Assembly: GCA_008015835.1 (NCBI GenBank)
Contig: SSGH01000002.1
Location: 1 to 63,784 of the forward strand
Length of the DNA: 63,784 nucleotides
Reading direction: 5' to 3'
Source of the DNA: Lysobacter sp.
Lineage (GTDB): Bacteria > Pseudomonadota > Gammaproteobacteria > Xanthomonadales > Xanthomonadaceae
The position numbers and the translations under genes were made by a program. Positions 1-63,784 of this stretch are shown piece after piece. Positions within the stretch are counted from its first letter, which is position 1. Every line of letters begins with the position of its first letter. Below the pieces are notes generated by a model, which did no database searches, had not been told where the DNA came from, and worked only from the letters and a program-made list of their open reading frames with translations.

Positions 1-5
1 CGCTC

Positions 6-22
6 TTGGCATGGCTTATGCG
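6..22 (+). promoter_or_regulatory. Sigma-54 (-24/-12) promoter for the pilins
   Basis: The site reads TTGGCATG-N4-ATGCG. The invariant GG (8-9) and GC (20-21) are exactly 12 bases apart, as RpoN promoters require, and most flanking bases match the TTGGCACG-N4-TTGCW consensus. Transcription would start near 33, leaving a leader of about 110 nt before the first pilin. Pilin genes in Pseudomonas and Xanthomonas are known to be RpoN/PilR dependent, so site and gene agree. An upstream PilR site would lie outside the window. Confidence 0.75.
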
Positions 23-144
23 TCTGTAGTCGCGCACGTGCTCGGTCGCACGGGCGCCCCGGACGGCGACTCAGGCCGCCAATGGGCACGTGAAGAACTA
101 GTTCTGCAACACCCACCACACCACTTCCTAGGGACATTCTCATC

Positions 145-594
145 ATGAAGAAGACGCAAGGTTTCACCCTGATCGAACTGCTGATCGTGGTCGCGATCAT
201 CGCCATCTTGGCCGCCATCGCCATTCCGCAGTACCAGGACTACATCTCCCGCACCCGCGCCTCGGGCGCCGCCGCCGAACTGTCGGGCATCCGCACCGCC
301 GTCAGCGTCTGTATGTCCGAGCAGCAAACCGCCACCGGTTGCAACGCCGGTCAGTTGGGCATCCCGGCTGTCGCCGACTTCGCCGTGACCAAGAACGTGA
401 CCGCGCTGACCAGCATCACCAACGGCGTGATCCAGGCCACCACGGGCGCCACGCTCTCCAACGGCGGCGCGAACCTGACCTGGAAGACCACCCCGACGGC
501 CGCTGCGAACGCCGCCACCATCACCTGGACCAACAGCGGCACCGTGTGCAACGCCACCCGCGGCCTGCGTCCGGGTCAGGGCGACTGCCCGTAA
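145..594 (+). CDS. pilA: Type IV major pilin, copy 1
   Basis: Structural subunit of the type IV pilus, used for twitching, adhesion and DNA uptake. It has a short positive leader (MKKTQG) followed by the prepilin peptidase site G|FTLIEL with Glu5 of the mature protein, then a hydrophobic helix to about residue 30. The 149-residue length is usual for type IVa pilins. Two cysteines near the C-terminus (TVC...GDC) can form the D-region disulfide loop. It lies behind a sigma-54 promoter and is followed by its own terminator, so it is probably expressed far more strongly than the second pilin. The adjacent peptidase PilD should process it. Confidence 0.95.
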   Translation: MKKTQGFTLIELLIVVAIIAILAAIAIPQYQDYISRTRASGAAAELSGIRTAVSVCMSEQQTATGCNAGQLGIPAVADFAVTKNVTALTSITNGVIQATTGATLSNGGANLTWKTTPTAAANAATITWTNSGTVCNATRGLRPGQGDCP

Positions 595-635
595 TTCGCT
601 GCATCGTGACCACCATGCGATCTTAGGTGGACTCC

Positions 636-663
636 AAAAACCCCGGCTTCGGCCGGGGTTTTT
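636..663 (+). terminator. Intrinsic terminator after pilin 1
   Basis: The arms ACCCCGGC and GCCGGGGT around a TTC(G) loop, preceded by five A and followed by five T, form a textbook bidirectional rho-independent terminator 42 nt after the pilin stop. It probably limits read-through into the second pilin. Confidence 0.93.
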
Positions 664-706
664 CGTCTCCGCGATCGCCCTTTCCGCTTCGATCAGGAAT
701 AGCGCT

Positions 707-1171
707 ATGAACGCATCGTCCGCGGCCTCCGCTACGCGTGGCTTCACCCTGATCGAACTGTTGATCGTCGTGGCGATCATCGCCATTCTCGCCGCCATCG
801 CCATCCCGCAATATCAAGATTACGTCTCGCGTACGCGCGCGTCCGGCGCCGCGGCCGAATTGAGCAGTCTGCGCACCGCCGTGAATGTGTGCATCGCCGA
901 ACAACAGACCGCTGTCGGTTGCAGCCTGGGCCTGAACGGTATTCCCGCCAACCCGCCCGCAACGCGCAATGTCTTGGCGGGCACCGCGGACGTGGTCGAC
1001 GGCAGGATCACCGCGACCACCGGCGCCACCGACGCCAACGGCGGCGCGGCGCTGACGTGGGACAACGCCCCGACCTATAACGTGCTGTCCGATATGATCA
1101 CCTGGACCAACAGCGGCACCGTCTGCCACCCGCAGCGAGGTCTCCGTCCGGGTCAGGGCGACTGCCCTTAA
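707..1171 (+). CDS. Type IV pilin, copy 2
   Basis: Second type IV pilin of 154 residues. The leader is longer and less charged (MNASSAASATRG), but the cleavage site G|FTLIELLIV and hydrophobic helix are the same as in the first pilin. The last residues (GLRPGQGDCP) are identical between the two, while the middle, which is surface-exposed in folded pilins, differs. AGGA at 695-698 gives an 8-nt spacing to the ATG. No separate promoter is obvious, so it may depend on read-through of the terminator. The pair looks like a tandem duplication whose exposed region has diverged. Confidence 0.93.
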   Translation: MNASSAASATRGFTLIELLIVVAIIAILAAIAIPQYQDYVSRTRASGAAAELSSLRTAVNVCIAEQQTAVGCSLGLNGIPANPPATRNVLAGTADVVDGRITATTGATDANGGAALTWDNAPTYNVLSDMITWTNSGTVCHPQRGLRPGQGDCP

Positions 1172-1492
1172 GCGAGACGACCGCTCTCCGGCCTCTGGCC
1201 ACGAAGAAAGACGGGCGGTCAAGAAGCATTCCGCGCCGAAGAAGGCTCGGTCGTCCCATCGCCTGTCCTAGGTCCCAGGCATCGGCAAGTTCCGCATTAC
1301 GGCCGGCAGTCGCGAGCAGGCCCCGCTATCTTCGGTCCGCAAGCGTGACCAACCTCACCGAATCCTCAACATATCGCCGCATCTGTTTGAACCGACTGGA
1401 TTCGCGGTTCCCATAGGCGTGCATCCTGACGCCAGTCGCAGTAACCTAGGGCGGGGAGTTATCGCCCGCTAGGGGACAGGACCACGACGACG
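1172..1492. other. Intergenic region before pilB
   Basis: 321 bases without a convincing gene. The only structure seen is an imperfect inverted repeat at about 1447-1474 (CCTAGGGCG ... CGCCCGCTAGG), which could form a hairpin in the pilB leader. No clear -24/-12 or -35/-10 promoter was recognised. Confidence 0.5.
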
Positions 1493-3223
1493 ATGAATTC
1501 GGCCGCGACCGCCAATCTGCTCGGCATCACAGGCATCGCACGCCGGCTCGTGCTGGACGGCGCGCTGGAAGAGAGCGTCGCGCGCAGCGCGCTGGACGCC
1601 GCCACGCAGGAGCGCAAGCCGATCGCGAATTATCTGCGCGAGCGGAAACTGGTCACGCCGGCGCAAATGGCGGCCGCGAACTCGATCGAATTCGGCATGC
1701 CGATGATCGACCCGGCGGCGATGGACCAAAGCCAGACCGCGCTCAAGCTGGTCGACGACGAATTGATCAACAAACACAACGTGCTGCCGCTGTTCAAACG
1801 CGGCGGTCGCTTGTTCGTCGGCGTCGCCGACCCGACCAATACCTCGGCGCTGGACGAAATCAAATTCCACACCAATCTCGTCGTCGAACCGATCCTGATC
1901 GACGAAGAGACCATCAAGCGCACGCTCGAACAGTGGATGTCCGCCCAGGATACGCTCGGCGGCATCATCGACGATTCCGAAAGCCTCGATAATCTCGACG
2001 TCAGCGGCGGCGACGAGGACGCGCTCGCCGACAGCGGCATCGACGCCAAGAGCGACGACACGCCGGTGGTGCGGTTCATCAACAAAGTGCTGGTCGACGC
2101 GATCCGACGCGGCGCATCCGATATCCACTTCGAACCGTACGAAAGCGACTACCGCGTGCGGCTTCGCATCGACGGCATTCTGAAGCAAGTCACTAAGGCG
2201 CCGGTGAAGCTCAACCAGCGCATCGCCGCGCGCCTCAAAGTGATGTCGCAGCTCGACATCGCCGAGAAGCGCGTACCGCAGGACGGCCGCATCAAACTCA
2301 ATCTGTCGAAAACCCGGCAGATCGACTTCCGCGTGAGTACGCTGCCGACCTTGTTCGGCGAGAAGATCGTGCTGCGTATCCTCGACGGCAGCGCCGCGAA
2401 AATGGGGATCGAGAAACTCGGCTACGAGCCGGACCAGCAGCAGTTGTTCGTCGACGCGATCCACAAGCCGTACGGCATGGTCTTGGTGACCGGCCCGACC
2501 GGCTCCGGTAAAACCGTGTCGCTGTACACCGCACTGGGCATCCTCAACGACGAAGTGCGCAACATCTCCACGGTCGAAGACCCGGTCGAAATCCGACTGC
2601 CGGGCGTTAACCAGGTGCAGCAGAACGTCAAACGCGGCATGACCTTCGCGGCGGCGCTGCGCAGCTTCCTGCGTCAAGACCCGGACGTGATCATGGTCGG
2701 CGAAATCCGCGACCTGGAAACCGCCGAAATCGCCGTGAAAGCCGCGCAAACGGGCCACATGGTGCTGTCGACGCTGCACACCAATGACGCGCCGCAGACC
2801 ATCGCGCGCTTGATGAACATGGGCATCGCGCCCTACAACATCACCTCGTCGGTGAGCTTGGTCATCGCTCAGCGTTTGGCGCGGCGTCTGTGCCCGAATT
2901 GCAAGAAGCCGAGCGATCCGTTGCCCGAACACGCGCTGCTCGCCGAAGGCTACACGCCGGACGAAGTGCATGCCGGCATCTCGCTTTACGAGCCGGTCGG
3001 CTGCGGCGAATGCACCGGCGGTTACAAAGGCCGCACCGGCATCTACGAAGTGATGCCCATGACCGACGACATCCAAGCCATCATCCTGCAGGGCGGCAAC
3101 GCCATGCAAATCGCGGAAGCCGCGCAGAAGTCGGGCGTCCGCAACTTGCGTCAATCCGCGCTGCTGAAAGCCCGCAACGGCATCACCAGCCTCGCCGAAA
3201 TCAACCGCGTCACGAAGGACTAA
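1493..3223 (+). CDS. pilB: Type IV pilus assembly ATPase PilB
   Basis: Cytoplasmic hexameric ATPase that powers pilus extension. The 576-residue length fits the family. An N-terminal MshEN/T2SSE-N type domain is followed by the secretion ATPase domain: Walker A GPTGSGKT at about 334-341, Walker B region VIMVGEIRD at about 399-407, and the His box LSTLHTNDA. A zinc tetracysteine CPNC/CGEC lies at about 467-470 and 504-507, typical of PilB/GspE extension motors rather than PilT. The ATG sits just before the conserved N-terminal domain. It is followed after 3 nt by pilC, so the two are co-translated. Confidence 0.97.
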   Translation: MNSAATANLLGITGIARRLVLDGALEESVARSALDAATQERKPIANYLRERKLVTPAQMAAANSIEFGMPMIDPAAMDQSQTALKLVDDELINKHNVLPLFKRGGRLFVGVADPTNTSALDEIKFHTNLVVEPILIDEETIKRTLEQWMSAQDTLGGIIDDSESLDNLDVSGGDEDALADSGIDAKSDDTPVVRFINKVLVDAIRRGASDIHFEPYESDYRVRLRIDGILKQVTKAPVKLNQRIAARLKVMSQLDIAEKRVPQDGRIKLNLSKTRQIDFRVSTLPTLFGEKIVLRILDGSAAKMGIEKLGYEPDQQQLFVDAIHKPYGMVLVTGPTGSGKTVSLYTALGILNDEVRNISTVEDPVEIRLPGVNQVQQNVKRGMTFAAALRSFLRQDPDVIMVGEIRDLETAEIAVKAAQTGHMVLSTLHTNDAPQTIARLMNMGIAPYNITSSVSLVIAQRLARRLCPNCKKPSDPLPEHALLAEGYTPDEVHAGISLYEPVGCGECTGGYKGRTGIYEVMPMTDDIQAIILQGGNAMQIAEAAQKSGVRNLRQSALLKARNGITSLAEINRVTKD

Positions 3224-3226
3224 GCC

Positions 3227-4486
3227 ATGTCCGCGACCCGCACCGCCGCCAAAACCGCCGCCGCCGAACGCACGGGCGTGAGCCTGCCCATGTACGTGTG
3301 GGAAGGCACCGACAAACGCGGCATCAAGATGAAGGGCGAGCAGCAGGCGAAGAACGGCAATCTGCTCCGCGCCGAACTGCGCCGCCAAGGCATCACCCCG
3401 ACCGTGGTGAAGCCCAAGCCCAAACCGATCTTCGGCGCCGCCGGCAAACGCATCACGCCGCGCGAAATCGCGGTGTTCAGCCGTCAGATCGCGACGATGA
3501 TGAAATCGGGCGTTCCGATCGTGCAGGCGCTGGAGATCATCGGCAACGGCCAGAAGAACGTGCGCATGAAGAACATGGTCGACAGCGTGCGCACCGACAT
3601 CGAAAGCGGGTCTTCGATCTACGAAGCGATGAGCAAGCATCCGGTGCAGTTCGACGAGCTGTATCGCAATCTGGTCAAAGCCGGCGAATCCGCGGGCGTG
3701 CTCGAAACCGTGCTCGACACCATCGCGACGTACAAGGAAAACATCGAAGCGCTGAAATCCAAGATCAAGAAGGCGATGTTCTATCCGGCGATGGTGATCG
3801 CGGTCGCGATCGTCGTCAGCGCGGTCATGTTGGTCTACGTGGTGCCGCAGTTCGAGGACGTGTTCAAGAGCTTCGGCGCGGATCTGCCGGCGTTCACCCA
3901 GGTCATCGTCAATCTGTCGCGCTTCATGGTCGCGAACTGGTGGATCATGCTGCTCAGCGTGATCGCCGCCGCGGTCGCCTTCATCTTCTTCTACAAACGT
4001 TCGTTGGCCTTCCAGCATTTCCTCGATAAAGCCATCCTCAAGGTGCCCGTCGTCGGCGCGATCATGCATAACTCGGCGGTCGCGCGGTTCTCGCGCACGC
4101 TCGCGACCACGTTCAAGGCCGGCGTGCCCTTGGTCGAGGCGCTGGAAAGCGTGGCCGGCGCGACCGGCAACAGCGTGTACGAAAAAGCGGTGCTGCGGAT
4201 CCGCGACGACGTGTCGGTGGGCTATCAGGTCAATATGGCGATGAAACAGGTGAATCTGTTCCCGCACATGGTGGTGCAGATGGCGGCGATCGGCGAAGAA
4301 GCCGGCGCGCTCGACACCATGCTGTTCAAGGTCGCCGAATTCTACGAGCAGGAAGTGAGCAATGCGGTCGACGCGCTGGCCAGCTTGCTCGAACCGATGA
4401 TCATGGTGGTGATCGGCGTGCTGGTCGGCAGCATGGTCATCGGCATGTACCTGCCCATCTTCAAACTGGCGGCGGTCGTCGGCTGA
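3227..4486 (+). CDS. pilC: Type IV pilus inner-membrane platform protein PilC
   Basis: Polytopic inner-membrane platform protein that couples PilB to pilin insertion. It is 419 residues with two T2SSF repeats, each ending in hydrophobic segments (about residues 190-250 and 390-415). The opening MYVWEGTDKRG and the motif FSRQIATMMKSGVP are typical of PilC/GspF. The start lies 3 nt after the pilB stop. pilD follows 31 nt downstream. Confidence 0.97.
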   Translation: MSATRTAAKTAAAERTGVSLPMYVWEGTDKRGIKMKGEQQAKNGNLLRAELRRQGITPTVVKPKPKPIFGAAGKRITPREIAVFSRQIATMMKSGVPIVQALEIIGNGQKNVRMKNMVDSVRTDIESGSSIYEAMSKHPVQFDELYRNLVKAGESAGVLETVLDTIATYKENIEALKSKIKKAMFYPAMVIAVAIVVSAVMLVYVVPQFEDVFKSFGADLPAFTQVIVNLSRFMVANWWIMLLSVIAAAVAFIFFYKRSLAFQHFLDKAILKVPVVGAIMHNSAVARFSRTLATTFKAGVPLVEALESVAGATGNSVYEKAVLRIRDDVSVGYQVNMAMKQVNLFPHMVVQMAAIGEEAGALDTMLFKVAEFYEQEVSNAVDALASLLEPMIMVVIGVLVGSMVIGMYLPIFKLAAVVG

Positions 4487-4517
4487 GGCCGACGAACGCG
4501 CGGTTCGGTTTTCCTCG

Positions 4518-5378
4518 ATGGCATTCCTCGACCAGAACCCCGGCCTCGGTTATCCGATCGCGGCCGGGCTCGGGCTCCTCGTCGGCAGTTTCCTCAACGT
4601 CGTCATTCTGCGCCTGCCCAAACGTTTGGAGTGGGAGTGGAAGCGCGACGCGCGCGACATTCTCGAACAGCCCGATCTCTACGATCCGCCGCCGCCGGGC
4701 ATCGCGATCGAGCGCTCGCATTGTCCGCATTGCAAGCATCAACTCGCGTGGTTCGAGAACATCCCGTTGCTGAGCTGGGTGGCGCTGCGCGGCCGTTGCC
4801 GCTATTGCAAAGCGCCGATCTCCTTCCAATACCCGTTCGTCGAATTGCTGACGATGCTGCTGGTCTCGGCCTGCGTGTGGCGTTTCGGGTTCGGGTGGCA
4901 AGGATTCGGCGCATCGGTCTTGAGCTGCTTTCTGATCGCGCTCGCCGGCATCGATATGCGCACGCAGTGGCTGCCCGATCAACTGACCTTGCCCTTGCTG
5001 TGGCTCGGATTGATCGCGAGCGTGGACAATCTGTTCGTCTCCGCGAAATGGGCGATCGCCGGCGCCGTGTTGGGCTACGTGAGTCTCTGGAGCGTGTGGT
5101 GGGTGTTCAAGCAACTCACCGGCAAGGAAGGCATGGGCCACGGCGATTTCAAGCTGCTCGCCGCGCTCGGCGCGTGGACCGGCCACCTCATGCTGCTGCC
5201 GATCGTGCTCGTCTCGTCGCTGATGGGCGCGATCATCGGTTCGATTTGGCTGTTCGCGAAGGGCCGCGACCGCGCGACACCGATCCCTTTCGGCCCGTAT
5301 CTCGCCATCGCCGGCTGGATCGTGTTTCTCTTCGGGGAGAGCATCGTCGCCGGCTACAACGGTTTCTTCGGGCTGTAG
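4518..5378 (+). CDS. pilD: Prepilin peptidase / N-methyltransferase PilD
   Basis: Bifunctional inner-membrane aspartyl protease that removes the prepilin leader and N-methylates the new Phe1. It has the cytoplasmic zinc domain with CPHC and CRYC (C69, C72, C94, C97), absent only in non-methylating homologues, and the two catalytic aspartate motifs GIDMRTQWLPDQ and GHGDFKLLAALG. There are about seven or eight membrane segments in 286 residues. Substrates include both pilins in this window and probably type II secretion pseudopilins. It is the last pil gene before coaE. Confidence 0.97.
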   Translation: MAFLDQNPGLGYPIAAGLGLLVGSFLNVVILRLPKRLEWEWKRDARDILEQPDLYDPPPPGIAIERSHCPHCKHQLAWFENIPLLSWVALRGRCRYCKAPISFQYPFVELLTMLLVSACVWRFGFGWQGFGASVLSCFLIALAGIDMRTQWLPDQLTLPLLWLGLIASVDNLFVSAKWAIAGAVLGYVSLWSVWWVFKQLTGKEGMGHGDFKLLAALGAWTGHLMLLPIVLVSSLMGAIIGSIWLFAKGRDRATPIPFGPYLAIAGWIVFLFGESIVAGYNGFFGL

Positions 5379-5403
5379 CGCCTCTCGCCTCGAATCTCGA
5401 ACC

Positions 5404-6060
5404 ATGCAGCGCGACGATTCGGCATCCACGACTTCCGATCGGCCCGCAGCGCTGCCCTATTGCATCGGGCTGACCGGCGGCATCGCCTCGGGCAAGAGCG
5501 CCGTCGCCGATGCGTTCGCCGCGCTCGGCATCGTCATCGCCGATGCCGATGTCGCAGCGCGCGAAGCGGTCGCCATCGGCAGCGAAGGCTTGGCGGAGGC
5601 GGTGGCGGCATTCGGCCGCGAGATTCTGGATGCGCAGGGCGCGCTCGACCGCGCCAAGATGCGCCAACGGATCTTCGAAGACCCCGCCGCGCGCGCGCGC
5701 TTGGAGGCGATCGTCCATCCGCGCGTGCGCGCCGCATTGCGGCATCGCTGCGAAACGGCGACCAGCGCCTACGCCGTGGTCGCGATTCCGCTGCTCGCCG
5801 AAGTCGGCGGCCGTACGGCCTACCCCTGGCTGGATCGCATTCTGGTCGTGGACGTTTCGCCCGGGGCGCAGCGCGACCGTCTGATGCGCCGCGACGGCAT
5901 CGACGCCGCGCTCGCGGACCGCATGATCGCGGCGCAGGCGGATCGAGCGAAACGTCTCGCCATCGCGGACGATGTGCTGGTCAACGATGCGGACCTCGAA
6001 ACGCTGCGTCGGCACGTCGAAGCGCTCGACCGTCGCTATCGCCGGCTCGCGGCGCGATAA
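5404..6060 (+). CDS. coaE: Dephospho-CoA kinase
   Basis: Catalyses the last step of coenzyme A synthesis, ATP-dependent 3'-phosphorylation of dephospho-CoA. The P-loop GGIASGKS is at about residues 25-32, followed by DADVAARE in the substrate region and RLEAIVHPRV, typical of CoaE. The 218-residue length includes a polar N-terminal extension of about 18 residues. It lies 25 nt after pilD, a conserved pilD-coaE arrangement in gammaproteobacteria. Confidence 0.96.
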   Translation: MQRDDSASTTSDRPAALPYCIGLTGGIASGKSAVADAFAALGIVIADADVAAREAVAIGSEGLAEAVAAFGREILDAQGALDRAKMRQRIFEDPAARARLEAIVHPRVRAALRHRCETATSAYAVVAIPLLAEVGGRTAYPWLDRILVVDVSPGAQRDRLMRRDGIDAALADRMIAAQADRAKRLAIADDVLVNDADLETLRRHVEALDRRYRRLAAR

Positions 6061-6116
6061 GCGCGCCTTCTCCTCGGCGAGCGGCCGAGCCGCATGCTCG
6101 TCGCTCGCCGCACGCG

Positions 6117-9100
6117 TCAGCGCAACCCGTCGACTTTGATGCCCTGGAAATGCTGCAAGCCGTACAGATGCAGCAGCAGACGCACTTGCCGCATCGACGG
6201 GTCGCCGGTCCGGCGGCTGCTGATATTCAACGCATTCTGGAAAGCCGCGGCGTTGCCGGACTCGATCGCCGCCAGCATCTGCGACGCGAGCAAATAATCG
6301 CCGACCACGACATCGTATTCGGGCGACGAGAAAGCGCCGAACGGAATCGCGAGAATCTTCGCGGGATCGCCCTCGACGGTCGTGCGATACATCTCGTAGA
6401 CCGACGCGACCGTTGGGTCGGAGGCCGTCATATCGGGCTTGATCGCGCCGCTGTCCAATAGCGACAGAATCTGGGCCTGGCTCGCATTGCTCGCCAACGT
6501 ACCGCCGACCTGCAGCATGCTGCGCTGCCACTTCGCCCGATCCTGGACCCCAACCGGCTTGCCCGCGAACCGTTTGAGGGCCAAGGGGCCGGAAAGGTCG
6601 TATTGGCCGAACAACCCTTCTGCCGCGCTCGGATCCTCGTCTCGCAGCAACGACATCAGATGCCGCGCGGTCATGAACCCCGCCACGCGCGGATTGCCGC
6701 CGGCTTCGATCAACTCGCCCTCGAAGTCGACCGGGCGTTTCAGCACCAAGCGATCCACCAACGGCACGCCCGCGCCGAGATAAGCGATCAATCCCAGAGC
6801 CGTCTCCTTCTTGAATCGCGTGCGCGGCGCATTCAGCATCACGAACGGATAGAAATCCGAATGCGGCGTGGCGTCCTGCGCCCACAGGAACGCATCGAGG
6901 AACGGTTTATCCGCGACGAGGCGCATGCGCACGGCGTTCGCATCGTGCACATCCAGACGCTTCAGCTCGCGATCGACCATGGCCTGCGGGAATCGGGAAA
7001 AATCCGGTTCGCGGATCGGCGAACGACTCGCGACCATCAACAAATCGCCCGAATTGACGACGTACACCTGCACGTACGGAAACACGCGACTGAGCGCGGC
7101 CGGCATGGTGGCGAACACCTTGTCGTCGATCTCGTAGATATGGATCCACTGCACCAACACGCCATCGTCTTTGAGATGGCGGCTCAGCATCCGATAGAAC
7201 TCTTGGGTGAAGAGGCTGGCGGTGCCGCTGACCCACGGGTTCGACGGTTCGGAGACGATGGCGTCGTAGCGCTTGCCGACGCGCGCGAAATGCGAGCGGG
7301 CGTCCTCGAACACCGGCACGGATCGGGGATCGGTATAGGCCCGCTCCACGCGATCGCCGAAACGCTTCGCGGCTTCGTACATCGCCGGTTCGATTTCGAT
7401 CGTCTCGACTCGCTTCGGCGCGGGGCTGCCGAGAATGGTGTGGGTGGTCAGGCCCGAGCCCCAGCCGATCACCGCGATGTCGTCCGGCGACTTCGCCAAC
7501 GTGACCGGCAGCACCGCCGCGAGCGCCATCGTCGGCTCGTCCGAGGTCGGCCGGGCGGCGATGTCGTTGGTCAATGCCGCATCCGGCTTGCCGTTGGTGA
7601 CGATCGTGCGTTCGTGATCGCCGAATTTGCGGATGCCGACGGTGGCGGTTTTGCCGTCCTCGAAATACTCGACGCTTTCGGTCTCCGTCCAGGCCAACGA
7701 CCCGGTGCGGTACACGCCCGAGATCTGCTCGCGCAGATCCGGTCGGCCCCACACGACCGCCGCCGCCATCGTCGCCACCGCGATCACGGCGAACGCGGGC
7801 GTCCAGCGCATGCCCTGCGCGGGCGCGGCATAGCGCAGCAGGAAGAACCCGAGCGCGATGTCCAACGCGGCGCTCGCGAAGATCGCGGCGTACACGCTGA
7901 ACACGGGGATCAGGAAATGCGTGCATAGGAACACGCCGACGATCGCGCCCAGCGTGTTCACGGCGTACACCCGACCGATGCTGCGCTCGCCGTAACCGGC
8001 GCGCAGCAAGGCGGTGGTGAACAGCGGCAGCGTCATGCCCGCGAAGAACGCGGCCGGGAACATCACGGCGAACGAAATCGCGGACGAGCCCAGCGTGAAC
8101 AGCGTGTAGCCGGTATCGGTGCGAGCCAAACCGCCCATGATCCATTCCATCCAGCGGAACGAACTGGCGAACGCCGGCAACGACAACAGCGCGAACGCGC
8201 CCATCAGGATTTGCGCGCCCGCGGCGTAACGAATGGGGTCGCCGATGCGCCCGGCGCGATGCCGAATCCACAAGCCGCCGAACGCGAGACCGAAGATGAA
8301 GGCCGAGAGCATCAGCTCGAAAGAATGGATCGAGGCGCCGAGGGTTTGGTTCAGCGACCGCACCCAACCGATCTCGTACACGAACGAGGTCGCGCCGGTG
8401 ATCCAGGCCGCCGCCAACAACACCAGCGGCAACGCCCCGCCGGAACGTTCCTCCGATGCCGGCGCATGGCGCGCCTGCATGGCGTTCTCGTCCTCGCCCG
8501 CCTTCGCGGCTTCGACCTTCAGCAGCGACCATGCGATCAACGCCGCGACGATATTCAGCACCGCGCCGACCGTGAGCGTGCCGGGCAGGCCCAGTTTCGG
8601 CATGATCGCGAAAGTCGCCAGCAAAGCGCCCAAACCGGCGCCGACGCTGTTGGCGAAATACAGGCCACCGAGCACCCGCTCGTCTTCCGAATCGGTGTGC
8701 TGCATCACCGCGCTGCTCATCAGCGGGAAGGTCATGCCGAGCAAGATCGACTGCGGCGCCATCATCAAGGCGGACGACAGCCAGAGATAGCCGTCGACCG
8801 ACCAACCGGACTGCAAGCTCGGCAAAATCGTGTCGTAGGTCAAGCCCTGATAGCGCACGAACACCGTATGGAACAGCAGGCCGCCGATGCCGATCAGCAG
8901 TTCGACCACCGCGTAGGCGTAGAGAAAACGTCGGATCGACTGCGAGCGCCGGCTCACCCACCACGCGCCCAGCGACATGCCGCCCATGAAGATCGCCAAC
9001 ACCAGCGTCTGCGCGTAGGCCGCATGCCCCAGAATCAGACCGAAGTATTGCGACCAAATGGATTGGTAGATCAGGCCGGCGATGCCCGACACCAAAAACG

Positions 9101-9137
9101 CGACCAACACCCACGCTTCGAAACGACGTTGCTTCAT
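6117..9137 (-). CDS. Fused membrane / spermidine-synthase-like protein
   Basis: A 1006-residue protein starting MKQRRFEAW. The N-terminal half has about 12-14 hydrophobic segments resembling an MFS-like transporter. A Rossmann aminopropyltransferase-like domain follows: VIGWGSGLTT as the nucleoside-binding loop, ETIEIEPAMYEAA as the acidic strand, and SEPSNPWVSG in place of the catalytic Asp loop. A C-terminal region of about 200 residues has no recognised family. Such fused MFS/spermidine synthases are common in proteobacteria, but their reaction is not established. AAGGG lies 14 nt before the chosen ATG; an upstream in-frame extension lacks family character. It is convergent with coaE and starts an accessory region. 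Confidence 0.8.
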   Translation of the reverse strand: MKQRRFEAWVLVAFLVSGIAGLIYQSIWSQYFGLILGHAAYAQTLVLAIFMGGMSLGAWWVSRRSQSIRRFLYAYAVVELLIGIGGLLFHTVFVRYQGLTYDTILPSLQSGWSVDGYLWLSSALMMAPQSILLGMTFPLMSSAVMQHTDSEDERVLGGLYFANSVGAGLGALLATFAIMPKLGLPGTLTVGAVLNIVAALIAWSLLKVEAAKAGEDENAMQARHAPASEERSGGALPLVLLAAAWITGATSFVYEIGWVRSLNQTLGASIHSFELMLSAFIFGLAFGGLWIRHRAGRIGDPIRYAAGAQILMGAFALLSLPAFASSFRWMEWIMGGLARTDTGYTLFTLGSSAISFAVMFPAAFFAGMTLPLFTTALLRAGYGERSIGRVYAVNTLGAIVGVFLCTHFLIPVFSVYAAIFASAALDIALGFFLLRYAAPAQGMRWTPAFAVIAVATMAAAVVWGRPDLREQISGVYRTGSLAWTETESVEYFEDGKTATVGIRKFGDHERTIVTNGKPDAALTNDIAARPTSDEPTMALAAVLPVTLAKSPDDIAVIGWGSGLTTHTILGSPAPKRVETIEIEPAMYEAAKRFGDRVERAYTDPRSVPVFEDARSHFARVGKRYDAIVSEPSNPWVSGTASLFTQEFYRMLSRHLKDDGVLVQWIHIYEIDDKVFATMPAALSRVFPYVQVYVVNSGDLLMVASRSPIREPDFSRFPQAMVDRELKRLDVHDANAVRMRLVADKPFLDAFLWAQDATPHSDFYPFVMLNAPRTRFKKETALGLIAYLGAGVPLVDRLVLKRPVDFEGELIEAGGNPRVAGFMTARHLMSLLRDEDPSAAEGLFGQYDLSGPLALKRFAGKPVGVQDRAKWQRSMLQVGGTLASNASQAQILSLLDSGAIKPDMTASDPTVASVYEMYRTTVEGDPAKILAIPFGAFSSPEYDVVVGDYLLASQMLAAIESGNAAAFQNALNISSRRTGDPSMRQVRLLLHLYGLQHFQGIKVDGLR

Positions 9138-9346
9138 GACCAGCGAGCCCTTATCGCAAAACCGACGTTGTATGGAAGGGGCCGATCGCGATATGGACCG
9201 AACGCGCGCGATCGCACGCCACCCCAAAATCCAATGCCCCGCCGCATGGTACCCCATCCTTCGCAGCTTGCGAGGGGACGGCGCGACGCGGAGCCGTCAT
9301 CGCAACCGAGCGCCATGAGGAAGAGGATAGGGTTTCGTGCTCGTAG

Positions 9347-9868
9347 TCACAGGCAGGGGTATACCGGTGGCCCGCCCCAGTCGATCGGGTAGAGCCCCAT
9401 TCGCGCATAACGACGAAAAGACGAATGCGGCCAATCGACGGGGCGCTCGACGTAGCCATGTTTGACGGGGTTGTAGTGGATGTCGTCGATGTGATGCCGC
9501 ATGTCCATTCCGTCGCGGATCGCATGCTCCCAATATCGTCGCTGCCAGATGCCGCGCTCGCCGCGTCTGATGCGTACCGAAGAACGGCGCTCCGTTCGTT
9601 GCAGACTTCGGCTGAGATCCGTTTTGATGCGACGCCAGCGCGTCGGATAATCGGTGTCGCCCTCGGGCAATCGCCATATCCAATGCATATGCTCGGGCAA
9701 CACCACCCATGCGACGATCTCGAATGGTCGTCGCGCACGTTCGCGTGCGACGCAGACGCGCAGAAGGTCGATCTCGCGAATCAATAGGTCGTTGTCGCGG
9801 CGTTCCAGCAGATTGACGGTGAAGAACCATGTCCCGCCCGGCAACCGATAGCGTCGATAATTCGGCAT
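9347..9868 (-). CDS. REP-associated tyrosine transposase (RAYT)
   Basis: Single-strand DNA transposase of the Y1 HUH family thought to mobilise REP palindromes. Its 173 residues carry the HUH-type motif HMH (H60, H62) and the catalytic tyrosine in HYNPVKHG (Y132), with MPNYRRYRLPGGTWFFTVNL as the usual N-terminus. It appears intact. A colinear copy of its first 59 codons and upstream region lies at 10853-11123, and three REP-pair repeats lie upstream of it. These flanking palindromes are its likely substrates. Confidence 0.93.
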   Translation of the reverse strand: MPNYRRYRLPGGTWFFTVNLLERRDNDLLIREIDLLRVCVARERARRPFEIVAWVVLPEHMHWIWRLPEGDTDYPTRWRRIKTDLSRSLQRTERRSSVRIRRGERGIWQRRYWEHAIRDGMDMRHHIDDIHYNPVKHGYVERPVDWPHSSFRRYARMGLYPIDWGGPPVYPCL

Positions 9869-9962
9869 GCCGTGCAGCGTGCAACCACCAGCATCGCGCC
9901 GCCATCAGAAAAACACCCGTCGCGATATCGGAAATCTCCGACAAGAACGGTTTCTAGCGTAA

Positions 9963-10057
9963 GGCGGAACCGCCGAAGGCGATTCCGCCGTATGTCGGGC
10001 CGTGATTTGTCCCGTCAGTTTGAAACATTCGGCGGAATCCGCTTCGCGGGTTCCGCC
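9963..10057. repeat. REP pair (BIME-like), copy 1
   Basis: 95-bp element of two palindromic hairpins. Each has arms of the type GGCGGAA/TTCCGCC (9963-9989 and 10031-10057) separated by about 41 bp. Near-identical copies with the same length occur at 10751-10845 and 11124-11218. The element lies just upstream of the RAYT gene, as expected for its substrate. Confidence 0.9.
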
Positions 10058-10075
10058 TTACCGCCTTACGATTTT

Positions 10076-10645
10076 TCAATTAGGCTTTCGCCCGCAAACC
10101 GATTGAACATATGAGGCATTTCCACCTTTCATCGCGCAAAAAGAATCAAACTTTTCTTTTGCATACTTGTACTCATCCACTGATGAATCCGAATACTTCA
10201 GCGTAACAACTTGATATTGGATAGCATCGACAACACACCTGGAAACGAAATTGCTCGGATGAGAAACATTCATATAGAGGATGTCTGTCGCTTTTTTACT
10301 TCGCGCTCCGCCAAAAACCGAAAAAGACATACAAGCAATTCCCGAATCTTTTGAAGAAATCCTGCGCTCCGCATAGGAATAGTATTTATCCTCATTCGCA
10401 TGGTCACATTCAATTAATTTTAGCGCTAGCGAAAGCATGGCCTGCTGATCGGCCGCATCGATTTCCGCATCACCAAGAGTGGCGGCCTTAAGCCACAAAT
10501 CGCGATATTTTTCAATTCCAGCCTCGCAACCAGAGTCGAAAGCGAGACGAACATCTTCAGGGTTGATGAGCTTAGATTTCGAAAACTCGCTTTGAATGCA
10601 ACCCGAACAAATAACCACACAGAAAAAAAGCGCTAGCCTGACCAT
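10076..10645 (-). CDS. Hypothetical lipoprotein, AT-rich
   Basis: A 189-residue protein with a signal peptide (MVRLALFFCVVICSGC) ending in a lipobox-like VICSGC, so it is probably a lipoprotein with Cys16 as first mature residue. The remainder is soluble and contains six further cysteines; no family is recognised. Its base composition is clearly AT-richer than the surrounding chromosome and its codons differ from those of the neighbours. It is bracketed by two direct copies of the REP pair. It is likely acquired DNA of unknown function. Confidence 0.65.
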   Translation of the reverse strand: MVRLALFFCVVICSGCIQSEFSKSKLINPEDVRLAFDSGCEAGIEKYRDLWLKAATLGDAEIDAADQQAMLSLALKLIECDHANEDKYYSYAERRISSKDSGIACMSFSVFGGARSKKATDILYMNVSHPSNFVSRCVVDAIQYQVVTLKYSDSSVDEYKYAKEKFDSFCAMKGGNASYVQSVCGRKPN

Positions 10646-10750
10646 AATTACCTCTGAACTTATCGCAAAGGAAACATCTCTTTTCCAGAAGAAAAATAAT
10701 CGTATTCGTTAAATAACTCCCAGCCTCTGCGCAAAAAAGATCTCGCGTAA

Positions 10751-10845
10751 GGCGGAACCGCCGAAGGCGATTCCGCCGTATGTCGGGCCGTGATGTGTCC
10801 CGTCAGTTTGAAACATTCGGCGGAATCCGCTTCGCGGGTTCCGCC
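10751..10845. repeat. REP pair (BIME-like), copy 2
   Basis: Second 95-bp copy with the same two GGCGGAA/TTCCGCC hairpins in the same orientation as copy 1, differing at very few positions. It lies between the lipoprotein promoter region and the truncated transposase copy. Confidence 0.9.
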
Positions 10846-10852
10846 CTACGGT

Positions 10853-11029
10853 CTCGGGCAAGACCACCCATGCGACGATCTCGAATGGTCGTCGCGCACG
10901 TTCGCGTGCGACGCAGACGCGCAGAAGGTCTATCTCGCGAATCAATAGGTCGTTGTCGCGGCGTTCCAGCAGATTGACGGTGAAGAACCATGTCCCGCCC
11001 GGCAACCGATAGCGTCGATAATTCGGCAT
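10853..11029 (-). pseudogene. Truncated RAYT transposase copy
   Basis: The first 59 codons translate to a protein segment identical to the RAYT at 9347-9868. The match ends at VVLPE, immediately before the HMH catalytic motif, where the sequence runs into REP pair copy 2. The 94 bp upstream of its start is colinear with the 94 bp upstream of the intact gene. Without the HUH and tyrosine motifs it cannot be active. Confidence 0.9.
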
Positions 11030-11123
11030 GCCGTGCAGCATGCAACCACCAGCATCGCGCCGCCACCAGAAAAGCGCCCGTCGCGATATCGGAAATCTCC
11101 GACAAGAACGGTTTCTCGCGTAG

Positions 11124-11218
11124 GGCGGAACCGCCGAAGGCGATTCCGCCGCATGTCGGGCCGTGATGTGTCCCGTCAGCTTGAAACATTCGGCGGAATC
11201 CGCTTCGCGGGTTCCGCC
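11124..11218. repeat. REP pair (BIME-like), copy 3
   Basis: Third 95-bp copy, at the same distance upstream of the truncated RAYT (94 bp) as copy 1 is upstream of the intact RAYT. The duplicated unit therefore includes the 5' part of the transposase, its leader and one REP pair. Confidence 0.9.
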
Positions 11219-11257
11219 GAATGTTTTACGGTCTTCCAGCAAGCGTTCTGGAAAAGA

Positions 11258-11452
11258 CTATTCTGCCCCCCGCTTTTCTCTTATAGCCTTAAATATTAGC
11301 TTAGTATCAGGAACAAATATGATTTCTACGATTGTCAACCCAATAGCTAAATATGTTGGAAGATCTTTCCAGTAAATCAACAAAAAAATGACAATCGCAC
11401 CCCAAATTGTAGCCCAAATCAAAATAAGAAGCTTTGATTGCAACAAAGCCAT
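11258..11452 (-). CDS. Small two-helix membrane protein, candidate RHS immunity protein
   Basis: A 64-residue protein starting MALLQSKLL, with two hydrophobic helices at about residues 6-30 and 33-54 and a basic end (IREKRGAE). Its ATG overlaps the RHS stop codon as TGATG, so it should be translationally coupled to the RHS gene. It is AT-rich, like the RHS tip. Position, size and coupling are those of immunity genes next to polymorphic toxins; no family is recognised, so the role is inference. A longer start at 11482 would lie inside the RHS coding region and is less likely. Confidence 0.6.
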   Translation of the reverse strand: MALLQSKLLILIWATIWGAIVIFLLIYWKDLPTYLAIGLTIVEIIFVPDTKLIFKAIREKRGAE

Positions 11453-14400
11453 CACTTCCCCCCAACAACACGACATCCACATTCATCCTCAACTACTTCT
11501 GGGACTCCTGTCTGAGCATAATTAATTCCAACATTTATTCCACTGCCAATAAATAACCCTGTTTCCCATGCGCCTGTTATGTATAAATAATTTGCGCCCA
11601 TACCGCGAGCAACGCCTACCCAATTCACTGGAGGCTGTACTGTGCCTGCAGCGAAATGGGCATAATTTGCTAATCCTCTACCTACAGTTGCTTCCATCAG
11701 CGTTGGCACGCCCATGGTCTGAGCAACTCTTCCAGCTGAGACTATCCCAAGACCTGGCGGTGCTAAGCTACCTGGCACGGATTGATTTGTTTCTAAAAAT
11801 TGATTCCACGTTTTCTGAAGAAACAGGTCAGCATCGCAATTACGTCTTTCTGGCATTTCATCAATTTGCCCAGCGGCGTAGAGCTCAAGCATGATGTCAA
11901 CAAGCCCGAGCTTATCGGTTCTGACTAATGGATTAGCGCTTACATACCCATAGGTACTCGCCCCCCCCGCCAGCCCAATCGGATCGCTCTGCGAGTACCG
12001 CCCCGTCCCCGGCTCATAATCCCGAAAATAGTTGTAATTCAACCCGCTTGCCGAGTCGTACCGCTGCCCCGGGAACCGCATATTGAACACGAGGCTCGTC
12101 GCGTCGCCGTCGGGGTTTTGACTCGGCGCGGTGGTGCCGAAGGGTTCGCCGTTGAGGTTCCAGGTCCAAACCGCGGTGCCCTGCGTGCCGCGGGTCGGGT
12201 CGACCACCGCGCGCGGGGTGCCCAAGGCGTCGGCTTCCACGTAATGCAGTTTCTGCGCCGTGGTCGCGCCCACCAGCACGCCGACCGGTAGGTCGCCGAA
12301 CCAGATGACCTGCTGCGTCGGGGCGCCGCTGTTGTTGTAGTCGCCCAGCCAATGGCCCGCTTCGTCGTACAGGCTGTAGGTGTTGGTGGTGCCGACGTAC
12401 TTGCGCACTAACTCGCCCTTGCCGTTGTGGACGTAGTTCATCGCGACCGTGGCGCCGTTGAGCACCTGAGTCATTCGATTATTGTCGCCGTAAACGAAAT
12501 TCTTGGTCGTCGTACCGGGAATCTGCGTGGTGTTGCCGTTATTGTCGTAGGCGCGAGCGTTCGCGCCCACCTGACCGAGACGATGGTTCGTGGCCGGATA
12601 GGTGTACGTCGTCGTCGATGCGCCGACGGTGGCGCTGGTGCGATTGCCGGTCTTATCGTAGGCGTAACCGTGCAACAGCGCGTTGGTGCTACCGTTCCGG
12701 TTTTCGGTAAGCCGATTGAGGCCGTCGTAGGTGTAGATGCGCTGCGGCGGATCGGTTTGCGTGGCCGCACGGAGTTTCTTGAGATTGCCGACCTCATCGA
12801 ACTCGTAACCGATGCTGATGCCGGTACCGCCGGTTACCTCGACGAAGCCCGGTTGGTAATTTTGGTTCAAGCTGCGGCGCATCAATCGCCCGTTGCCGTA
12901 GGTCCATTGATTCGCAGGACCGAACGGGTAATACGTGGCGTCGCGCAACACCTGCACCACCGTGCCGGTCGCGGTCATGACATTGACTTCTTTCGGCCGC
13001 CCCTGGGTGTCGTAGAGGCATCGCGCCTCCGACAGGTCGGGGTAAACGATTTTGTCCAATCGCCCGTTGGTCAGATACACGTATCGCAACGTGAAGACTT
13101 TGGCGTTGACGGTCTGCTTCTTGCGCACCAACTGCCCGAACCGGTCGTAGCAATAGACGGTGGTGCCGCTTTGATCGGCGATTTTGCTCACGCGACCTTT
13201 CGTGAACGTCTCGCCCGCGAGGCAATCCGCCTGCGGCGTGTCGTAGGTGTAGGCGACGTTGAGCGCGGCGGCGGTCGGATAAGTCACGGTGGTCAGCCGA
13301 TTCAACGCATCGTAGCCGTAGTTCGTGACTTTCCCGCGCGCGTCGGTCTGGCTGGCGCGGTTGCCGGCAGCGTCGTAGGTGTACTGCGTGGTGCCGGTAT
13401 CCGGACTCACTAACGTCTTCAGTTCGCTGAAGCCGTTATACGTGTAGTCGGTGTTCAAACCTTTGGGGTCGTTCACCTGCGTCAGGTTATCCAACGCGTC
13501 GTAGACGAACTTGGTTTCGGCCGCGATGCCGTTCATATCTTGGAGAGTGCGGCTGAGGCGATCCAACGGGTCGTAGTTGTTATCGGCGACGCGCGTCAGC
13601 GCATCGGTGGTCTGATCCAGGTTGCCGTTGGCATCGTAAGTGAAGCCGGTATTGCGACTATAGGCATCGGTCGCCGTCTGCAGTTGACCCAGCGTGTTGT
13701 ACGTGCGCGACAGCGTCCGCATCAGCGTGCCGGTCGAATCCTTGGTGTCTTCCTGCGTGCGCTCGCCCACCGCATTCAGCGTGTAAGCGATGGTATTGCC
13801 GGCGTTATCGGCGATCCCGGTCAAGCGGTGCGCGGCATCGTAGGTGTAACTGGTGAAGGCGCCATCGGGCTGCGTCACTTTTTTGACGAGCCCCGTCGGC
13901 CAGTATTCGATCGAGGTGACTTGATCGTCGGTTTCGACGGCATTATCGGTACCGCGAACCTTACGCGCGGTCAACCAACCCCGCGGGTGGTATTCGAAAT
14001 CGGTGATCACATCGTTGATGTCTTTCACCGACAGTACGCGACCGGCGCCGTCGTATTTCAAGACTTCGACGGTTTGGCTCAGCGCATTCGTCACTTTCCA
14101 CAAATCGCCTTTACGGTACTCGCACGTCGTCGGCGCGGTCGCGCAGGCGGCGGCGTCCGTCTGGCGATACGCGTAGGTAGTCAGATCGTTCGGGGTGGAC
14201 GCGAGCGGGCCATCGATGGATTTGAGCAACCCCACGAACGGGCACGTACCTGCGGTCACGTCGGCCTGCTCGCAGTAGGTGTAGGCGGTGGTTCTGGTCG
14301 CGTTGGGAACGACCGATGGATCGGTCGCCGTGGTCGTCGACACTTGATTGCGCGCGTTGTAAGACCAGTTGGCTTTCGCTTTCAGCGCTCCCGTGGAATC

Positions 14401-15951
14401 GAGCACGCGTCGCTCGGTAGGGCTACGGAAACTCGGATCCCAATCGGTCTGAATCGTGCGCTTCTTACCGGTAGTGTCGTTGGCGGCTTCGATGCGCTGG
14501 GACTCCAAGCCGCGGGCGTTATGGTCGTAATCTGTCGCGACCCCATTCTTGGTGATGACGTCGCGTTGACCGTTGGCGTCATAGGTGAACGTTGCGGTGC
14601 TGGTAACGCAGCCACTGCAAGACACCGAGCTCGACGTCGGGAGCACGGTGTCCTTGACTCGCGCGAAGGCGATCTGTCGTGTCGCTCCCAAAGCGGTGGT
14701 GATGGTGGCAGACGTGGCGTAGTTTTCGTTGGGGCTCATCTGGTACGTCGCCGATTGTAGATCGACCCCGCCTGCCAGAAACGTACTGGTCGCATTCGCT
14801 TTGTTGCTGAACGGAGATTTCGCGTAAGTGGTGGTCGAATACCGCTGCGCGGATTCGTCGATCACCCCGGTCATACTGCCGAGCGGCGTAAATGGCTGTA
14901 CGTAGGCGGTTTCGTCGTACAGATACTGCGTGTTCGTACCGCCCGGATAATCGACCTGCTGCAGGTCCTTACCGCCGGTATACGCGAAAGCGAGAAAGGT
15001 GCCGTCCGGCAGGTTCACTTTGTTGACCAAACCGTTGGCGCCGTATTCGAAGCCCAGACTGCGCCCTTGCGGGTCGACGACCGAGATCAGTCGGTTGGAA
15101 CCGTCGTAACTCAGCGTCTGCTTGAATCCTGCGCTATCGTATAGCTCGATCAAACGGCCATCGACATCGAATACTTCTTTCTGTCCGATATCGTCTTCGA
15201 ATTGCCAACCGGTGATATTGCCCGCATTGGTGAACGAAACCAATTTTCCCACGCCGAGCCTGTCCGAGACCCAATCGCTTCCTGAGGCGAGAAAGCGCAA
15301 CGCGCTACCGTCCGGCCGAGACACATAGACGACCGGACCATCGGTGGTGGAAAAGTAGCTTACGCGGCGCAAATAGCTATAGGTTCGATTTCGACCAAAA
15401 GTTTTGAACGACGGTGCGTAATACGCATACGATCGCTGATTGTTGTAGGTCAGGGAGAGAGATAGGGGAAAACTACCTTGCCCAACGTAGAGCGTTTCCG
15501 TTTCGTATTTGTTGCAAGTCGCCGCATTGATCGGATCGGCAAACGTTTGGTTGCCGCACTTTGGACCTAAGTTCGGACCCGGTTGCTCGAAGTCAGGATC
15601 GGAGACATAGTTGAACGCATTCTGGTAATCGTTCAAATACCACGATTCGCCCGCCCCCGGATAGTAGAGATGAAACTGCGGATGGATGTATGGAGCAGTG
15701 CGATGATGGCAAATAACGTCTTGAACCCACGGCTGCAGCCCAGGATCCGCCTTCGCGAGAGACAGTTCGTCCATGCACTCGCTGTATGCCGTGGCTTGGT
15801 CGCAATCGCTATTCCTGCACACCGGATCGAAGTATCGCGCCGATTGCGCGGCTTCCGCAGGCGCCGGAACGCTCCAGAGCGCGAACAGGAAAGCAAAAAA
15901 GAGGATGCGAACCGAAAACGACCGGGCCGAGACACGACGGCAGGCATTCAT
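11452..15951 (-). CDS. RHS/YD-repeat protein with variable C-terminal tip
   Basis: A 1499-residue secreted RHS protein starting MNACRRVSARS, with a signal peptide (hydrophobic stretch ending PAPAEA). Many YD repeats (YDAAGNRASQTDARGK and similar) build the shell. The conserved core ends with FNMRFPGQRYD...YFRDYEPGTGRYSQSDPIGLAGG, after which DKLGL leads into an unrelated tip of about 149 residues (roughly 11455-11901). The tip is AT-richer than the core and rich in Gly/Ala hydrophobic stretches; no nuclease or deaminase motif is seen. The core/tip composition break is typical of polymorphic toxins with exchangeable tips. No VgrG, PAAR or TcB partner is nearby, and the signal peptide suggests Sec export. 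Confidence 0.88.
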   Translation of the reverse strand: MNACRRVSARSFSVRILFFAFLFALWSVPAPAEAAQSARYFDPVCRNSDCDQATAYSECMDELSLAKADPGLQPWVQDVICHHRTAPYIHPQFHLYYPGAGESWYLNDYQNAFNYVSDPDFEQPGPNLGPKCGNQTFADPINAATCNKYETETLYVGQGSFPLSLSLTYNNQRSYAYYAPSFKTFGRNRTYSYLRRVSYFSTTDGPVVYVSRPDGSALRFLASGSDWVSDRLGVGKLVSFTNAGNITGWQFEDDIGQKEVFDVDGRLIELYDSAGFKQTLSYDGSNRLISVVDPQGRSLGFEYGANGLVNKVNLPDGTFLAFAYTGGKDLQQVDYPGGTNTQYLYDETAYVQPFTPLGSMTGVIDESAQRYSTTTYAKSPFSNKANATSTFLAGGVDLQSATYQMSPNENYATSATITTALGATRQIAFARVKDTVLPTSSSVSCSGCVTSTATFTYDANGQRDVITKNGVATDYDHNARGLESQRIEAANDTTGKKRTIQTDWDPSFRSPTERRVLDSTGALKAKANWSYNARNQVSTTTATDPSVVPNATRTTAYTYCEQADVTAGTCPFVGLLKSIDGPLASTPNDLTTYAYRQTDAAACATAPTTCEYRKGDLWKVTNALSQTVEVLKYDGAGRVLSVKDINDVITDFEYHPRGWLTARKVRGTDNAVETDDQVTSIEYWPTGLVKKVTQPDGAFTSYTYDAAHRLTGIADNAGNTIAYTLNAVGERTQEDTKDSTGTLMRTLSRTYNTLGQLQTATDAYSRNTGFTYDANGNLDQTTDALTRVADNNYDPLDRLSRTLQDMNGIAAETKFVYDALDNLTQVNDPKGLNTDYTYNGFSELKTLVSPDTGTTQYTYDAAGNRASQTDARGKVTNYGYDALNRLTTVTYPTAAALNVAYTYDTPQADCLAGETFTKGRVSKIADQSGTTVYCYDRFGQLVRKKQTVNAKVFTLRYVYLTNGRLDKIVYPDLSEARCLYDTQGRPKEVNVMTATGTVVQVLRDATYYPFGPANQWTYGNGRLMRRSLNQNYQPGFVEVTGGTGISIGYEFDEVGNLKKLRAATQTDPPQRIYTYDGLNRLTENRNGSTNALLHGYAYDKTGNRTSATVGASTTTYTYPATNHRLGQVGANARAYDNNGNTTQIPGTTTKNFVYGDNNRMTQVLNGATVAMNYVHNGKGELVRKYVGTTNTYSLYDEAGHWLGDYNNSGAPTQQVIWFGDLPVGVLVGATTAQKLHYVEADALGTPRAVVDPTRGTQGTAVWTWNLNGEPFGTTAPSQNPDGDATSLVFNMRFPGQRYDSASGLNYNYFRDYEPGTGRYSQSDPIGLAGGASTYGYVSANPLVRTDKLGLVDIMLELYAAGQIDEMPERRNCDADLFLQKTWNQFLETNQSVPGSLAPPGLGIVSAGRVAQTMGVPTLMEATVGRGLANYAHFAAGTVQPPVNWVGVARGMGANYLYITGAWETGLFIGSGINVGINYAQTGVPEVVEDECGCRVVGGK

Positions 15952-16243
15952 AATCAAAATCCTTCTCGTTCGATGACGCACGGAGATCATCTCGAATAGA
16001 TTTCTCACTGATCGAGACGAACCGAATCGTTTCGCTAGACGCTAGCGATGGCCCCGCTCGCTTACGCTAGCCCAAAACAGATTCGCCAGCAATACAGAGC
16101 TAAAAGTGCCACAAACATCCGCACATTCACTGGCGAACGGAAGCCGACTTATTCAGATTGTTTCGGCGCGATTAGATTCACGGTCGGCCATAACGCGATG
16201 ACGCATGCAGTTGAGCCGCTGTGAATTCGATCAAAAAACGTCT
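15952..16243. other. Intergenic leader of the RHS gene
   Basis: About 290 bases between the Nudix gene stop and the RHS start. It is somewhat AT-richer than the flanks and contains a short imperfect inverted repeat around GCTAGACGCTAGCG (16036-16049). No convincing promoter, RNA gene or ORF was found. Confidence 0.45.
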
Positions 16244-17242
16244 CTATCTCTCCTCCCACATCCCCCGAATCCCCGCCACGCCCTGCGCGCCGTGCGCGCG
16301 CGATTCAGGAATGTGAATTTCGCGCATGCCGCCGATGGCGTAAATGGGTAATGCGACGCGTTCGCGCATCGCTTCGAACGCATTCCAACCGATGCCGACT
16401 TGTCCTGGGTGCGAGGCGGTTTCGAACACGGGGCCGAGGACGACCGCGTCGCAGCCGATCGCTTGCGCGCGCAAGAGCTCCTCGGCCGAATGACAGGATG
16501 CGATCACGGTTTTCGCTGCGGATAACGGCCTGGACGTCAGCGCCATCAGTTGCGCGGCGCGCAGATGCACGCCGATGCCGAGCGCGTTCGCGAGTTCGAG
16601 ATCGCCGTTGATCGTGATGTCCGCATCGTCGTGTGCGCGCGATGTCGCGATCGCGTTTTCGACCAATCGTCGCCAACGCGCCGCGTGGCTCGCACTCGAC
16701 TGGAGCGCGGGCGCGCGCAACTGTACGCGACGGATGCCGCGATCGAATGCCGCGTGCAGCGACGACAACCAAGCGCGATCGTCGTCGCCGAGTTCGGGGG
16801 TAATCAAATAACGATCGGGGTCGCGCAGCGCAGCGACGACCGGGCGATCGGCGTCCGGCATCGCATAACTCGACAACTTGTGCGGCGGTACCCACGCCAA
16901 CGCTTGCCCGTCGAGGCCTTTGACGTTGCCGCGCCAACGCGCGATGCGGCGCACATCGAGTCGCAAGCGTTTGTGCGGATAACGCTGCGGCACCACGATC
17001 ACCGGTGCGCCGACTTCGGCCTCGATGCCGAGCTCTTCGCGCAATTCGCGCACGAGCGCTTGTTCCGGAGTCTCGCCTGGGTCGACTTTACCGCCCGGAA
17101 ATTCCCAAAGCCCCGCGAGGTCGCGGCCTTCGGTGCGGCGCGCGAGCAGGATTCGTCCGCGCGCGTCGGCGATCACGCCGGCGACGACATGGACGCCGCG
17201 TGGTTCGTGTGGGTCTTCGCCCCGCTCCGCCCGCTCGTCCAT
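16244..17242 (-). CDS. Nudix hydrolase fused to a ThiE-like domain
   Basis: A 332-residue two-domain protein. Residues 18-150 are a MutT-type Nudix hydrolase with the full box GGKVDPGETPEQALVRELRE + ELG, expected to sanitise 8-oxo-dGTP. Residues 160-330 resemble thiamine phosphate synthase/TenI, including LGPVFETASHPG and the phosphate-binding IGGM. This fusion next to secA is known in Pseudomonas and Xanthomonas. Whether the ThiE half is catalytic is not clear; key lysine and phosphate residues cannot be judged by eye. It lies downstream of secA on the same strand, beyond a terminator. Confidence 0.9.
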   Translation of the reverse strand: MDERAERGEDPHEPRGVHVVAGVIADARGRILLARRTEGRDLAGLWEFPGGKVDPGETPEQALVRELREELGIEAEVGAPVIVVPQRYPHKRLRLDVRRIARWRGNVKGLDGQALAWVPPHKLSSYAMPDADRPVVAALRDPDRYLITPELGDDDRAWLSSLHAAFDRGIRRVQLRAPALQSSASHAARWRRLVENAIATSRAHDDADITINGDLELANALGIGVHLRAAQLMALTSRPLSAAKTVIASCHSAEELLRAQAIGCDAVVLGPVFETASHPGQVGIGWNAFEAMRERVALPIYAIGGMREIHIPESRAHGAQGVAGIRGMWEER

Positions 17243-17345
17243 CGGTGTTCGTTCGCTCCGAAATCGCTCGCGACGTTTTTACCGCGCCAGAACCCGGCGA
17301 TCAAGTTCGCCGTTCGCATCGCGAGCGACATCTTCGACGCAAAAA

Positions 17346-17369
17346 AAGAGCCCGCGCATGCGGGCTCTT
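17346..17369 (-). terminator. Intrinsic terminator after secA
   Basis: The perfect arms AAGAGCCCGC and GCGGGCTCTT around a four-base loop are followed on the minus strand by a run of seven T. It ends the secA transcript 28 nt after the stop and separates it from the Nudix gene. Confidence 0.93.
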
Positions 17370-17397
17370 CGTCTCGGAACGCCGGCCGAAGCGCGGA

Positions 17398-20118
17398 TCA
17401 GGCGAGCTGGCCGTGGCAGTGCTTGAACTTCTTGCCGGAGCCGCAGGGACACGGATCGTTACGGCCGACCTTCGGCATGTCCGACGCGTTCTGCAATTCG
17501 ACGTCGGCGGCCTCTTCGTCCGCGCCGTAGCCGCCCATATTCGGGTGCTGGAACTGCATCTGGCGGGCGATGGCTTCGGCGCGCATGCGCTCTTCGGCCT
17601 CGGCGCGCGCGATTTCCTCTTCGCTGCGGATCCGCACGCGCGCCAGCAGCGACACCACTTCGCGCTTGACCTTCTCCAGCATTTCGCCGAACAGCTCGAA
17701 CGCTTCCTTTTTGTATTCCTGTTTCGGCTGTTTCTGCGCATAGCCGCGCAGATAAATGCCTTGACGCAGATAGTCCATGCGGCCGAGATGCTCTTTCCAG
17801 CATTGGTCGAGCACGTTCAGCATGAAATGCTTTTCGAGCATGCGCATGTTTTCGGCGCCGATCGTCGCTTCCTTGGCGTCGAACAGCTTGGCCACTTCGT
17901 CCTGCACGTGCGCGGCGATCTGCTCGGCGTCCAATTCGGTGCGCGATTTCGCCATGCCCACGAGGTCGGCCTGCAGCCCGAATTCCGTCTGCAGCTCGGC
18001 TTCGAGCCCCTGCAGATCCCATTGTTCGTCGATCGAATTCGGCGGCACGAAGCGCTCGACGATGCCGGCGACCACGTCCTGGCGAATGCCGTCGACGTTG
18101 TCCTTGACGCTGTCGGCTTCCAGCAGTTCGTCGCGCTGCGCGTAGATGACTTTGCGCTGATCGTTGTTGACGTCGTCGAAATCGAGCAAGTTCTTACGAA
18201 TGTCGAAGTTATGCGCTTCGACCTTACGCTGCGCGCCGGCGATCTGGCGCGTCACCAGCGGGCTTTCGATGATGTCGTCTTCCTTCAAGCCCATGCGCGC
18301 CATCATCTTCTGCACCCAGTCGGCGGCGAAGATGCGCATCAGATTGTCTTCGAGCGACAGGTAGAAGCGCGACGACCCCGGGTCGCCCTGACGACCGGAA
18401 CGGCCGCGCAACTGGTTGTCGATGCGGCGCGATTCGTGGCGTTCGGTGCCGATGATGTGCAGACCACCGCTAGCTTTCACCGCGTCGTGGCGTTGCTGCC
18501 ATTCGGCTTTCAGGCGCGCGCGCGTGGCGTCGTCGATCTCGCCGCTTTCGGCTTCCAGCGCCTGCAGTTCGGCTTCGAGCGAACCGCCGAGCACGATGTC
18601 GGTGCCGCGACCGGCCATGTTGGTGGCGATGGTCACCGCGCCGGGGCGGCCAGCCTGCGCGACGATATGCGCTTCGCGCTCGTGCTGTTTGGCGTTGAGC
18701 ACTTCGTGCTGGATACCCGCGGCGTTGAGCTGCTCGGACAGCATTTCCGAGACTTCGATCGACGTGGTGCCCACCAGTACCGGCTGGCCTTTGGCGTTGG
18801 CGTCCTTGATCTCGCCGATCACCGCGCGGTATTTGCCGGCCTTGTTCAGGAACACGGCGTCCGGATTGTCCTTGCGGATCATCGGCCGGTGAGTGGGGAT
18901 CACCACCACTTCGAGCGCGTAGATGTTCTGGAATTCGTAGGCTTCGGTGTCCGCGGTGCCGGTCATGCCCGACAGCTTCTTGTACATGCGGAACAGGTTC
19001 TGGAACGTGATGCTGGCGAGCGTTTGATTCTCGCGCTGCACCGGCACGCCTTCCTTCGCCTCGACCGCTTGGTGCAGACCGTCGGACCAACGGCGGCCCG
19101 GCAAAGTGCGGCCGGTGAATTCGTCGACGATCACCACTTCGCCGTCGCGCACGATGTAATCGACGTCGCGCTGGAACAACGCATGGGCGCGCAGCGCGGC
19201 GTTCAGATGATGGACGACGTGGATATTGTGCGCGGCGTAAAGACTCTCCTCGCCTTCGAGGATACCGCTCTTGCGCATCAAACTTTCGGCGTGCTCTTGC
19301 CCGGCCTCGGACAGATGCACTTGCTTGCCTTTTTCGTCGACCCAGAAATCGCCGACGCCGTCTTCCACGTCCTGACGCTTCAACTGCGGCACGATGCGAT
19401 TGACGCGCACGTAGAGTTCGGGCGATTCGTCGGCGGGGCCGGAAATGATCAGCGGCGTACGCGCTTCGTCGATCAGGATCGAGTCCACTTCGTCGACGAT
19501 GGCGTAGTGCAGACCGCGCTGGAAACGTTCGTCCTTCGACAGCGCCATGTTGTCGCGCAGATAGTCGAAGCCGAATTCGTTGTTGGTGCCATAGGTGATG
19601 TCGGCACCGTACGCGGCGTGCTTATCGCCGTGCGGCATGCCCGGATACACCACGCCGACCGACAGACCCAGCCAGTTGTAGAGGCGGCCCATCCACGCGG
19701 CGTCGCGCTTGGCGAGGTAATCGTTCACGGTGACGACGTGCACGCCTTTGCCTTCCAGCGCGTTGAGATACACCGGCAGCGTCGCGACGAGCGTCTTGCC
19801 TTCGCCGGTGCGCATTTCGGCGATCTTGCCCAAGTGCAACACCATGCCGCCGATCAACTGCACATCGTAGTGGCGCATGCCCAACACGCGAGACGAGGCT
19901 TCGCGGCACACGGCGAAGGCTTCCGGCAACACTTTGTCGAGAGACTCGCCGTCGGCGACGCGCTGTTTGAATTCGGCGGTCTTCGCCTGCAGGTCGGCGT
20001 CGGATAGCGCCTTCATCTGCGGCTCCAGCGCGTTGATCTTCTTGACGATGCCGCCGAGTTGTTTGACCAAACGGTCGTTGCGGCTGCCGAAGAGCGTGGT
20101 CAACAGGCGATTGAGCAT
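17398..20118 (-). CDS. secA: Preprotein translocase ATPase SecA
   Basis: ATPase motor of Sec export at the SecYEG channel. The start [16 protein letters not shown] is the conserved family N-terminus and gives 906 residues, a normal length. It contains Walker [22 protein letters not shown] (DEAD-like box), the preprotein cross-linking domain and the helical scaffold. The C-terminal zinc tail [14 protein letters not shown] binds SecB and phospholipid. The M23 peptidase gene ends 148 nt upstream and has its own terminator, so secA probably starts from a promoter in that gap. Confidence 0.98.
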
Positions 20119-20180
20119 GGGCGGTCTGATGCGAATGAGGGAGAGGGCCGAGCGCGCCCCGCGCGCCTGGCGGCAATAAA

Positions 20181-20201
20181 AAAGGGCGCCGGGCGCCCTT
20201 T
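20181..20201 (-). terminator. Intrinsic terminator after the M23 peptidase gene
   Basis: AAAGGGCGCC and GGCGCCCTTT form a 10-bp perfect stem with a one-base centre. On the minus strand it runs into TTTTTTA. It ends the peptidase transcript just before the secA promoter region. Confidence 0.9.
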
Positions 20202-20266
20202 CTGGGGTCTGACATTGTACGTGGAGACGCCCGCCCGGGGTATCAAGCCCGACGGACGCCCGCGGA

Positions 20267-21262
20267 TCAGCCCTTCTTCGTGGGCTGACCGCCGAGGAAC
20301 TGCATCGGATCGACCACCACGCCGTTTTCCCAGACTTCGAAATGGACGTGGGCGCCGGTCGAACGGCCGGTCGAGCCGGCCTTGGCGATTTCGCGGCCGC
20401 CGCGCACCAGATCGCCGACCTGCACCAGCAGGCGCGAATTGTGCGCATACCGGGTCACGTACCCATTGCCGTGATCGACTTCGACGACATTGCCGTAGCC
20501 CGACCGCACACCGGAATAGGTGACGACGCCATCGGCCACCGCCAGCACCGGATCGCCGGTATCCGCCTCGAAATCGACGCCTTTATGGTTCTGGCTGCCG
20601 CCGCCGAACGGATCGGCGCGACCGCCGAAACCCGAAGTGATGTAACTGTTGAGGATCGGCGCGCGCGAGGGCATGGCATGGCGGTCGAGTTCGCGATTGA
20701 ACAGCAGCGCTTCGAGCACCGTGAGCTGACGCCCGGACGATTTGAGCTGGGCGCCGAGCGCGCCGAGGCCGCTGCGCAGTTCGGTCGCGGGCATATCGCG
20801 CACGGGGCCGGCGCCGCCGACGCCCACCGGCTTCTGGAAGTCGAATTCGCCGTCGCCGAGCTGCGCGATCCGGGTCAAACGTTCGCCCAGCGCGTTCAGA
20901 CGATTCGCATCGGCCTGCAATTCGCCGAGACGCGCGGCCAGCGCGTTCACTTCGCGCTGCGCTTCGCGGCGCGTGGCCTCCAACTGCGACTGCTGCGCGT
21001 CGACCGCCGCCATCAGGCGTTGCTGCTCGGCGCTGCGGAACAAACTGTGGCCGGCGACGCCCAACAACGCGCCGCAACCGAGCAACACGCCGGCGGCGAC
21101 GCCGGGGCGCTGCTGGATCATCGCGCTGCCGCGCTCGGCGGCGCGGCGCGCGGCGGGAATCGCGCGATCGCGAACGTTAGCGCGCACATGGCGCACGAAC
21201 GCCGACAATTGCCGTTGCGCGATGTGAACGAAGCGTTGGAAGTCGGAGCTGTGTAAAGTCAT
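20267..21262 (-). CDS. M23 family metallopeptidase, membrane anchored
   Basis: A 331-residue peptidoglycan endopeptidase-like protein. After a basic N-terminus there is one membrane anchor (about residues 55-75), then a coiled coil (about 78-125) and a C-terminal LytM domain. The zinc ligands are intact: HKGVDFEA (HxxxD) and HVHFE, so an active cross-link-cleaving enzyme is likely. Homologues sit next to lpxC and secA in Xanthomonas and Pseudomonas. Its ATG overlaps the ATG of the divergent DciA gene; a start further inside is possible. Confidence 0.9.
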
Positions 21263-21758
21263 GGTCTCGATGTCTCGTTCGCGACCACCGTCTTCTTCCC
21301 CACCCGATCGACCCGCGTCGCCGCAGGCCGCTCTCGACGCGTTGCTCGAAGGCGACGCGGGCGACCCGGGCGAAGGACTCGTACGCCGGGCGCTGTGGTT
21401 GGAAGCGATGGATCGTCAAATCCGCCCCATCCTGCCTGTGCCGCTCGCAGCGCACGCGCGCCTTGCGAATATCGACGACGGCAGACTCGTATTTCTGGTC
21501 GATGGCCCGGTGTGGCATGCCCGAATGCGGCTTGCGGCCACCGAAGTGCTCGACGCGGCCCGGTCCATCGGGCTGGATGTCGCGGACGTCGTCGTGAAAA
21601 CCGCGACCTCGCCCTCGCCGCTGCGTCCGAACGACGCGACGACGGGGACAGTGGCGAATTCGACTCCCGCGAAACCCCTTTCCGCCGCCGCGCGAGACGC
21701 TCTGCGGGCGGCGCTCGACGCCGGCGATGGCGAACCGCCACCGGCGAACGAATCCTGA
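21261..21758 (+). CDS. dciA: DUF721 family protein, DciA-like helicase-loader homologue
   Basis: A 165-residue protein whose middle (about residues 40-105: LWLEAMDRQIRPILP, LVDGPVWHARMRL) matches the DUF721 domain of DciA, which helps load the DnaB helicase in bacteria lacking DnaC. The C-terminal 60 residues are low-complexity and probably disordered, as in other DciA proteins. Two in-frame ATGs (21261, 21270) are possible; GGAG lies 12 nt before the first. It is the only plus-strand gene in this stretch and is followed by its own terminator. Confidence 0.8.
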   Translation: MVSMSRSRPPSSSPPDRPASPQAALDALLEGDAGDPGEGLVRRALWLEAMDRQIRPILPVPLAAHARLANIDDGRLVFLVDGPVWHARMRLAATEVLDAARSIGLDVADVVVKTATSPSPLRPNDATTGTVANSTPAKPLSAAARDALRAALDAGDGEPPPANES

Positions 21759-21845
21759 TGCAACCGCTCGGGGGCTCGTCTCACGTTGTGAGCCGACCGG
21801 CGGACGGGGGCCATGCTACCGGCGGGACCGCTTCGAAGGGTTAAG

Positions 21846-21861
21846 AACCCAGCGGGTTTTT
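21846..21861 (+). terminator. Short intrinsic terminator after dciA
   Basis: AACCC-AGC-GGGTT followed by TTT gives a small terminator 88 nt after the dciA stop. The rest of the 307-nt gap up to the lpxC stop (21759-22065) contains a second small palindrome (CTCACGTTGTGAG) and no gene. Confidence 0.65.
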
Positions 21862-22065
21862 GTTAGATATTCGTTAATCGCATTGAGCGAGGTCACGAAA
21901 CGGTCATTTGATCGTTCCGAGAACGACATACCGGGCCGGCCGCAGGGGCAGGCGGGATGAGCGGGCTGGGGGACAACCGCTAGGCTCAGGCGGGCGGAGG
22001 CCTGGGTCGAAGACTGCGGTAGCGGAGCACGCCGACCGCGTCGCGAAGACGCCTCGCGCCGAGAC

Positions 22066-22974
22066 TCAGGCCAAGGCGGGCGCGCCGAACACCACCGGCA
22101 CGGGTTGGCTGTCCTCGAACGTCACTTCGTCCCATGCGCTGCGCTGGGCGAGCAAGGCGCGCACTAATTTGTTATTGAGCGCGTGACCGGATTTGAAACC
22201 CTCGTACGCGCCGAGGATCGGATGCCCAGCGAGATAGAGATCGCCCACCGCATCGAGAATCTTGTGACGGACGAATTCGTCGGCGTAGCGCAAGCCGTCG
22301 TCGTTGAGCACGCGGAATTCGTCGAGCACGATCGCGTTGTCCATCGAGCCGCCGAGGCCGAGATTGCGTTCGCGCATGAACTCCAGGTCGCGCATGAAAC
22401 CGAAGGTGCGCGCGCGGCTGACTTCGCGGATGTAATTCTCGGTCGAGAACTCGACTTCGGCGCGCGAGCGCGACGCCGGAATCGCCGGATGATCGAATTC
22501 CACGGTAAAACCGAGGCGAAACCCGTGATAGGGCTCGAAGCGCGCGACTTTGTCGCCGTCGCGGACTTCGACCGTTTCGAGAATGCGGATGAAACGCTTC
22601 GGCGCCGACTGCTCGGCGATGCCCGCCGACTGCAGCAGGAACACGAACGGGCCGGAGGAGCCGTCCATGATCGGCACTTCGGCCGCCGACAGATCGATGT
22701 AGAGGTTGTCGACGCCTAAGCCCGCGAGCGCGGACATCAGGTGTTCGACCGTCATCGCCTTGCCGCCTGCGGCGGACAACCCGGTGCAGAGCATGGTCTC
22801 GGTGACCGCATCGGCCCGCGCGGGAATTTCGGCGACCGGTTCCAAATCCGTACGGCGGAACACGATGCCGGTGTCGACCGGCGCGGGACGCAGCGTGAGC
22901 GACACTTTTTCGCCGCTGTGGAGGCCCACACCGGTGGCGCGAATGACGTTCTTGAGAGTGCGCTGTCGGCTCAT
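22066..22974 (-). CDS. lpxC: UDP-3-O-acyl-N-acetylglucosamine deacetylase
   Basis: Zinc enzyme of the committed step of lipid A synthesis. The 302-residue length is normal. Zinc ligands are visible as the His in VEHLMSAL (H78) and the His/Asp pair in HKILD, and the substrate site appears as [12 protein letters not shown]. The start [11 protein letters not shown] is the family start; upstream codons are not conserved. As in other gammaproteobacteria it follows ftsZ at the end of the division cluster, here with a long repeat-bearing gap between. In E. coli the enzyme is controlled by FtsH proteolysis through its C-terminus. Confidence 0.98.
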
Positions 22975-23556
22975 GGCGGCGTGGATCGAAGCGGCGTGGA
23001 CGCGATGGACGCGGGAAGCGGTGCGCGGAGCGCGCACGGCGGATGCAACGGTTTGCGAGATTACCACGCGACAGACTTAACCTGAACGTAAGCGACAGTC
23101 TGTTCTCGCGCTGAAACATTGGTGTGTTAGGCCCGAGGACTGTTCTGCGGGAGTCGTGGGCGGTCGCTGCCGATCGCCCGAATCGGACGCCGATGGGCTT
23201 GTTCAGAGGCGGCTGCCTGCCATTTTCGGGCCAGGTCTCGCATGATCGCGGCGGAACCGAAACGACCTCGTAAGCGCTCGATCGGGCTGCGAAATCGAAG
23301 AAGGTGTCCGTGGGCCGCGCCGATACGGACATTCGATGGAATTCGCGATGAGGGGCCCGTTCGGGCGTCGGCAATACCGAGCGCAGCGGCTTCTCGCCGA
23401 CGAAAAAGTCCCGCCGGGCGATCGGCCCGACGGGACAAGGTCATGACAACGGCCGCGCGGCGAAGCGATGGCGTCGCATCGTCGCGCGAGGTGGATCGCG
23501 AGCGTCCGCCGGTCCCTCGGCGGACGTCGCACCACCAGCACTCATGTCGCGGACCG
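22975..23556. other. Long gene-free region upstream of lpxC
   Basis: About 580 bases with no supported gene. Open frames here have no start context or family resemblance. It presumably holds the lpxC promoter: a weak candidate at 23056-23084 on the minus strand reads TTCAGG-N17-TAATCT, matching only about half of each hexamer. No riboswitch or small RNA was recognised. Confidence 0.4.
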
Positions 23557-23814
23557 CATCAGTCCGCTTGGCGGCGCAGGGCGAGGCGAAACGCTTGCGA
23601 GGCACCGCCTCGCGTTTCGGCGAGCGCCCGCACAAGGACGTGCGGGCGGGACCATCCGACATCGCGGATACAGCGCCAGGGACGGCATCAGTCCGCTTGG
23701 CGGCGCAGGGCGAGCCGAAACGCTCGCGAGGCACCGCCTCGCGTTTCGGCGAGCGCCCGCACACGGACGTGCGGGCGGGACGATCCGACATCGCGACTGC
23801 GGCGCCAGGGACGG
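23557..23814. repeat. Two tandem 129-bp repeats carrying the 3' end of ftsZ
   Basis: Units start at 23557 and 23686, and the same first 24 bases recur at 23815 as the true 3' end of ftsZ, so the period is exactly 129 bp. Each unit begins with a near copy of the last ftsZ codons (LRRQAD and stop). It then holds two palindromes: a long imperfect hairpin with CGAAACGC/GCGTTTCG arms and a tight one with GCCCGCAC/GTGCGGGC. The repeat therefore seems to have grown by duplication of the ftsZ terminus and its downstream hairpins. Confidence 0.88.
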
Positions 23815-23816
23815 CA

Positions 23817-25049
23817 TCAGTCGGCTTGGCGGCGCAGGAACGCCGGAATATCCAAATAGCTGCTGTCGCTGCCGAAATCCGCGGCCGGCGTGGCCGCCGG
23901 TTCGCCGCGGCCGCGCAGATTGGCGGAAATACCCGCGCCCGAGGCGAAGGGATTGGCCGCTTCCTCCACCACCATGCCGGTGGTCGCATCGCGACGCGCC
24001 TGCGTGTTGATCAACTGCACCTGCGGACGACGCTGCGGCGCGGCATAGGCATCGTCGCGCTCGCCGCGCACCGGTTGACGCGCCACGGTGCGGTTCAAAC
24101 CGGTCGCGACGACGGTGACTTTCACCTCGTCCTGCATGTCCGGGTCGAGCACGGTGCCGATCACGACGGTGGCGTCTTCCGATGCGAAGTTTTCGATGGT
24201 GCGGCCCACTTCGTCGAACTCGGCCATGGTGAAATCCGGGCCGGCGGTGATGTTGACCAGGATGCCGTTGGCGCCGGCCAGATTCACGTCGTCGAGCAGC
24301 GGGTTGTTGATCGCCGATTCGGCCGCGGCCTGGGCGCGGTCATCGCCGCGCGCGGTGCCGGTGCCCATCATCGCCAGACCCATCTCGCTCATCACGGTGC
24401 GCACGTCGGCGAAGTCGACGTTGATCAGGCCCGGACGCACGATCAGATCGGCGATGCCCTGCACCGCGCCCTGCAGCACGTCGTTGGCGGCGCGGAACGC
24501 TTGGATCATCGTCGCGTTGCGGCCGAGCACGGTGATGAGTTTTTCGTTCGGAATGGTGATGAGCGAATCGCAGTGATGCGACAGCTCTTCGATGCCCTTC
24601 AACGCCACCTGCATGCGGCGGCGACCTTCGAACGGGAACGGTTTGGTGACGACGGCGACGGTCAGGATGCCCATCTCCTTCGCCAATTGCGCGACGACCG
24701 GCGCGGCGCCGGTGCCGGTGCCGCCGCCCATGCCGGCGGTGATGAACACCATGTCGGCGCCCTGCAGCGCGTCCATGATGCGTTCGCGATCCTCCAGCGC
24801 GGCCTGACGGCCGACTTCAGGATTCGCGCCTGCGCCGAGGCCTTTGGTGACGTTGCTGCCGAGCTGCAGTTGCAGTTTGGCGCCGCAGTTCTTGATCGCC
24901 TGCGAGTCGGTGTTCGCGGTGATGAACTCCACGCCGTCGATGTTGCCGTTGACCATATGCGCAACCGCGTTGCCGCCGCCGCCGCCGACGCCCACGACCT
25001 TGATGACCGCGTTCGGCGCCATTTTCTCGACCAGTTCGAAATATGCCAT
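23817..25049 (-). CDS. ftsZ: Cell division protein FtsZ
   Basis: Tubulin-like GTPase that forms the cytokinetic ring. It is 410 residues, with the GTP loop GVGGGGGNA near residue 20, the tubulin signature GGGTGTG at 108-114, a variable linker, and the C-terminal peptide [12 protein letters not shown] that binds FtsA and ZipA. The chosen ATG has a good GAGAGGA ribosome site 7 nt upstream; longer frames are not conserved. It lies 129 nt after ftsA, enough room for an extra promoter. Its 3' end is repeated twice downstream. Confidence 0.98.
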
Positions 25050-25178
25050 GACCGTATCCTCTCTAGTTATGTGATGCTGTTGTCGTATCGGGTAACGTTG
25101 AAACCTGACGTTCGCTTTCGCTCGTATCGCTTTCTCTGTATTTCGCCGCGCTCGTCGCACGCGCCTCGCGCGCGGACG

Positions 25179-26414
25179 CTAGAACTCGCCCTTGAACCAA
25201 TTCCGGAACTTGTTGAACACGCCCACCGCGCGACCGGCGGGAATCATCGGTCGCCGCGGATGCTCGATCTGACTGCCCATCAGCAACAAACCGACGCCGG
25301 TCGCGTGAACCGGATTGCCGACGACTTCGCCCAAACCGCTGACGTGCTGCGGAATGCCCACGCGCACCGGCATCTGCAGCATTTCCTCGGCCAGTTCGAT
25401 CACGCCTTCCATCTTCGATGCGCCGCCGGTGAGCACCATGCCGGCGCGCACCAGTTCCTCGAACCCCGAGCGGCGCAGTTCGGCCTGCACCATCTCGAAG
25501 ATTTCCTCGTAGCGGCCCTGCACCGCCTGCGCGAGCGCATGCCGCGGCAAGCGACGCGGCGGGCGATCGCCGACGCTCGGCACCTGGATGCTTTCTTCCG
25601 CGGTCGCGAGCTGCGCCAGCGCGCAGGCGTAACGCACTTTGATTTGCTCGGCTTCGGGCGTCGGCGTGCGCAGCATGTGCGCGATGTCGTTGGTGACGTG
25701 ATCGCCGGCGATCGGCAGCGACGCGGTGTGGCAGATCGCGCCCTGCACGAACACCGCGATGTCGGTGGTGCCGGCGCCGATGTCCACCAACACGACGCCG
25801 AGCTCGCGCTCGTCGCCGGTCAGCACCGCGGTGCTGGACGCGAGCGACGAGAAGATCAAATCGTCCACCTGCAGGCCGCAGCGCTGCACGCATTTGCTGA
25901 TGTTCGCCGCCGCCGATTGCGCGCAGACCACGAGATGCGCATGCACTTCCAGACGCACGCCGGTCATACCGACCGGATTGCGGATGCCTTCCTGCGAATC
26001 GTCCAGCACGTAATCGCGCGGAATCGCGTGCAGGATTTTCTGATCGGCCGGGATCGCGACGGCTTTCGCCGCTTCCAGCACGCGATCGAGATCCTGATAG
26101 CTCACTTCGCCGTCGCGGATCGGCACGATGCCGGGCGAGTTGCGGCACTGCACGTGATTGCCGGAGATCGACGCGTAGACCGAGCGGATTTCGCAACCGG
26201 CCATCAGCTCGGCCTCTTCGACCGCTCGCTGGATCGACTGCACGGTCGATTCGATGTCGACCACCACGCCGCGCTTGAGCCCGCGCGATTCGTGGGTGCC
26301 GATGCCGATCACTTCGATCGGACTGCCCGACGCGTACTCGCCGACCAGCGTCACGATCTTGGACGTGCCGATGTCGAGGCCGACGATGAGCGATTTGTCG
26401 CCTTTGCGGTTCAT
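25179..26414 (-). CDS. ftsA: Cell division protein FtsA
   Basis: Actin-like ATPase that anchors FtsZ to the membrane. It is 411 residues, starts [19 protein letters not shown] (phosphate 1 loop) and contains VDIGAGTTDIAVF (phosphate 2). The C-terminal amphipathic membrane-targeting helix is seen at FNKFRNWFKGEF. The ATG overlaps the ftsQ stop as ATGA. No Shine-Dalgarno is seen in the 25 nt upstream, which belong to an inserted inverted-repeat element, so translation may rely on coupling to ftsQ. Confidence 0.97.
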   Translation of the reverse strand: MNRKGDKSLIVGLDIGTSKIVTLVGEYASGSPIEVIGIGTHESRGLKRGVVVDIESTVQSIQRAVEEAELMAGCEIRSVYASISGNHVQCRNSPGIVPIRDGEVSYQDLDRVLEAAKAVAIPADQKILHAIPRDYVLDDSQEGIRNPVGMTGVRLEVHAHLVVCAQSAAANISKCVQRCGLQVDDLIFSSLASSTAVLTGDERELGVVLVDIGAGTTDIAVFVQGAICHTASLPIAGDHVTNDIAHMLRTPTPEAEQIKVRYACALAQLATAEESIQVPSVGDRPPRRLPRHALAQAVQGRYEEIFEMVQAELRRSGFEELVRAGMVLTGGASKMEGVIELAEEMLQMPVRVGIPQHVSGLGEVVGNPVHATGVGLLLMGSQIEHPRRPMIPAGRAVGVFNKFRNWFKGEF

Positions 26415-27235
26415 GAGTGGACAGCCGGGAATCGGGAATGGGGAATGGGAAATCGTTGAACGGCGTAGGTTTCGATGGCGGGAAGCGGCGAGCGAGCGAT
26501 GGGGGTTTCGGCGATTCCCGATTCCCCATTCCCGATTCCCGGCTTCTTCCAGGTCAGCGCGAACCCATTGGTGTAACGCAGATCCGCACGCGCGAGGACG
26601 GCGCCGTTCTGCGCTTGCAGTTGAGGCCATAGCCGCGCGAAACGCGCCAGCCGCAATCGCGGATCGTCGCGACCGAGCAGCAGTTCGGCTCCGCTGGAGA
26701 GGGTCATCGAGCGACTGCCGCGCGCGTCGATGCGCAGTGCGACGATATCGATGCCCGCCGGCGCGAACATCGCGCGCGCTTCGTTGTAGAACGCGATCAG
26801 ATCGGCGCTGGCGGATTCCGGGCCATCGAAACGCGGCAGGCCTTTCGGCGCCGCGACGCCCGTGGCCGGAAAAATCTTCGCCCGCTCCGACAACAGCCGA
26901 CCCTCGCCCCACCACGCGAACGGGCGATGCTCGGTCACCTGCACGATCAGCACGTCCGGCCATTGCTTGCGCACTTCGGCGCGCTCGACCCACGGCAGTT
27001 TCGCGACCGCCGCCTGCGCTTCGTCCAGACGCACCGCGAAGAAGCCGCGCTGCGCGTGCGGACGCACCGCCGCGCGCAGCGCCGCGTCGTCCACGCGCTG
27101 CAGATCGCCGACCACGCGCAGCGTGCGCAGCGGCCAGCGGTCGGCGCCGATCCAGCCGTTGATCACGGCCACGACCGGCAGCGCCACCAGCACCAGGGCC
27201 AACATCCACGCGAGCAGACGCAGGAAGGCGGTCAT
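26411..27235 (-). CDS. ftsQ: Cell division protein FtsQ with a repeat-derived C-terminus
   Basis: Bitopic membrane protein of the FtsQBL complex. It is 274 residues with one membrane helix (about residues 5-25), the POTRA domain ([10 protein letters not shown]...) and a beta domain. The conserved part ends at [11 protein letters not shown], which aligns with LRYDSGAAVGW-type sequence near the end of the E. coli beta domain. The last 45 or so residues (from KKPGIGNG) are encoded largely by an inverted-repeat element and are probably disordered. Start and stop overlap ddl and ftsA as ATGA. Confidence 0.93.
26425..26542. repeat. 118-bp inverted-repeat element inside ftsQ
   Basis: The arms are 31 bp each (26425-26455 and 26512-26542), nearly perfect, built of the motif GGGAATCGGGAATGGGGAAT around a 56-bp centre. 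Similar GGGAATGGGGAAT interspersed repeats are familiar from xanthomonad genomes. Here the element is read through as the ftsQ tail and its left arm forms the leader of ftsA. Confidence 0.88.
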
Positions 27236-28203
27236 CGCGCGCGCGCCTCCGATACGTTCGCGTCGGGCAGGCTGGTTTCGAGAATCAACCAGCACAGCGT
27301 TTCGAAATCGACGCCGAGTTGGCGCGCGGCCTTCGGCACCAGCGAATGGCTGGTCATGCCGGGCGCAGTGTTGATCTCCATCAGCATGAAGCGCCCGTCG
27401 GCGTGCCGCATCACATCCACACGGCTCCAACCGCTGCAACCCGCGGCGCGGAAGCCGGCGAGCGCCAAGGCGCGGATCTGCGCTTCGTCTTCGCCTTCCA
27501 AACCCGGGCACAGGTACTGGGTGTCCTCGGCGATGTACTTGGCGTGATAGTCGTACCAACCGCTCGCCGCCACGATCCGCACCGAAGGCAGCGCGACGTC
27601 GCCCAGAACGCCCACCGTGAACTCGCCGCCGGTCAGCATCTGCTCGGCCAACAACTCGCCGTCGTACGTCGCCGCAAATGCCATCGCGGGCTTCAGATCG
27701 TCCTCGCTCAGGATCCGGAATACGCCAACGCTCGAGCCTTCGGTCGAGGGTTTGACGAACACCGGCAGACCCAATTCGCGCGCGGCGGCGGCGAGATCGC
27801 CGCCGGGCGGCACGCGAACGAAACGCGCGGTCGGCAAACCGGCCGACATCCACACTTGCTTGGTGCGGATCTTGTCCAACGTCAGCGCCGACGCCAGCAC
27901 GCCCGGCCCCGTGTACGGCACGCCGAGCGACTGCAACAAACCTTGCAGCACGCCGTTCTCGCCGTCGCCGCCGTGCAGGATATTGAAAACGCGATCGAAT
28001 CGCTTCGCGATCAAGGCTTCGATCAACGCCGGAATGCCGTCCACCGCGTGCGCATCGACGCCGCGCGCGCGCAGCGCATCGAGCACGTTGCGCCCCGAAT
28101 CCAACGACACCTCGCGCTCGGCGCTGGTGCCGCCCATCAGCACGGCGACGCGGCCGAAGTCGGCGGGGTTTTGGATGCGGGGAATGGCGAAGGAGAGCGT
28201 CAC
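27232..28203 (-). CDS. ddl: D-alanine--D-alanine ligase
   Basis: Cytoplasmic ATP-grasp enzyme making the D-Ala-D-Ala dipeptide for MurF. It is 323 residues with [10 protein letters not shown] (substrate Glu and Ser), [11 protein letters not shown] (ATP loop) and [10 protein letters not shown] (Mg ligands). The position between murC and ftsQ and the sequence fit the DdlB type. The start is GTG at 28203, 10 nt after the murC stop; the stop overlaps ftsQ as ATGA. Confidence 0.97.
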
Positions 28204-28213
28204 GACTCGGGCC

Positions 28214-29662
28214 TCAGGATTTGTTCGTTTCGGAATGCGCGGCGACGAAGCCGTGCGCGGCGATCTGCTGCGCGGCGGCGCCGATATCGCCCGCGCCCAT
28301 CATCAGCAGCAGGTCGCCGTCGCGCAGCACGTCGGGCAGCACGCTGGACAGTTCCTGCGCGCTGCCGACGACGACCGGATCGATGCGGCCGCGCGCGCGG
28401 ATGCTGCGCGCCAGCGATTTCGCGTCGGCGCCCGCGATCGGCGCTTCGCCCGCGGGATACACCTCGGTCAACACCAGGACATCGACGTTCGACAGCACCG
28501 CGGCGAAGTCGTCGAACAAATCGCGCGTACGGCTGTAGCGATGCGGTTGGAACGCGACCACCAAGCGACGCTCCGGCCAACCGCCGCGCGCGGCCTCGAA
28601 CACCGCATCGAGTTCTTTCGGGTGATGGCCGTAGTCGTCGACCAACTGCACTTTCGCGCCCTGCGGCGTCACCGGTTCGGCCAACAGATTGAAACGACGA
28701 CCGATGCCGGCGAAGCTCTCGAGCGCGCGCGCGATCGCCTGCGGGGTCACGCCGAGTTGCCAGCCGATGGTCGCGGCAGCCAGCGCGTTCTGCACGTTGT
28801 GACGGCCGGGCAAGGCCAACGTCACCGGCGTGCGGCTGCCGTCGGTCAGGCACAGCGTGAAATGCATGCGGTCGCCGCGCTGCTCCACGTCTTCGGCGCG
28901 CACGTCTGCGTCCGGCGAGAATCCATAACGGATGATATGACGCGGCGTTTCCGCGGCCAGCGCCGCCACTTCCGGGTCGTCGATGCACAGCACCGCCAAA
29001 CCGTAGAACGGCAAACGATGCAGGAATTCCGAGAACGCGGCCTGCACGCGCGCGAAATCGCCACCGTAGTTCTCCAAATGATCCGCGTCGATATTCGTCA
29101 CCACCGCGATCAACGGGTTCAAGCGCAGGAAACTGCCGTCGCTTTCGTCGGCCTCGGCCACCAGCCAATCGCCGCTGCCCAAGCGCGCGTTCGCGCCGGC
29201 CGCGAGCAACTGCCCGCCGATCACGAACGTCGGGTCGAGCCCCCACTCGCCCAACACGCTGGCGGTGAGCGAGGTCGTGGTGGTTTTACCGTGCGTGCCG
29301 GCGATCGCGATGCCGCGACGGAAGCGCATCAACTCCGCCAGCATTTCCGCGCGCGGCACCACCGGAATGCGCTGCGCGCGCGCTTCCATCCATTCGGGGT
29401 TGTCGCGTTTGATCGCGCTGGACACCACCACGCAGTCGGCGCCCAGCACATTGGCCGCGGCGTGGCCGCGATGCACGACGGCGCCGAGCGAGGCCAATCG
29501 TCGCGTCACCGCGTTATCGGCCTGATCCGAGCCGGAGACGCGATAGCCGAGCGTGCAGAGAACCTCGGCGATCCCGCTCATGCCGGCGCCGCCGATGCCG
29601 ACGAAATGCACGCGCGGGAACGCGCGCGACACGTCTCGGGTATGCAAAAGACGACGGATCAT
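28214..29662 (-). CDS. murC: UDP-N-acetylmuramate--L-alanine ligase
   Basis: First amino-acid ligase of the peptidoglycan precursor. It is 482 residues with the N-terminal UDP-binding loop [21 protein letters not shown] loop GTHGKTTTT, and the Mur ligase C-terminal domain ([18 protein letters not shown]). Start [10 protein letters not shown] overlaps the murG stop as ATGA. Confidence 0.98.
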
Positions 29663-30771
29663 CGGGACACCTCCAACACCGCATCGGCGACGCGCGCCGC
29701 CGCATCCGGTTTCGCTAGCGCGCGCGCGGCCTCGGCCATCGCCAAACGCTTCGGCGCATCGCTCGCCAATTCGCGCAGCACCGACGCCAGCGCGTCGGCC
29801 AGCGCGTCGTCCTGCTTGCACAAGCGCGCCGCGCCGCGTTCGACCAGGAACAGGCCGTTCTTGGTTTGGTGATCGTCCACCGCGGTCGGCAGCGGCACGA
29901 TCGCGCTGGCGACGCCGGCCGCGCACACTTCCGCCAACGTCAACGCGCCGGCGCGGCAGATCACCAAATCCGCCCAGGCGTAGGCTTCGGCCATGTCGGC
30001 GATGAACGGTTCGATCGACGCGTCCACGCCCGATTCCGCATAGGCCTCGGTCGCTTCCTCGCGCATCTTCTCGCCGCATTGATGACGCACCAGCAAGCGA
30101 TCGACGAACGCGGGGTCGCCGCGCAGCGCGCGCAGCGCCTGCGGCACCGCGCGATTCAATGCGCGCGCGCCTTGGCTGCCGCCGAGAGTCAACACGCGGA
30201 ATTCGCCGTCTTCGCGATGCAGGCGTTGCGCTGGCGGCGCGATGCGCAAGATGACGTCGCGCACGGGATTGCCGACGACGACTTCCTTGCCCGGGAAGCT
30301 GTCGGGGAACCCCGTCAACACGCGACGCGCGACCTTCGCGAGCACGCGATTGGTCATGCCCGGCGCGCGATTCTGTTCGTGCACCAACAGCGGAATGCCG
30401 GCGATGGCCGACGCGATACCGCCCGGGCCCGCGGCGAAACCACCGAAGCTCACGACCGCGCGCGGGCGATGCGTACGCAACACGCGCGCGGCGGCGCGCA
30501 CCGCGGCGAGCAAACGCATCGGCAAACGCAACAATGCGCCGACGCCTTTGCCGCGGAAGCCTTGGATCGGAATGGTTTCGATCGCGATGCCGTGCTGCGG
30601 CACCAGACGCGTCTCCATGCCTCCGTCGGCGCCCATCCACACCACCGGCACGTCGCGCGCGCGCAGCGCGGCGGCGACCGCGAGGCCCGGAAAAATATGT
30701 CCGCCGGTGCCGCCGGCGAAGATCATCACCGGGCGCTGCGTCGTCGTCGATTCGGTGCGCGGTTCGCTCAT
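29659..30771 (-). CDS. murG: UDP-GlcNAc:lipid I GlcNAc transferase MurG
   Basis: Inner-membrane-associated glycosyltransferase that converts lipid I to lipid II. It is 370 residues with [10 protein letters not shown], the G-loop of the family, [10 protein letters not shown], and the donor-sugar site LTLGGSQGA and [10 protein letters not shown]. Start and stop overlap ftsW and murC as ATGA. The first 15 residues are an extra polar extension. Confidence 0.97.
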
Positions 30772-32111
30772 GCGCCTCTCCCGAAACTGGGTTCCACGCG
30801 ATCGCGCAGACGGCTGGTGCCGCGCGCGGCGGTCGCGGTGGCGGGCGCCGTCGAGGCCGCGATCGGCTGCGCGGTCGACGGCATTCCGACCGAGGTCTGC
30901 GCCGCATCGCCGCGCAAACGCGCGACTTGGCGCTCGGCGCGATCCAATTCGTAGGACACGCGCAGCAGCAGCCCGAGCGCGGCGCAGGTGCCGAGCAGGC
31001 TGGAACCGCCGGAGGACACCAGCGGCAGGGTCAAGCCTTTGGTCGGCAACATGCCGAGATTCACGCCGATCGAGACGAAGCTCTGCAGCGCCATCCACAG
31101 CGATACGCCGAACGCGCAGTAACCGGCGAAATGGCGCCGCATTTCCACGCATTTCAGGCCGATCCACAGGCCGCGACCGACCAGCAACGAATACAGCGCG
31201 ACGACGACGCACACGCCGAAGAAACCGAGTTCCTCGGCGATGACCGCCAGAATGAAATCGGTGTGCGCTTCGGGCAAATACGACAATTTCTGCACCGATG
31301 CGCCGAGGCCGACGCCGAACCATTCGCCGCGACCGATCGCCATCAATGCGTTGCTGAGCTGATAGCCGGTGCCGAACGGATCGCGGAACGGATCGAGGAA
31401 CGAGGTCAACCGGCTAACGCGATACGGTTCGGCGATCGCGATGAACGCGAGCACCGGCAGGCCGACCAACACCGGGCCGAACATGCGCGGCAGATGCACG
31501 CCGCCCAGCACCAGCATGCCCGCGGTGATCGCGAGAATCAGCGACAGCGAACCGAAGTCCGGCTGCAGGATCAACAGCGCCATCAGCAGCGCGGCGACGC
31601 CCAGCGGCTTGAGCATCGCGCCCCAGGTGGCGTTGACCTCGTCGCGGAAGCGCACCAGATAGCTGGACAGCCAGACGATATACATCAGCTTCACCGCTTC
31701 CACCGCTTGGAACGTGGTGAAACCGAAATTCAGCCAACGGCGCGCGCCGTTCACGGTTTTGCCGATGCCCGGCAGGAACACCAGGATCAGCAGCGCGACG
31801 CTGCACACCAGCAGCAGACGATCGCGTTGTTCGATCGATTTGAGTTCGGTGCGCATCAACACCGCCGCCAAGCCGACGCCCATCGTCAAGAAGATCAGAT
31901 GTTTGACGAGGAAGTAATACGGACCCACGTCCAACCCCACGCCGATCGCGATCGAACTGGAGGCGACCATCACCACGCCCAAGCACGCCAACGCGATCGA
32001 CGGGCCGAGCAGCCACGGGTCGTAGCGCCCGGGCAGCGCGTCCAGGCGCGTGGCTTGCTGACCGAAGCGGAAGCTCGGCAGCGATCGCGGCAGGGGCAGC
32101 CAGTTCGCCAT
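30768..32111 (-). CDS. ftsW: Septal glycosyltransferase / lipid II polymerase FtsW
   Basis: SEDS-family membrane protein that polymerises septal glycan with FtsI. It is 447 residues with about ten membrane segments and the family motifs [18 protein letters not shown] (with the catalytic-type Asp) and SSGGSS near the C-terminus. A low-complexity Ala/Thr tail of about 40 residues follows. The start overlaps the mraY stop by one base (TGATG) and the stop overlaps murG as ATGA. Confidence 0.97.
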
Positions 32112-33208
32112 CAACGCACCTTCAACGTGGCGAGGCCGACCAGCACCAGGATCACCGAGATGATCCAGAAGCGCACGATCACGCGCGGCTCGGGCCAGCC
32201 CTTCAGCTCGAAGTGATGGTGGATCGGCGCCATCCGGAACACGCGCTTGCCGGTGAGCTTGAACGACGCCACTTGGATCATCACCGACAAGGTTTCGATG
32301 ACGAACACGCCGCCCATCACCACGAGGATGAGTTCCTGGCGCACGATCACCGCGATGCAACCGAGCACTGCGCCCAGCGCGAGCGCGCCGATGTCGCCCA
32401 TGAACACCATCGCCGGGTAGGTGTTGAACCATAGGAAACCCAGGCCCGCGCCCGCGATAGCCGCGCAGATGATCACCAACTCGCCCGCGCCCGGCACTTT
32501 CGGAATGCCGAGATATTCGGAGAACACCGCGTTACCCGAGGCGTAGGCGAACACGCCGAGCGCGCAGGCGACCAGCACGGTCGGCATGATCGCGAGACCG
32601 TCGAGACCGTCGGTGAGGTTCACCGCGTTCGAGAACCCGACGATCCAGAAGTACGCGATGCCGACGAAGAAAATCGCGCCGGCGATACCCGCCAGCGGCA
32701 GCGCGACGTTCTTGAAGAACGGGATGTACAGCGTGGTCGCGGCGTCGACGTCGGCGGTGAAGTACAGGAACAAGCCCGCGGCCAAGCCGAAGATCGACTG
32801 CAGCAGATATTTCGTGCGCGAACGCATGCCGTTCGGATCGCGCTTCACGATCTTGATCCAGTCGTCCCACCAGCCGATCGCGCCGTACGCGATCATCACC
32901 AGCAGCACCGTCCACACGTAGCGGTTGCGCAGATCGCCCCACAGCAGCACCGAGGCGGTGACCGTGAGCAGAATCAGCGCGCCGCCCATCGTCGGCGTGC
33001 CGGCCTTGGAGAAATGCGACTGCGGTCCGTCCTTGCGGATCGGCTGGCCGCCTTTGAGCTGCGCGAGCTTGGCGATGATCGCCGGCCCCCACCACAGCGA
33101 CAGCGTCAGCGCGGTCAAGGCGCTGAGGATGCCGCGAAACGTCAGGTAGCCGAACAGGCCGAACAGGCTTTGCAACTGTTCCAGCCATCGCGTGAGTTCA
33201 AGCAGCAT
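32111..33208 (-). CDS. mraY: Phospho-N-acetylmuramoyl-pentapeptide transferase
   Basis: Polytopic transferase that makes lipid I from UDP-MurNAc-pentapeptide and undecaprenyl phosphate. It is about 365 residues with ten membrane segments, GTPTMGG near the N-terminus, [18 protein letters not shown] (catalytic Asp) and APIHHHFE. The start MLLELTRWL was chosen as the family start; an ATG two codons upstream (33214) is equally possible. Both overlap the 3' end of murF. Confidence 0.97.
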
Positions 33209-34652
33209 GCGCATCTCCCCCGCTCGCGCCGTCGGCGAGAATATGTTTGACGATGGCGTCCATCGCGCTTCCGCGCGAGCCTTTGACCAGCACGCGCAAC
33301 GCATGCGGCGCGGATGCGGCGGAGAGATCCGCGCGCAACGCCGCCGCCAACGCGGCGTGGTCGTCGAACGTCCGCGCGCCTTCCCCAAAGGCGTTCGCCG
33401 CGGACGCGCTGAGCGCGCCGAGCGCGTACAACCGCGCGATGCCCGACGCTTTCGCGCGGCGACCGATATCGGCGTGCAGCGCCGGCGCATCCGCGCCGAG
33501 TTCGCGCATATCGCCGAGCGCCAACCAACGCTCCCCGCCGCTGTTCGCCAGCGTGTCGAATGCGGCGATCAGCGAACCGGGATTGGCGTTGTAGCTGTCG
33601 TCGATCAGCGTCGCGCCGTTCGGCAGCCGATGCAGATTCATGCGCCCGGCGACGGGACGCGCGGCATTCAAGCCCTGCGCGATCAGCGCCAGCGGAATGC
33701 CCGCGCCCATCGCGAGCGCGGCGGCGGCCAACGCGTTCGAGACGTTGTGGCGGCCGGGCATCGACAGCGCGATCTCCGCCTCGCCTTCCGGCGTCATCAA
33801 GACGAAACGACTGCCGTCTTCGCCCAGTTCGATGTCGCGCGCGCCGATGTCCGCGTTCGCGTCGAGCGCGAAACGCAGCACGCGGCGGTTCGGCTTCGTC
33901 GCCACGCGCACTTCGAAATACGGCGCGAACGCATCGTCGGCGTTGATCGCGGCGACGCCGTCTTCACGCAGATCGTCGTACACCGCCGCTTTCGTGTTGG
34001 CGATTTCGAGCAAACTGCCCATGCGCTCCAGATGCGCGGGCGCGACGTTGTTCACGAGCGCCGCATCCGGCGGCGCGATCGCGGTGAGATACGCGATATC
34101 GCCGGGCTTGCCGGTGCCCATTTCGTAGATCGCATAGACCGCGTCTTCCGGCGCATCGATCACCGCCAGCGGCAGGCCGATCTCGTTGTTGCGATTGCCC
34201 GGCGTGGCGTAGGCGCGACCGTGCTGCGCCGCCGCCGCGGCCTCGGCGATCGCGGCGGTCAAGGTTTTGACGCTGGTCTTACCGTTGCTGCCGGTTATGG
34301 CGATGGTTTTGGCCGGGCGTACGCGCTGCATGGCGGTGGCGAGACGCGCCAACGCGATCTCGGTATTGTCGACCACGATTTGCGGCACCACGCCGTCGGC
34401 GCCGATAGCGTCGTCCGCATAACGCGAGACCAACGCCGCGCGCGCGCCGAGCGCGGCGGCGCGGGCGACATAATCGTTGCCGTCGAAATTTTCGCCCACC
34501 AACGCGACGAACAGCGGTACGCCCGACGCTTCGCCGGTCAGCTTCCGGGTATCGGTGACGATCGCATCGACGGCCAGATCGCCGATGTTCTTGGTCGCGA
34601 TTAAGCAGCCGCCGACGATCTGCGCCATCCATTTCAGCGACAACGGCTTCAT
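33198..34652 (-). CDS. murF: UDP[24 protein letters not shown] ligase
   Basis: Adds D-Ala-D-Ala to complete the pentapeptide. It is 484 residues with ATP loop [12 protein letters not shown], carbamylated-lysine region and the C-terminal domain ([18 protein letters not shown]). The start overlaps the murE stop as ATGA, and the 3' end overlaps the mraY start by at least 11 nt. Confidence 0.97.
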
Positions 34653-36163
34653 GCCCGCGCCTCCAACGCCTTACGCGCGGTCTCGGTGTCGTCGAACGGA
34701 TACTGCACGCCGTGGATTTCCTGATACGGCTCGTGGCCCTTGCCGGCGATCAGCACGATGTCGCGGGCGTCGGCGAGCGAAATCGCGCGCGCGATGGCCG
34801 CGCCGCGATCGCGTTCGACGAGCGCGCGTTCGGGCGCGCGGAACCCGGCGAGAATATCGGCGACGATGGCGTCGCCGTCCTCGGTGCGCGGATTGTCGTC
34901 GGTGACGAGAGCGATATCCGCGCCGGTCTCGGCGATCGCGGCCATCTGCGGACGTTTTCCGCGGTCGCGATCGCCGCCGCAGCCGAACACGCAAATCAGC
35001 CGCGCCTCGGCGTGCGCGCGCAGGCTCGACAGCGCCTGTTCGAGCGCATCCGGCGTATGCGCGTAGTCGATCACCACCAGCGGCAGGCGGCCGTCGCCGC
35101 CGAGGCGATTCATCCGACCGTTCACCGGTGCGAGCACCGACAACGTCGCGGCGATGGTCTCGGACGTTTCGCCCAAGGCGTGCAGCGCACCGGCGACGGC
35201 GAGCAGGTTGTCGACGTTGAAGCGACCGAGCAAGGCGGAGCGCAACGGCAGCGCGGCATCGCCGATGCGCAGCGTGAAGCGCAGGCCCGACAAATCCAGG
35301 GCGATGTCTTCGGCGCGCACGGTCGCCTCGGCGGCGCCGCGCGAACTCAGGCCGATGCCGCGCACGTGCGCAGGAAGACGCGCGTAGAGCGCGCGGCCGA
35401 ACGCGTCGTCCAGATTGATCGCGGCGGCGGACAAACCCGGCCACGCGAACAGCTTCGCCTTCGCCTCGCCGTAGGCCTCCATCGTGCCGTGGTAGTCGAG
35501 ATGATCGCGCGTGAGATTGGTGAACACCGCGACCTCGAAACGCACGCCGTCCGCGCGGCCCTGCTCCAAAGCATGCGAGCTGACTTCCATCGCCACCGCA
35601 TCGGCGCCTTCGTCGCGCATGCGCGCGAGTTCGCGATGCAACTGCAGCACCAACGGCGTGGTGAAGCCGGTCGGCACCGCTCGGCCGTACAGCCCGACGC
35701 CCAGCGTACCGACCGTACCGGCGCAGCGGCCTTGCAGCGTCCACGCTTGCGCCATCAATTGCACGATCGAGGTTTTGCCGTTGGTGCCGGTCACGCCGAC
35801 GACGGTCATCGCCCGCGTCGGCTCGCCGTGGAAACGATCCGCCATCGCACCCAGCCGCGCGCGCAGATTCGGCACCGCGATCGACGGCACCGACAACGAT
35901 TCCGGCAACGCGATCTCGGCCGGCGCTTCGAACAGCACGACCGACGCGCCCGCCGCCACCGCTTGCGCGACGAAATTGAGTCCATGCTTGCTCGAAGGGC
36001 TGCTCACCGCCGGCGCGATCGCGACGAACGCATCGCCCGGCCGCACCATGCGACTGTCCTGCACTAGGCCGGAAATCTCCAACGCCTGCGGCACGTCCGC
36101 GACATCCGTCAGCAACTCCGCCAAACGCATGCGGCGCATCGTTTCGTTCGCGACGCGGCTCAT
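34649..36163 (-). CDS. murE: UDP-MurNAc-dipeptide--meso-diaminopimelate ligase
   Basis: Adds the third stem residue. It is 504 residues with ATP loop VTGTNGKTS, substrate motif [11 protein letters not shown] and the DNPR motif ([10 protein letters not shown]) that marks meso-diaminopimelate specificity, so the cell wall is the usual Gram-negative type. Start and stop overlap ftsI and murF as ATGA. Confidence 0.98.
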
Positions 36164-38103
36164 TGCGCGCCTCCGGCGTCGATGGCCTGCGGCAGCGCGG
36201 CTTCGTCCTGCGCGGCCGACGGCGCGGCGACCGGCGTCGAAGGCGAGGCGCGAACGACGGCGGGCGTCGAGGACACGACGGGCGCATGCGCGGCGAGCGG
36301 ACGCGCGCGTTCCGCGCCATGTTGCGCCGCCAACCAGGTGTCGATGTCGTCCGGCGGCACGTCCATCAACCGCAGCGCGCCTTCCATCACGTTCTTGAAC
36401 ACCGGCGCGGACACCAAACCGCCGGTGTACGCGAGCGACGGATCCGGATCCTTCAGCACCACCACCATCGAAAACCGCGGATTGTCCACCGGCACCAAAC
36501 CGGCGAAAAACGCGTTGTAGCGGCGCGAATACGTCCCGTTGTAGGAAATGCGCGCCGTGCCGGTTTTGCCGGCGACGTGATACCCGAGGATCGCGGCTTG
36601 CGTGGCGGTGCCGCCGGGCTCGGTCACGGTCTGCATCATTTTCATCACTTCGCCGGCGATGCGCGGGTCGAGCACGCTCTCCGGTTCGGCGATCTCGCCT
36701 TTCACGAACGTCGGGCGCAGCGCTTTGCCGCCGTTGCCCATCGCGGCGTAGGCGCGCGCGATCTGCAGCGGCGTGGCGTTCATGCCGTAGCCGTAGGCCA
36801 TGGTCTGTTTCGTGGTGCCGCTCCAGAACTGCGGCCTCGGCAAGCTCCCCGGGCTTTCGCCGGGAAAACCGCTGTGGGTGCTGCGGCCGTAGCCCATGCG
36901 CGCCAGGAAATCGTAGAACTGCTGGCTGGACATGCGGTGCACGATCTTCGCCGAACCGATGTTCGAGCTCTTGCGGATCACGCCGGTCGTATCGAGCACG
37001 CCGTAGTTATGCGTGTCGGTGGTTCTCCAGCGCCCGTTGGGAATCCAGCCCGGATTGGTATCGAACACCGTGTGCGGCGTGATCACGCCCGCTTCGAGCG
37101 CCGCGGCGACGGTCATCGGCTTGATCGTCGAGCCGGGCTCGATCACGTCGGTCACCGCGCGGTTGCGGTGCGCATCGCGGTTGCCCACCGTCACCGCATT
37201 CGGGTTGAACGACGGCAGGTTCGCCATCGCCAACACTTCGCCGGTGGCCACGTCCAAGACCACCGCCGAGCCGCTGGTCGCGCGGGTTTCGGCCAACGCG
37301 GCCTTCAACTCGCGGTACGCCAGATACTGGATGCGGCGATCGATGGTGAGGGTGACGTTCTTGCCCGGTTCGGCCGGGCGAATCAGGCCGACCTCTTCGA
37401 CGATGCGTCCGTTGCGGTCGCGGATCACGCGCTTCATGCCCGGCTTGCCGCGCAGCCAGTCGTCCAGCGCCAATTCCAAGCCTTCTTGGCCGGCGTCGTC
37501 GATATTGGTGAAGCCCAGCACGTGCGCGATGGCTTCGCCCTGCGGATAGAACCGGCGATACTCGCGCTGCGACGCGACGCCCGGAATGTTCAGCGCCAGG
37601 ATACGCCGCGCTTCGCTCGGATTGATGCGGCGCTTCAGGTACACGAATTCTTTGTCCGAGCGCTGCGCGAGTTTGCGCGACAGCGTGTCGGTGTCGATGC
37701 CCAACGCGGCCGCCAATCGCGGCAGATTCTGCGGCGTTTTCAGCACTTCCTGCGGATTCGCCCATACCGATTCGACCGGCGTCGACACCGCCAGCGGTTC
37801 GCCGTTGCGATCGGTGATCATGCCGCGCGAGGTCGGAATGGCGATCTCGCGCAGAAAGCGTTCTTCGCCCTGCTTCTGATAGAACTCGTTGCGCACGAGC
37901 TGCACATCGACGGCGCGGCCGATCAACGCGACCGCGCACAGCGCCAGTCCGCCCGATACCAGCATCAACCGCCCGCGCAAATCGAACTGCGCGCGGCCGC
38001 GACCGTTGGCCGCGCGCGCGTCGCCGCCGCGCAGGCGTTCGCGCAACCGATCCGTCCAGCCGCGCGCTTCGCCGCGTTCGTTGGCGTGGCGACGGCCGTT
38101 CAC
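36160..38103 (-). CDS. ftsI: Septal peptidoglycan transpeptidase FtsI (PBP3)
   Basis: Class B penicillin-binding protein that cross-links septal peptidoglycan. It is 647 residues with a cytoplasmic basic tail, one membrane helix (about residues 45-65), the pedestal domain and the transpeptidase domain with EPGSTIKP (catalytic SxxK), SSN and AGKTGTA. A Pro/Ala-rich tail of about 50 residues follows. The start is GTG, overlapping the ftsL stop as GTGA; the N-terminal 45 residues are longer and more basic than in E. coli. Confidence 0.97.
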
Positions 38104-38366
38104 GGCTGCACCACGGCGATATCGCCCGGTTCCGGCGTCTTCATGCCCAGGCGTTCGCGCGCGATCTTATCGACGCGATTGCTTTCCGCGAACGTCGCTT
38201 GTTCCAACTGCAGGCGGCTGAATTCGATGTTCAATTCGTCGCGCGCTTTTTCCAAGCGCGTCAACGCGAAGAATTGCTCGCGATGGCGATGGCGCGCGTG
38301 CACCACGCCGATCGCCGAGACCAGATTCATCAGCACCAGCACGACCAGCAGCACGCGCGCGCTCAT
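38100..38366 (-). CDS. ftsL: Cell division protein FtsL
   Basis: Small bitopic protein of the FtsQBL complex. It is 88 residues: short cytoplasmic start MSARV, membrane helix (about 4-22), then a periplasmic leucine-zipper coiled coil ([19 protein letters not shown]) and the conserved end [15 protein letters not shown]. Position between rsmH and ftsI and 4-nt overlaps on both sides support the call. Confidence 0.95.
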
Positions 38367-39295
38367 GCCGCCTCCGCCAGTTTTTCGGCGACGCGCAGCA
38401 CCGCGCTGCGCGCGCGCGGATTGGCGGCGAGCTCGGCGGCGTCGGCTTTCCGCGCATCGCCGATCGCGCGCAGCGTCGGCACGAAGGTCGCGATCTCCGG
38501 CATCCGGCGATTCGCGGGCGGGGCCTTGGCGCGGCCGGCGACGAACCGCTTGACGATGCGATCTTCGAGCGAGTGGAAGCTGATCACGACCAGACGCCCG
38601 CCGGGCTTGAGCGCGGCGTAGGCGGCGTCGAGACCGCGTTCGAGGTCGTCCAACTCGCGATTCACGAAGATGCGGATGGCCTGAAAGCTGCGCGTCGCCG
38701 GATGGCTCTTGTCCTTGCCGCGCGGCACGACCGACGCGATCGCGTCGGCCAGTTGCGCGGTGCGCAGGAACGGCGCGTCGACGCGGCGCGCGACGATGGC
38801 GCGCGCGATGCGGCGGCTTTGCTTCTCTTCGCCGTAGGTCCACAGCACGTCGGCGATCTCGCGCTCGTCGGCGCGCGCTAACCACTGCGCCGCGCTTTCG
38901 CCGGATTCGGGGTCCATGCGCATATCGAGCGGGCCGTCTTTGGCGAAGCTGAAACCGCGCTCGGCCACGTCCAACTGCGGCGAGGACACGCCCAGATCGA
39001 ACAACACGCCGTCCAGACCCTCGCCCGCCACCGCCTCGTCGCCGAGCCATTCGCCCAAGTCCGCGAAACTGCCGCGCCGGATCGCGACGCGCGCATCCGC
39101 GCCGAACTCGCGTTCGGCGACACGGATCGCTTCGGGATCCTTGTCCATCAGCAGCAAGCGACCTCCGGCATTCAACTGGCCGAGCACGCCGCGCGCATGC
39201 CCGCCGCGCCCGAACGTGCCATCCAAATACGTGCCGTCTTGGCGAATGCGCAGTCCTTCCATGACCTGCGCGTACATCACAGGCAGATGCGGCAT
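38363..39295 (-). CDS. rsmH: 16S rRNA m4C1402 methyltransferase RsmH
   Basis: SAM-dependent methyltransferase acting on cytosine 1402 of 16S rRNA. It is 310 residues starting [15 protein letters not shown], with [12 protein letters not shown] (SAM loop), the motif [12 protein letters not shown] and [12 protein letters not shown]. Upstream in-frame codons lack conservation and run into mraZ. The start lies 53 nt after the mraZ stop. Confidence 0.97.
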
Positions 39296-39348
39296 GGCCG
39301 CGTTCGACGCCGGAAGGTGGGCGGGCGTCGCTCCCGCGCCACCCGCGA

Positions 39349-39810
39349 TCACAGCTGCAAATCGAGCAAGGCGTCGCCCAAATCCGCATCGCTGAGCGAC
39401 GTGTCGCTCAACGTCGCGCGGATCTGCGCGTGGTGCGCCTGCTCGCTCCACAATTCGAACTTGTCGCCCATGCCCAGCAACACGGCTTTTTTCTCGATAC
39501 CGACCGCGTTGCGATGGCTCGCGGGAATGCCGATGCGGCCGCTGCCGTCGGGTTCGACGAACATCGCCGCGCCGACCAACTTCAACTGCAGGCTTCGGCT
39601 CACGCTTTTGGTGCGCGGCAGAGCGTTGACTTGGTCGCGGACCTTTTCCCAGATCGGGCGCGGGTAGAGGTAGAGCGAGCCGGCCTCGAACGGGTTGTAG
39701 GTCACCACCAGACGGTTCTCGCAGGCGGCCGCGATCGACTCCCGGTAACTGGTCGGAATCGCCAGCCGGCCCTTATCGTCGATTGTGATGGCAGTCTCAC
39801 CTTGGAACAC
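39349..39810 (-). CDS. mraZ: Transcriptional regulator MraZ
   Basis: Ring-forming DNA-binding protein that represses its own dcw operon in E. coli. It is 153 residues with two SpoVT/AbrB-like halves: [13 protein letters not shown] and [13 protein letters not shown]. It starts with GTG at 39810 ([10 protein letters not shown] follows) and has no clear Shine-Dalgarno. Three TGG-type repeats spaced 10 bp lie upstream as possible operators. It is the first gene of the cluster. Confidence 0.96.
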
Positions 39811-39860
39811 GTTGCGGCCTGGGTCGAGGCCCGTCTGCGGCGGGCTTGGGGGAGTTGGAA

Positions 39861-39885
39861 AACCACTAATCGCCAGGTTTTCCCA
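39861..39885 (-). promoter_or_regulatory. Possible MraZ operator
   Basis: On the minus strand the sequence reads TGGGA-N5-TGGCG-N5-TGGTT, three TGG blocks with a 10-bp period just downstream of the -10 box. The E. coli MraZ site is a set of TGGGN repeats with 5-nt spacers. Here only the first block matches fully, so the call is tentative. Confidence 0.45.
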
Positions 39886-39894
39886 CAGGACGCC

Positions 39895-39923
39895 ACATTA
39901 GGAGCCGCTCACAGGGTTGTCAA
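39895..39923 (-). promoter_or_regulatory. Sigma-70 promoter of the dcw cluster (Pmra)
   Basis: On the minus strand TTGACA (39923-39918) is separated by exactly 17 bases from TAATGT (39900-39895). The -35 is perfect. Transcription would start near 39888 and run through mraZ, giving a leader of about 78 nt. Confidence 0.85.
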
Positions 39924-39993
39924 CAACTTTCGACGGGCAATTTCGCTAGGCGGGTCAATGACTTGCGCAACTGTTCAGAGAATAGTTCAAGGT

Positions 39994-40002
39994 TTATCCA
40001 CA
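39994..40002 (+). promoter_or_regulatory. DnaA box-like site upstream of the dcw promoter
   Basis: TTATCCACA is a perfect match to the strict DnaA-box consensus, about 70 bp upstream of the -35. A single 9-mer can occur by chance, although it is AT-rich for this genome. DnaA could couple replication initiation to division gene expression; this is inference. Confidence 0.5.
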
Positions 40003-40306
40003 ACCCTCTGTTTCGTCTCAAATTTTGAGATTCGAGGGTCGTTGGATCACTCGATCGAAGGCCGGCACGGGTGGGCTACGACGCGCCCGAGGGGCACGGA
40101 TCGCTCCCGAGCCGGAGAACACGATCCGCCCCACCTTTCGCCACGAACCCGCCCCAGCCTCCGGCCGACCTCAAGGGCCACCGCAAGGAAATTGACCTGG
40201 GCACAGGCCGGAGATCGCGAGTAGTCGAACGGGCTTGGGTGCGTTGGATGCCGTCCTAGGCGCAGCATCTGGGGCTTCGGAGCGCCCGGCCCGGCTATCC
40301 GTGACC

Positions 40307-40829
40307 CGGCGCGCAATGCGCGAGCGGGGGCGTGGCGGCGCATGCCTGGGGCCCAGGATTCGCGAAGCGAACTTGCCCCACCCATCTAAAAAAGCTTCAA
40401 AACAAGCCCCGCGTCGATCTCCCCGACCGAGCGCCCCCTGAGTCAGGGGGCGGCTCGCGCAACACGCGAGCGGGGGTCTGGAAGCGTGCCGTGGGGCCCA
40501 AGGTTCGCGCAGCGAACTTTGGGTTCTTTCTCGACCACGCTAAGAACGCGAAGGATCCCGTCGATCTCCCCGACCGAGCGCCCCCTGAGTCAGGGGGCGG
40601 CTCGCGCAACGCGCGAGCGGGGGTGTGGCAGCGCATGCCTGGGGCCCAAGGTTCGCGCAGCGAACTTTGGGTTCTTTCTCGACCACGCTAAGAACGCGAA
40701 GGATCCCGTCGATCTCCCCGACCGAGCGCCCCCTGAGTCAGGGGGCGGCTCGCGCAACGCGCGAGCGGGGGTCTGGAAGCGTGCCGTGGGGCCCAAGGTT
40801 CGCGCAGCGAACTTTGGGTTCTTTCTCGG
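40307..40829. repeat. 147/148-bp tandem repeats beside rnpB
   Basis: Three direct copies begin at 40413, 40560 and 40708 (periods 147 and 148), and a diverged partial copy lies at about 40307-40372. Each unit contains three palindromes: CGCCCCCTGA/TCAGGGGGCG (perfect 10 bp), GCTCGCGC/CGCGCGAGC and GTTCGC/GCGAAC. Copies one and three share a variant (GGTCTGGAAGCGTGCC) that differs from copy two (GGTGTGGCAGCGCATG). The last copy runs into the rnpB 3' hairpin. No ORF here is believable. Confidence 0.9.
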
Positions 40830-40846
40830 CGACGCCGAGAAAGAAC
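40818..40846 (-). terminator. Hairpin at the 3' end of rnpB
   Basis: The arms GTTCTTTCTCGGC and GCCGAGAAAGAAC are a perfect 13-bp pair with a three-base loop, immediately after the mature RNase P RNA end. There is no T tract, so it may be a processing or transcript-end structure rather than a standard terminator. Confidence 0.6.
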
Positions 40847-41223
40847 GGAGTCGGCCTATAAGCCGGGTTCTGTCGTGGACAGTCATTCCTCTAGGCGCAT
40901 CGTCGCCGATACGCTCAAGCAACCTACCCGGAGGCACCGCGGGCCGCGGCATTGCCTCCCTATTTGGTCTTGCTCCCGGTGGGGTTTGCCGTGCCGGTCC
41001 GTTACCGGACTCGCGGTGCGCTCTTACCGCACCATTTCACCCTTACCTGATCCACGCGGCTGGTGAGAGCCGCGGGCCATCGGCGGTATCTTTCTGTTGC
41101 ACTGTCCGTCGGCTCGCGCCGCCCAGGCGTTACCTGGCACCGTGCCCTGTGGAGCCCGGACTTTCCTCGGCGCTCGTCTCCACCGAAATGAAAACACGCG
41201 ACGCGACTGCCCGGCCGACTCCG
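40846..41223 (-). ncRNA. rnpB: RNase P RNA (bacterial type A)
   Basis: Catalytic RNA that matures tRNA 5' ends. On the minus strand it contains the universal block GAGGAAAGTCCGGGCTCC (41168-41151), GGATCAGGTAAGGGTGAAA, GGTGCGGTAAGAGCGCACCG, and near the 3' end AGGAATGACTGTCCACGACA and ACCCGGCTTATAGG. The first and last nine bases, GAGTCGGCC (41221-41213) and GGCCGACTC (40856-40848), pair as helix P1, fixing both ends to within a few bases and giving about 378 nt. In Pseudomonas rnpB also lies between mraZ and rsmI. Confidence 0.97.
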
Positions 41224-41276
41224 TGCGCGCATTCTCGCACGCCTCGCGGGGATTTCCGTCGGCGCTCCCGCGCGAC

Positions 41277-41744
41277 TCATCCCTCAGGGCTGAATGCCCG
41301 CCGCGCGCGCCAGCGCTCGACGACGATACCGACCGACCACAAGGCTGCCACCACGCCCACCCACAGCAAGGGCGCGCGCTCGTCGAACGTTGGGCGCAGC
41401 CACAGCGCGCGCAGATCCGCCGCGAACCACCAAAGCGCCGCGACGATCGCCGGCACGTACAGCAACGCGAACAAACGCAGCGAGAAGCGGCGGAAACGCG
41501 CGATCGAGCGCCGCGCTTCGGCCAGGCGTTCCGCGGTCGTCGCGACGTTCGCGGCGAAATCCGTGGTCAACGACGGCGTCCGCGCATGCGCCAACGCGGT
41601 ATACAGCGCGCGATCGAGCGCGGAGACGTCGGCGCCGGCCGCGACTGCCTTGCGCGCTCGCTCGTCTCGCGCCCAGCGCGCGTCGAGGTCGTCGTCGCTC
41701 ATGCCGGACGGTGCGGCATCGATCGGAGATTCGGGCATCGTCAT
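41277..41744 (-). CDS. Small membrane protein, probable partner of the ECF sigma factor
   Basis: A 155-residue protein starting MTMPESPIDAA. It has an acidic soluble N-terminus (to about residue 85) and two hydrophobic segments (LFALLYVPAIVAALWWF and LLWVGVVAALWSVGIVV). The ATG overlaps the sigma factor stop as ATGA, the usual arrangement for anti-sigma factors. No zinc-binding HxxxCxxC motif is present, so the anti-sigma role rests on position and topology only. Confidence 0.65.
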   Translation of the reverse strand: MTMPESPIDAAPSGMSDDDLDARWARDERARKAVAAGADVSALDRALYTALAHARTPSLTTDFAANVATTAERLAEARRSIARFRRFSLRLFALLYVPAIVAALWWFAADLRALWLRPTFDERAPLLWVGVVAALWSVGIVVERWRARRAFSPEG

Positions 41745-42349
41745 GGCGCTTCTCCCAACGCGGTCGCGAGCGCGTCGCGCAATCGCGCGCGGGCTCGGAA
41801 CAAATGGCTTTTGATGGTGCCGGACGGCAATCCGGTGGTCGCGGAAATCTCGGGAATCGTCAATTCGTCGAGATGATAAAGCGTCAGCAGCAACGACTGG
41901 ATCGGCGGCAATCGATCCATCTGTCGGCGCAGGAGCGCATCGATCTGGGTCTGCTCCGAGCGCGCCTGCGGATCGTCGTCGCCGGGAATGCGGTCGAGCG
42001 CTTCGCCGTATCCGCCATCGCCATCGGCATCGTCGACGAACGCGGGCTCGTCCGCCAGCGGCAATCGACGTCGCTCCAAATGGCGCAAGGCCACGCTGTA
42101 AGCGATCCGTCCGATCCAGGTGCGCAGCGCGCTGTCGAATCGATATTGATCCAGATAGCGATGCACGCGCAGAAACGTCTCTTGGCACAAGTCCTCGGCA
42201 TCGCCGCGGTCGCGCACCAACTTCAGCACGATGTGCCAGCACAGCGTTTGATGCTCGCGCACCAAACGTTCGAACGCCCCCGATCGACCGCTCAACACGG
42301 CGTTCACGAGTGCGCGGTCGTCGGAATAGGCGGGCGGCGCGTCGGTCAT
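41741..42349 (-). CDS. ECF-family RNA polymerase sigma factor
   Basis: A 202-residue group IV sigma factor. Region 2 (about residues 25-95) includes DAEDLCQETFLRVHRYLDQY, and region 4 (about 140-195) includes LPPIQSLLLTLYHLDELTIPEI with the helix-turn-helix TGLPSGTIKSHLFRARARLR. An acidic linker of about 30 residues joins them. It forms a two-gene unit with the membrane protein downstream and is divergent from the gene at 42496. Target promoters are unknown. Confidence 0.92.
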   Translation of the reverse strand: MTDAPPAYSDDRALVNAVLSGRSGAFERLVREHQTLCWHIVLKLVRDRGDAEDLCQETFLRVHRYLDQYRFDSALRTWIGRIAYSVALRHLERRRLPLADEPAFVDDADGDGGYGEALDRIPGDDDPQARSEQTQIDALLRRQMDRLPPIQSLLLTLYHLDELTIPEISATTGLPSGTIKSHLFRARARLRDALATALGEAP

Positions 42350-42495
42350 CTCTTGCGAATGGATACGTACGACGGGACTTCGGTTGCGCGCGTCGTCGCC
42401 GCAACCGTCGCGCGGATGGCCGTATCCATCTCCTCGAACGCCCGTATCGCGGCGCCCGCCGCACCGCCGGCCTCATCGACCACAGGACATTCTGC

Positions 42496-42834
42496 ATGGA
42501 ACTGTTGCTCGCCAAACAAATCGTCGTCCCGCTGGCGCTGTTCGCCAGCATCACCATCGCGTTCAAAGCCGTGCTCGATACGATCTCGCGCTACCGCATG
42601 CTCAAGGAAGGCCTCTCGCCGCCCTTGCTCGCCGAATTGCTGCAGCACGATGCGCGTCAGCGCCATCTGGCGTCGCTGCGTTGGGGCATTTTCCTGGTCG
42701 CGATCGGCCTGGCGTTCGCGCTGCTGGACGCCTTGAATTGGACTCGCCCCACCGCGGGCAGCGTCGCGGTGCTGGCGATCGCGGCCGGCGCCGCCCACCT
42801 GCTCTACTTCCGGCTCAGCCGACGCGTTCCCTGA
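42496..42834 (+). CDS. Small membrane protein divergent from the sigma factor
   Basis: A 112-residue protein with a membrane helix at about residues 7-25, a cytoplasmic segment with YRMLKEGLSPPLLAELL, and two further hydrophobic segments. The layout resembles DUF6249-type proteins often found beside ECF sigma factors in Xanthomonadales, but I cannot confirm the family by eye. AGGA lies 8 nt before the ATG. It may belong to the sigma factor regulon. Confidence 0.65.
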   Translation: MELLLAKQIVVPLALFASITIAFKAVLDTISRYRMLKEGLSPPLLAELLQHDARQRHLASLRWGIFLVAIGLAFALLDALNWTRPTAGSVAVLAIAAGAAHLLYFRLSRRVP

Positions 42835-43073
42835 CGCCGGCGCACGACCGCCGACGCCGCGTTTCGAGCGGCGCGGCCTGAGCGTAGCCTCCGCCGTACG
42901 GGCGAGGCGCTCGCCTGCTTTTTCGCACGGTTGTCCGCGCCCGCATGGCGACGCTCGCCTCCCTCCGCGGGCTTAGCCAAACCCGTTCACCGCGCCGACC
43001 GCATCGTCCGTCGCCTCGTTCGCGGCGCGGACGACTGCGGCCCCGATTCCACTCGACCCGCCTGGAGCTCCTC

Positions 43074-43586
43074 ATGACCCGCCGATTCCACCGCTATTCA
43101 TGGCCTTCGCTCGCCATCGTCGCGCTCGCCGCGATCGCGCAGACGAACGCCCTCGCCGCCGCAATGGATCCGCCGACAACGTCCGAATCGCTGCGCCGCG
43201 AGATTCTCGCGATGGACGCGCGCCTGAGCGACGCCTACGCCTCCTGCGAAGCCCGACGCTTCCGCGACGTGTTCAGCGCCGATGCCGAGTTGATTTTCGG
43301 CGAGCGCGGCCGACTTCGCGGCGTCGCCGCGCACGCGGACGACCTGCGTCGCGACGGCTGCGCGATGCGCCGCGAAAGCGTCGCAACCGAACAACGCATC
43401 GAGGCCGTACCCGGGCATTTGGGCGGAATCGACGCTGCGATCCAAATCGGCGAACAACGCTTCTGCGCCCGCGCGTCCGAGGCTTGCGACGGCGTGTCTA
43501 CGAAATTCGTCGCGCTCTGGCGCCGAACGCCGGACGGCTGGCGAATCGCGCGGTTGATCCGCTATGCCTACGCGCCGACGCGCTGA
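43074..43586 (+). CDS. Exported NTF2-like (SnoaL/DUF4440-type) protein
   Basis: A 170-residue protein starting MTRRFHRYSW, with a signal peptide ending around NALAAA. The mature part follows the NTF2-like pattern: LREILAMDARLSDAYASCE as the first helix, then RFRDVFSADAELIFGERG, and the last strand TPDGWRIARLIRYAYAP. Such domains bind small molecules or act as simple enzymes; no substrate can be inferred. GGAG precedes the ATG by 7 nt. Confidence 0.75.
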   Translation: MTRRFHRYSWPSLAIVALAAIAQTNALAAAMDPPTTSESLRREILAMDARLSDAYASCEARRFRDVFSADAELIFGERGRLRGVAAHADDLRRDGCAMRRESVATEQRIEAVPGHLGGIDAAIQIGEQRFCARASEACDGVSTKFVALWRRTPDGWRIARLIRYAYAPTR

Positions 43587-43757
43587 CGCCGCCGCCGATC
43601 GAGAACGCCGAGACGACCGAGAGCGAACTCCTTAGGGCTCAGACGCGTCATGCGACATCGCAATAGAAATCGATTGCGGCCATCTTGATCTCGGTCATGG
43701 TCGACCGCTCGCGCCGGGAAGAGACTCGCCTCGTACGGGCAGCCGAATGGGGGGAAG

Positions 43758-44165
43758 ATGGCGTTCTTCGAGTGGACACCGCAGTTATCCGTCGGGCTAG
43801 AAAGCGTGGACCGCCAGCACCGCCTGCTGATCGGGTACATCAACGAACTGAGCGACGCCGTCGACGACGAACGCAGCAGCCTGTCGCTGCAAAAAATGCT
43901 CGAACGCTTACGCAACTACACCAAGGTCCATTTCGCCTACGAAGAGGCGATGTTCAAGGTGTACCGTTACGAAGAAGCGAACGATCACGCGCACGCCCAC
44001 CACGCGTTCGTGCGCATGATCGAAGAATGCGAAACCCGTCAAGCCAAAGGCGAAGCCAGCGTCGCCGCGGATTTGCTGAAGTACCTCAAAACCTGGCTCG
44101 CCGAGCACATTCTGATCGAAGATAAGGCGTACGCCGTGGTATTGGTCGAACGCGGCGCGAAATGA
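43758..44165 (+). CDS. Bacteriohemerythrin
   Basis: Cytoplasmic non-haem di-iron oxygen-binding protein of 135 residues. The iron ligands are all visible: H21 (DRQH), H58 and E62 (HFAYEE), H77 and H81 (DHAHAHH), H117 and D122 (HILIED). It starts MAFFEWTPQLSVGL, as the family usually does. Roles proposed for the family are oxygen storage, sensing or delivery. It stands alone, downstream of the NTF2-like gene. Confidence 0.94.
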   Translation: MAFFEWTPQLSVGLESVDRQHRLLIGYINELSDAVDDERSSLSLQKMLERLRNYTKVHFAYEEAMFKVYRYEEANDHAHAHHAFVRMIEECETRQAKGEASVAADLLKYLKTWLAEHILIEDKAYAVVLVERGAK

Positions 44166-44207
44166 CGCTCGGCGCGGCGCAGCGACGGACGCGGATCGAT
44201 GCGCCCG

Positions 44208-44654
44208 TCAGCGCACGAACCGCGGGTCGACCCAAAACGGGCCGCGATCCTGCTCGGTCAGCATCCGCGCCGCCTGCGGATGCTGGGGATTGATCAGATA
44301 GTTTTGCGACTCCGGCAGAATCGCCGATGGCACCGGCAACAGCAGCGCTTGGCCGTCGTCCAACCACTGATTGCCTAAACGCCGCGTCGTCGGTTGATTG
44401 GCTTGCCAACCGCTGGGCAATTCCGGCGGCGGCGAGCGCAGCGCGCGCTTGGCCACGTCGATCGAAATCAGACGCAGCTTGGTCGGCACGGTCTCCACCG
44501 TCAGATTCATGTGCGCCAGCACTTCCACCATCGCCAACGCAGGATGCTCCGCGGCGTACAGCACGCGCCGCGGTTTGGTGTGCCAGCGTCCATCGACGTA
44601 TGTGCCGCCGAGCCCGGTCAAACCCGGGTAAGCCGAAATCCGCCACAAGCGCAT
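44208..44654 (-). CDS. RES-domain toxin
   Basis: Toxin of a RES-Xre toxin-antitoxin pair; characterised family members degrade NAD+. It is 148 residues, starts MRLWRISAYPG and contains the conserved stretch DGRWHTKPRRVLYAAEHPAL with the predicted active residues R23, Y33 and E44. The start overlaps the antitoxin stop by one base (TGATG), so synthesis follows the antitoxin. It is the second gene, the usual order for this type. Confidence 0.9.
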   Translation of the reverse strand: MRLWRISAYPGLTGLGGTYVDGRWHTKPRRVLYAAEHPALAMVEVLAHMNLTVETVPTKLRLISIDVAKRALRSPPPELPSGWQANQPTTRRLGNQWLDDGQALLLPVPSAILPESQNYLINPQHPQAARMLTEQDRGPFWVDPRFVR

Positions 44655-45307
44655 CAGAACATTCCGTGCGCGGTGCGCAGCAACAGCTCCTCGACCAAGC
44701 GCGCGCCCGAATCGGTGACCGACAGCTTGTACGGCGCGACCGGCGCGGCGCCGGGCACGTAGGCGCCGGGCGCGTTCAGCCACGCCTGGGCGGCGGCCTC
44801 GTCGCCGAACAAATCGACCGCCAACGCGTGAACGCGGGCGATGCGCACCATCCGCTCGGATTCGTCGGTGGTGAAGCGCATGTTGTCCTGCACGCGGCGG
44901 CGCAGCGTGCTTTCCGGCGCGATCAGGCCGTGGTCGATGTCGAGCGCGCCGGTCAAGCGCGCGAACGCGGCGGCCGGCAAACCGGCGTCCACCGCGCGCA
45001 CCACGTCGGATTCGCAGCGCAAGGATTGATCGAGCAAACGGCCCATGCGATCGAACACGGTGGCGTCGCCTTCGACCCGCGCTTCGCTCCCCGCGTGGGG
45101 AGCCGCGGCGCGCTTGGGCGACACGCGATACTCGCGCCGCGCTTCGGCGACGCGCCCGGCCGATTTCGGAGCGCTCGCCGAGGAGCCCGCTTTCGCGGAG
45201 GCCTTCTTTTTCGCGCCGACGAACGCGCCGGCCGCGGCGTCGCGGTACGCGACGCTCGCTGCGGCGAGGGTCTTGAGCTTGCGGGGTTTCGTCGTTGCGC
45301 CGGCCAT
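44654..45307 (-). CDS. Xre/MbcA/ParS-type antitoxin with extended N-terminus
   Basis: A 217-residue antitoxin. The C-terminal toxin-binding domain is clear: LFGDEAAAQAWLNAPGAY, a conserved Pro and LSVTDSGARLVEELLLR. An Xre-like DNA-binding region precedes it (about residues 85-155). The first 70 residues are an unusual Lys/Ala/Arg-rich extension. An ideal GGAGGAAAT ribosome site lies directly before the ATG. Upstream, CCATTTGG and CCAATTGG flank TATATT and could be the autoregulatory operator. Confidence 0.87.
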   Translation of the reverse strand: MAGATTKPRKLKTLAAASVAYRDAAAGAFVGAKKKASAKAGSSASAPKSAGRVAEARREYRVSPKRAAAPHAGSEARVEGDATVFDRMGRLLDQSLRCESDVVRAVDAGLPAAAFARLTGALDIDHGLIAPESTLRRRVQDNMRFTTDESERMVRIARVHALAVDLFGDEAAAQAWLNAPGAYVPGAAPVAPYKLSVTDSGARLVEELLLRTAHGMF

Positions 45308-45555
45308 ATTTCCTCCAATTGGGAGAAATATATCACCAAATGGCGGAGAAAGCCGCGCACCCGACGAACGGCCGGCAGGGCTGCCGAGCCATATGGAGGC
45401 CGCATCGAAACCGGTACCGCCACCTGCGTCTGCGGGCGAACGGCAGCGCCTTTCGATGGCGAAAGCTCAGGCGCGGTGCGCTACCCTACCGCCGCTGTCG
45501 ATCGAAGACAGCGTCTCGCCAGGGAGTCAGGCGCTTTCATCCTACGCATCGCACG

Positions 45556-47457
45556 ATGCCGGAACGCCACCCGACCATGCCCGATACGCGACGCCCCGCC
45601 GAATCCCGCCTCAAGACGCCACCGCGATACGGCCGGAGGGCGCTCGTCGCGGTGCGGGCGGCGACGCGGGCGGCGGCGCTGGCCTGCACGCTGAGCGCGA
45701 TGGCGTCGGCATCCATGGGCATCGGCATGCCTACCGCCTTGGCGGCGCCCCCGGTGCCTGCGGCGCAAAACGTCGATCCGCGCCATCCCCTCGAAATCGA
45801 AGCCCTGACCCGCCCGCGAGAAGTGCTGGCGAAATTGCCCGCCGCGCGCAAAGCCCTCGCGGTCGGCGATCGCGTCGGCGCCGCGAAACTAGCGTTGGCC
45901 GAAGCCAATGCCTGTCGCGTGATCGCCGATTGGCGATGCCAACGGCGCGCGGGATCGACCGCCGTGACCGAAGCCGACCGCACGTCCAGCGTTTATCTGC
46001 AGGTGCGCGCGCGCATCGCCCTCGGCCGCGGCCTGTCGCGTTTGGGCGATTTCAACAGCGCGGCGCGCGTGCTGGCCGAGGCGCAGCGCCGGCTCGGCGA
46101 ACACGGCGACGACGAATTGATGGCCGACGTCTTGCTCGCCTATTCCTCGATCAGCGAACGCTTGGGGAAATTGGACGAGTCGTATCGCTACGCCAAAGAA
46201 GGTCTAGCGCACGCGCCGGCGGAGACGCAAACGGATATGCGGCTTCGACTGCTGCGCAACATGGCGCATATCGCCGCGGAACGGGGCCGCCCGGAGGAGG
46301 CCCGCACGTTGCTGCAGGAGGCGAACGTGCTGCTGCCGAAGACCGGCGACCCGAAACTGGCGGCGGAGGTGCTGCTGGAAGTCGCGCGCGCGGCGCGGGC
46401 GACCGGCGACGCCGACACCGTCGAGGCCATGGGCGAACGCATCGGCGCGATCGGCGACCGGCTGCGGAACACGCAATTGCACGGCCTGAGTTACGAAACG
46501 CGCGCGCAGGCGCTGGAATTGCGCGGGCGCAAGGCGGAAGCGGTCGCGCTGTTTCGGCAGGCGCAAACCGCGTTCGCCGCGCTGAACCTGCATCAGGACG
46601 AATCGCGCACCGTGCGCGCGATGGTGAATCTTCAACTCGCCGGCACGGACAAGGAACGCTTGCCGGCGTCGATCTCGAGACTGATCCAACTCAACGACAG
46701 GATCGCGCGCACCGAACGCGAGGCGGCGGCGGCGGATTTCGAAGAGCGCTTGCGCTACGCCGAGAGCGACGCGGAACTGGCCCGCGCGAACGCGAAAGCG
46801 GAGAACGAGCGGCTACGCGCGATGGCGAGCGAAGACAAAAATCGCTACTTGTTGGTCGCCGGGGTGCTGGCGATCTGCACGCTCGGCGTGGTCGCCGTGC
46901 TGTACGCGCAGCAGCGCCGGCACGCGACGCTGATGCGCGAACGGGGCCGCGAAATGGAGATCGCGATTTCGACCGATTTCCTCACCTCGGTGCACAGCCG
47001 CCGCTACATCACCGACGCCGGCAATGCGGCGTTCGAGCGCGCGCGCGCCACCGGCGAAGGCTTCGCGGTCGCGGTGGTCGACATCGACCGCTTCAAAACG
47101 ATCAACGACCGCTACGGCCACGCGGTGGGCGACGATGTGCTGAAAGCGGTGGCGCAGGCGATGCGCGGGGTCTGCCGCGACAGCGACACGCTGGGCCGCT
47201 ACGGCGGCGAGGAATTCGCGGTGCTGCTGGAAGGCATTGCGCCCGAGCACGCGCTCGCGGCGGCGGAGCGGCTGCGCAAGGCGGTCGCCGCGATCGAACT
47301 CCGCGTCGGCGACGCCGCGATCGCACCCACCGCATCGGTCGGCGTGGCCTGCATCGCCGCGGACGATCCCGATTTCGATCATCTGCTGGTGCGCGCGGAC
47401 CGTGCGCTGTACCGCGCGAAGGAAGACGGCCGGGATCGCGTGGTGTTGGCGGATTGA
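45556..47457 (+). CDS. TPR-sensor diguanylate cyclase (GGDEF)
   Basis: A 633-residue (or 626 from the ATG at 45577) protein that should make c-di-GMP. A signal-like hydrophobic N-terminus leads to a periplasmic tetratricopeptide region (about residues 60-380) and a coiled coil. One membrane helix follows (YLLVAGVLAICTLGVVAVLY), then a cytoplasmic GGDEF domain. The active-site GGEEF is intact, and RDSD five residues earlier is the inhibitory RxxD I-site, so product feedback is expected. No EAL domain is present. The exact start is uncertain. Confidence 0.9.
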   Translation: MPERHPTMPDTRRPAESRLKTPPRYGRRALVAVRAATRAAALACTLSAMASASMGIGMPTALAAPPVPAAQNVDPRHPLEIEALTRPREVLAKLPAARKALAVGDRVGAAKLALAEANACRVIADWRCQRRAGSTAVTEADRTSSVYLQVRARIALGRGLSRLGDFNSAARVLAEAQRRLGEHGDDELMADVLLAYSSISERLGKLDESYRYAKEGLAHAPAETQTDMRLRLLRNMAHIAAERGRPEEARTLLQEANVLLPKTGDPKLAAEVLLEVARAARATGDADTVEAMGERIGAIGDRLRNTQLHGLSYETRAQALELRGRKAEAVALFRQAQTAFAALNLHQDESRTVRAMVNLQLAGTDKERLPASISRLIQLNDRIARTEREAAAADFEERLRYAESDAELARANAKAENERLRAMASEDKNRYLLVAGVLAICTLGVVAVLYAQQRRHATLMRERGREMEIAISTDFLTSVHSRRYITDAGNAAFERARATGEGFAVAVVDIDRFKTINDRYGHAVGDDVLKAVAQAMRGVCRDSDTLGRYGGEEFAVLLEGIAPEHALAAAERLRKAVAAIELRVGDAAIAPTASVGVACIAADDPDFDHLLVRADRALYRAKEDGRDRVVLAD

Positions 47458-47582
47458 AGTCGCTTCGCGCGGCGCACGCGCAGTCGTGCGCACCGCGTGC
47501 GCGAAAGGCCAAGGAAGAAAACCGAGCGGGAAATAGGCCGGGGAAACGGCCGGAAAAACAGGCTGAAAAAACCAGTCGGCGC

Positions 47583-48422
47583 CTAACCCGCCTCGCCGCC
47601 GTACAGCGCTTTCCTCGGCGCGCCGGTGAGTTCCGCCGCTAGTTTCGCCGCGGTCGAGGGCGGCAAATGTTCGGCCAATTTCGCGTACAGCCGACGGCCT
47701 TCGGCCAACTTCGCCTGCGCATCGTCGCCCGCGCCCTGAATCAACAGCACGAACTCGCCCTTGCGCTGATCGGCATCGGCGGCGACGCGGGCGTGCAGCG
47801 TCGCCAGCGTGCCGTCGAGGACGGTTTCGAACAACTTGGTCAATTCGCGGGCGACGGCCGCCGGACGATCCGCGCCGAGCGCGACGACGGCGTCGGCCAG
47901 CGTCTCCTCGATGCGATGCGAGGCTTCGTAGAAGATCAACGTGCGCGGTTCGGAGGCCAACGCCGCCAAGCGCTCGCGACGGGCGCCGGCTTTCGCGGGC
48001 AGGAAGCCTTCGAACACGAAGCGGTCGCTCGGCAATCCGGCCGCGCTGAGCGCGGCGATCAGCGCCGAGGGGCCGGGAATCGGGCTGACCCGAATACCGG
48101 CGGCGCGCGCGGCGGCGACCAGCCGATAGCCCGGGTCGCTGACCAAGGGCGTGCCGGCATCGGACACCAGCGCAAGCGATTCGCCGCCGCGCAGGCGCGC
48201 GACGATGGCGTCGGCGACGCCCGCCTCGTTGTGTTCGTGCAGCGCGATCAGGCGTTGCTCCAAGCCGTAGTGCGCCAGCAACTGCCGCGTGCGGCGGGTG
48301 TCCTCCGCGCAGACCGCCGCTACCGTGCGCAAGGTCTCCAAGCCGCGCGGGCTGAGGTCGGCGAGGTTCCCGATCGGTGTCGCGACCACGTACAAGACGC
48401 CGACGGCGGGGGCTGAGGACAT
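47583..48422 (-). CDS. rsmI: 16S rRNA 2'-O-methyltransferase RsmI
   Basis: Methylates the ribose of C1402 in 16S rRNA, the same nucleotide RsmH modifies at N4. It is 279 residues starting MSSAPAVG, with VATPIGNLADLSPR, AEDTRRTRQLL, SDAGTPLVSDPG, and PGPSALIAAL. It is divergent from the penicillin-binding-protein activator gene, a conserved arrangement (yraL-yraM in E. coli). Confidence 0.97.
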   Translation of the reverse strand: MSSAPAVGVLYVVATPIGNLADLSPRGLETLRTVAAVCAEDTRRTRQLLAHYGLEQRLIALHEHNEAGVADAIVARLRGGESLALVSDAGTPLVSDPGYRLVAAARAAGIRVSPIPGPSALIAALSAAGLPSDRFVFEGFLPAKAGARRERLAALASEPRTLIFYEASHRIEETLADAVVALGADRPAAVARELTKLFETVLDGTLATLHARVAADADQRKGEFVLLIQGAGDDAQAKLAEGRRLYAKLAEHLPPSTAAKLAAELTGAPRKALYGGEAG

Positions 48423-48568
48423 CGGGGGCAGCTCGCTCGGGTTCGCTCCGGGCGGGTAGAATCTCAGGCCGATACGGCGCGCGTCCATCCCGGATGCGCG
48501 CGGGAGCGGTCGGATCGCGGCGATGTCGCGGCGATTCGGTACGGTCCGACTTTCCGGAGGGTGCGTCG

Positions 48569-50023
48569 ATGCAGGTGTCGAAGACGATGTGGGCGAACGG
48601 CGCGAAGGCGGCGAATGGGCCGACGGCGCGCGCGCGCGCGATGGCCGCGAGCATGGCCTTAGCGGTCGCGATGACGCTGGCGATCGGCGGCTGCACCACG
48701 ACCGGCGGCACGAGCCAGAAACCGCCCGCGGTGCGCATCAATCCGATCGTCGCGGAAGCCTCGGCGCTGGCGCGCAATCACGCCGGCCTGAACGGGCAGG
48801 CCAAAACCGAGAACGCGCGCGCGATCGAACGACTGCTCGGCGGCTTGGACAACGCCGCGTTGACCAACGAAGCCGCGGCGCTGCCCGCCGGCGATCCGCT
48901 GTACAACTTCGCCGGCCGCGAACTGCTGCGCCGCGGTCTGAATCTGCCCCGCCCGTTCGATCAAGAAGCCAGCGATTGGCGGGTCAACATGGGCGATCGC
49001 CCGCCGGCCGATCGCGACGGGTACCGACCACCGCGCAAACTGGCGGTGTTGCTGCCGCTGTCGGGCACGCTCGCCACCGCGGCTTCGCCGGTGCGCGACG
49101 GTTTCCTGTCCGGTTACTACGGCGAACATCGCGCCCGCCCGGACGTGGCGTTCTACGACACCACCGGCACGCCCGCCGGCGCGGTCGAAGCCTATCGAAA
49201 AGCGGTGACCGACGGCGCGGACTACGTGCTCGGCCCGCTCGGCCGCGACGAAGTCGGCGCCCTGTTCAAAGAATCGCTGACGGTGCCGGTGCTGGCGCTC
49301 AATCGTGCGCCGACCGCGCCGCCGACCGGCAACGCCAGTTTCGCGCTGGCGCCCGAAGACGACGGCATCGCTGCGGCGGAATATCTGCTGTCGCGCAACG
49401 CGCGCCGCGCGATCGTGTTGGTCGGCGGCGACGACAATCTGCGCCGCAGCGTCGCCGCGTTCCGCGAACATCTGCAGGGCCGCGGCGGCGTAGTGGTGGA
49501 GACGCTGCAGATCGCCGACAAGCCCGTCGACAGCACCGCCGCGCTGCAAGCGGCGCTGCAGAAGGACGGCGGCGCCAATGCGGTGTTCCTCGCGCTCAAG
49601 GGCGCGCAAGCGCGCGCGATCGCGCCGCAGTTGGCCACGGCCGGGCTGAGCGACAAATTGCGCGTCGGCACCTCGCAACTGCTGTCCGGTTCGGGCAAGG
49701 CCGAGCAGGACAAAGCGTTGGACGGCATCGCGTTCCCGACCGAAAGTTGGACGGTGCGCGGCATCAACGGCTTGCCCGGCGCCGAAAGCACCGGCAAGGA
49801 TCTACCGACCGCGCGCGGCCCGGCCGCGAAGCTGTTCGCGTTCGGCTACGACGCGTGGTTGCTGACGGGGTATCTGGAACGCATCGCGCAAAGCGCGAAC
49901 GGCAAAGTGCAAGGCGCCACCGGCACGCTGCGGATCGACGGCTTCGGCAATATTCTGCGCACGCCGGCGTGGTCCACGTTCCGCGACGGCATGCTGATCG
50001 CGCTGGACACCACGGGCGGATGA
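48569..50023 (+). CDS. lpoA: Penicillin-binding protein activator (LpoA-like lipoprotein)
   Basis: Outer-membrane lipoprotein whose E. coli counterpart activates PBP1A. It is 484 residues with a long signal region ending in lipobox IGGC. The C-terminal half (from [10 protein letters not shown]) has the periplasmic-binding-protein fold of the LpoA C-domain ([11 protein letters not shown]-like [20 protein letters not shown]). The N-terminal TPR domain is much shorter than in E. coli LpoA. GGAGG lies 9 nt before the chosen ATG. The order rsmI/lpoA/yraN supports the call. Confidence 0.88.
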
Positions 50024-50081
50024 TCGCCTCCCCGATATTCGGCGTGCGCGCCGCGCATCGTCGTTCCGTCGTCGGCAGCGC

Positions 50082-50471
50082 GTGACCGCCGACGACCGTC
50101 GCGGGCGCGGCGCGCAGGTCGAAGCGTTGGCCCGCGCCTATCTCGAACGCCATGGCCTGCGCGCGGTCGCCGCGAACGCGAATTTCCGTTTCGGCGAACT
50201 CGACTTGGTGATGCTGGACGGCGAAACGCTGGTCTTCGTCGAAGTGCGCTATCGCCGCGAAGGCGCGTCCGCGCGCGGCTTCGGCGGCGGCGCGGCGTCG
50301 ATCGACGCCAACAAACGCCGCAAACTCGTCGCCGCGGCCGACACCTTTTTGCAATCGCATCGCACCTACGCGCGCGCGGCATGCCGTTTCGATGCTGTCG
50401 TCGCCAGCGGCGATCCGGCCGCGCCCGCATTCGAGTGGCTGCGCGATGCGTTTCGCGCGGACGACGTTTGA
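50082..50471 (+). CDS. yraN: UPF0102 family protein YraN
   Basis: A 129-residue protein with the UPF0102 core: [21 protein letters not shown], resembling the PD-(D/E)xK nuclease fold (E-x-D...E-x-K-like residues), and [16 protein letters not shown]. It starts with GTG at 50082. The biological role is not settled. It follows the activator gene by 58 nt, as in E. coli. Confidence 0.93.
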
Positions 50472-50488
50472 CGGGTCCACCGACCGCG

Positions 50489-51025
50489 ATGCCTACCATC
50501 TTCACACACCCCGCCGTTCCGCTCGCGCTCGGCCTCGCGCTCGGGCACGCACGGCTGTCGCCGCGGTTGATCGGCGCGGGCGCGTTCGCCTCGATTCTTC
50601 CGGATTTCGATAGCGTCGCGTTCAAGCTCGGCATCGCCTACGCCGATCAATTCGGCCATCGCGGCGCGACGCATTCGCTGCTGTTCGCGCTAGCCGTCGG
50701 CTGCATCGGCGCAGCGGCGGCCCCATGGCTGCGCACCGGGCGTTGGCGCGCATTCTGGTTTCTCGCATTCTGCACCGCCTCGCATCCGCTGCTGGATGCG
50801 CTGACCAACGGCGGCCTCGGCGTGGCCTTGCTGTGGCCGTGGTCGCACGACCGCCTGTTCGCGCCGTGGCGACCGATCGCGGTGTCGCCGATCGGCGCGG
50901 GTTTCTTCAGCGCGCGTGGGCTGACGGTGTTGTGGTCGGAGTTATTTTGGGTGTGGATGCCGGCGTTTGCGGTGGGTTGCATGGGGTGGGCATCAAGACG
51001 GTCGTTTGCGGGACGGCGGGCCTAG
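50489..51025 (+). CDS. Membrane-bound metal-dependent hydrolase (YdjM/DUF457-like)
   Basis: A 178-residue membrane protein starting MPTIFTHPAVPLALG, with four or five hydrophobic segments. Conserved polar residues ILPDFD, GHRGATHSLLF and SHPLLDALTNGG are the putative metal ligands of this family. The biochemical role is unknown. It starts 17 nt after yraN. Confidence 0.85.
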   Translation: MPTIFTHPAVPLALGLALGHARLSPRLIGAGAFASILPDFDSVAFKLGIAYADQFGHRGATHSLLFALAVGCIGAAAAPWLRTGRWRAFWFLAFCTASHPLLDALTNGGLGVALLWPWSHDRLFAPWRPIAVSPIGAGFFSARGLTVLWSELFWVWMPAFAVGCMGWASRRSFAGRRA

Positions 51026-51032
51026 GCCCGCC
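51015..51032. repeat. Perfect 18-bp palindrome before the FAD oxidase gene
   Basis: GGCGGGCCTAGGCCCGCC overlaps the last codons of the hydrolase gene and lies 14 nt before the next ATG, followed by CTAC. It resembles small interspersed palindromes of xanthomonads. It could form a hairpin at the ribosome-binding region of the next gene. Confidence 0.65.
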
Positions 51033-51045
51033 CTACAATCGGCGC

Positions 51046-52449
51046 ATGAACGCCCTGCCCGCCGAACTCGCGCGCACGCTCGCCGATCTGCTCGGCGACG
51101 GTTGGCGCACCGATCCCAGCGAGCGACTGACCTACGGTTACGACAATTCGCGGACACAGGCGATGCCCGATGCGGTGGCGCTACCGCGCACGCGCGAACA
51201 GGTGCAAGCCCTCGTGCGCGCGTGCCGCGCGCATCGCGTGCCGGTGATCGCGCGCGGACGCGGCACGAACACGACCGGCGCGGCGGTGCCGTCGGCCGGC
51301 GGTGTGGTGGTGTCCTTCGAACGCATGAATCGCATCCTCGAGATTCGCCCCGGCGACCGCTGCGCGATCGTCGAACCCGGCGCGCTCAACGGCGATGTGC
51401 AGCGCGCGCTGCGCGAGCACGGTTTGTTCTGGCCGCCCGACCCCACCAGCGCCGATTTCTCCAGCATCGGCGGCAATCTCGCCTGCAACGCCGGCGGCCC
51501 GCGCGCGGTGAAATACGGTGCGAGCCGCGACAACGTGCTGGCGCTGGTCGCGGTCACCGGCGCGGGCGACCTGATCCGCTGCGGCACCGCCACCACTAAG
51601 GGCTCGACCGGCTACGACCTGCAGCGCTTGCTCGTCGGCAGCGAAGGCACGCTGGGCTTGATCGTCGAAGCCACGCTGAAATTGACGCCGCTGCCGGCCG
51701 CGCGCCGCGCGCTGCGCGCGCTGTACGCCGATGTCGAATCCGCCGCCGCCGCAGTGGCGCGCTTGATGGCGCAGCCCGTCGCGCCGTCGATGCTGGAATT
51801 CATGGACGGCGACGCGCTGCGGCTCGCGAGCGGACACATGCGGCGCGGCGATGCGGCATCGGTCGACGACGCGATGACGCGCGCGGGCGCGCTGCTGATG
51901 ATCGAAGCCGACGGCGATACGGATGCGCTGTCGTCGTCGGTCGCTGCGCTGCGCGCCGCAGCGGACGGCGACGGCTGCCTCGGCGTCGAGCCCGCTGCCG
52001 ACGAGGCCGCGCGCGAACGTTTGTGGGCCGCGCGCAAAGCGCTCTCGCCCGCGCTGCGCGCGCTCGCGCCGGGCAAGATCAACGAAGACGTGGTGGTGCC
52101 GGTATCGCGCATTCCCGAGCTCGTCGCGGGCGTGCGCGCGCTGTCGGCCGACGTCGCGCTGCCGATCGTGTGCTTCGGCCACGCCGGCAACGGCAATCTG
52201 CACGTGAACTTGATGTACGACCCGGCCGATGCCGATCAATCGTCGCGCGCGCACGCCGCGATGGCGCGCGTGTTCGCGCTCGCGATCGCGCTCGGCGGCA
52301 CGCTGTCGGGCGAGCACGGCATCGGCGCGGCCAAACGCGATTTCATGCCGCAGGCCGTCGACGCGCCGACGCTGGCGGCGATGCGCGCGGTCAAAGCCGC
52401 CTTCGACCCCGACGGCATTCTCAACCCGGGTAAGCTGCTGCCGCCGTGA
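51046..52449 (+). CDS. FAD-binding oxidase (GlcD / D-lactate dehydrogenase type)
   Basis: A 467-residue flavoenzyme of the VAO family. The FAD-binding domain shows PVIARGRGTNTTGAAVP and SIGGNLACNAGGPRAVKYG; the C-terminal oxidase domain has GHAGNGNLHVN and GEHGIGAAKRDF, motifs typical of 2-hydroxyacid dehydrogenases such as GlcD and D-lactate dehydrogenase. No GlcE or GlcF partner is nearby, so the exact substrate is open. The stop overlaps the next GTG start as GTGA. Confidence 0.92.
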   Translation: MNALPAELARTLADLLGDGWRTDPSERLTYGYDNSRTQAMPDAVALPRTREQVQALVRACRAHRVPVIARGRGTNTTGAAVPSAGGVVVSFERMNRILEIRPGDRCAIVEPGALNGDVQRALREHGLFWPPDPTSADFSSIGGNLACNAGGPRAVKYGASRDNVLALVAVTGAGDLIRCGTATTKGSTGYDLQRLLVGSEGTLGLIVEATLKLTPLPAARRALRALYADVESAAAAVARLMAQPVAPSMLEFMDGDALRLASGHMRRGDAASVDDAMTRAGALLMIEADGDTDALSSSVAALRAAADGDGCLGVEPAADEAARERLWAARKALSPALRALAPGKINEDVVVPVSRIPELVAGVRALSADVALPIVCFGHAGNGNLHVNLMYDPADADQSSRAHAAMARVFALAIALGGTLSGEHGIGAAKRDFMPQAVDAPTLAAMRAVKAAFDPDGILNPGKLLPP

Positions 52450-53048
52450 ACGCGTCCGCGGAGTCTTCGCTCGATGGTCTGTTGAAGGACATTCGCGCCT
52501 GCCGATTGTGCGAAGCGCACCTGCCGCTCGGTCCGCGACCGGTGCTGCGCGCCAGCGCGACGGCGCGGCTGTTGATCGTCGGCCAAGCGCCCGGCACCAA
52601 AGTCCACGCGACCGGCATTCCCTGGAACGACGCCAGCGGCGAACGTTTGCGCGATTGGGTCGCGATGGATCGCGAGACCTTCTACGACGAGCGCCGCATC
52701 GCGATCGTGCCGATGGGATTTTGCTATCCAGGCAAAGGCGCGTCGGGCGATGCGCCGCCGCGCCCCGAGTGCCGCGCGACCTGGCATCCGCGCTTGGTGC
52801 CGCTGCTGACGAACGTGCGTTTGATCCTGCCGATCGGTCACTACGCGCAGGCGTATTTTCTCGGCGCGAAACGCAAAACTACGCTCACCGAGACCGTGCG
52901 CGCATGGCGCGATTACGCGCCGGACTCTTTCCCGCTGCCGCACCCCAGCCCGCGCAACGTCGGCTGGCGCCAAGCGAATCCTTGGTTCGAACGCGACGCG
53001 GTACCGGCGCTGCAGGAACGCGTGCGCGAGGCGTTGGCGGGCGACTGA
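52446..53048 (+). CDS. Uracil-DNA glycosylase superfamily protein
   Basis: A 200-residue base-excision enzyme with the catalytic loop LIVGQAPGTKVH and the minor-groove loop PLPHPSPRN. Four cysteines (C19, C22, C93, C109) are spaced as in iron-sulfur family 4/5 glycosylases and could hold a [4Fe-4S] cluster. The start is GTG, overlapping the oxidase stop by 4 nt. Family assignment within the superfamily is not certain. Confidence 0.85.
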   Translation: MNASAESSLDGLLKDIRACRLCEAHLPLGPRPVLRASATARLLIVGQAPGTKVHATGIPWNDASGERLRDWVAMDRETFYDERRIAIVPMGFCYPGKGASGDAPPRPECRATWHPRLVPLLTNVRLILPIGHYAQAYFLGAKRKTTLTETVRAWRDYAPDSFPLPHPSPRNVGWRQANPWFERDAVPALQERVREALAGD

Positions 53049-53102
53049 GCACTGCGTATCTCAGCATCGAAACACAAGATCGAAACGCCTAGTATTTTCA
53101 GC

Positions 53103-53180
53103 CGTCATCCCGGCGAAAGCCGGGAACCAGACTTCGAAAAAAACGGTCAAAAGCTGGGTTCCGGCTTTCGCCGAAATGAC
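53103..53180. repeat. Inverted repeat of the GTCATCCCGGCGAAAGCCGGG family
   Basis: The left arm GTCATCCCGGCGAAAGCCGG and the right arm ending GGCTTTCGCCGAAATGAC form a 78-bp inverted repeat between two convergent genes. This sequence family is dispersed in many proteobacterial genomes. It may act as a bidirectional transcript end. Confidence 0.8.
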
Positions 53181-53204
53181 GATATGAAACCAACGAAGCC
53201 GCGG

Positions 53205-54170
53205 TCACTCGACGAAATGCGAGTAGCCCTGCTCTGTCGGCGTCCACAACTCGCCCTCGGCATCGCGAACGACGACTTCGCCGCTCCCCGCGACGATCCG
53301 CCCGATCCGCGTCGCCGGCGTATCGCAGACAGACATCGCGTCTTCGATCGCCAAGCGCGCCGTCCGCGGCGCGGTGAAACACAGTTCGTAGTCGTCGCCG
53401 CCCGCGGTTTGCCATCGCTGCGTGAGCGCAGGCGGGTGCGCGATCGACAGAGTTGAGGACAACGGCAGATGCGTCAGCGCGATCTCGGTGCCGACGCGAC
53501 TGGCGCGGCACACGTGCCCAAGATCGGCCAGCAAGCCGTCCGAGAGATCGATGCACGCATGCGCGAGCCCGCCCAGCGCGCGTCCTGCCGCCACGCGCGG
53601 CGTCGGGCGATCCAAGCGCGCGCGCAAGGCCTCGCTGCGCGCCCCGCCTGCGCGCCATTCGTGCAAGGCCGCCGCCGCATCGCCTAGCGTGCCCGTCACC
53701 CACACGTCGTCGCCGACGCGCGCGGCGTCGCGCCGCAGCGCGCCCTGCGGGTCGACGAAACCGTGGACGGCGACGCAGATCGACAGCGGCCCGCGCGTGG
53801 TGTCGCCGCCGATCAACGCGACGCGATGCCGCGACGCGAGTTCCAAAAACCCGTCGAGAAAACCGTCGAGCCATGCGGCCTCGGCGTTCGGCAGCGATAA
53901 CGACAGCGTGCACCAGGCGGGCTCCGCGCCCATCGCGGCGAGGTCCGACAGATTCACCGCCAACGCTTTCCAACCGATGTCGGCCGCGGCGGTGTCGTCG
54001 GGAAAATGCACGCCGACATTGAGCGTGTCCATCGCGATCGCCAACCATCGCCCCGGCGGCGGGGCCGTCAGCGCCGCGTCGTCGCCGATGCCCACGCGCA
54101 CGTCGTCGCGCGCGGCGACGCGCGCACGGATGCGGGCGATCAGATCGAATTCGGAGATGCGCGAAGTCAT
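53205..54170 (-). CDS. thiL: Thiamine-monophosphate kinase
   Basis: Phosphorylates thiamine monophosphate to the diphosphate cofactor. It is 321 residues starting MTSRISEFDLIARI, with VGIGDDAAL, MDTLNVGVHF, VNLSDLAAMGA, GGDTTRGP and AGGDDYELCF. An ATG six codons upstream is possible. In most gammaproteobacteria thiL directly follows nusB; here about 2.15 kb of other genes separates them, so thiL needs its own promoter. Confidence 0.96.
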   Translation of the reverse strand: MTSRISEFDLIARIRARVAARDDVRVGIGDDAALTAPPPGRWLAIAMDTLNVGVHFPDDTAAADIGWKALAVNLSDLAAMGAEPAWCTLSLSLPNAEAAWLDGFLDGFLELASRHRVALIGGDTTRGPLSICVAVHGFVDPQGALRRDAARVGDDVWVTGTLGDAAAALHEWRAGGARSEALRARLDRPTPRVAAGRALGGLAHACIDLSDGLLADLGHVCRASRVGTEIALTHLPLSSTLSIAHPPALTQRWQTAGGDDYELCFTAPRTARLAIEDAMSVCDTPATRIGRIVAGSGEVVVRDAEGELWTPTEQGYSHFVE

Positions 54171-54559
54171 GCGATCGGGCGAGGCCATGTCGTCGGCAAC
54201 GAAGTCGCTATGGTGGCACAGCCGCCGCGCGGGCGCGGATGCGGCTACAACGACTTCGGCGACTGCGGCGTGCGCAGTGAGGCGTACGCGACAATCGAAT
54301 GCGGCGCGGAGCCGCCACCTCGAATCGAGACGGGATCGACATTCGCTCACGGGAACTTAACACGCGGCCGAAAAACGCGGACTAGACTCGAACCGTTCCT
54401 GCGCGGCGCCCACCACCCGTCGCGCGGGAACCTCAGTCCGGCAAGGAATCGGATCGCGAGGAACGCCCTTCGAGGAACCTGCTTCGAGAGCCGTTCGACG
54501 CATCGCATCGGTCGCGCGCCGGACGCATCCCCCGATTGTCCATTCAAGGAGCGCAACAC
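54171..54559. other. Divergent control region between thiL and the RiPP precursor
   Basis: 389 bases without a gene. A weak plus-strand promoter candidate reads TCGACA-N16-TAACAC at about 54328-54355; no strong match to consensus was found. The last 20 bases hold the precursor ribosome-binding site. No operator palindrome was recognised. Confidence 0.4.
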
Positions 54560-54724
54560 ATGTCGAAGCACGAAGACACCACCGTTCGCCCGCTGGCCCG
54601 CAACGTCGCGCGCGAACTCACCCCGCAAGAGATCGAAACGGTCGCGGGCGGTCGCATTCCGATCACCACGCACGCCACCGGCCCGAACGGCGACGATCCG
54701 GGCGATCCGGGCTCGTCGATCTGA
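54560..54724 (+). CDS. Graspetide-type RiPP precursor peptide
   Basis: A 54-residue peptide with a strong ribosome site (AAGGAG, 8 nt before the ATG). Residues 1-31 look like a leader: RPLARNVARELTPQEIETVAGG, predicted helical (from Arg10) and ending in a Gly-Gly motif at 30-31. The core (32-54) has no Cys and is built of TTHATGPNGDDPGD: Thr36, Thr37, Thr40 and Asp45, Asp46, Asp49, plus two Ser near the end. Such Thr/Ser donors and acidic acceptors are the substrate of ATP-grasp macrocyclases that form side-chain esters. The ligase gene follows. It is not a recognised microviridin (no TxKxPSD) or plesiocin repeat. Confidence 0.8.
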   Translation: MSKHEDTTVRPLARNVARELTPQEIETVAGGRIPITTHATGPNGDDPGDPGSSI

Positions 54725-54765
54725 TCGTTTCGGTTTTGCGCCGACTCGTCCGCGCGAACCCTCCG

Positions 54766-54799
54766 AACGCCGCGCTGCCGCCGTGCAGCGCGGCGTTTT
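54766..54799 (+). terminator. Terminator/attenuator between precursor and ligase
   Basis: The perfect 13-bp arms AACGCCGCGCTGC and GCAGCGCGGCGTT around a six-base loop end in four T, 42 nt after the precursor stop. Partial termination here would yield more precursor than enzyme mRNA, a common arrangement in RiPP operons. Confidence 0.75.
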
Positions 54800-54854
54800 C
54801 GCGTCGGGCGTCCGGCATCGCTCGCCCTTGTCGACACGTCGATCCGATCGCCTC

Positions 54855-55964
54855 ATGAAACAACCCTTGATTTTGTCCGGCTTCGCGCACGACGTGCACG
54901 CCGCCGCGGTGCGCTGGGCCTTGGAGCGCAGCGGCTGTCGGCCGGTGTGGGCGCGAACGTTCGCCGACCCGGCGATGACGCCGCTCTCGCTGTACGCCGA
55001 CGACGCGCACGGCCTGCGTTTCGCCGGCGGCATCGACCCCGCGCGCATCTCCAGCGTGTGGTTTCGTCGGCCGCGCATGCCGCAGGACTTCGCGCACGTC
55101 GCCGACGCAGATCGCGCGTTCGTGCAGGACGAATGGCAGCGCTTCGTCGCGAACGCGCATAGCGCCGCAGATGCGAGCGATACGTTCTGGGTCAATTCGC
55201 CCGAACGCGCGCGCGCCGCGGAGAACAAACTCGCGCAACTGCGCGCCGCGCAGCGCTGCGGCCTGCGTTTCCCGGCGACGCTGCTGTCGTCCGACCCCGA
55301 CGCGATTCGTCGCTTCCGCGAGGCGCACGGGCGCATCGTCTACAAACCCTTCGCCACGCACAGTTGGCGCGACAGCGACGGCCGCATCTACAGCACCTAC
55401 GCGCGGGTCGTCGATGCCGAGGATCTGCGCGACGACGCCAGCCTGCGGCTGTGCCCGGGCATGTACCAAGCCTGCGTGGACAAAACGTTCGACGTGCGCG
55501 TGACCGCGATCGGGCATCGCTTATTCGCGATACGCATCGACGCGCCCGAGGATGGCGACGGCGTGGTCGATTGGCGCGCCGCGTCGATCGGCGACCGCAC
55601 GCGCAGCCGACCGTTCGCGTTACCCGATGTCTGGACCGACGCCATCCGCCGATTGATGGACGCGCTGGGCTTGGTCTTCGGTTGCGTCGACTTGGTCGGC
55701 GACGCCGACGGCGGCCTGTATTTCATCGAAATCAACCAAGCCGGCCAGTTCCTGTTCGTCGAATACGACGTACCCGAACTGCCGCTGCTGCGCGCGATGG
55801 CCGCGCTATTGGCCGAAGCGCGCCCCGACTACACGTTGGACCGCATCGCCGACGTGTCCTATGCGCAGTTCCTGGAAGACCCGGAGTGCATCGCGTGGTG
55901 GGACCGCGTCGCGCCCGGCATTCGCGGCGCGGACGGGAGGATTCCGGGGGTGAGCGAGGAGTAA
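54855..55964 (+). CDS. MvdC/MvdD-like ATP-grasp macrocyclase
   Basis: A 369-residue ATP-grasp ligase expected to join core Thr/Ser side chains to Asp side chains of the precursor as omega-esters. The N-terminal pre-ATP-grasp domain has VWFRRP (68-73), the signature of graspetide ligases. The ATP-grasp fold shows YKPFATHSW (K164), the conserved DVR (213-215), D279 and EIN (292-294) for magnesium. It is unlike RimK or Ddl, which lack the RRP motif. It lies 130 nt after the precursor on the same strand; no second ligase, acetyltransferase, protease or transporter is adjacent. Confidence 0.87.
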   Translation: MKQPLILSGFAHDVHAAAVRWALERSGCRPVWARTFADPAMTPLSLYADDAHGLRFAGGIDPARISSVWFRRPRMPQDFAHVADADRAFVQDEWQRFVANAHSAADASDTFWVNSPERARAAENKLAQLRAAQRCGLRFPATLLSSDPDAIRRFREAHGRIVYKPFATHSWRDSDGRIYSTYARVVDAEDLRDDASLRLCPGMYQACVDKTFDVRVTAIGHRLFAIRIDAPEDGDGVVDWRAASIGDRTRSRPFALPDVWTDAIRRLMDALGLVFGCVDLVGDADGGLYFIEINQAGQFLFVEYDVPELPLLRAMAALLAEARPDYTLDRIADVSYAQFLEDPECIAWWDRVAPGIRGADGRIPGVSEE

Positions 55965-55997
55965 CGCGCCGATACTTCTGCGGCGAAAACGACCCGA

Positions 55998-56312
55998 TCA
56001 GTCGCCGCAACGCACGACCGCGGTGGCGATATCGCGACCGGAAGCCATCGAGTGCATGACCTCGAACGTTTCGCGCTCGAAATCCTCGACCCGATGCCCG
56101 TGCGGACACAATTCGCGCGCTCTGCGTTCGATGGCGCGCAGCAGCGTATGCTCGGTCGATTGAACAGGCAACTCGTAACGTACGAGATAGGCGCCATCGG
56201 GTCGGCGCGATTCGGAATATCCGGGCGAGCCTTCGCCTCGAGAAGGACCATAACCCACGCAACCGCAGAGAGCGGCGACGAAAACGATCGGCGCGAGCGC
56301 CTTTACGGACAT
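55998..56312 (-). CDS. Small lipoprotein, last gene of the rib-nusB operon
   Basis: A 104-residue protein with signal peptide and lipobox ALCGC (Cys18), so probably a lipoprotein. The mature part has AYLVRYELP and a helix LLRAIERRARELCPHG followed by VEDFERETFEV, a layout reminiscent of CC0125/CC1285-type lipoproteins, though unproven. It starts 8 nt after the nusB stop on the same strand, the position thiL usually holds. Function unknown. Confidence 0.65.
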   Translation of the reverse strand: MSVKALAPIVFVAALCGCVGYGPSRGEGSPGYSESRRPDGAYLVRYELPVQSTEHTLLRAIERRARELCPHGHRVEDFERETFEVMHSMASGRDIATAVVRCGD

Positions 56313-56320
56313 CGCCCGAG

Positions 56321-56791
56321 TTATGCGCCCTTCCCCGCCCGCATCTCCACCTCACGCACCTCCGCCGCCAAACGGTCCAACACACCGTTGACGTAGGTGT
56401 GGCCGTGTTCCGACCCGAAGCGCTTCACCGTTTCCACCGCTTCGTTCAACACCACCCGGTACGGCACGTCGATGCGCCGCATCAGCTCGTACGCGGCGAT
56501 CCGAAGCGCGGCGCGTTCAATCGGGTCCACCTCGTCGACGGCGCGATCCAAATGCGGGGCGAGCGCGGCATCCAATTCGGCGACATGGCGGCCGACGCCG
56601 TGGACCAAGTCCTCGAAATACGCCAAATCGGCGATTTCGCGCGCCTGTTCGTGCGCGAATTGCGCGACGATCTCGCGCGCGTCGCCGCCGGAGATCTGCC
56701 ACGCGTAGACCGCTTGCAGCGCGCGACGCCGCGCGCGGGTGCGCAGCACCGGGTCGACGCCATGCTGACGGCTGTGATGCGGCTTGCTCAT
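56321..56791 (-). CDS. nusB: Transcription antitermination factor NusB
   Basis: Binds boxA RNA with NusE (S10) in rRNA antitermination. It is 156 residues starting [13 protein letters not shown], with RRRALQAVYAWQ, IERAALRIAAYELM and the end VLNEAVETVKRFG...FVNGVLD-type YVNGVLDRLA. The ATG overlaps a preceding 59-codon frame that repeats its first 13 codons. The N-terminal 20 residues are an extension typical of xanthomonad NusB. Confidence 0.96.
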   Translation of the reverse strand: MSKPHHSRQHGVDPVLRTRARRRALQAVYAWQISGGDAREIVAQFAHEQAREIADLAYFEDLVHGVGRHVAELDAALAPHLDRAVDEVDPIERAALRIAAYELMRRIDVPYRVVLNEAVETVKRFGSEHGHTYVNGVLDRLAAEVREVEMRAGKGA

Positions 56792-56967
56792 ACGTCGCTC
56801 CCGGTCGCGGGCCATGGATGGCCCGCTCGCCGCAACGCGAAGCGACGCGCGCTCGCCGAGCCCGAACCCGCGTCGGGCTCGGCGAGCGCGCGTCGAACAG
56901 GATGTTCGATCGCGCGCGAAAGTACATCGTCGACGCCGTGTTGACGACTGTGATGCGGTTTGCTCAT
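56788..56967 (-). CDS. 59-codon ORF repeating the NusB N-terminus
   Basis: The frame starts at an ATG overlapping the ribH stop (ATGA) and ends at a TGA overlapping the nusB ATG (ATGA). Its first 13 residues, [13 protein letters not shown], equal those of NusB, while the 39 bases differ at four positions, all synonymous. The remainder (Arg/Ala-rich) is encoded by a palindromic element. It is either a relic of a duplicated nusB start plus inserted repeat, or a coupled small peptide. Confidence 0.5.
56843..56895. repeat. Perfect 23-bp inverted repeat upstream of nusB
   Basis: Arms 56843-56865 and 56873-56895 are perfectly complementary around a 7-base loop, containing GCTCGCCGAGCCCGA. A second smaller palindrome (GCGGGCCAT/ATGGCCCGC) lies at about 56808-56827. 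In the ribH-nusB mRNA this would be an extremely stable hairpin just before the nusB start. There is no T run. Confidence 0.88.
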
Positions 56968-57428
56968 GGCAATTTTTCCAAGAGATTCGCCATTTCGATC
57001 GCGACCAGCGCGGCTTCTTCGCCTTTGTTGCCGTGACTTCCGCCCGCACGGGCTTCGGCGTCTTCGTAACGGTCGACGGCCAGCACGCCGTTGGCGACGG
57101 GCACGCCCGAATCCAGCGACACGCGCATCAGGGCGTCGGAACAGCCGTCGGCCACCTGTTCGTAGTGCCGCGTGTCGCCGCGCACCACGCAGCCCAGCGC
57201 GACGATGGCGGCGTAGCCGCTGGCCGCGACGCGCGCGGCCGCGATCGGCAGTTCCCATGCGCCGGGCACGCGGATGGTGTCCACGGCGGAATCGGCCACG
57301 CCGTTGGCCACGAACGCTTCGCGCGCACCGGCGGCTAGGCGCTCGGTGACGCGCGGGTTCCAACGGCTGACCAGGATCGCGAAACGCGCGCCTTCGGGTG
57401 CGCGAAGATCGCCTTCGAATTGGGGCAT
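56964..57428 (-). CDS. ribH: 6,7-dimethyl-8-ribityllumazine synthase
   Basis: Penultimate step of riboflavin synthesis, forming the icosahedral or pentameric synthase. It is 154 residues with [36 protein letters not shown] (catalytic His) and [18 protein letters not shown]. It belongs to the minus-strand rib operon; the stop overlaps the following 59-codon frame. Confidence 0.97.
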
Positions 57429-57458
57429 GCGGGTTACTCGGCGAACGGCCGAGCATTG

Positions 57459-57592
57459 TAGCCCGGGTCAGCGAAGCGCACCCGGGGCGAATCTCGTGGA
57501 GCTTCAGGTCTGGGAACCACAGTCTTATGCGACGTGGGGCGCGAGAATCGCGAAAAGCCCCGGGTGCGGCCTGCGGCCTTACCCGGGCCACG
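57459..57592. repeat. Imperfect inverted repeat between ribBA and ribH
   Basis: A 134-bp unit in the 167-nt gap. The left end (AGCCCGGGT...GCACCCGGGGC) and the right end (GCCCCGGGTGCGGCC...ACCCGGGCC) are inverted copies of a CCCGGGT-type palindrome known to be dispersed in xanthomonads. It lies within the rib operon transcript. No FMN riboswitch is seen here. Confidence 0.75.
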
Positions 57593-57595
57593 GGG

Positions 57596-58708
57596 TCACG
57601 GCGCGACGTACTCGACCACTTCCAGGCCGAAGCCCGCCAAGCCGACCTGTTTGCGCGGGGTGCCCAGCACCCGCAGCTTGCCCAGGCCCAGGTCGGCCAG
57701 GATCTGCGAGCCCGCGCCGTTGCGCCGCCATTCGGCCATCGCGCCGCCGGGGGCCGGTGGCGGCGTCTCGCGCTCGGCGGGCGACCCCTCGCGAATGCGG
57801 GCCAGCAACGCGTCGTGGCTCGGCGCCTCGCCCAGCACCACCAACGCGCCACGGCCTTCGGCGGCGATCTTGGCCAGCACGTCGCCGACCGCCGGGCCGA
57901 AATCCGGCCGCCGCCAATGCAGGGCATCGGCCAGCGGGTTCTGCGCATGCACCCGCACCAGGGTCGGCACGGCGGGATCGGCCTCGCCGCGCAGCAGCGC
58001 GAAATGCAGGCAGTGATTCAAGCGGTCGCGATAGGTATGCAGCGCGAACGCGCCGTGTTCGGTGTCGATCGCGCGCACGTCCACGCGCTCCACCGTGTGC
58101 TCGGTGTGCAGGCGATAGCGGATCAAATCCTCGATCGAACCGATCTTCAGGCCGTGTTCGCGCGCGAAGACTTCCAGCGCGGGTCGCCGCGCCATGCGGC
58201 CGTCGGCGTCGAGAATCTCTACCAGCACGCCCGCGGGCTCCAGCCCGGCAAGCAGCGCGAGATCGCTCGCCGCCTCGGTATGCCCGGCGCGATTGAGCAC
58301 GCCGCCGGGCTGCGCCATCAGCGGAAAGATGTGGCCCGGCTGCGACAAATCCTCCGCGGACGCGTCCGGGCGCACCGCGGTGCGGATGGTGTGCGCGCGG
58401 TCGTAGGCGCTGATGCCGGTGGTCACGCCCTCGGCCGCTTCGATGCTGACGGTGAAATTGGTGCCGTGCGGCGAGGTGTTGTCGCGCACCATCGGCGGCA
58501 AGCCGAGCTGGCGGCAGCGCTCGCGCGTGAGCGACAGACACACCAGCCCGCGCGCGTGCGTGACCATGAAATTGATGTCCTGCGGCCGCACCAATTCGGC
58601 GGCTATGATCAGATCGCCTTCGTTTTCGCGATCTTCGTCGTCCACGATCACGACCATGCGGCCGGCGCGGATCTCATCGAGCAATTCGGGAATCGTGGCG
58701 AAACTCAT
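57596..58708 (-). CDS. ribB: DHBP synthase RibB fused to a degenerate GTP cyclohydrolase II domain
   Basis: Residues 1-200 are 3,4-dihydroxy-2-butanone-4-phosphate synthase, complete with VDDEDRENEGDL, HARGLVCLSL, SPHGTNFTVS and RAGHTEAASDL. Residues 205-370 have the GTP cyclohydrolase II fold, but the zinc-binding cysteines are gone: where active RibA reads SECLTGDxxxSxRCDCG, this reads AQNPLADALHWRRPDFG. The second domain is therefore probably inactive, and GTP cyclohydrolase II must come from another gene. It lies 60 nt after ribE. Confidence 0.94.
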   Translation of the reverse strand: MSFATIPELLDEIRAGRMVVIVDDEDRENEGDLIIAAELVRPQDINFMVTHARGLVCLSLTRERCRQLGLPPMVRDNTSPHGTNFTVSIEAAEGVTTGISAYDRAHTIRTAVRPDASAEDLSQPGHIFPLMAQPGGVLNRAGHTEAASDLALLAGLEPAGVLVEILDADGRMARRPALEVFAREHGLKIGSIEDLIRYRLHTEHTVERVDVRAIDTEHGAFALHTYRDRLNHCLHFALLRGEADPAVPTLVRVHAQNPLADALHWRRPDFGPAVGDVLAKIAAEGRGALVVLGEAPSHDALLARIREGSPAERETPPPAPGGAMAEWRRNGAGSQILADLGLGKLRVLGTPRKQVGLAGFGLEVVEYVAP

Positions 58709-58768
58709 GGCGTATCGGCGATCGAGAGGGAAATAGCGGGGACTCGGGGCATTCGAAAACTCCGTCGC

Positions 58769-59389
58769 TCAAGAAGCGCCGGCTGCGCGGTCGGAGTCGC
58801 GCCCGCTCAACAAACGTTCGACGTAGCGCGCGACCAGATCGACTTCGAGATTCACCGCATCGCCCACGTGGGTGGACGAAAATGCGGTGTGCGCGACGGT
58901 GTGCGGAATCAGCGCGACTTCGAAGCCCGCATCGTCCACCGCGTTCACGGTGAGGCTGACGCCGTCCACGCAAATCGAGCCTTTGACCGCGACATAGCGC
59001 AACAGCGATGCCGGCGCCGCGAACCGCCAGCGCTGCGCGCGCGCGTCCGGCCACACCTGCGCGACGCGGCCGACGCCGTCGACATGGCCGCTGACCAAAT
59101 GGCCGCCGAGACGATCGGTCGGACGCATCGCGCGCTCCAAATTCACCGCGCGGCCGACGCCGAGGCCGCCGAGCGTGGTCAAGGCGAGCGTTTCGGTCGA
59201 CGCATCGGCCGCGAACGAGGTCGCATCGAATTCGACCACGGTCAGACACACGCCGCTGACGGCGATGCTCTCGCCGAGCGCGACCTCCGCGAACGGCAAG
59301 CTGCCGGCCGCGATGCGTAGCCGCACATCGCCCTCGCGCGGTTCGACCGCGAGCACGCGGCCCACGCCTTCGATCAATCCGGTAAACAC
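58769..59389 (-). CDS. ribE: Riboflavin synthase, alpha subunit
   Basis: Dismutates two lumazines into riboflavin. It is 206 residues with two similar barrel halves: FTGLIEGVGRV...SIAVSGVCLTV and GHLVSGHVDGVGRV...SICVDGVSLTV. The start is GTG at 59389, just before the conserved FTGLIEG. It lies 28 nt after the methyltransferase gene in the operon. Confidence 0.97.
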   Translation of the reverse strand: MFTGLIEGVGRVLAVEPREGDVRLRIAAGSLPFAEVALGESIAVSGVCLTVVEFDATSFAADASTETLALTTLGGLGVGRAVNLERAMRPTDRLGGHLVSGHVDGVGRVAQVWPDARAQRWRFAAPASLLRYVAVKGSICVDGVSLTVNAVDDAGFEVALIPHTVAHTAFSSTHVGDAVNLEVDLVARYVERLLSGRDSDRAAGAS

Positions 59390-59417
59390 GCTCGCTCCCA
59401 ATGGAATGTTTTGACGT

Positions 59418-60266
59418 TCACGCGCGTTTCCTCCGCGCATGCGCGAACAGCGGCCAGCGCAATCGTCGCGTTTTCTCCGAATCGCGCCACGCGATCGCGA
59501 TGTCCCAGGCATGCGCGGCCACCGGATCGACGCCGTTCGCTTCGCGGTAGCGCTTCACCGCGGAATAGCTGGAAAAGTAGTCCAGCATGCGCATCAGCGG
59601 CCATTCGACCGTCATCTCGCGAACGGGCGGATCGTCGATCGCCACACGCTCGAACGGCGGCGCGTCGAACAACGGCAGAAAATCGATGTAGGCGCGATCG
59701 ACCAAATAGCGCTCGGTCGGCCACGCGTCGCGGATGCGCGCGGAGAAGTCGCCGACCGCCGCGCGCACGTCTTCGGGCACAACGATGTCCTGGTATCCCC
59801 ACGCCACCAACACGCCGCCGGGCTTGAGTACGCGCGCGCATTCGGCGAAGAAACGCGGGCGATCAAACCAATGCAGCGCCTGCGCGACGCAGACCGCATC
59901 GACGCTGGCGTCGGGCAGGCCGCAGGCTTCCGCCGGCTCCACCGCGAATTCGACGTTCGCCGGGCCCTTCGCCTGCGCGATCTGCGCGGCGCTCGGGTCG
60001 GTCGCGTAGACGCGCGCGAAGCGCGACGCTAAACCGCGCGTGGCCTGCCCGCTGCCGCAGCCGGCTTCCCACGCCGCATCGCGCGAAGCGACGAGGCTCG
60101 CGATCCAATCGAACAAGGCCTCCGGATACTCCGGCCGGGCGCTGGCGTACTGCGCCGCGACCGCGGAGAAATGATCGGAGAACGGCGGCTTCGCAGATTC
60201 GGGCGCGAGCGCAGCGTCGCCCGCAGCGCTCGGCGTCCCGGCCTGCGGATCCGATGCCGCGTTCAT
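59418..60266 (-). CDS. Class I SAM-dependent methyltransferase
   Basis: A 282-residue methyltransferase with SAM loop AWEAGCGSGQATRGL, acidic strand end YATDPSAAQI and VCVAQALHWFD, then LKPGGVLVAWGYQ. The family resembles the general trans-aconitate/ubiquinone-type methyltransferases; the substrate is unknown. It is inserted between ribD and ribE and overlaps the ribD stop by 4 nt, so it is expressed with riboflavin genes. Confidence 0.88.
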   Translation of the reverse strand: MNAASDPQAGTPSAAGDAALAPESAKPPFSDHFSAVAAQYASARPEYPEALFDWIASLVASRDAAWEAGCGSGQATRGLASRFARVYATDPSAAQIAQAKGPANVEFAVEPAEACGLPDASVDAVCVAQALHWFDRPRFFAECARVLKPGGVLVAWGYQDIVVPEDVRAAVGDFSARIRDAWPTERYLVDRAYIDFLPLFDAPPFERVAIDDPPVREMTVEWPLMRMLDYFSSYSAVKRYREANGVDPVAAHAWDIAIAWRDSEKTRRLRWPLFAHARRKRA

Positions 60267-61384
60267 GCGCTCGACTCCGGCCGCAGCAGCACGCGCAGAT
60301 CCTCGCCGATGCGGCGCGTATCGACGATCCGCATCCGCCGCTTGCGCGCCATCGCTTCGATCCCGAGTCCGTCGAACAACGGGCGCGCGGCGTCGCCGAG
60401 CAGAATCGGCGCGATGTATAGCAGCACCTCATCGACCAAACCTTCGCGCATCCACGCACCGGCCAAAGTCGCGCCGGCTTCGACCTGCACTTCGTTGACC
60501 TCACGCGCATGCAGCAGACTCAGCACGGCCTGCAGATCGAGTTGGCCGTCGCGCATCGGCACCCATGCGCGCGCCGCGGCGAAATCGCGGCTGGGTTTCG
60601 CGTCGGGCGCATGCACGTACAGCGTGGGCGCGGCGCCGGCGCGCACGCGATCGCGCGCCACGGTGGCGAGCCCGGGATCGAGCACCACGCGCAGCGGCGG
60701 CACGAATTCGGTGCCGGCATCGGCATCCTCGAAACGCACGGTGAGCTGCGGGTCGTCGGCGATCACCGTGCCGGCGCCAGTGAGCAGCGCGCCAGCGCGC
60801 GCGCGCCACCGCATCACGTCGCGACGCGAGGCGTCGCCGCTGATCCATTTGGAATCGCCGTTGGCCAACGCGGTGCGGCCATCGAGACTCATCGCCAACT
60901 TCACCCGCAGCCACGGCCGACCGCGTTCGACCCGCGACAGAAAACCGCGATTGAGCGCGCGCGCTTGCGGTTCCATCAATCCCGACGCGACCTCGATGCC
61001 GGCCGCGCGCAAACGCTCGAAACCGGCGCCGTCGACCTGCGGGAAGGGGTCGCGCATCGCCGCGACCACGCGCGCGACGCCCGCTTCGATCAGCGCCTCC
61101 GCGCAGGGGCCGGTTTTGCCGGTGTGCGCGCAGGGTTCCAGCGTCACGTAAGCGGTCGCGCCGCGCGCGCGTTCGCCGGCGGCGCGCAGCGCCAACACTT
61201 CCGCATGCGCCTCGCCCGCACGCATGTGCCAACCTTCGCCCACGATCTCGTCGCCGTGCGCCAGTACGCAGCCGACCATCGGATTGGGCTTCGTGGTGTA
61301 CGCGCCGCGCTCGGCCAACGTCAGCGCGCGCGCCATCATCGCGTGATCGGTCGCGGAGAACACGACAGCGTTCGAGACGGTCAT
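60263..61384 (-). CDS. ribD: Riboflavin biosynthesis deaminase/reductase RibD
   Basis: Bifunctional enzyme of 373 residues. The N-terminal deaminase has the zinc site HAEVLAL and PCAHTGKTGPCAEAL; the C-terminal reductase (from about residue 150) has LAMSLDGRTALANGDSKWI and TGAGTVIADDP. The start MTVSNAVVF lies 10 nt after nrdR; the stop overlaps the methyltransferase start as ATGA. Confidence 0.97.
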   Translation of the reverse strand: MTVSNAVVFSATDHAMMARALTLAERGAYTTKPNPMVGCVLAHGDEIVGEGWHMRAGEAHAEVLALRAAGERARGATAYVTLEPCAHTGKTGPCAEALIEAGVARVVAAMRDPFPQVDGAGFERLRAAGIEVASGLMEPQARALNRGFLSRVERGRPWLRVKLAMSLDGRTALANGDSKWISGDASRRDVMRWRARAGALLTGAGTVIADDPQLTVRFEDADAGTEFVPPLRVVLDPGLATVARDRVRAGAAPTLYVHAPDAKPSRDFAAARAWVPMRDGQLDLQAVLSLLHAREVNEVQVEAGATLAGAWMREGLVDEVLLYIAPILLGDAARPLFDGLGIEAMARKRRMRIVDTRRIGEDLRVLLRPESSA

Positions 61385-61394
61385 GACGGCGCGG

Positions 61395-61931
61395 TCAGCG
61401 CTTCTTCTTGTCTTTGTCGGCGAGCCGCTCGAACGGCACCACCGCACCGCCGAGCAGCGGCAATTGGCCCTCGCCCGGCAATTCGCGCTCCAAACGGTCG
61501 AGCTCCTCGCGGAAATCGGCCACATCCTCGAACGCGCGATAGACCGAGGCGAAGCGCACGAAGGCGACGTGGTCGAGTTTGCGCAATTCGGCCATCACGA
61601 ACTCGCCGACGCGGCGCGACGGCAGTTCGCGTTCGGTGGTCATGCGCAGTTGATGCACCACCGCGCGCACCGCCGCTTCGATCTGCTCCTCCGACACCGG
61701 CCGCTTGTGCAGCGCGCGATCGAACCCGTGACGCAGTTTGCGCGCGTCGAAATGCTCGCGTCGCCCGTCGGATTTGATGATCGCCGGCAATTTGAGTTCG
61801 ATCGTTTCCAGCGTGCTGAACCGCTCGCCGCAGGCCTCGCATTCGCGCCGACGCCGGATCGTCGCACCGTCTTCGCTGACGCGCGAATCGATGACGCGGG
61901 TGTTGTCGTGCTGGCAGAAGGGGCAGTGCAT
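61395..61931 (-). CDS. nrdR: Ribonucleotide reductase repressor NrdR
   Basis: ATP/dATP-sensing repressor of nrd genes. It is 178 residues: zinc finger MHCPFCQ...[13 protein letters not shown], then the ATP-cone ([12 protein letters not shown]-type [16 protein letters not shown]). The C-terminal tail of about 30 residues is longer than in E. coli. Start at M of MHCPFCQ, the universal N-terminus. The glyA-nrdR-rib order is conserved. Confidence 0.97.
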
Positions 61932-61990
61932 GCGGGGTGGGCCTTGGGCCACCGTTCTCCTATCGGTATTGCGATGTGTATCGCCGCGAT

Positions 61991-62009
61991 GGTGGGCCAG
62001 GGGCCCACC
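61991..62009. repeat. Palindrome downstream of glyA
   Basis: GGTGGGCC-AGG-GGCCCACC forms an 8-bp hairpin 18 nt after the glyA stop, and a related inverted copy (GGTGGGCC/GGGCCACC) lies at about 61936-61953, over the nrdR leader. The pair resembles small interspersed palindromes and may attenuate glyA read-through. Confidence 0.65.
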
Positions 62010-62027
62010 CTACGGACATCTGCGCGA

Positions 62028-63278
62028 TCAGCCGTAGACCGGGAACTGCCGACACTGCTCGATCACGTTCTCGCGCACGCCGGCGATGACGTTCTCGTCG
62101 TTCGGGTTGTCGAGCACGTCGCAGATCCAGTGCGCCAGCGCGACGCAGTCGGGCTCCTTGTAGCCGCGCGTGGTCACCGCGGGCGTGCCGATGCGCAGGC
62201 CGGAGGTGTAGACCGGTTTCTGCGGGTCGTTCGGCACCGCGTTCTTGTTCACGGTGATATGCGCGCGGCCGAGCGCTTCTTCCGCGGCCTTGCCGGTGAT
62301 GCCTTTGCCGATCATGTCCACCAGCATCAGATGGTTCTGGGTGCCGCCGGAGACGATCTTGTAGCCGCGCGCGATGATGGTGTTCGCCATCGCCTGCGCG
62401 TTCTTCACCACTTGCTCTTGGTACGTTTTGAACTCGGGTTCCAGCGCTTCCTTGAACGCGACGGCCTTCGCCGCGATCACGTGCATCAGCGGGCCGCCCT
62501 GCAGGCCGGGGAACACCAGCGACTGGAATTTCTTTTCCAGTTCCTCGTTCGCCTTGCAGATGATGAAGCCGCCGCGCGGGCCGCGCAGGGTCTTGTGCGT
62601 GGTCGAGGTGACGACATGCGCATGCGGCACCGGGTTCGGATACACGCCCGCGGCGACCAAACCGGCCACGTGCGCCATGTCCACGAACAGGTACGCGCCG
62701 ACCTTATCGGCGATGGCGCGGAACCGCGCCCAATCGACGACCTGCGAATACGCGCTGAAGCCGCCGATGATCATCTTCGGCTTGCTTTCGAGGGCGATGC
62801 GCTCGACTTCGTCGTAATCGATCAGACCCTGATCATTCACGCCGTACGAGACGATGTTGAATAATTTGCCGGAGATATTCGCTTTCGCGCCGTGAGTCAG
62901 ATGGCCGCCGTGCGCCAGCGACATGCCGAGCACGGTGTCGCCCGGCTGCAGCAGCGCGAAATACACCGCCTGATTGGCCTGCGAGCCCGAGTGCGGCTGC
63001 ACGTTCGCGTAATCGGCACCATAGAGTTTTTTCAGGCGTTCGATCGCCAGCGTTTCGGCGATATCGACGTATTCGCAGCCGCCGTAATAGCGCTTGCCGA
63101 CGTAGCCCTCGGCGTACTTGTTGGTGAGCTGGCTGCCCTGCGCTTCCATCACCCGCGGGCTGGCGTAGTTCTCGGAGGCGATCAGTTCGACGTGGTCTTC
63201 CTGGCGGCGGTTCTCCGCCGCGATCGCCGCGGCCAATTCGGGATCGAAACCTTCGATGCGGGTATCGCGCGGGAACAT
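62028..63278 (-). CDS. glyA: Serine hydroxymethyltransferase
   Basis: PLP enzyme that interconverts serine and glycine and charges tetrahydrofolate with one-carbon units. It is 416 residues with [18 protein letters not shown], the PLP lysine in [14 protein letters not shown], and [14 protein letters not shown]. The start [12 protein letters not shown] was chosen on family alignment; upstream codons are unrelated. It is divergent from ettA. Confidence 0.98.
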
Positions 63279-63510
63279 CGGCGCTCCGGAGCAGTGCGGG
63301 GAATGCGGAATTGTAGCCCCGGGGGCCTTTTGCGGCCAGTTTTGCGGGTCCCGCGCGCCTAGCGCTGGCCGGCGCCCGGTGGGGATTCGACGCGCGCGCG
63401 CCCGCGAAACTGGCGGAACGGGGGCCGTTCCGGCGATAATTCGGCATCCCTTTTCCTTTCCCGGCGCCCGCCCCTCCGGCAGGTCGCCGCCGCCCGTCTG
63501 CGGAGCCCCC

Positions 63511-63784
63511 ATGTCCCAATACATCTACACCATGAACGGCGTCAGCAAGGTCGTGCCGCCGAAACGCCAGATCATCAAAGACATTTCGCTGTCGTTCTTC
63601 CCGGGCGCGAAGATCGGTCTGCTGGGCCTGAACGGCGCCGGCAAGTCCACGGTGCTGAAGCTCATGGCCGGCGTGGACAAGGACTTCCAAGGCGAAGCCC
63701 GTCCGCAACCGGGCATCAAGGTCGGTTATCTGGCGCAGGAGCCCGAACTCGACCCGAACAAGACCGTGCGCGAGGCGGTGGAAG
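63511..63784 (+). CDS. ettA: Energy-dependent translational throttle EttA (5' part)
   Basis: ABC-F ATPase that binds the ribosomal E site and gates entry into elongation when energy is low. The frame starts [19 protein letters not shown], the specific EttA N-terminus, and shows Walker [10 protein letters not shown] and the Q-loop YLAQEPELD. Only the first 91 codons are inside the window; no stop is reached. It is divergent from glyA with 232 nt between, which contains no other feature recognised. Confidence 0.95.

Follow-up and report, generated by a model that had tools for sequence, protein, structure and literature searches.

A graspetide gene pair of Lysobacter, very probably of the thatisin type, at a chromosomal site where relatives carry adjacent exporter genes

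We analysed a 63,784-nucleotide stretch of DNA from Lysobacter sp. (the window), which corresponds to contig C12 of a 4.39 Mb genome whose assembly is 99.7% complete. Two same-strand genes, encoding a short precursor peptide and an ATP-grasp ligase, lie in it between thiL and a gene resembling nusB. Throughout, G denotes a genome, L a locus, C a contig and g a genus; G000 is the window's genome, L002 its locus and g1 its own genus, and the loci L003 and L070 lie in G006 and G005, respectively. The features of the region, with the evidence for each in parentheses, are as follows.

53205–54170, minus strand: thiL (thiamine-phosphate kinase), upstream neighbour (TIGR01379, 338 bits against a cut-off of 184)
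54349–54390, plus strand: promoter-like block, ACGGGAACTTAACAC, ~20 nt, TAGACTCG (aligned in 7/7 g1 loci)
54546–54551, plus strand: Shine-Dalgarno sequence AAGGAG, 8 nt 5' of the precursor ATG (read directly; kept in 7/7 g1 loci)
54560–54724, plus strand: graspetide precursor, 54 aa (sequence, same-genus loci and family matches)
54560–54652, plus strand: precursor leader, residues 1–31, with Gly-Gly at its end (motif common to 26 distinct sequences)
54653–54721, plus strand: precursor core, residues 32–54, RIPITTHATGPNGDDPGDPGSSI (column counts over 26 distinct sequences)
54765–54798, plus strand: 14-bp stem-loop with TTTT at its end, between precursor and ligase (folding)
54855–55964, plus strand: ATP-grasp graspetide synthetase, 369 aa (NCBIfam, PDB relatives, alignment, AlphaFold/Foldseek)
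56321–56791, minus strand: downstream neighbour, a nusB-like gene (downstream in 6/6 other g1 loci, at 77–93% identity)

A small lipoprotein-like ORF is also present on the minus strand between the ligase and the nusB-like gene (55998–56312); searches of NCBIfam and Pfam with E values up to 1 gave no match to it.

The precursor gene reads from an ATG at 54560 to a stop codon at 54722–54724, and the full peptide is MSKHEDTTVRPLARNVARELTPQEIETVAGG-RIPITTHATGPNGDDPGDPGSSI. A first-pass annotation of the same DNA had described a 54-residue precursor with a ribosome site, a Gly-Gly leader and a Thr/Asp-rich core, all of which was borne out (the AAGGAG element precedes the ATG by 8 nt and the leader ends at Gly30-Gly31); the start that it had given for the feature, 54546, is that of the ribosome site and not the start codon. 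The leader motif RP..R..AREL(T/S)..E(I/V)..(I/V)(A/S)GG is common to the 26 distinct precursor sequences listed. In the cores of these 26 sequences, residues T37, H38, A39, T40, G41, G44, D45, D46, P47, D49 and P50 (window numbering) are invariant, among them the donors T37 and T40 and the acceptor candidates D45, D46 and D49; proline is found at position 42 in 25 and at position 47 in all 26. None of these cores contains a cysteine, a glutamate, or a lysine beyond its first residue. As the invariant donors are exclusively Thr and the invariant acceptors exclusively Asp, esters would be expected, two of them formed from the invariant Thr residues. No Pfam model recognises the precursor, nor does any NCBIfam model at its cut-off; the two databases gave only sub-threshold matches to bacteriocin leaders.

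Of 395 genomes sampled from the family, 25 have the precursor, and they belong to 4 of 54 genera. Twenty-eight of 29 matching places carry the same core, THATG..GDDP.DP, and these 28 copies have TTHATGPNGDDPxDP or a near variant in common; the remaining place (L066) shares only the leader. The regular expression used for the core demanded part of the motif, and looser patterns returned the same 28 copies. Within g1, the precursor lies directly 5' of the ligase in all seven loci with readable upstream DNA (L002, L003, L004 and L006–L009); an eighth ligase locus, L005, is cut by a contig end and falls outside this count. The conserved precursor upstream of homologous ligases, on which the first-pass annotation had staked its proposal, is thus in place, and a chance ORF was rejected on the basis of those seven loci and the 28 family matches with the same core. 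In three relatives (L079, L080 and L084), a single ligase is preceded by two THAT-type precursors that differ from each other.

Within the genus, four of ten genomes are without a precursor match: the contig of G007 breaks off inside a ligase of 88% identity, no ligase was matched in G008, and the ligases matched in G001 and G010 are all distant. The precursor was found in one of 369 class-level genomes, the window's own, and in three of 299 order-level genomes, all three within the window's family, so that none was seen outside the family in these two samples. A search for the ligase in named genomes returned six loci, all from Lysobacter, Lysobacteraceae or Lysobacterales metagenome assemblies. 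A genome from another family of the same order (G052) has a 45%-identical ligase without the THAT core; there, a 52-aa ORF before the ligase (L010:1308-1466) has a similar leader, RPLARILAREL, and lacks both the Gly-Gly and the core motif.

The ligase frame is open upstream as far as 54006, and its start at 54855 was therefore set by alignment with relatives; no Shine-Dalgarno sequence was seen 5' of this start. The enzyme carries the motifs SVWFRRP (W69, R71 and R72) and FIEINQ (E292 and N294), and these five residues and K164 are invariant in 22 aligned ligases, the window's included, in agreement with the earlier description of an ATP-grasp ligase with a VWFRRP signature and intact ATP and Mg residues. 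Its best NCBIfam matches are TIGR04187 (3.4e-60), TIGR04185 (4e-42) and TIGR04184 (8.7e-41), all three scoring under the curated cut-offs, and these graspetide ligase models outrank weak matches to the RimK and LysX families. Six sequence relatives were found in the PDB, at 3e-31 to 7e-12 (MdnB, PruB, MdnC, AMdnB, CdnC and PsnB). An AlphaFold model of the ligase, built from 22 sequences with the window's first, has a pLDDT of 84.7 and a pTM of 0.85, and the first 32 rows of its Foldseek search are all chains of those same six enzymes. The first non-graspetide protein is ArgX at row 33 (4e-12), with LysX and RimK among the lower rows. Beyond the part matched by the PDB relatives, the ligase ends in ~45 further residues, which can be aligned throughout the family and include the invariant R323, D325 and W348. 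The features of the graspetide class are therefore found on both sides of the pair, namely an ATP-grasp enzyme of the MvdC/MvdD/SAV_5884 kind, and beside it (7/7 g1 loci) a precursor with a leader and conserved donors and acceptors (26/26 cores). As the first-pass annotation had proposed, the two genes are almost certainly a graspetide precursor and its ligase, a reading in line with the NCBIfam graspetide models and the first 32 Foldseek rows.

The chromosomal site is shared with relatives, and their gene content there differs from that of the window. We fetched 20 regions, of which 19 surround THAT-type precursors (one each from 19 of the 25 genomes) and one, L085 in G052, is without such a precursor; G121, G146, G167 and G185 lay outside the fetched set, as did G000 (the window itself) and G006 (the short contig of L003). 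Gene order was taken from tblastn with adaptor and exporter queries, keeping the best piece per region only. In 18 of the 19 THAT-type regions, an HlyD-type adaptor and a C39-peptidase ABC exporter lie 5' of the precursor. The exception is L070, in which neither was found by tblastn. The window likewise has neither gene anywhere by tblastn with a relative's proteins, which upholds the first-pass observation that no transporter or peptidase is adjacent. Neither gene was seen in L003, where only 383 nt lie 5' of the precursor. Of the 423 adaptor residues, the best piece spans 120 in L074 and 302 in L079; that of L074 (G316, 2942-3289) lies beside an otherwise complete exporter and could reflect a truncation, a frameshift or divergence. 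thiL is also upstream in all five other fetched g1 regions, and was not seen in the short contig of L003.

In the ligase tree, the enzymes of the window, G006 and G005 form one clade (support 100/98), which is sister to four exporter-bearing g1 ligases (98/98). A long-branch warning attaches to L082, L085 and some paralogues and leaves the window, G005, G006 and g1 rows unaffected. The simplest reading of these relationships would be one exporter loss at the fixed thiL-nusB site. The 'minimal two-gene cassette' of the earlier description is accurate for the window locus; the layout is nevertheless, judging by gene order, derived and not primitively minimal, because in relatives the genes for an adaptor and a peptidase-exporter are found at this very site. 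Elsewhere in the window's genome we found four C39 domains (contigs C49, C53, C42 and C6), those on C49 and C53 near other graspetide-type ligases. The closest of these C39 proteins reaches 51% identity with the query, the g47 exporter, versus 62–65% for the four g1 exporters at the lost position, so that, as far as the assembly shows, the original exporter is gone; a mere move to another site was rejected on the same comparison. The other C39 proteins of this genome may cut in trans.

Two further elements may bear on expression of the pair. Within the 345 nt aligned 5' of the precursor, all seven g1 loci contain a block that reads AC(G/A)GGAA(C/G/A)TTAACAC, ~20 nt, then TAGACTCG. In relatives this block is located at or just past the end of the exporter gene (the exporter frame of G003 seems to enter it), and in view of that position the precursor/ligase pair may already have been transcribed from a promoter of its own while the exporter was still there. 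In the window the ligase begins 130 nt downstream of the precursor, and the spacer, folded as 136 nt, gives z = −2.0, a stability equalled in 7 of 200 shuffles. By eye, the spacers of all 21 loci inspected have a G+C-rich stem, the shuffle control being that of the window only; stem sequences differ between genera, and the minimum-energy fold of the L070 spacer pairs the stem differently. A sigma-70 consensus scan called no promoter at 54349–54390 or elsewhere on the plus strand of the cassette, and a terminator scan called none on that strand, the stem at 54765–54798 included; the block and the stem thus rest on conservation and folding. The likely effect of the stem would be to yield less ligase than precursor.

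Substitution rates were estimated by the Nei-Gojobori method without correction for codon bias. Among the window, G006 and G005, the three pairwise ligase dN/dS values are 0.161, 0.151 and 0.123, and seven pairs of exporter-bearing relatives give 0.044–0.204; the window and G003 give 0.293. For the precursor, pN/pS is 0.23–0.31 in the three exporter-less pairs, versus 0.12–0.19 in four exporter-bearing g1 pairs, and 0.31 between the window and G003. Because of these higher ratios the precursor, which has 54 codons only, may be somewhat less constrained in the exporter-less species. The Gly-Gly site and the core residues listed as invariant show no change over the ligase dS of 0.46–0.63 that separates the window, G005 and G006. 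The exporter is absent and both genes continue to be under selection.

The core had been called unfamiliar, and the locus a candidate for an undescribed system. This did not hold, since the same core occurs in 25 of 395 genomes and four genera, and seems to fit the thatisin, or group 16, type. The three genera other than the window's have it together with adaptor and exporter. A new class was rejected; the precursor type has probably been described already, and what is unusual is that related genomes share the lack of an exporter and retain both biosynthetic genes. Thatisin comes from Lysobacter antibioticus and has two interlocking macrolactones. The two invariant Thr, the three invariant Asp and the prolines at positions 42 and 47 are compatible with this topology and with proline isomerism. 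Thatisin and iso-thatisin are group 16 graspetides, and the same source mentions Pro cis/trans isomerism and an NHLM-type transporter that is often in group 16 clusters and is not a requirement (PMC13097080). The lactone-only chemistry expected for the window core resembles thatisin, described as having no lactam (PMC9826346). The Gly-Gly leader and core prolines are further likenesses to thatisin as described. The relatives' C39 exporter (g47) has NHLM_micro_ABC1 as its best NCBIfam match, below cut-off, in keeping with the NHLM-type transporters frequent in group 16 (PMC13097080); such a peptidase transporter is absent from the window locus and present in 18 of 19 fetched relatives.

The name thatisin presumably reflects a THAT-containing core. 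G316 (g15), which has GDTTHATGPNGDDPGDPDFL, is one of two among 14 genomes searched that have a phenazine PhzA/B gene (the other is G185). Titles on phenazines of L. antibioticus stand in the reference list of PMC10221052, and G316 is plausibly L. antibioticus, with the phenazine gene as expected for that species. The window's copy differs from those of g15 in its genus, in the residues that precede the core motif (RIPI, where g15 has KGD), and in a core that ends GSSI where g15 cores have D-rich or DLL-type ends; its locus also lacks the adaptor and exporter. Predicted Lysobacter graspetide precursors with a residue pattern of their own form cluster 859 of Makarova et al. 2022 (PMC8939145), and this cluster may be the same as the window's family. 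Because of the name, the core and phenazine gene of G316, the possible identity with cluster 859 and the descriptions of group 16, we file the pair as very probably a thatisin-type graspetide.

Other known systems are more distant. Gra-8 of Lysobacter capsici (group 19) is likewise a Lysobacter graspetide and was made in E. coli; the work on it reports the loss of three waters, with four acceptors conserved and no fewer than four donors (PMC9576775), versus two invariant donors and three acceptors in the window's family. The first-pass annotation had set the core apart from both microviridin and plesiocin, and the absence of a Lys donor, of Glu and of any repeat from the 26 cores agrees with this. 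The fold of the plesiocin (group 2) ligase PsnB matches that of the window ligase, whereas plesiocin has repeats of cyclised TTxxxxEE motifs and the precursor described here has one core only, whose acceptors are Asp and not Glu. By fold the closest enzymes are MdnC and CdnC of the microviridins and chryseoviridins (group 1), systems with two ligases where this locus has one; its precursor has neither a PFFARFL leader nor a TxKxPSDxE-type core. PruB (9bou), 31% identical to the window ligase in the fold match, is actinobacterial, from Streptomyces coelicolor. Searching the literature for core fragments as text gave only unrelated word matches among the 20 of 542 matches listed, and a term search of PMC12291112 gave neither thatisin nor group 16.

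We propose the following mechanism, whose chemistry is taken from the graspetide family. The precursor would be made in excess over the ligase, given its strong ribosome site, the stem-loop and a ligase without an obvious ribosome site. The ligase would bind the conserved leader and phosphorylate core Asp side chains with ATP; Thr37 and Thr40 would then attack, forming two side-chain ester rings from the THAT to the DDPGD segment with loss of two waters, and with two of the three candidate Asp as acceptors. The product would most likely be a twice-dehydrated bicyclic peptide. A C39 peptidase would cut after Gly30-Gly31 during export; in relatives this peptidase-exporter would be the one encoded next to the precursor, and it has been lost from the window's lineage, where export would most likely proceed in trans via one of the four other C39 proteins of the genome. 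This whole account (a thatisin-type pair, two ester rings, Gly-Gly cleavage and export in trans) strikes us as very likely correct; the points counted against it are the NCBIfam matches below cut-off, the precursor without a model, the lack of a close C39 exporter and the higher precursor pN/pS.

Several other readings were weighed against it. It is very improbable that the enzyme comes from a different, RimK- or LysX-like branch of the ATP-grasp ligases and, in place of making side-chain esters, appends amino acids or attaches the peptide to a carrier: the weak RimK and LysX family matches and the appearance of such folds lower in the Foldseek list are outweighed by graspetide models that rank higher by sequence, graspetide enzymes that fill the first 32 fold rows, and invariant donor and acceptor residues in the precursor. 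The pair might instead be a dying remnant, idle since the exporter was lost and on its way out. The missing exporter, the four of ten same-genus genomes without a precursor match (G001, G007, G008 and G010) and the raised precursor pN/pS of exporter-less pairs (0.23–0.31 versus 0.12–0.19) all point in that direction, but the window, G005 and G006 each have the two genes intact, their ligase dN/dS of 0.12–0.16 lies inside the 0.04–0.20 of the seven exporter-bearing pairs, and the cleavage site and invariant core residues have come unchanged through a ligase dS of 0.46–0.63, all of which makes decay quite improbable.

A role inside the cell, in which the mature or leader-bearing cyclic peptide is not secreted and might, for instance, inhibit a protease of the cell, would fit the absence of exporter genes from one clade whose two biosynthetic genes are still under selection. 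It is nonetheless unlikely, as the window, G005 and G006 all keep the Gly-Gly cleavage site and the window's genome has further C39 exporters in trans. We also regard as unlikely a broader scenario, in which a secreted thatisin-type graspetide became exporter-less by a single loss of adaptor and peptidase-exporter at the thiL-nusB site and was kept either for intracellular action or by rewiring to the peptidase-exporter of another graspetide cluster in the same genome.

Other precursors were noted in the genus. At ten loci (L030 on C13 and L111 on C44 of the window's genome, and L011, L013, L024–L027, L029 and L031), ATP-grasp ligases lie beside one to three tandem peptides with a FAF(K/Q/R)LA leader, no window-like Gly-Gly and mostly a GVAVAGC-type core ending in Cys; these represent a different type of precursor, perhaps one that has been less described. 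One TGA interrupts the ligase match on C44. L109:9310-9510 (on C49 of the window's genome) and L114:4302-4505 (G005) encode a Gly-Gly precursor with the core ...LNTVT(I/V)TPNGDGGDDGCDDDW; an ATP-grasp ligase and a C39 exporter lie nearby, and the PNGDGGDDG of this core is similar to PNGDDPGD in that of the window. At L108:5892-6947 (C53 of the window's genome), three tandem precursor-like ORFs lie between a ligase and a C39 exporter; they have an RVLGR(V/A)LA(V/I)EE leader followed by VSG(A/G), and one has TADSGT repeats.

An apparently described type of ester-bridged peptide is now placed in four genera of one family, and its nearly frozen core suggests a specific target. The enzyme that cleaves graspetides was stated to be unknown by Makarova et al. 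in 2022 (PMC8939145), and a 2026 title concerns a microviridin leader protease. With a natural series that has and lacks a dedicated exporter, the question of who cuts and exports graspetides lacking their own peptidase becomes testable, as does that of whether such peptides work inside the cell.
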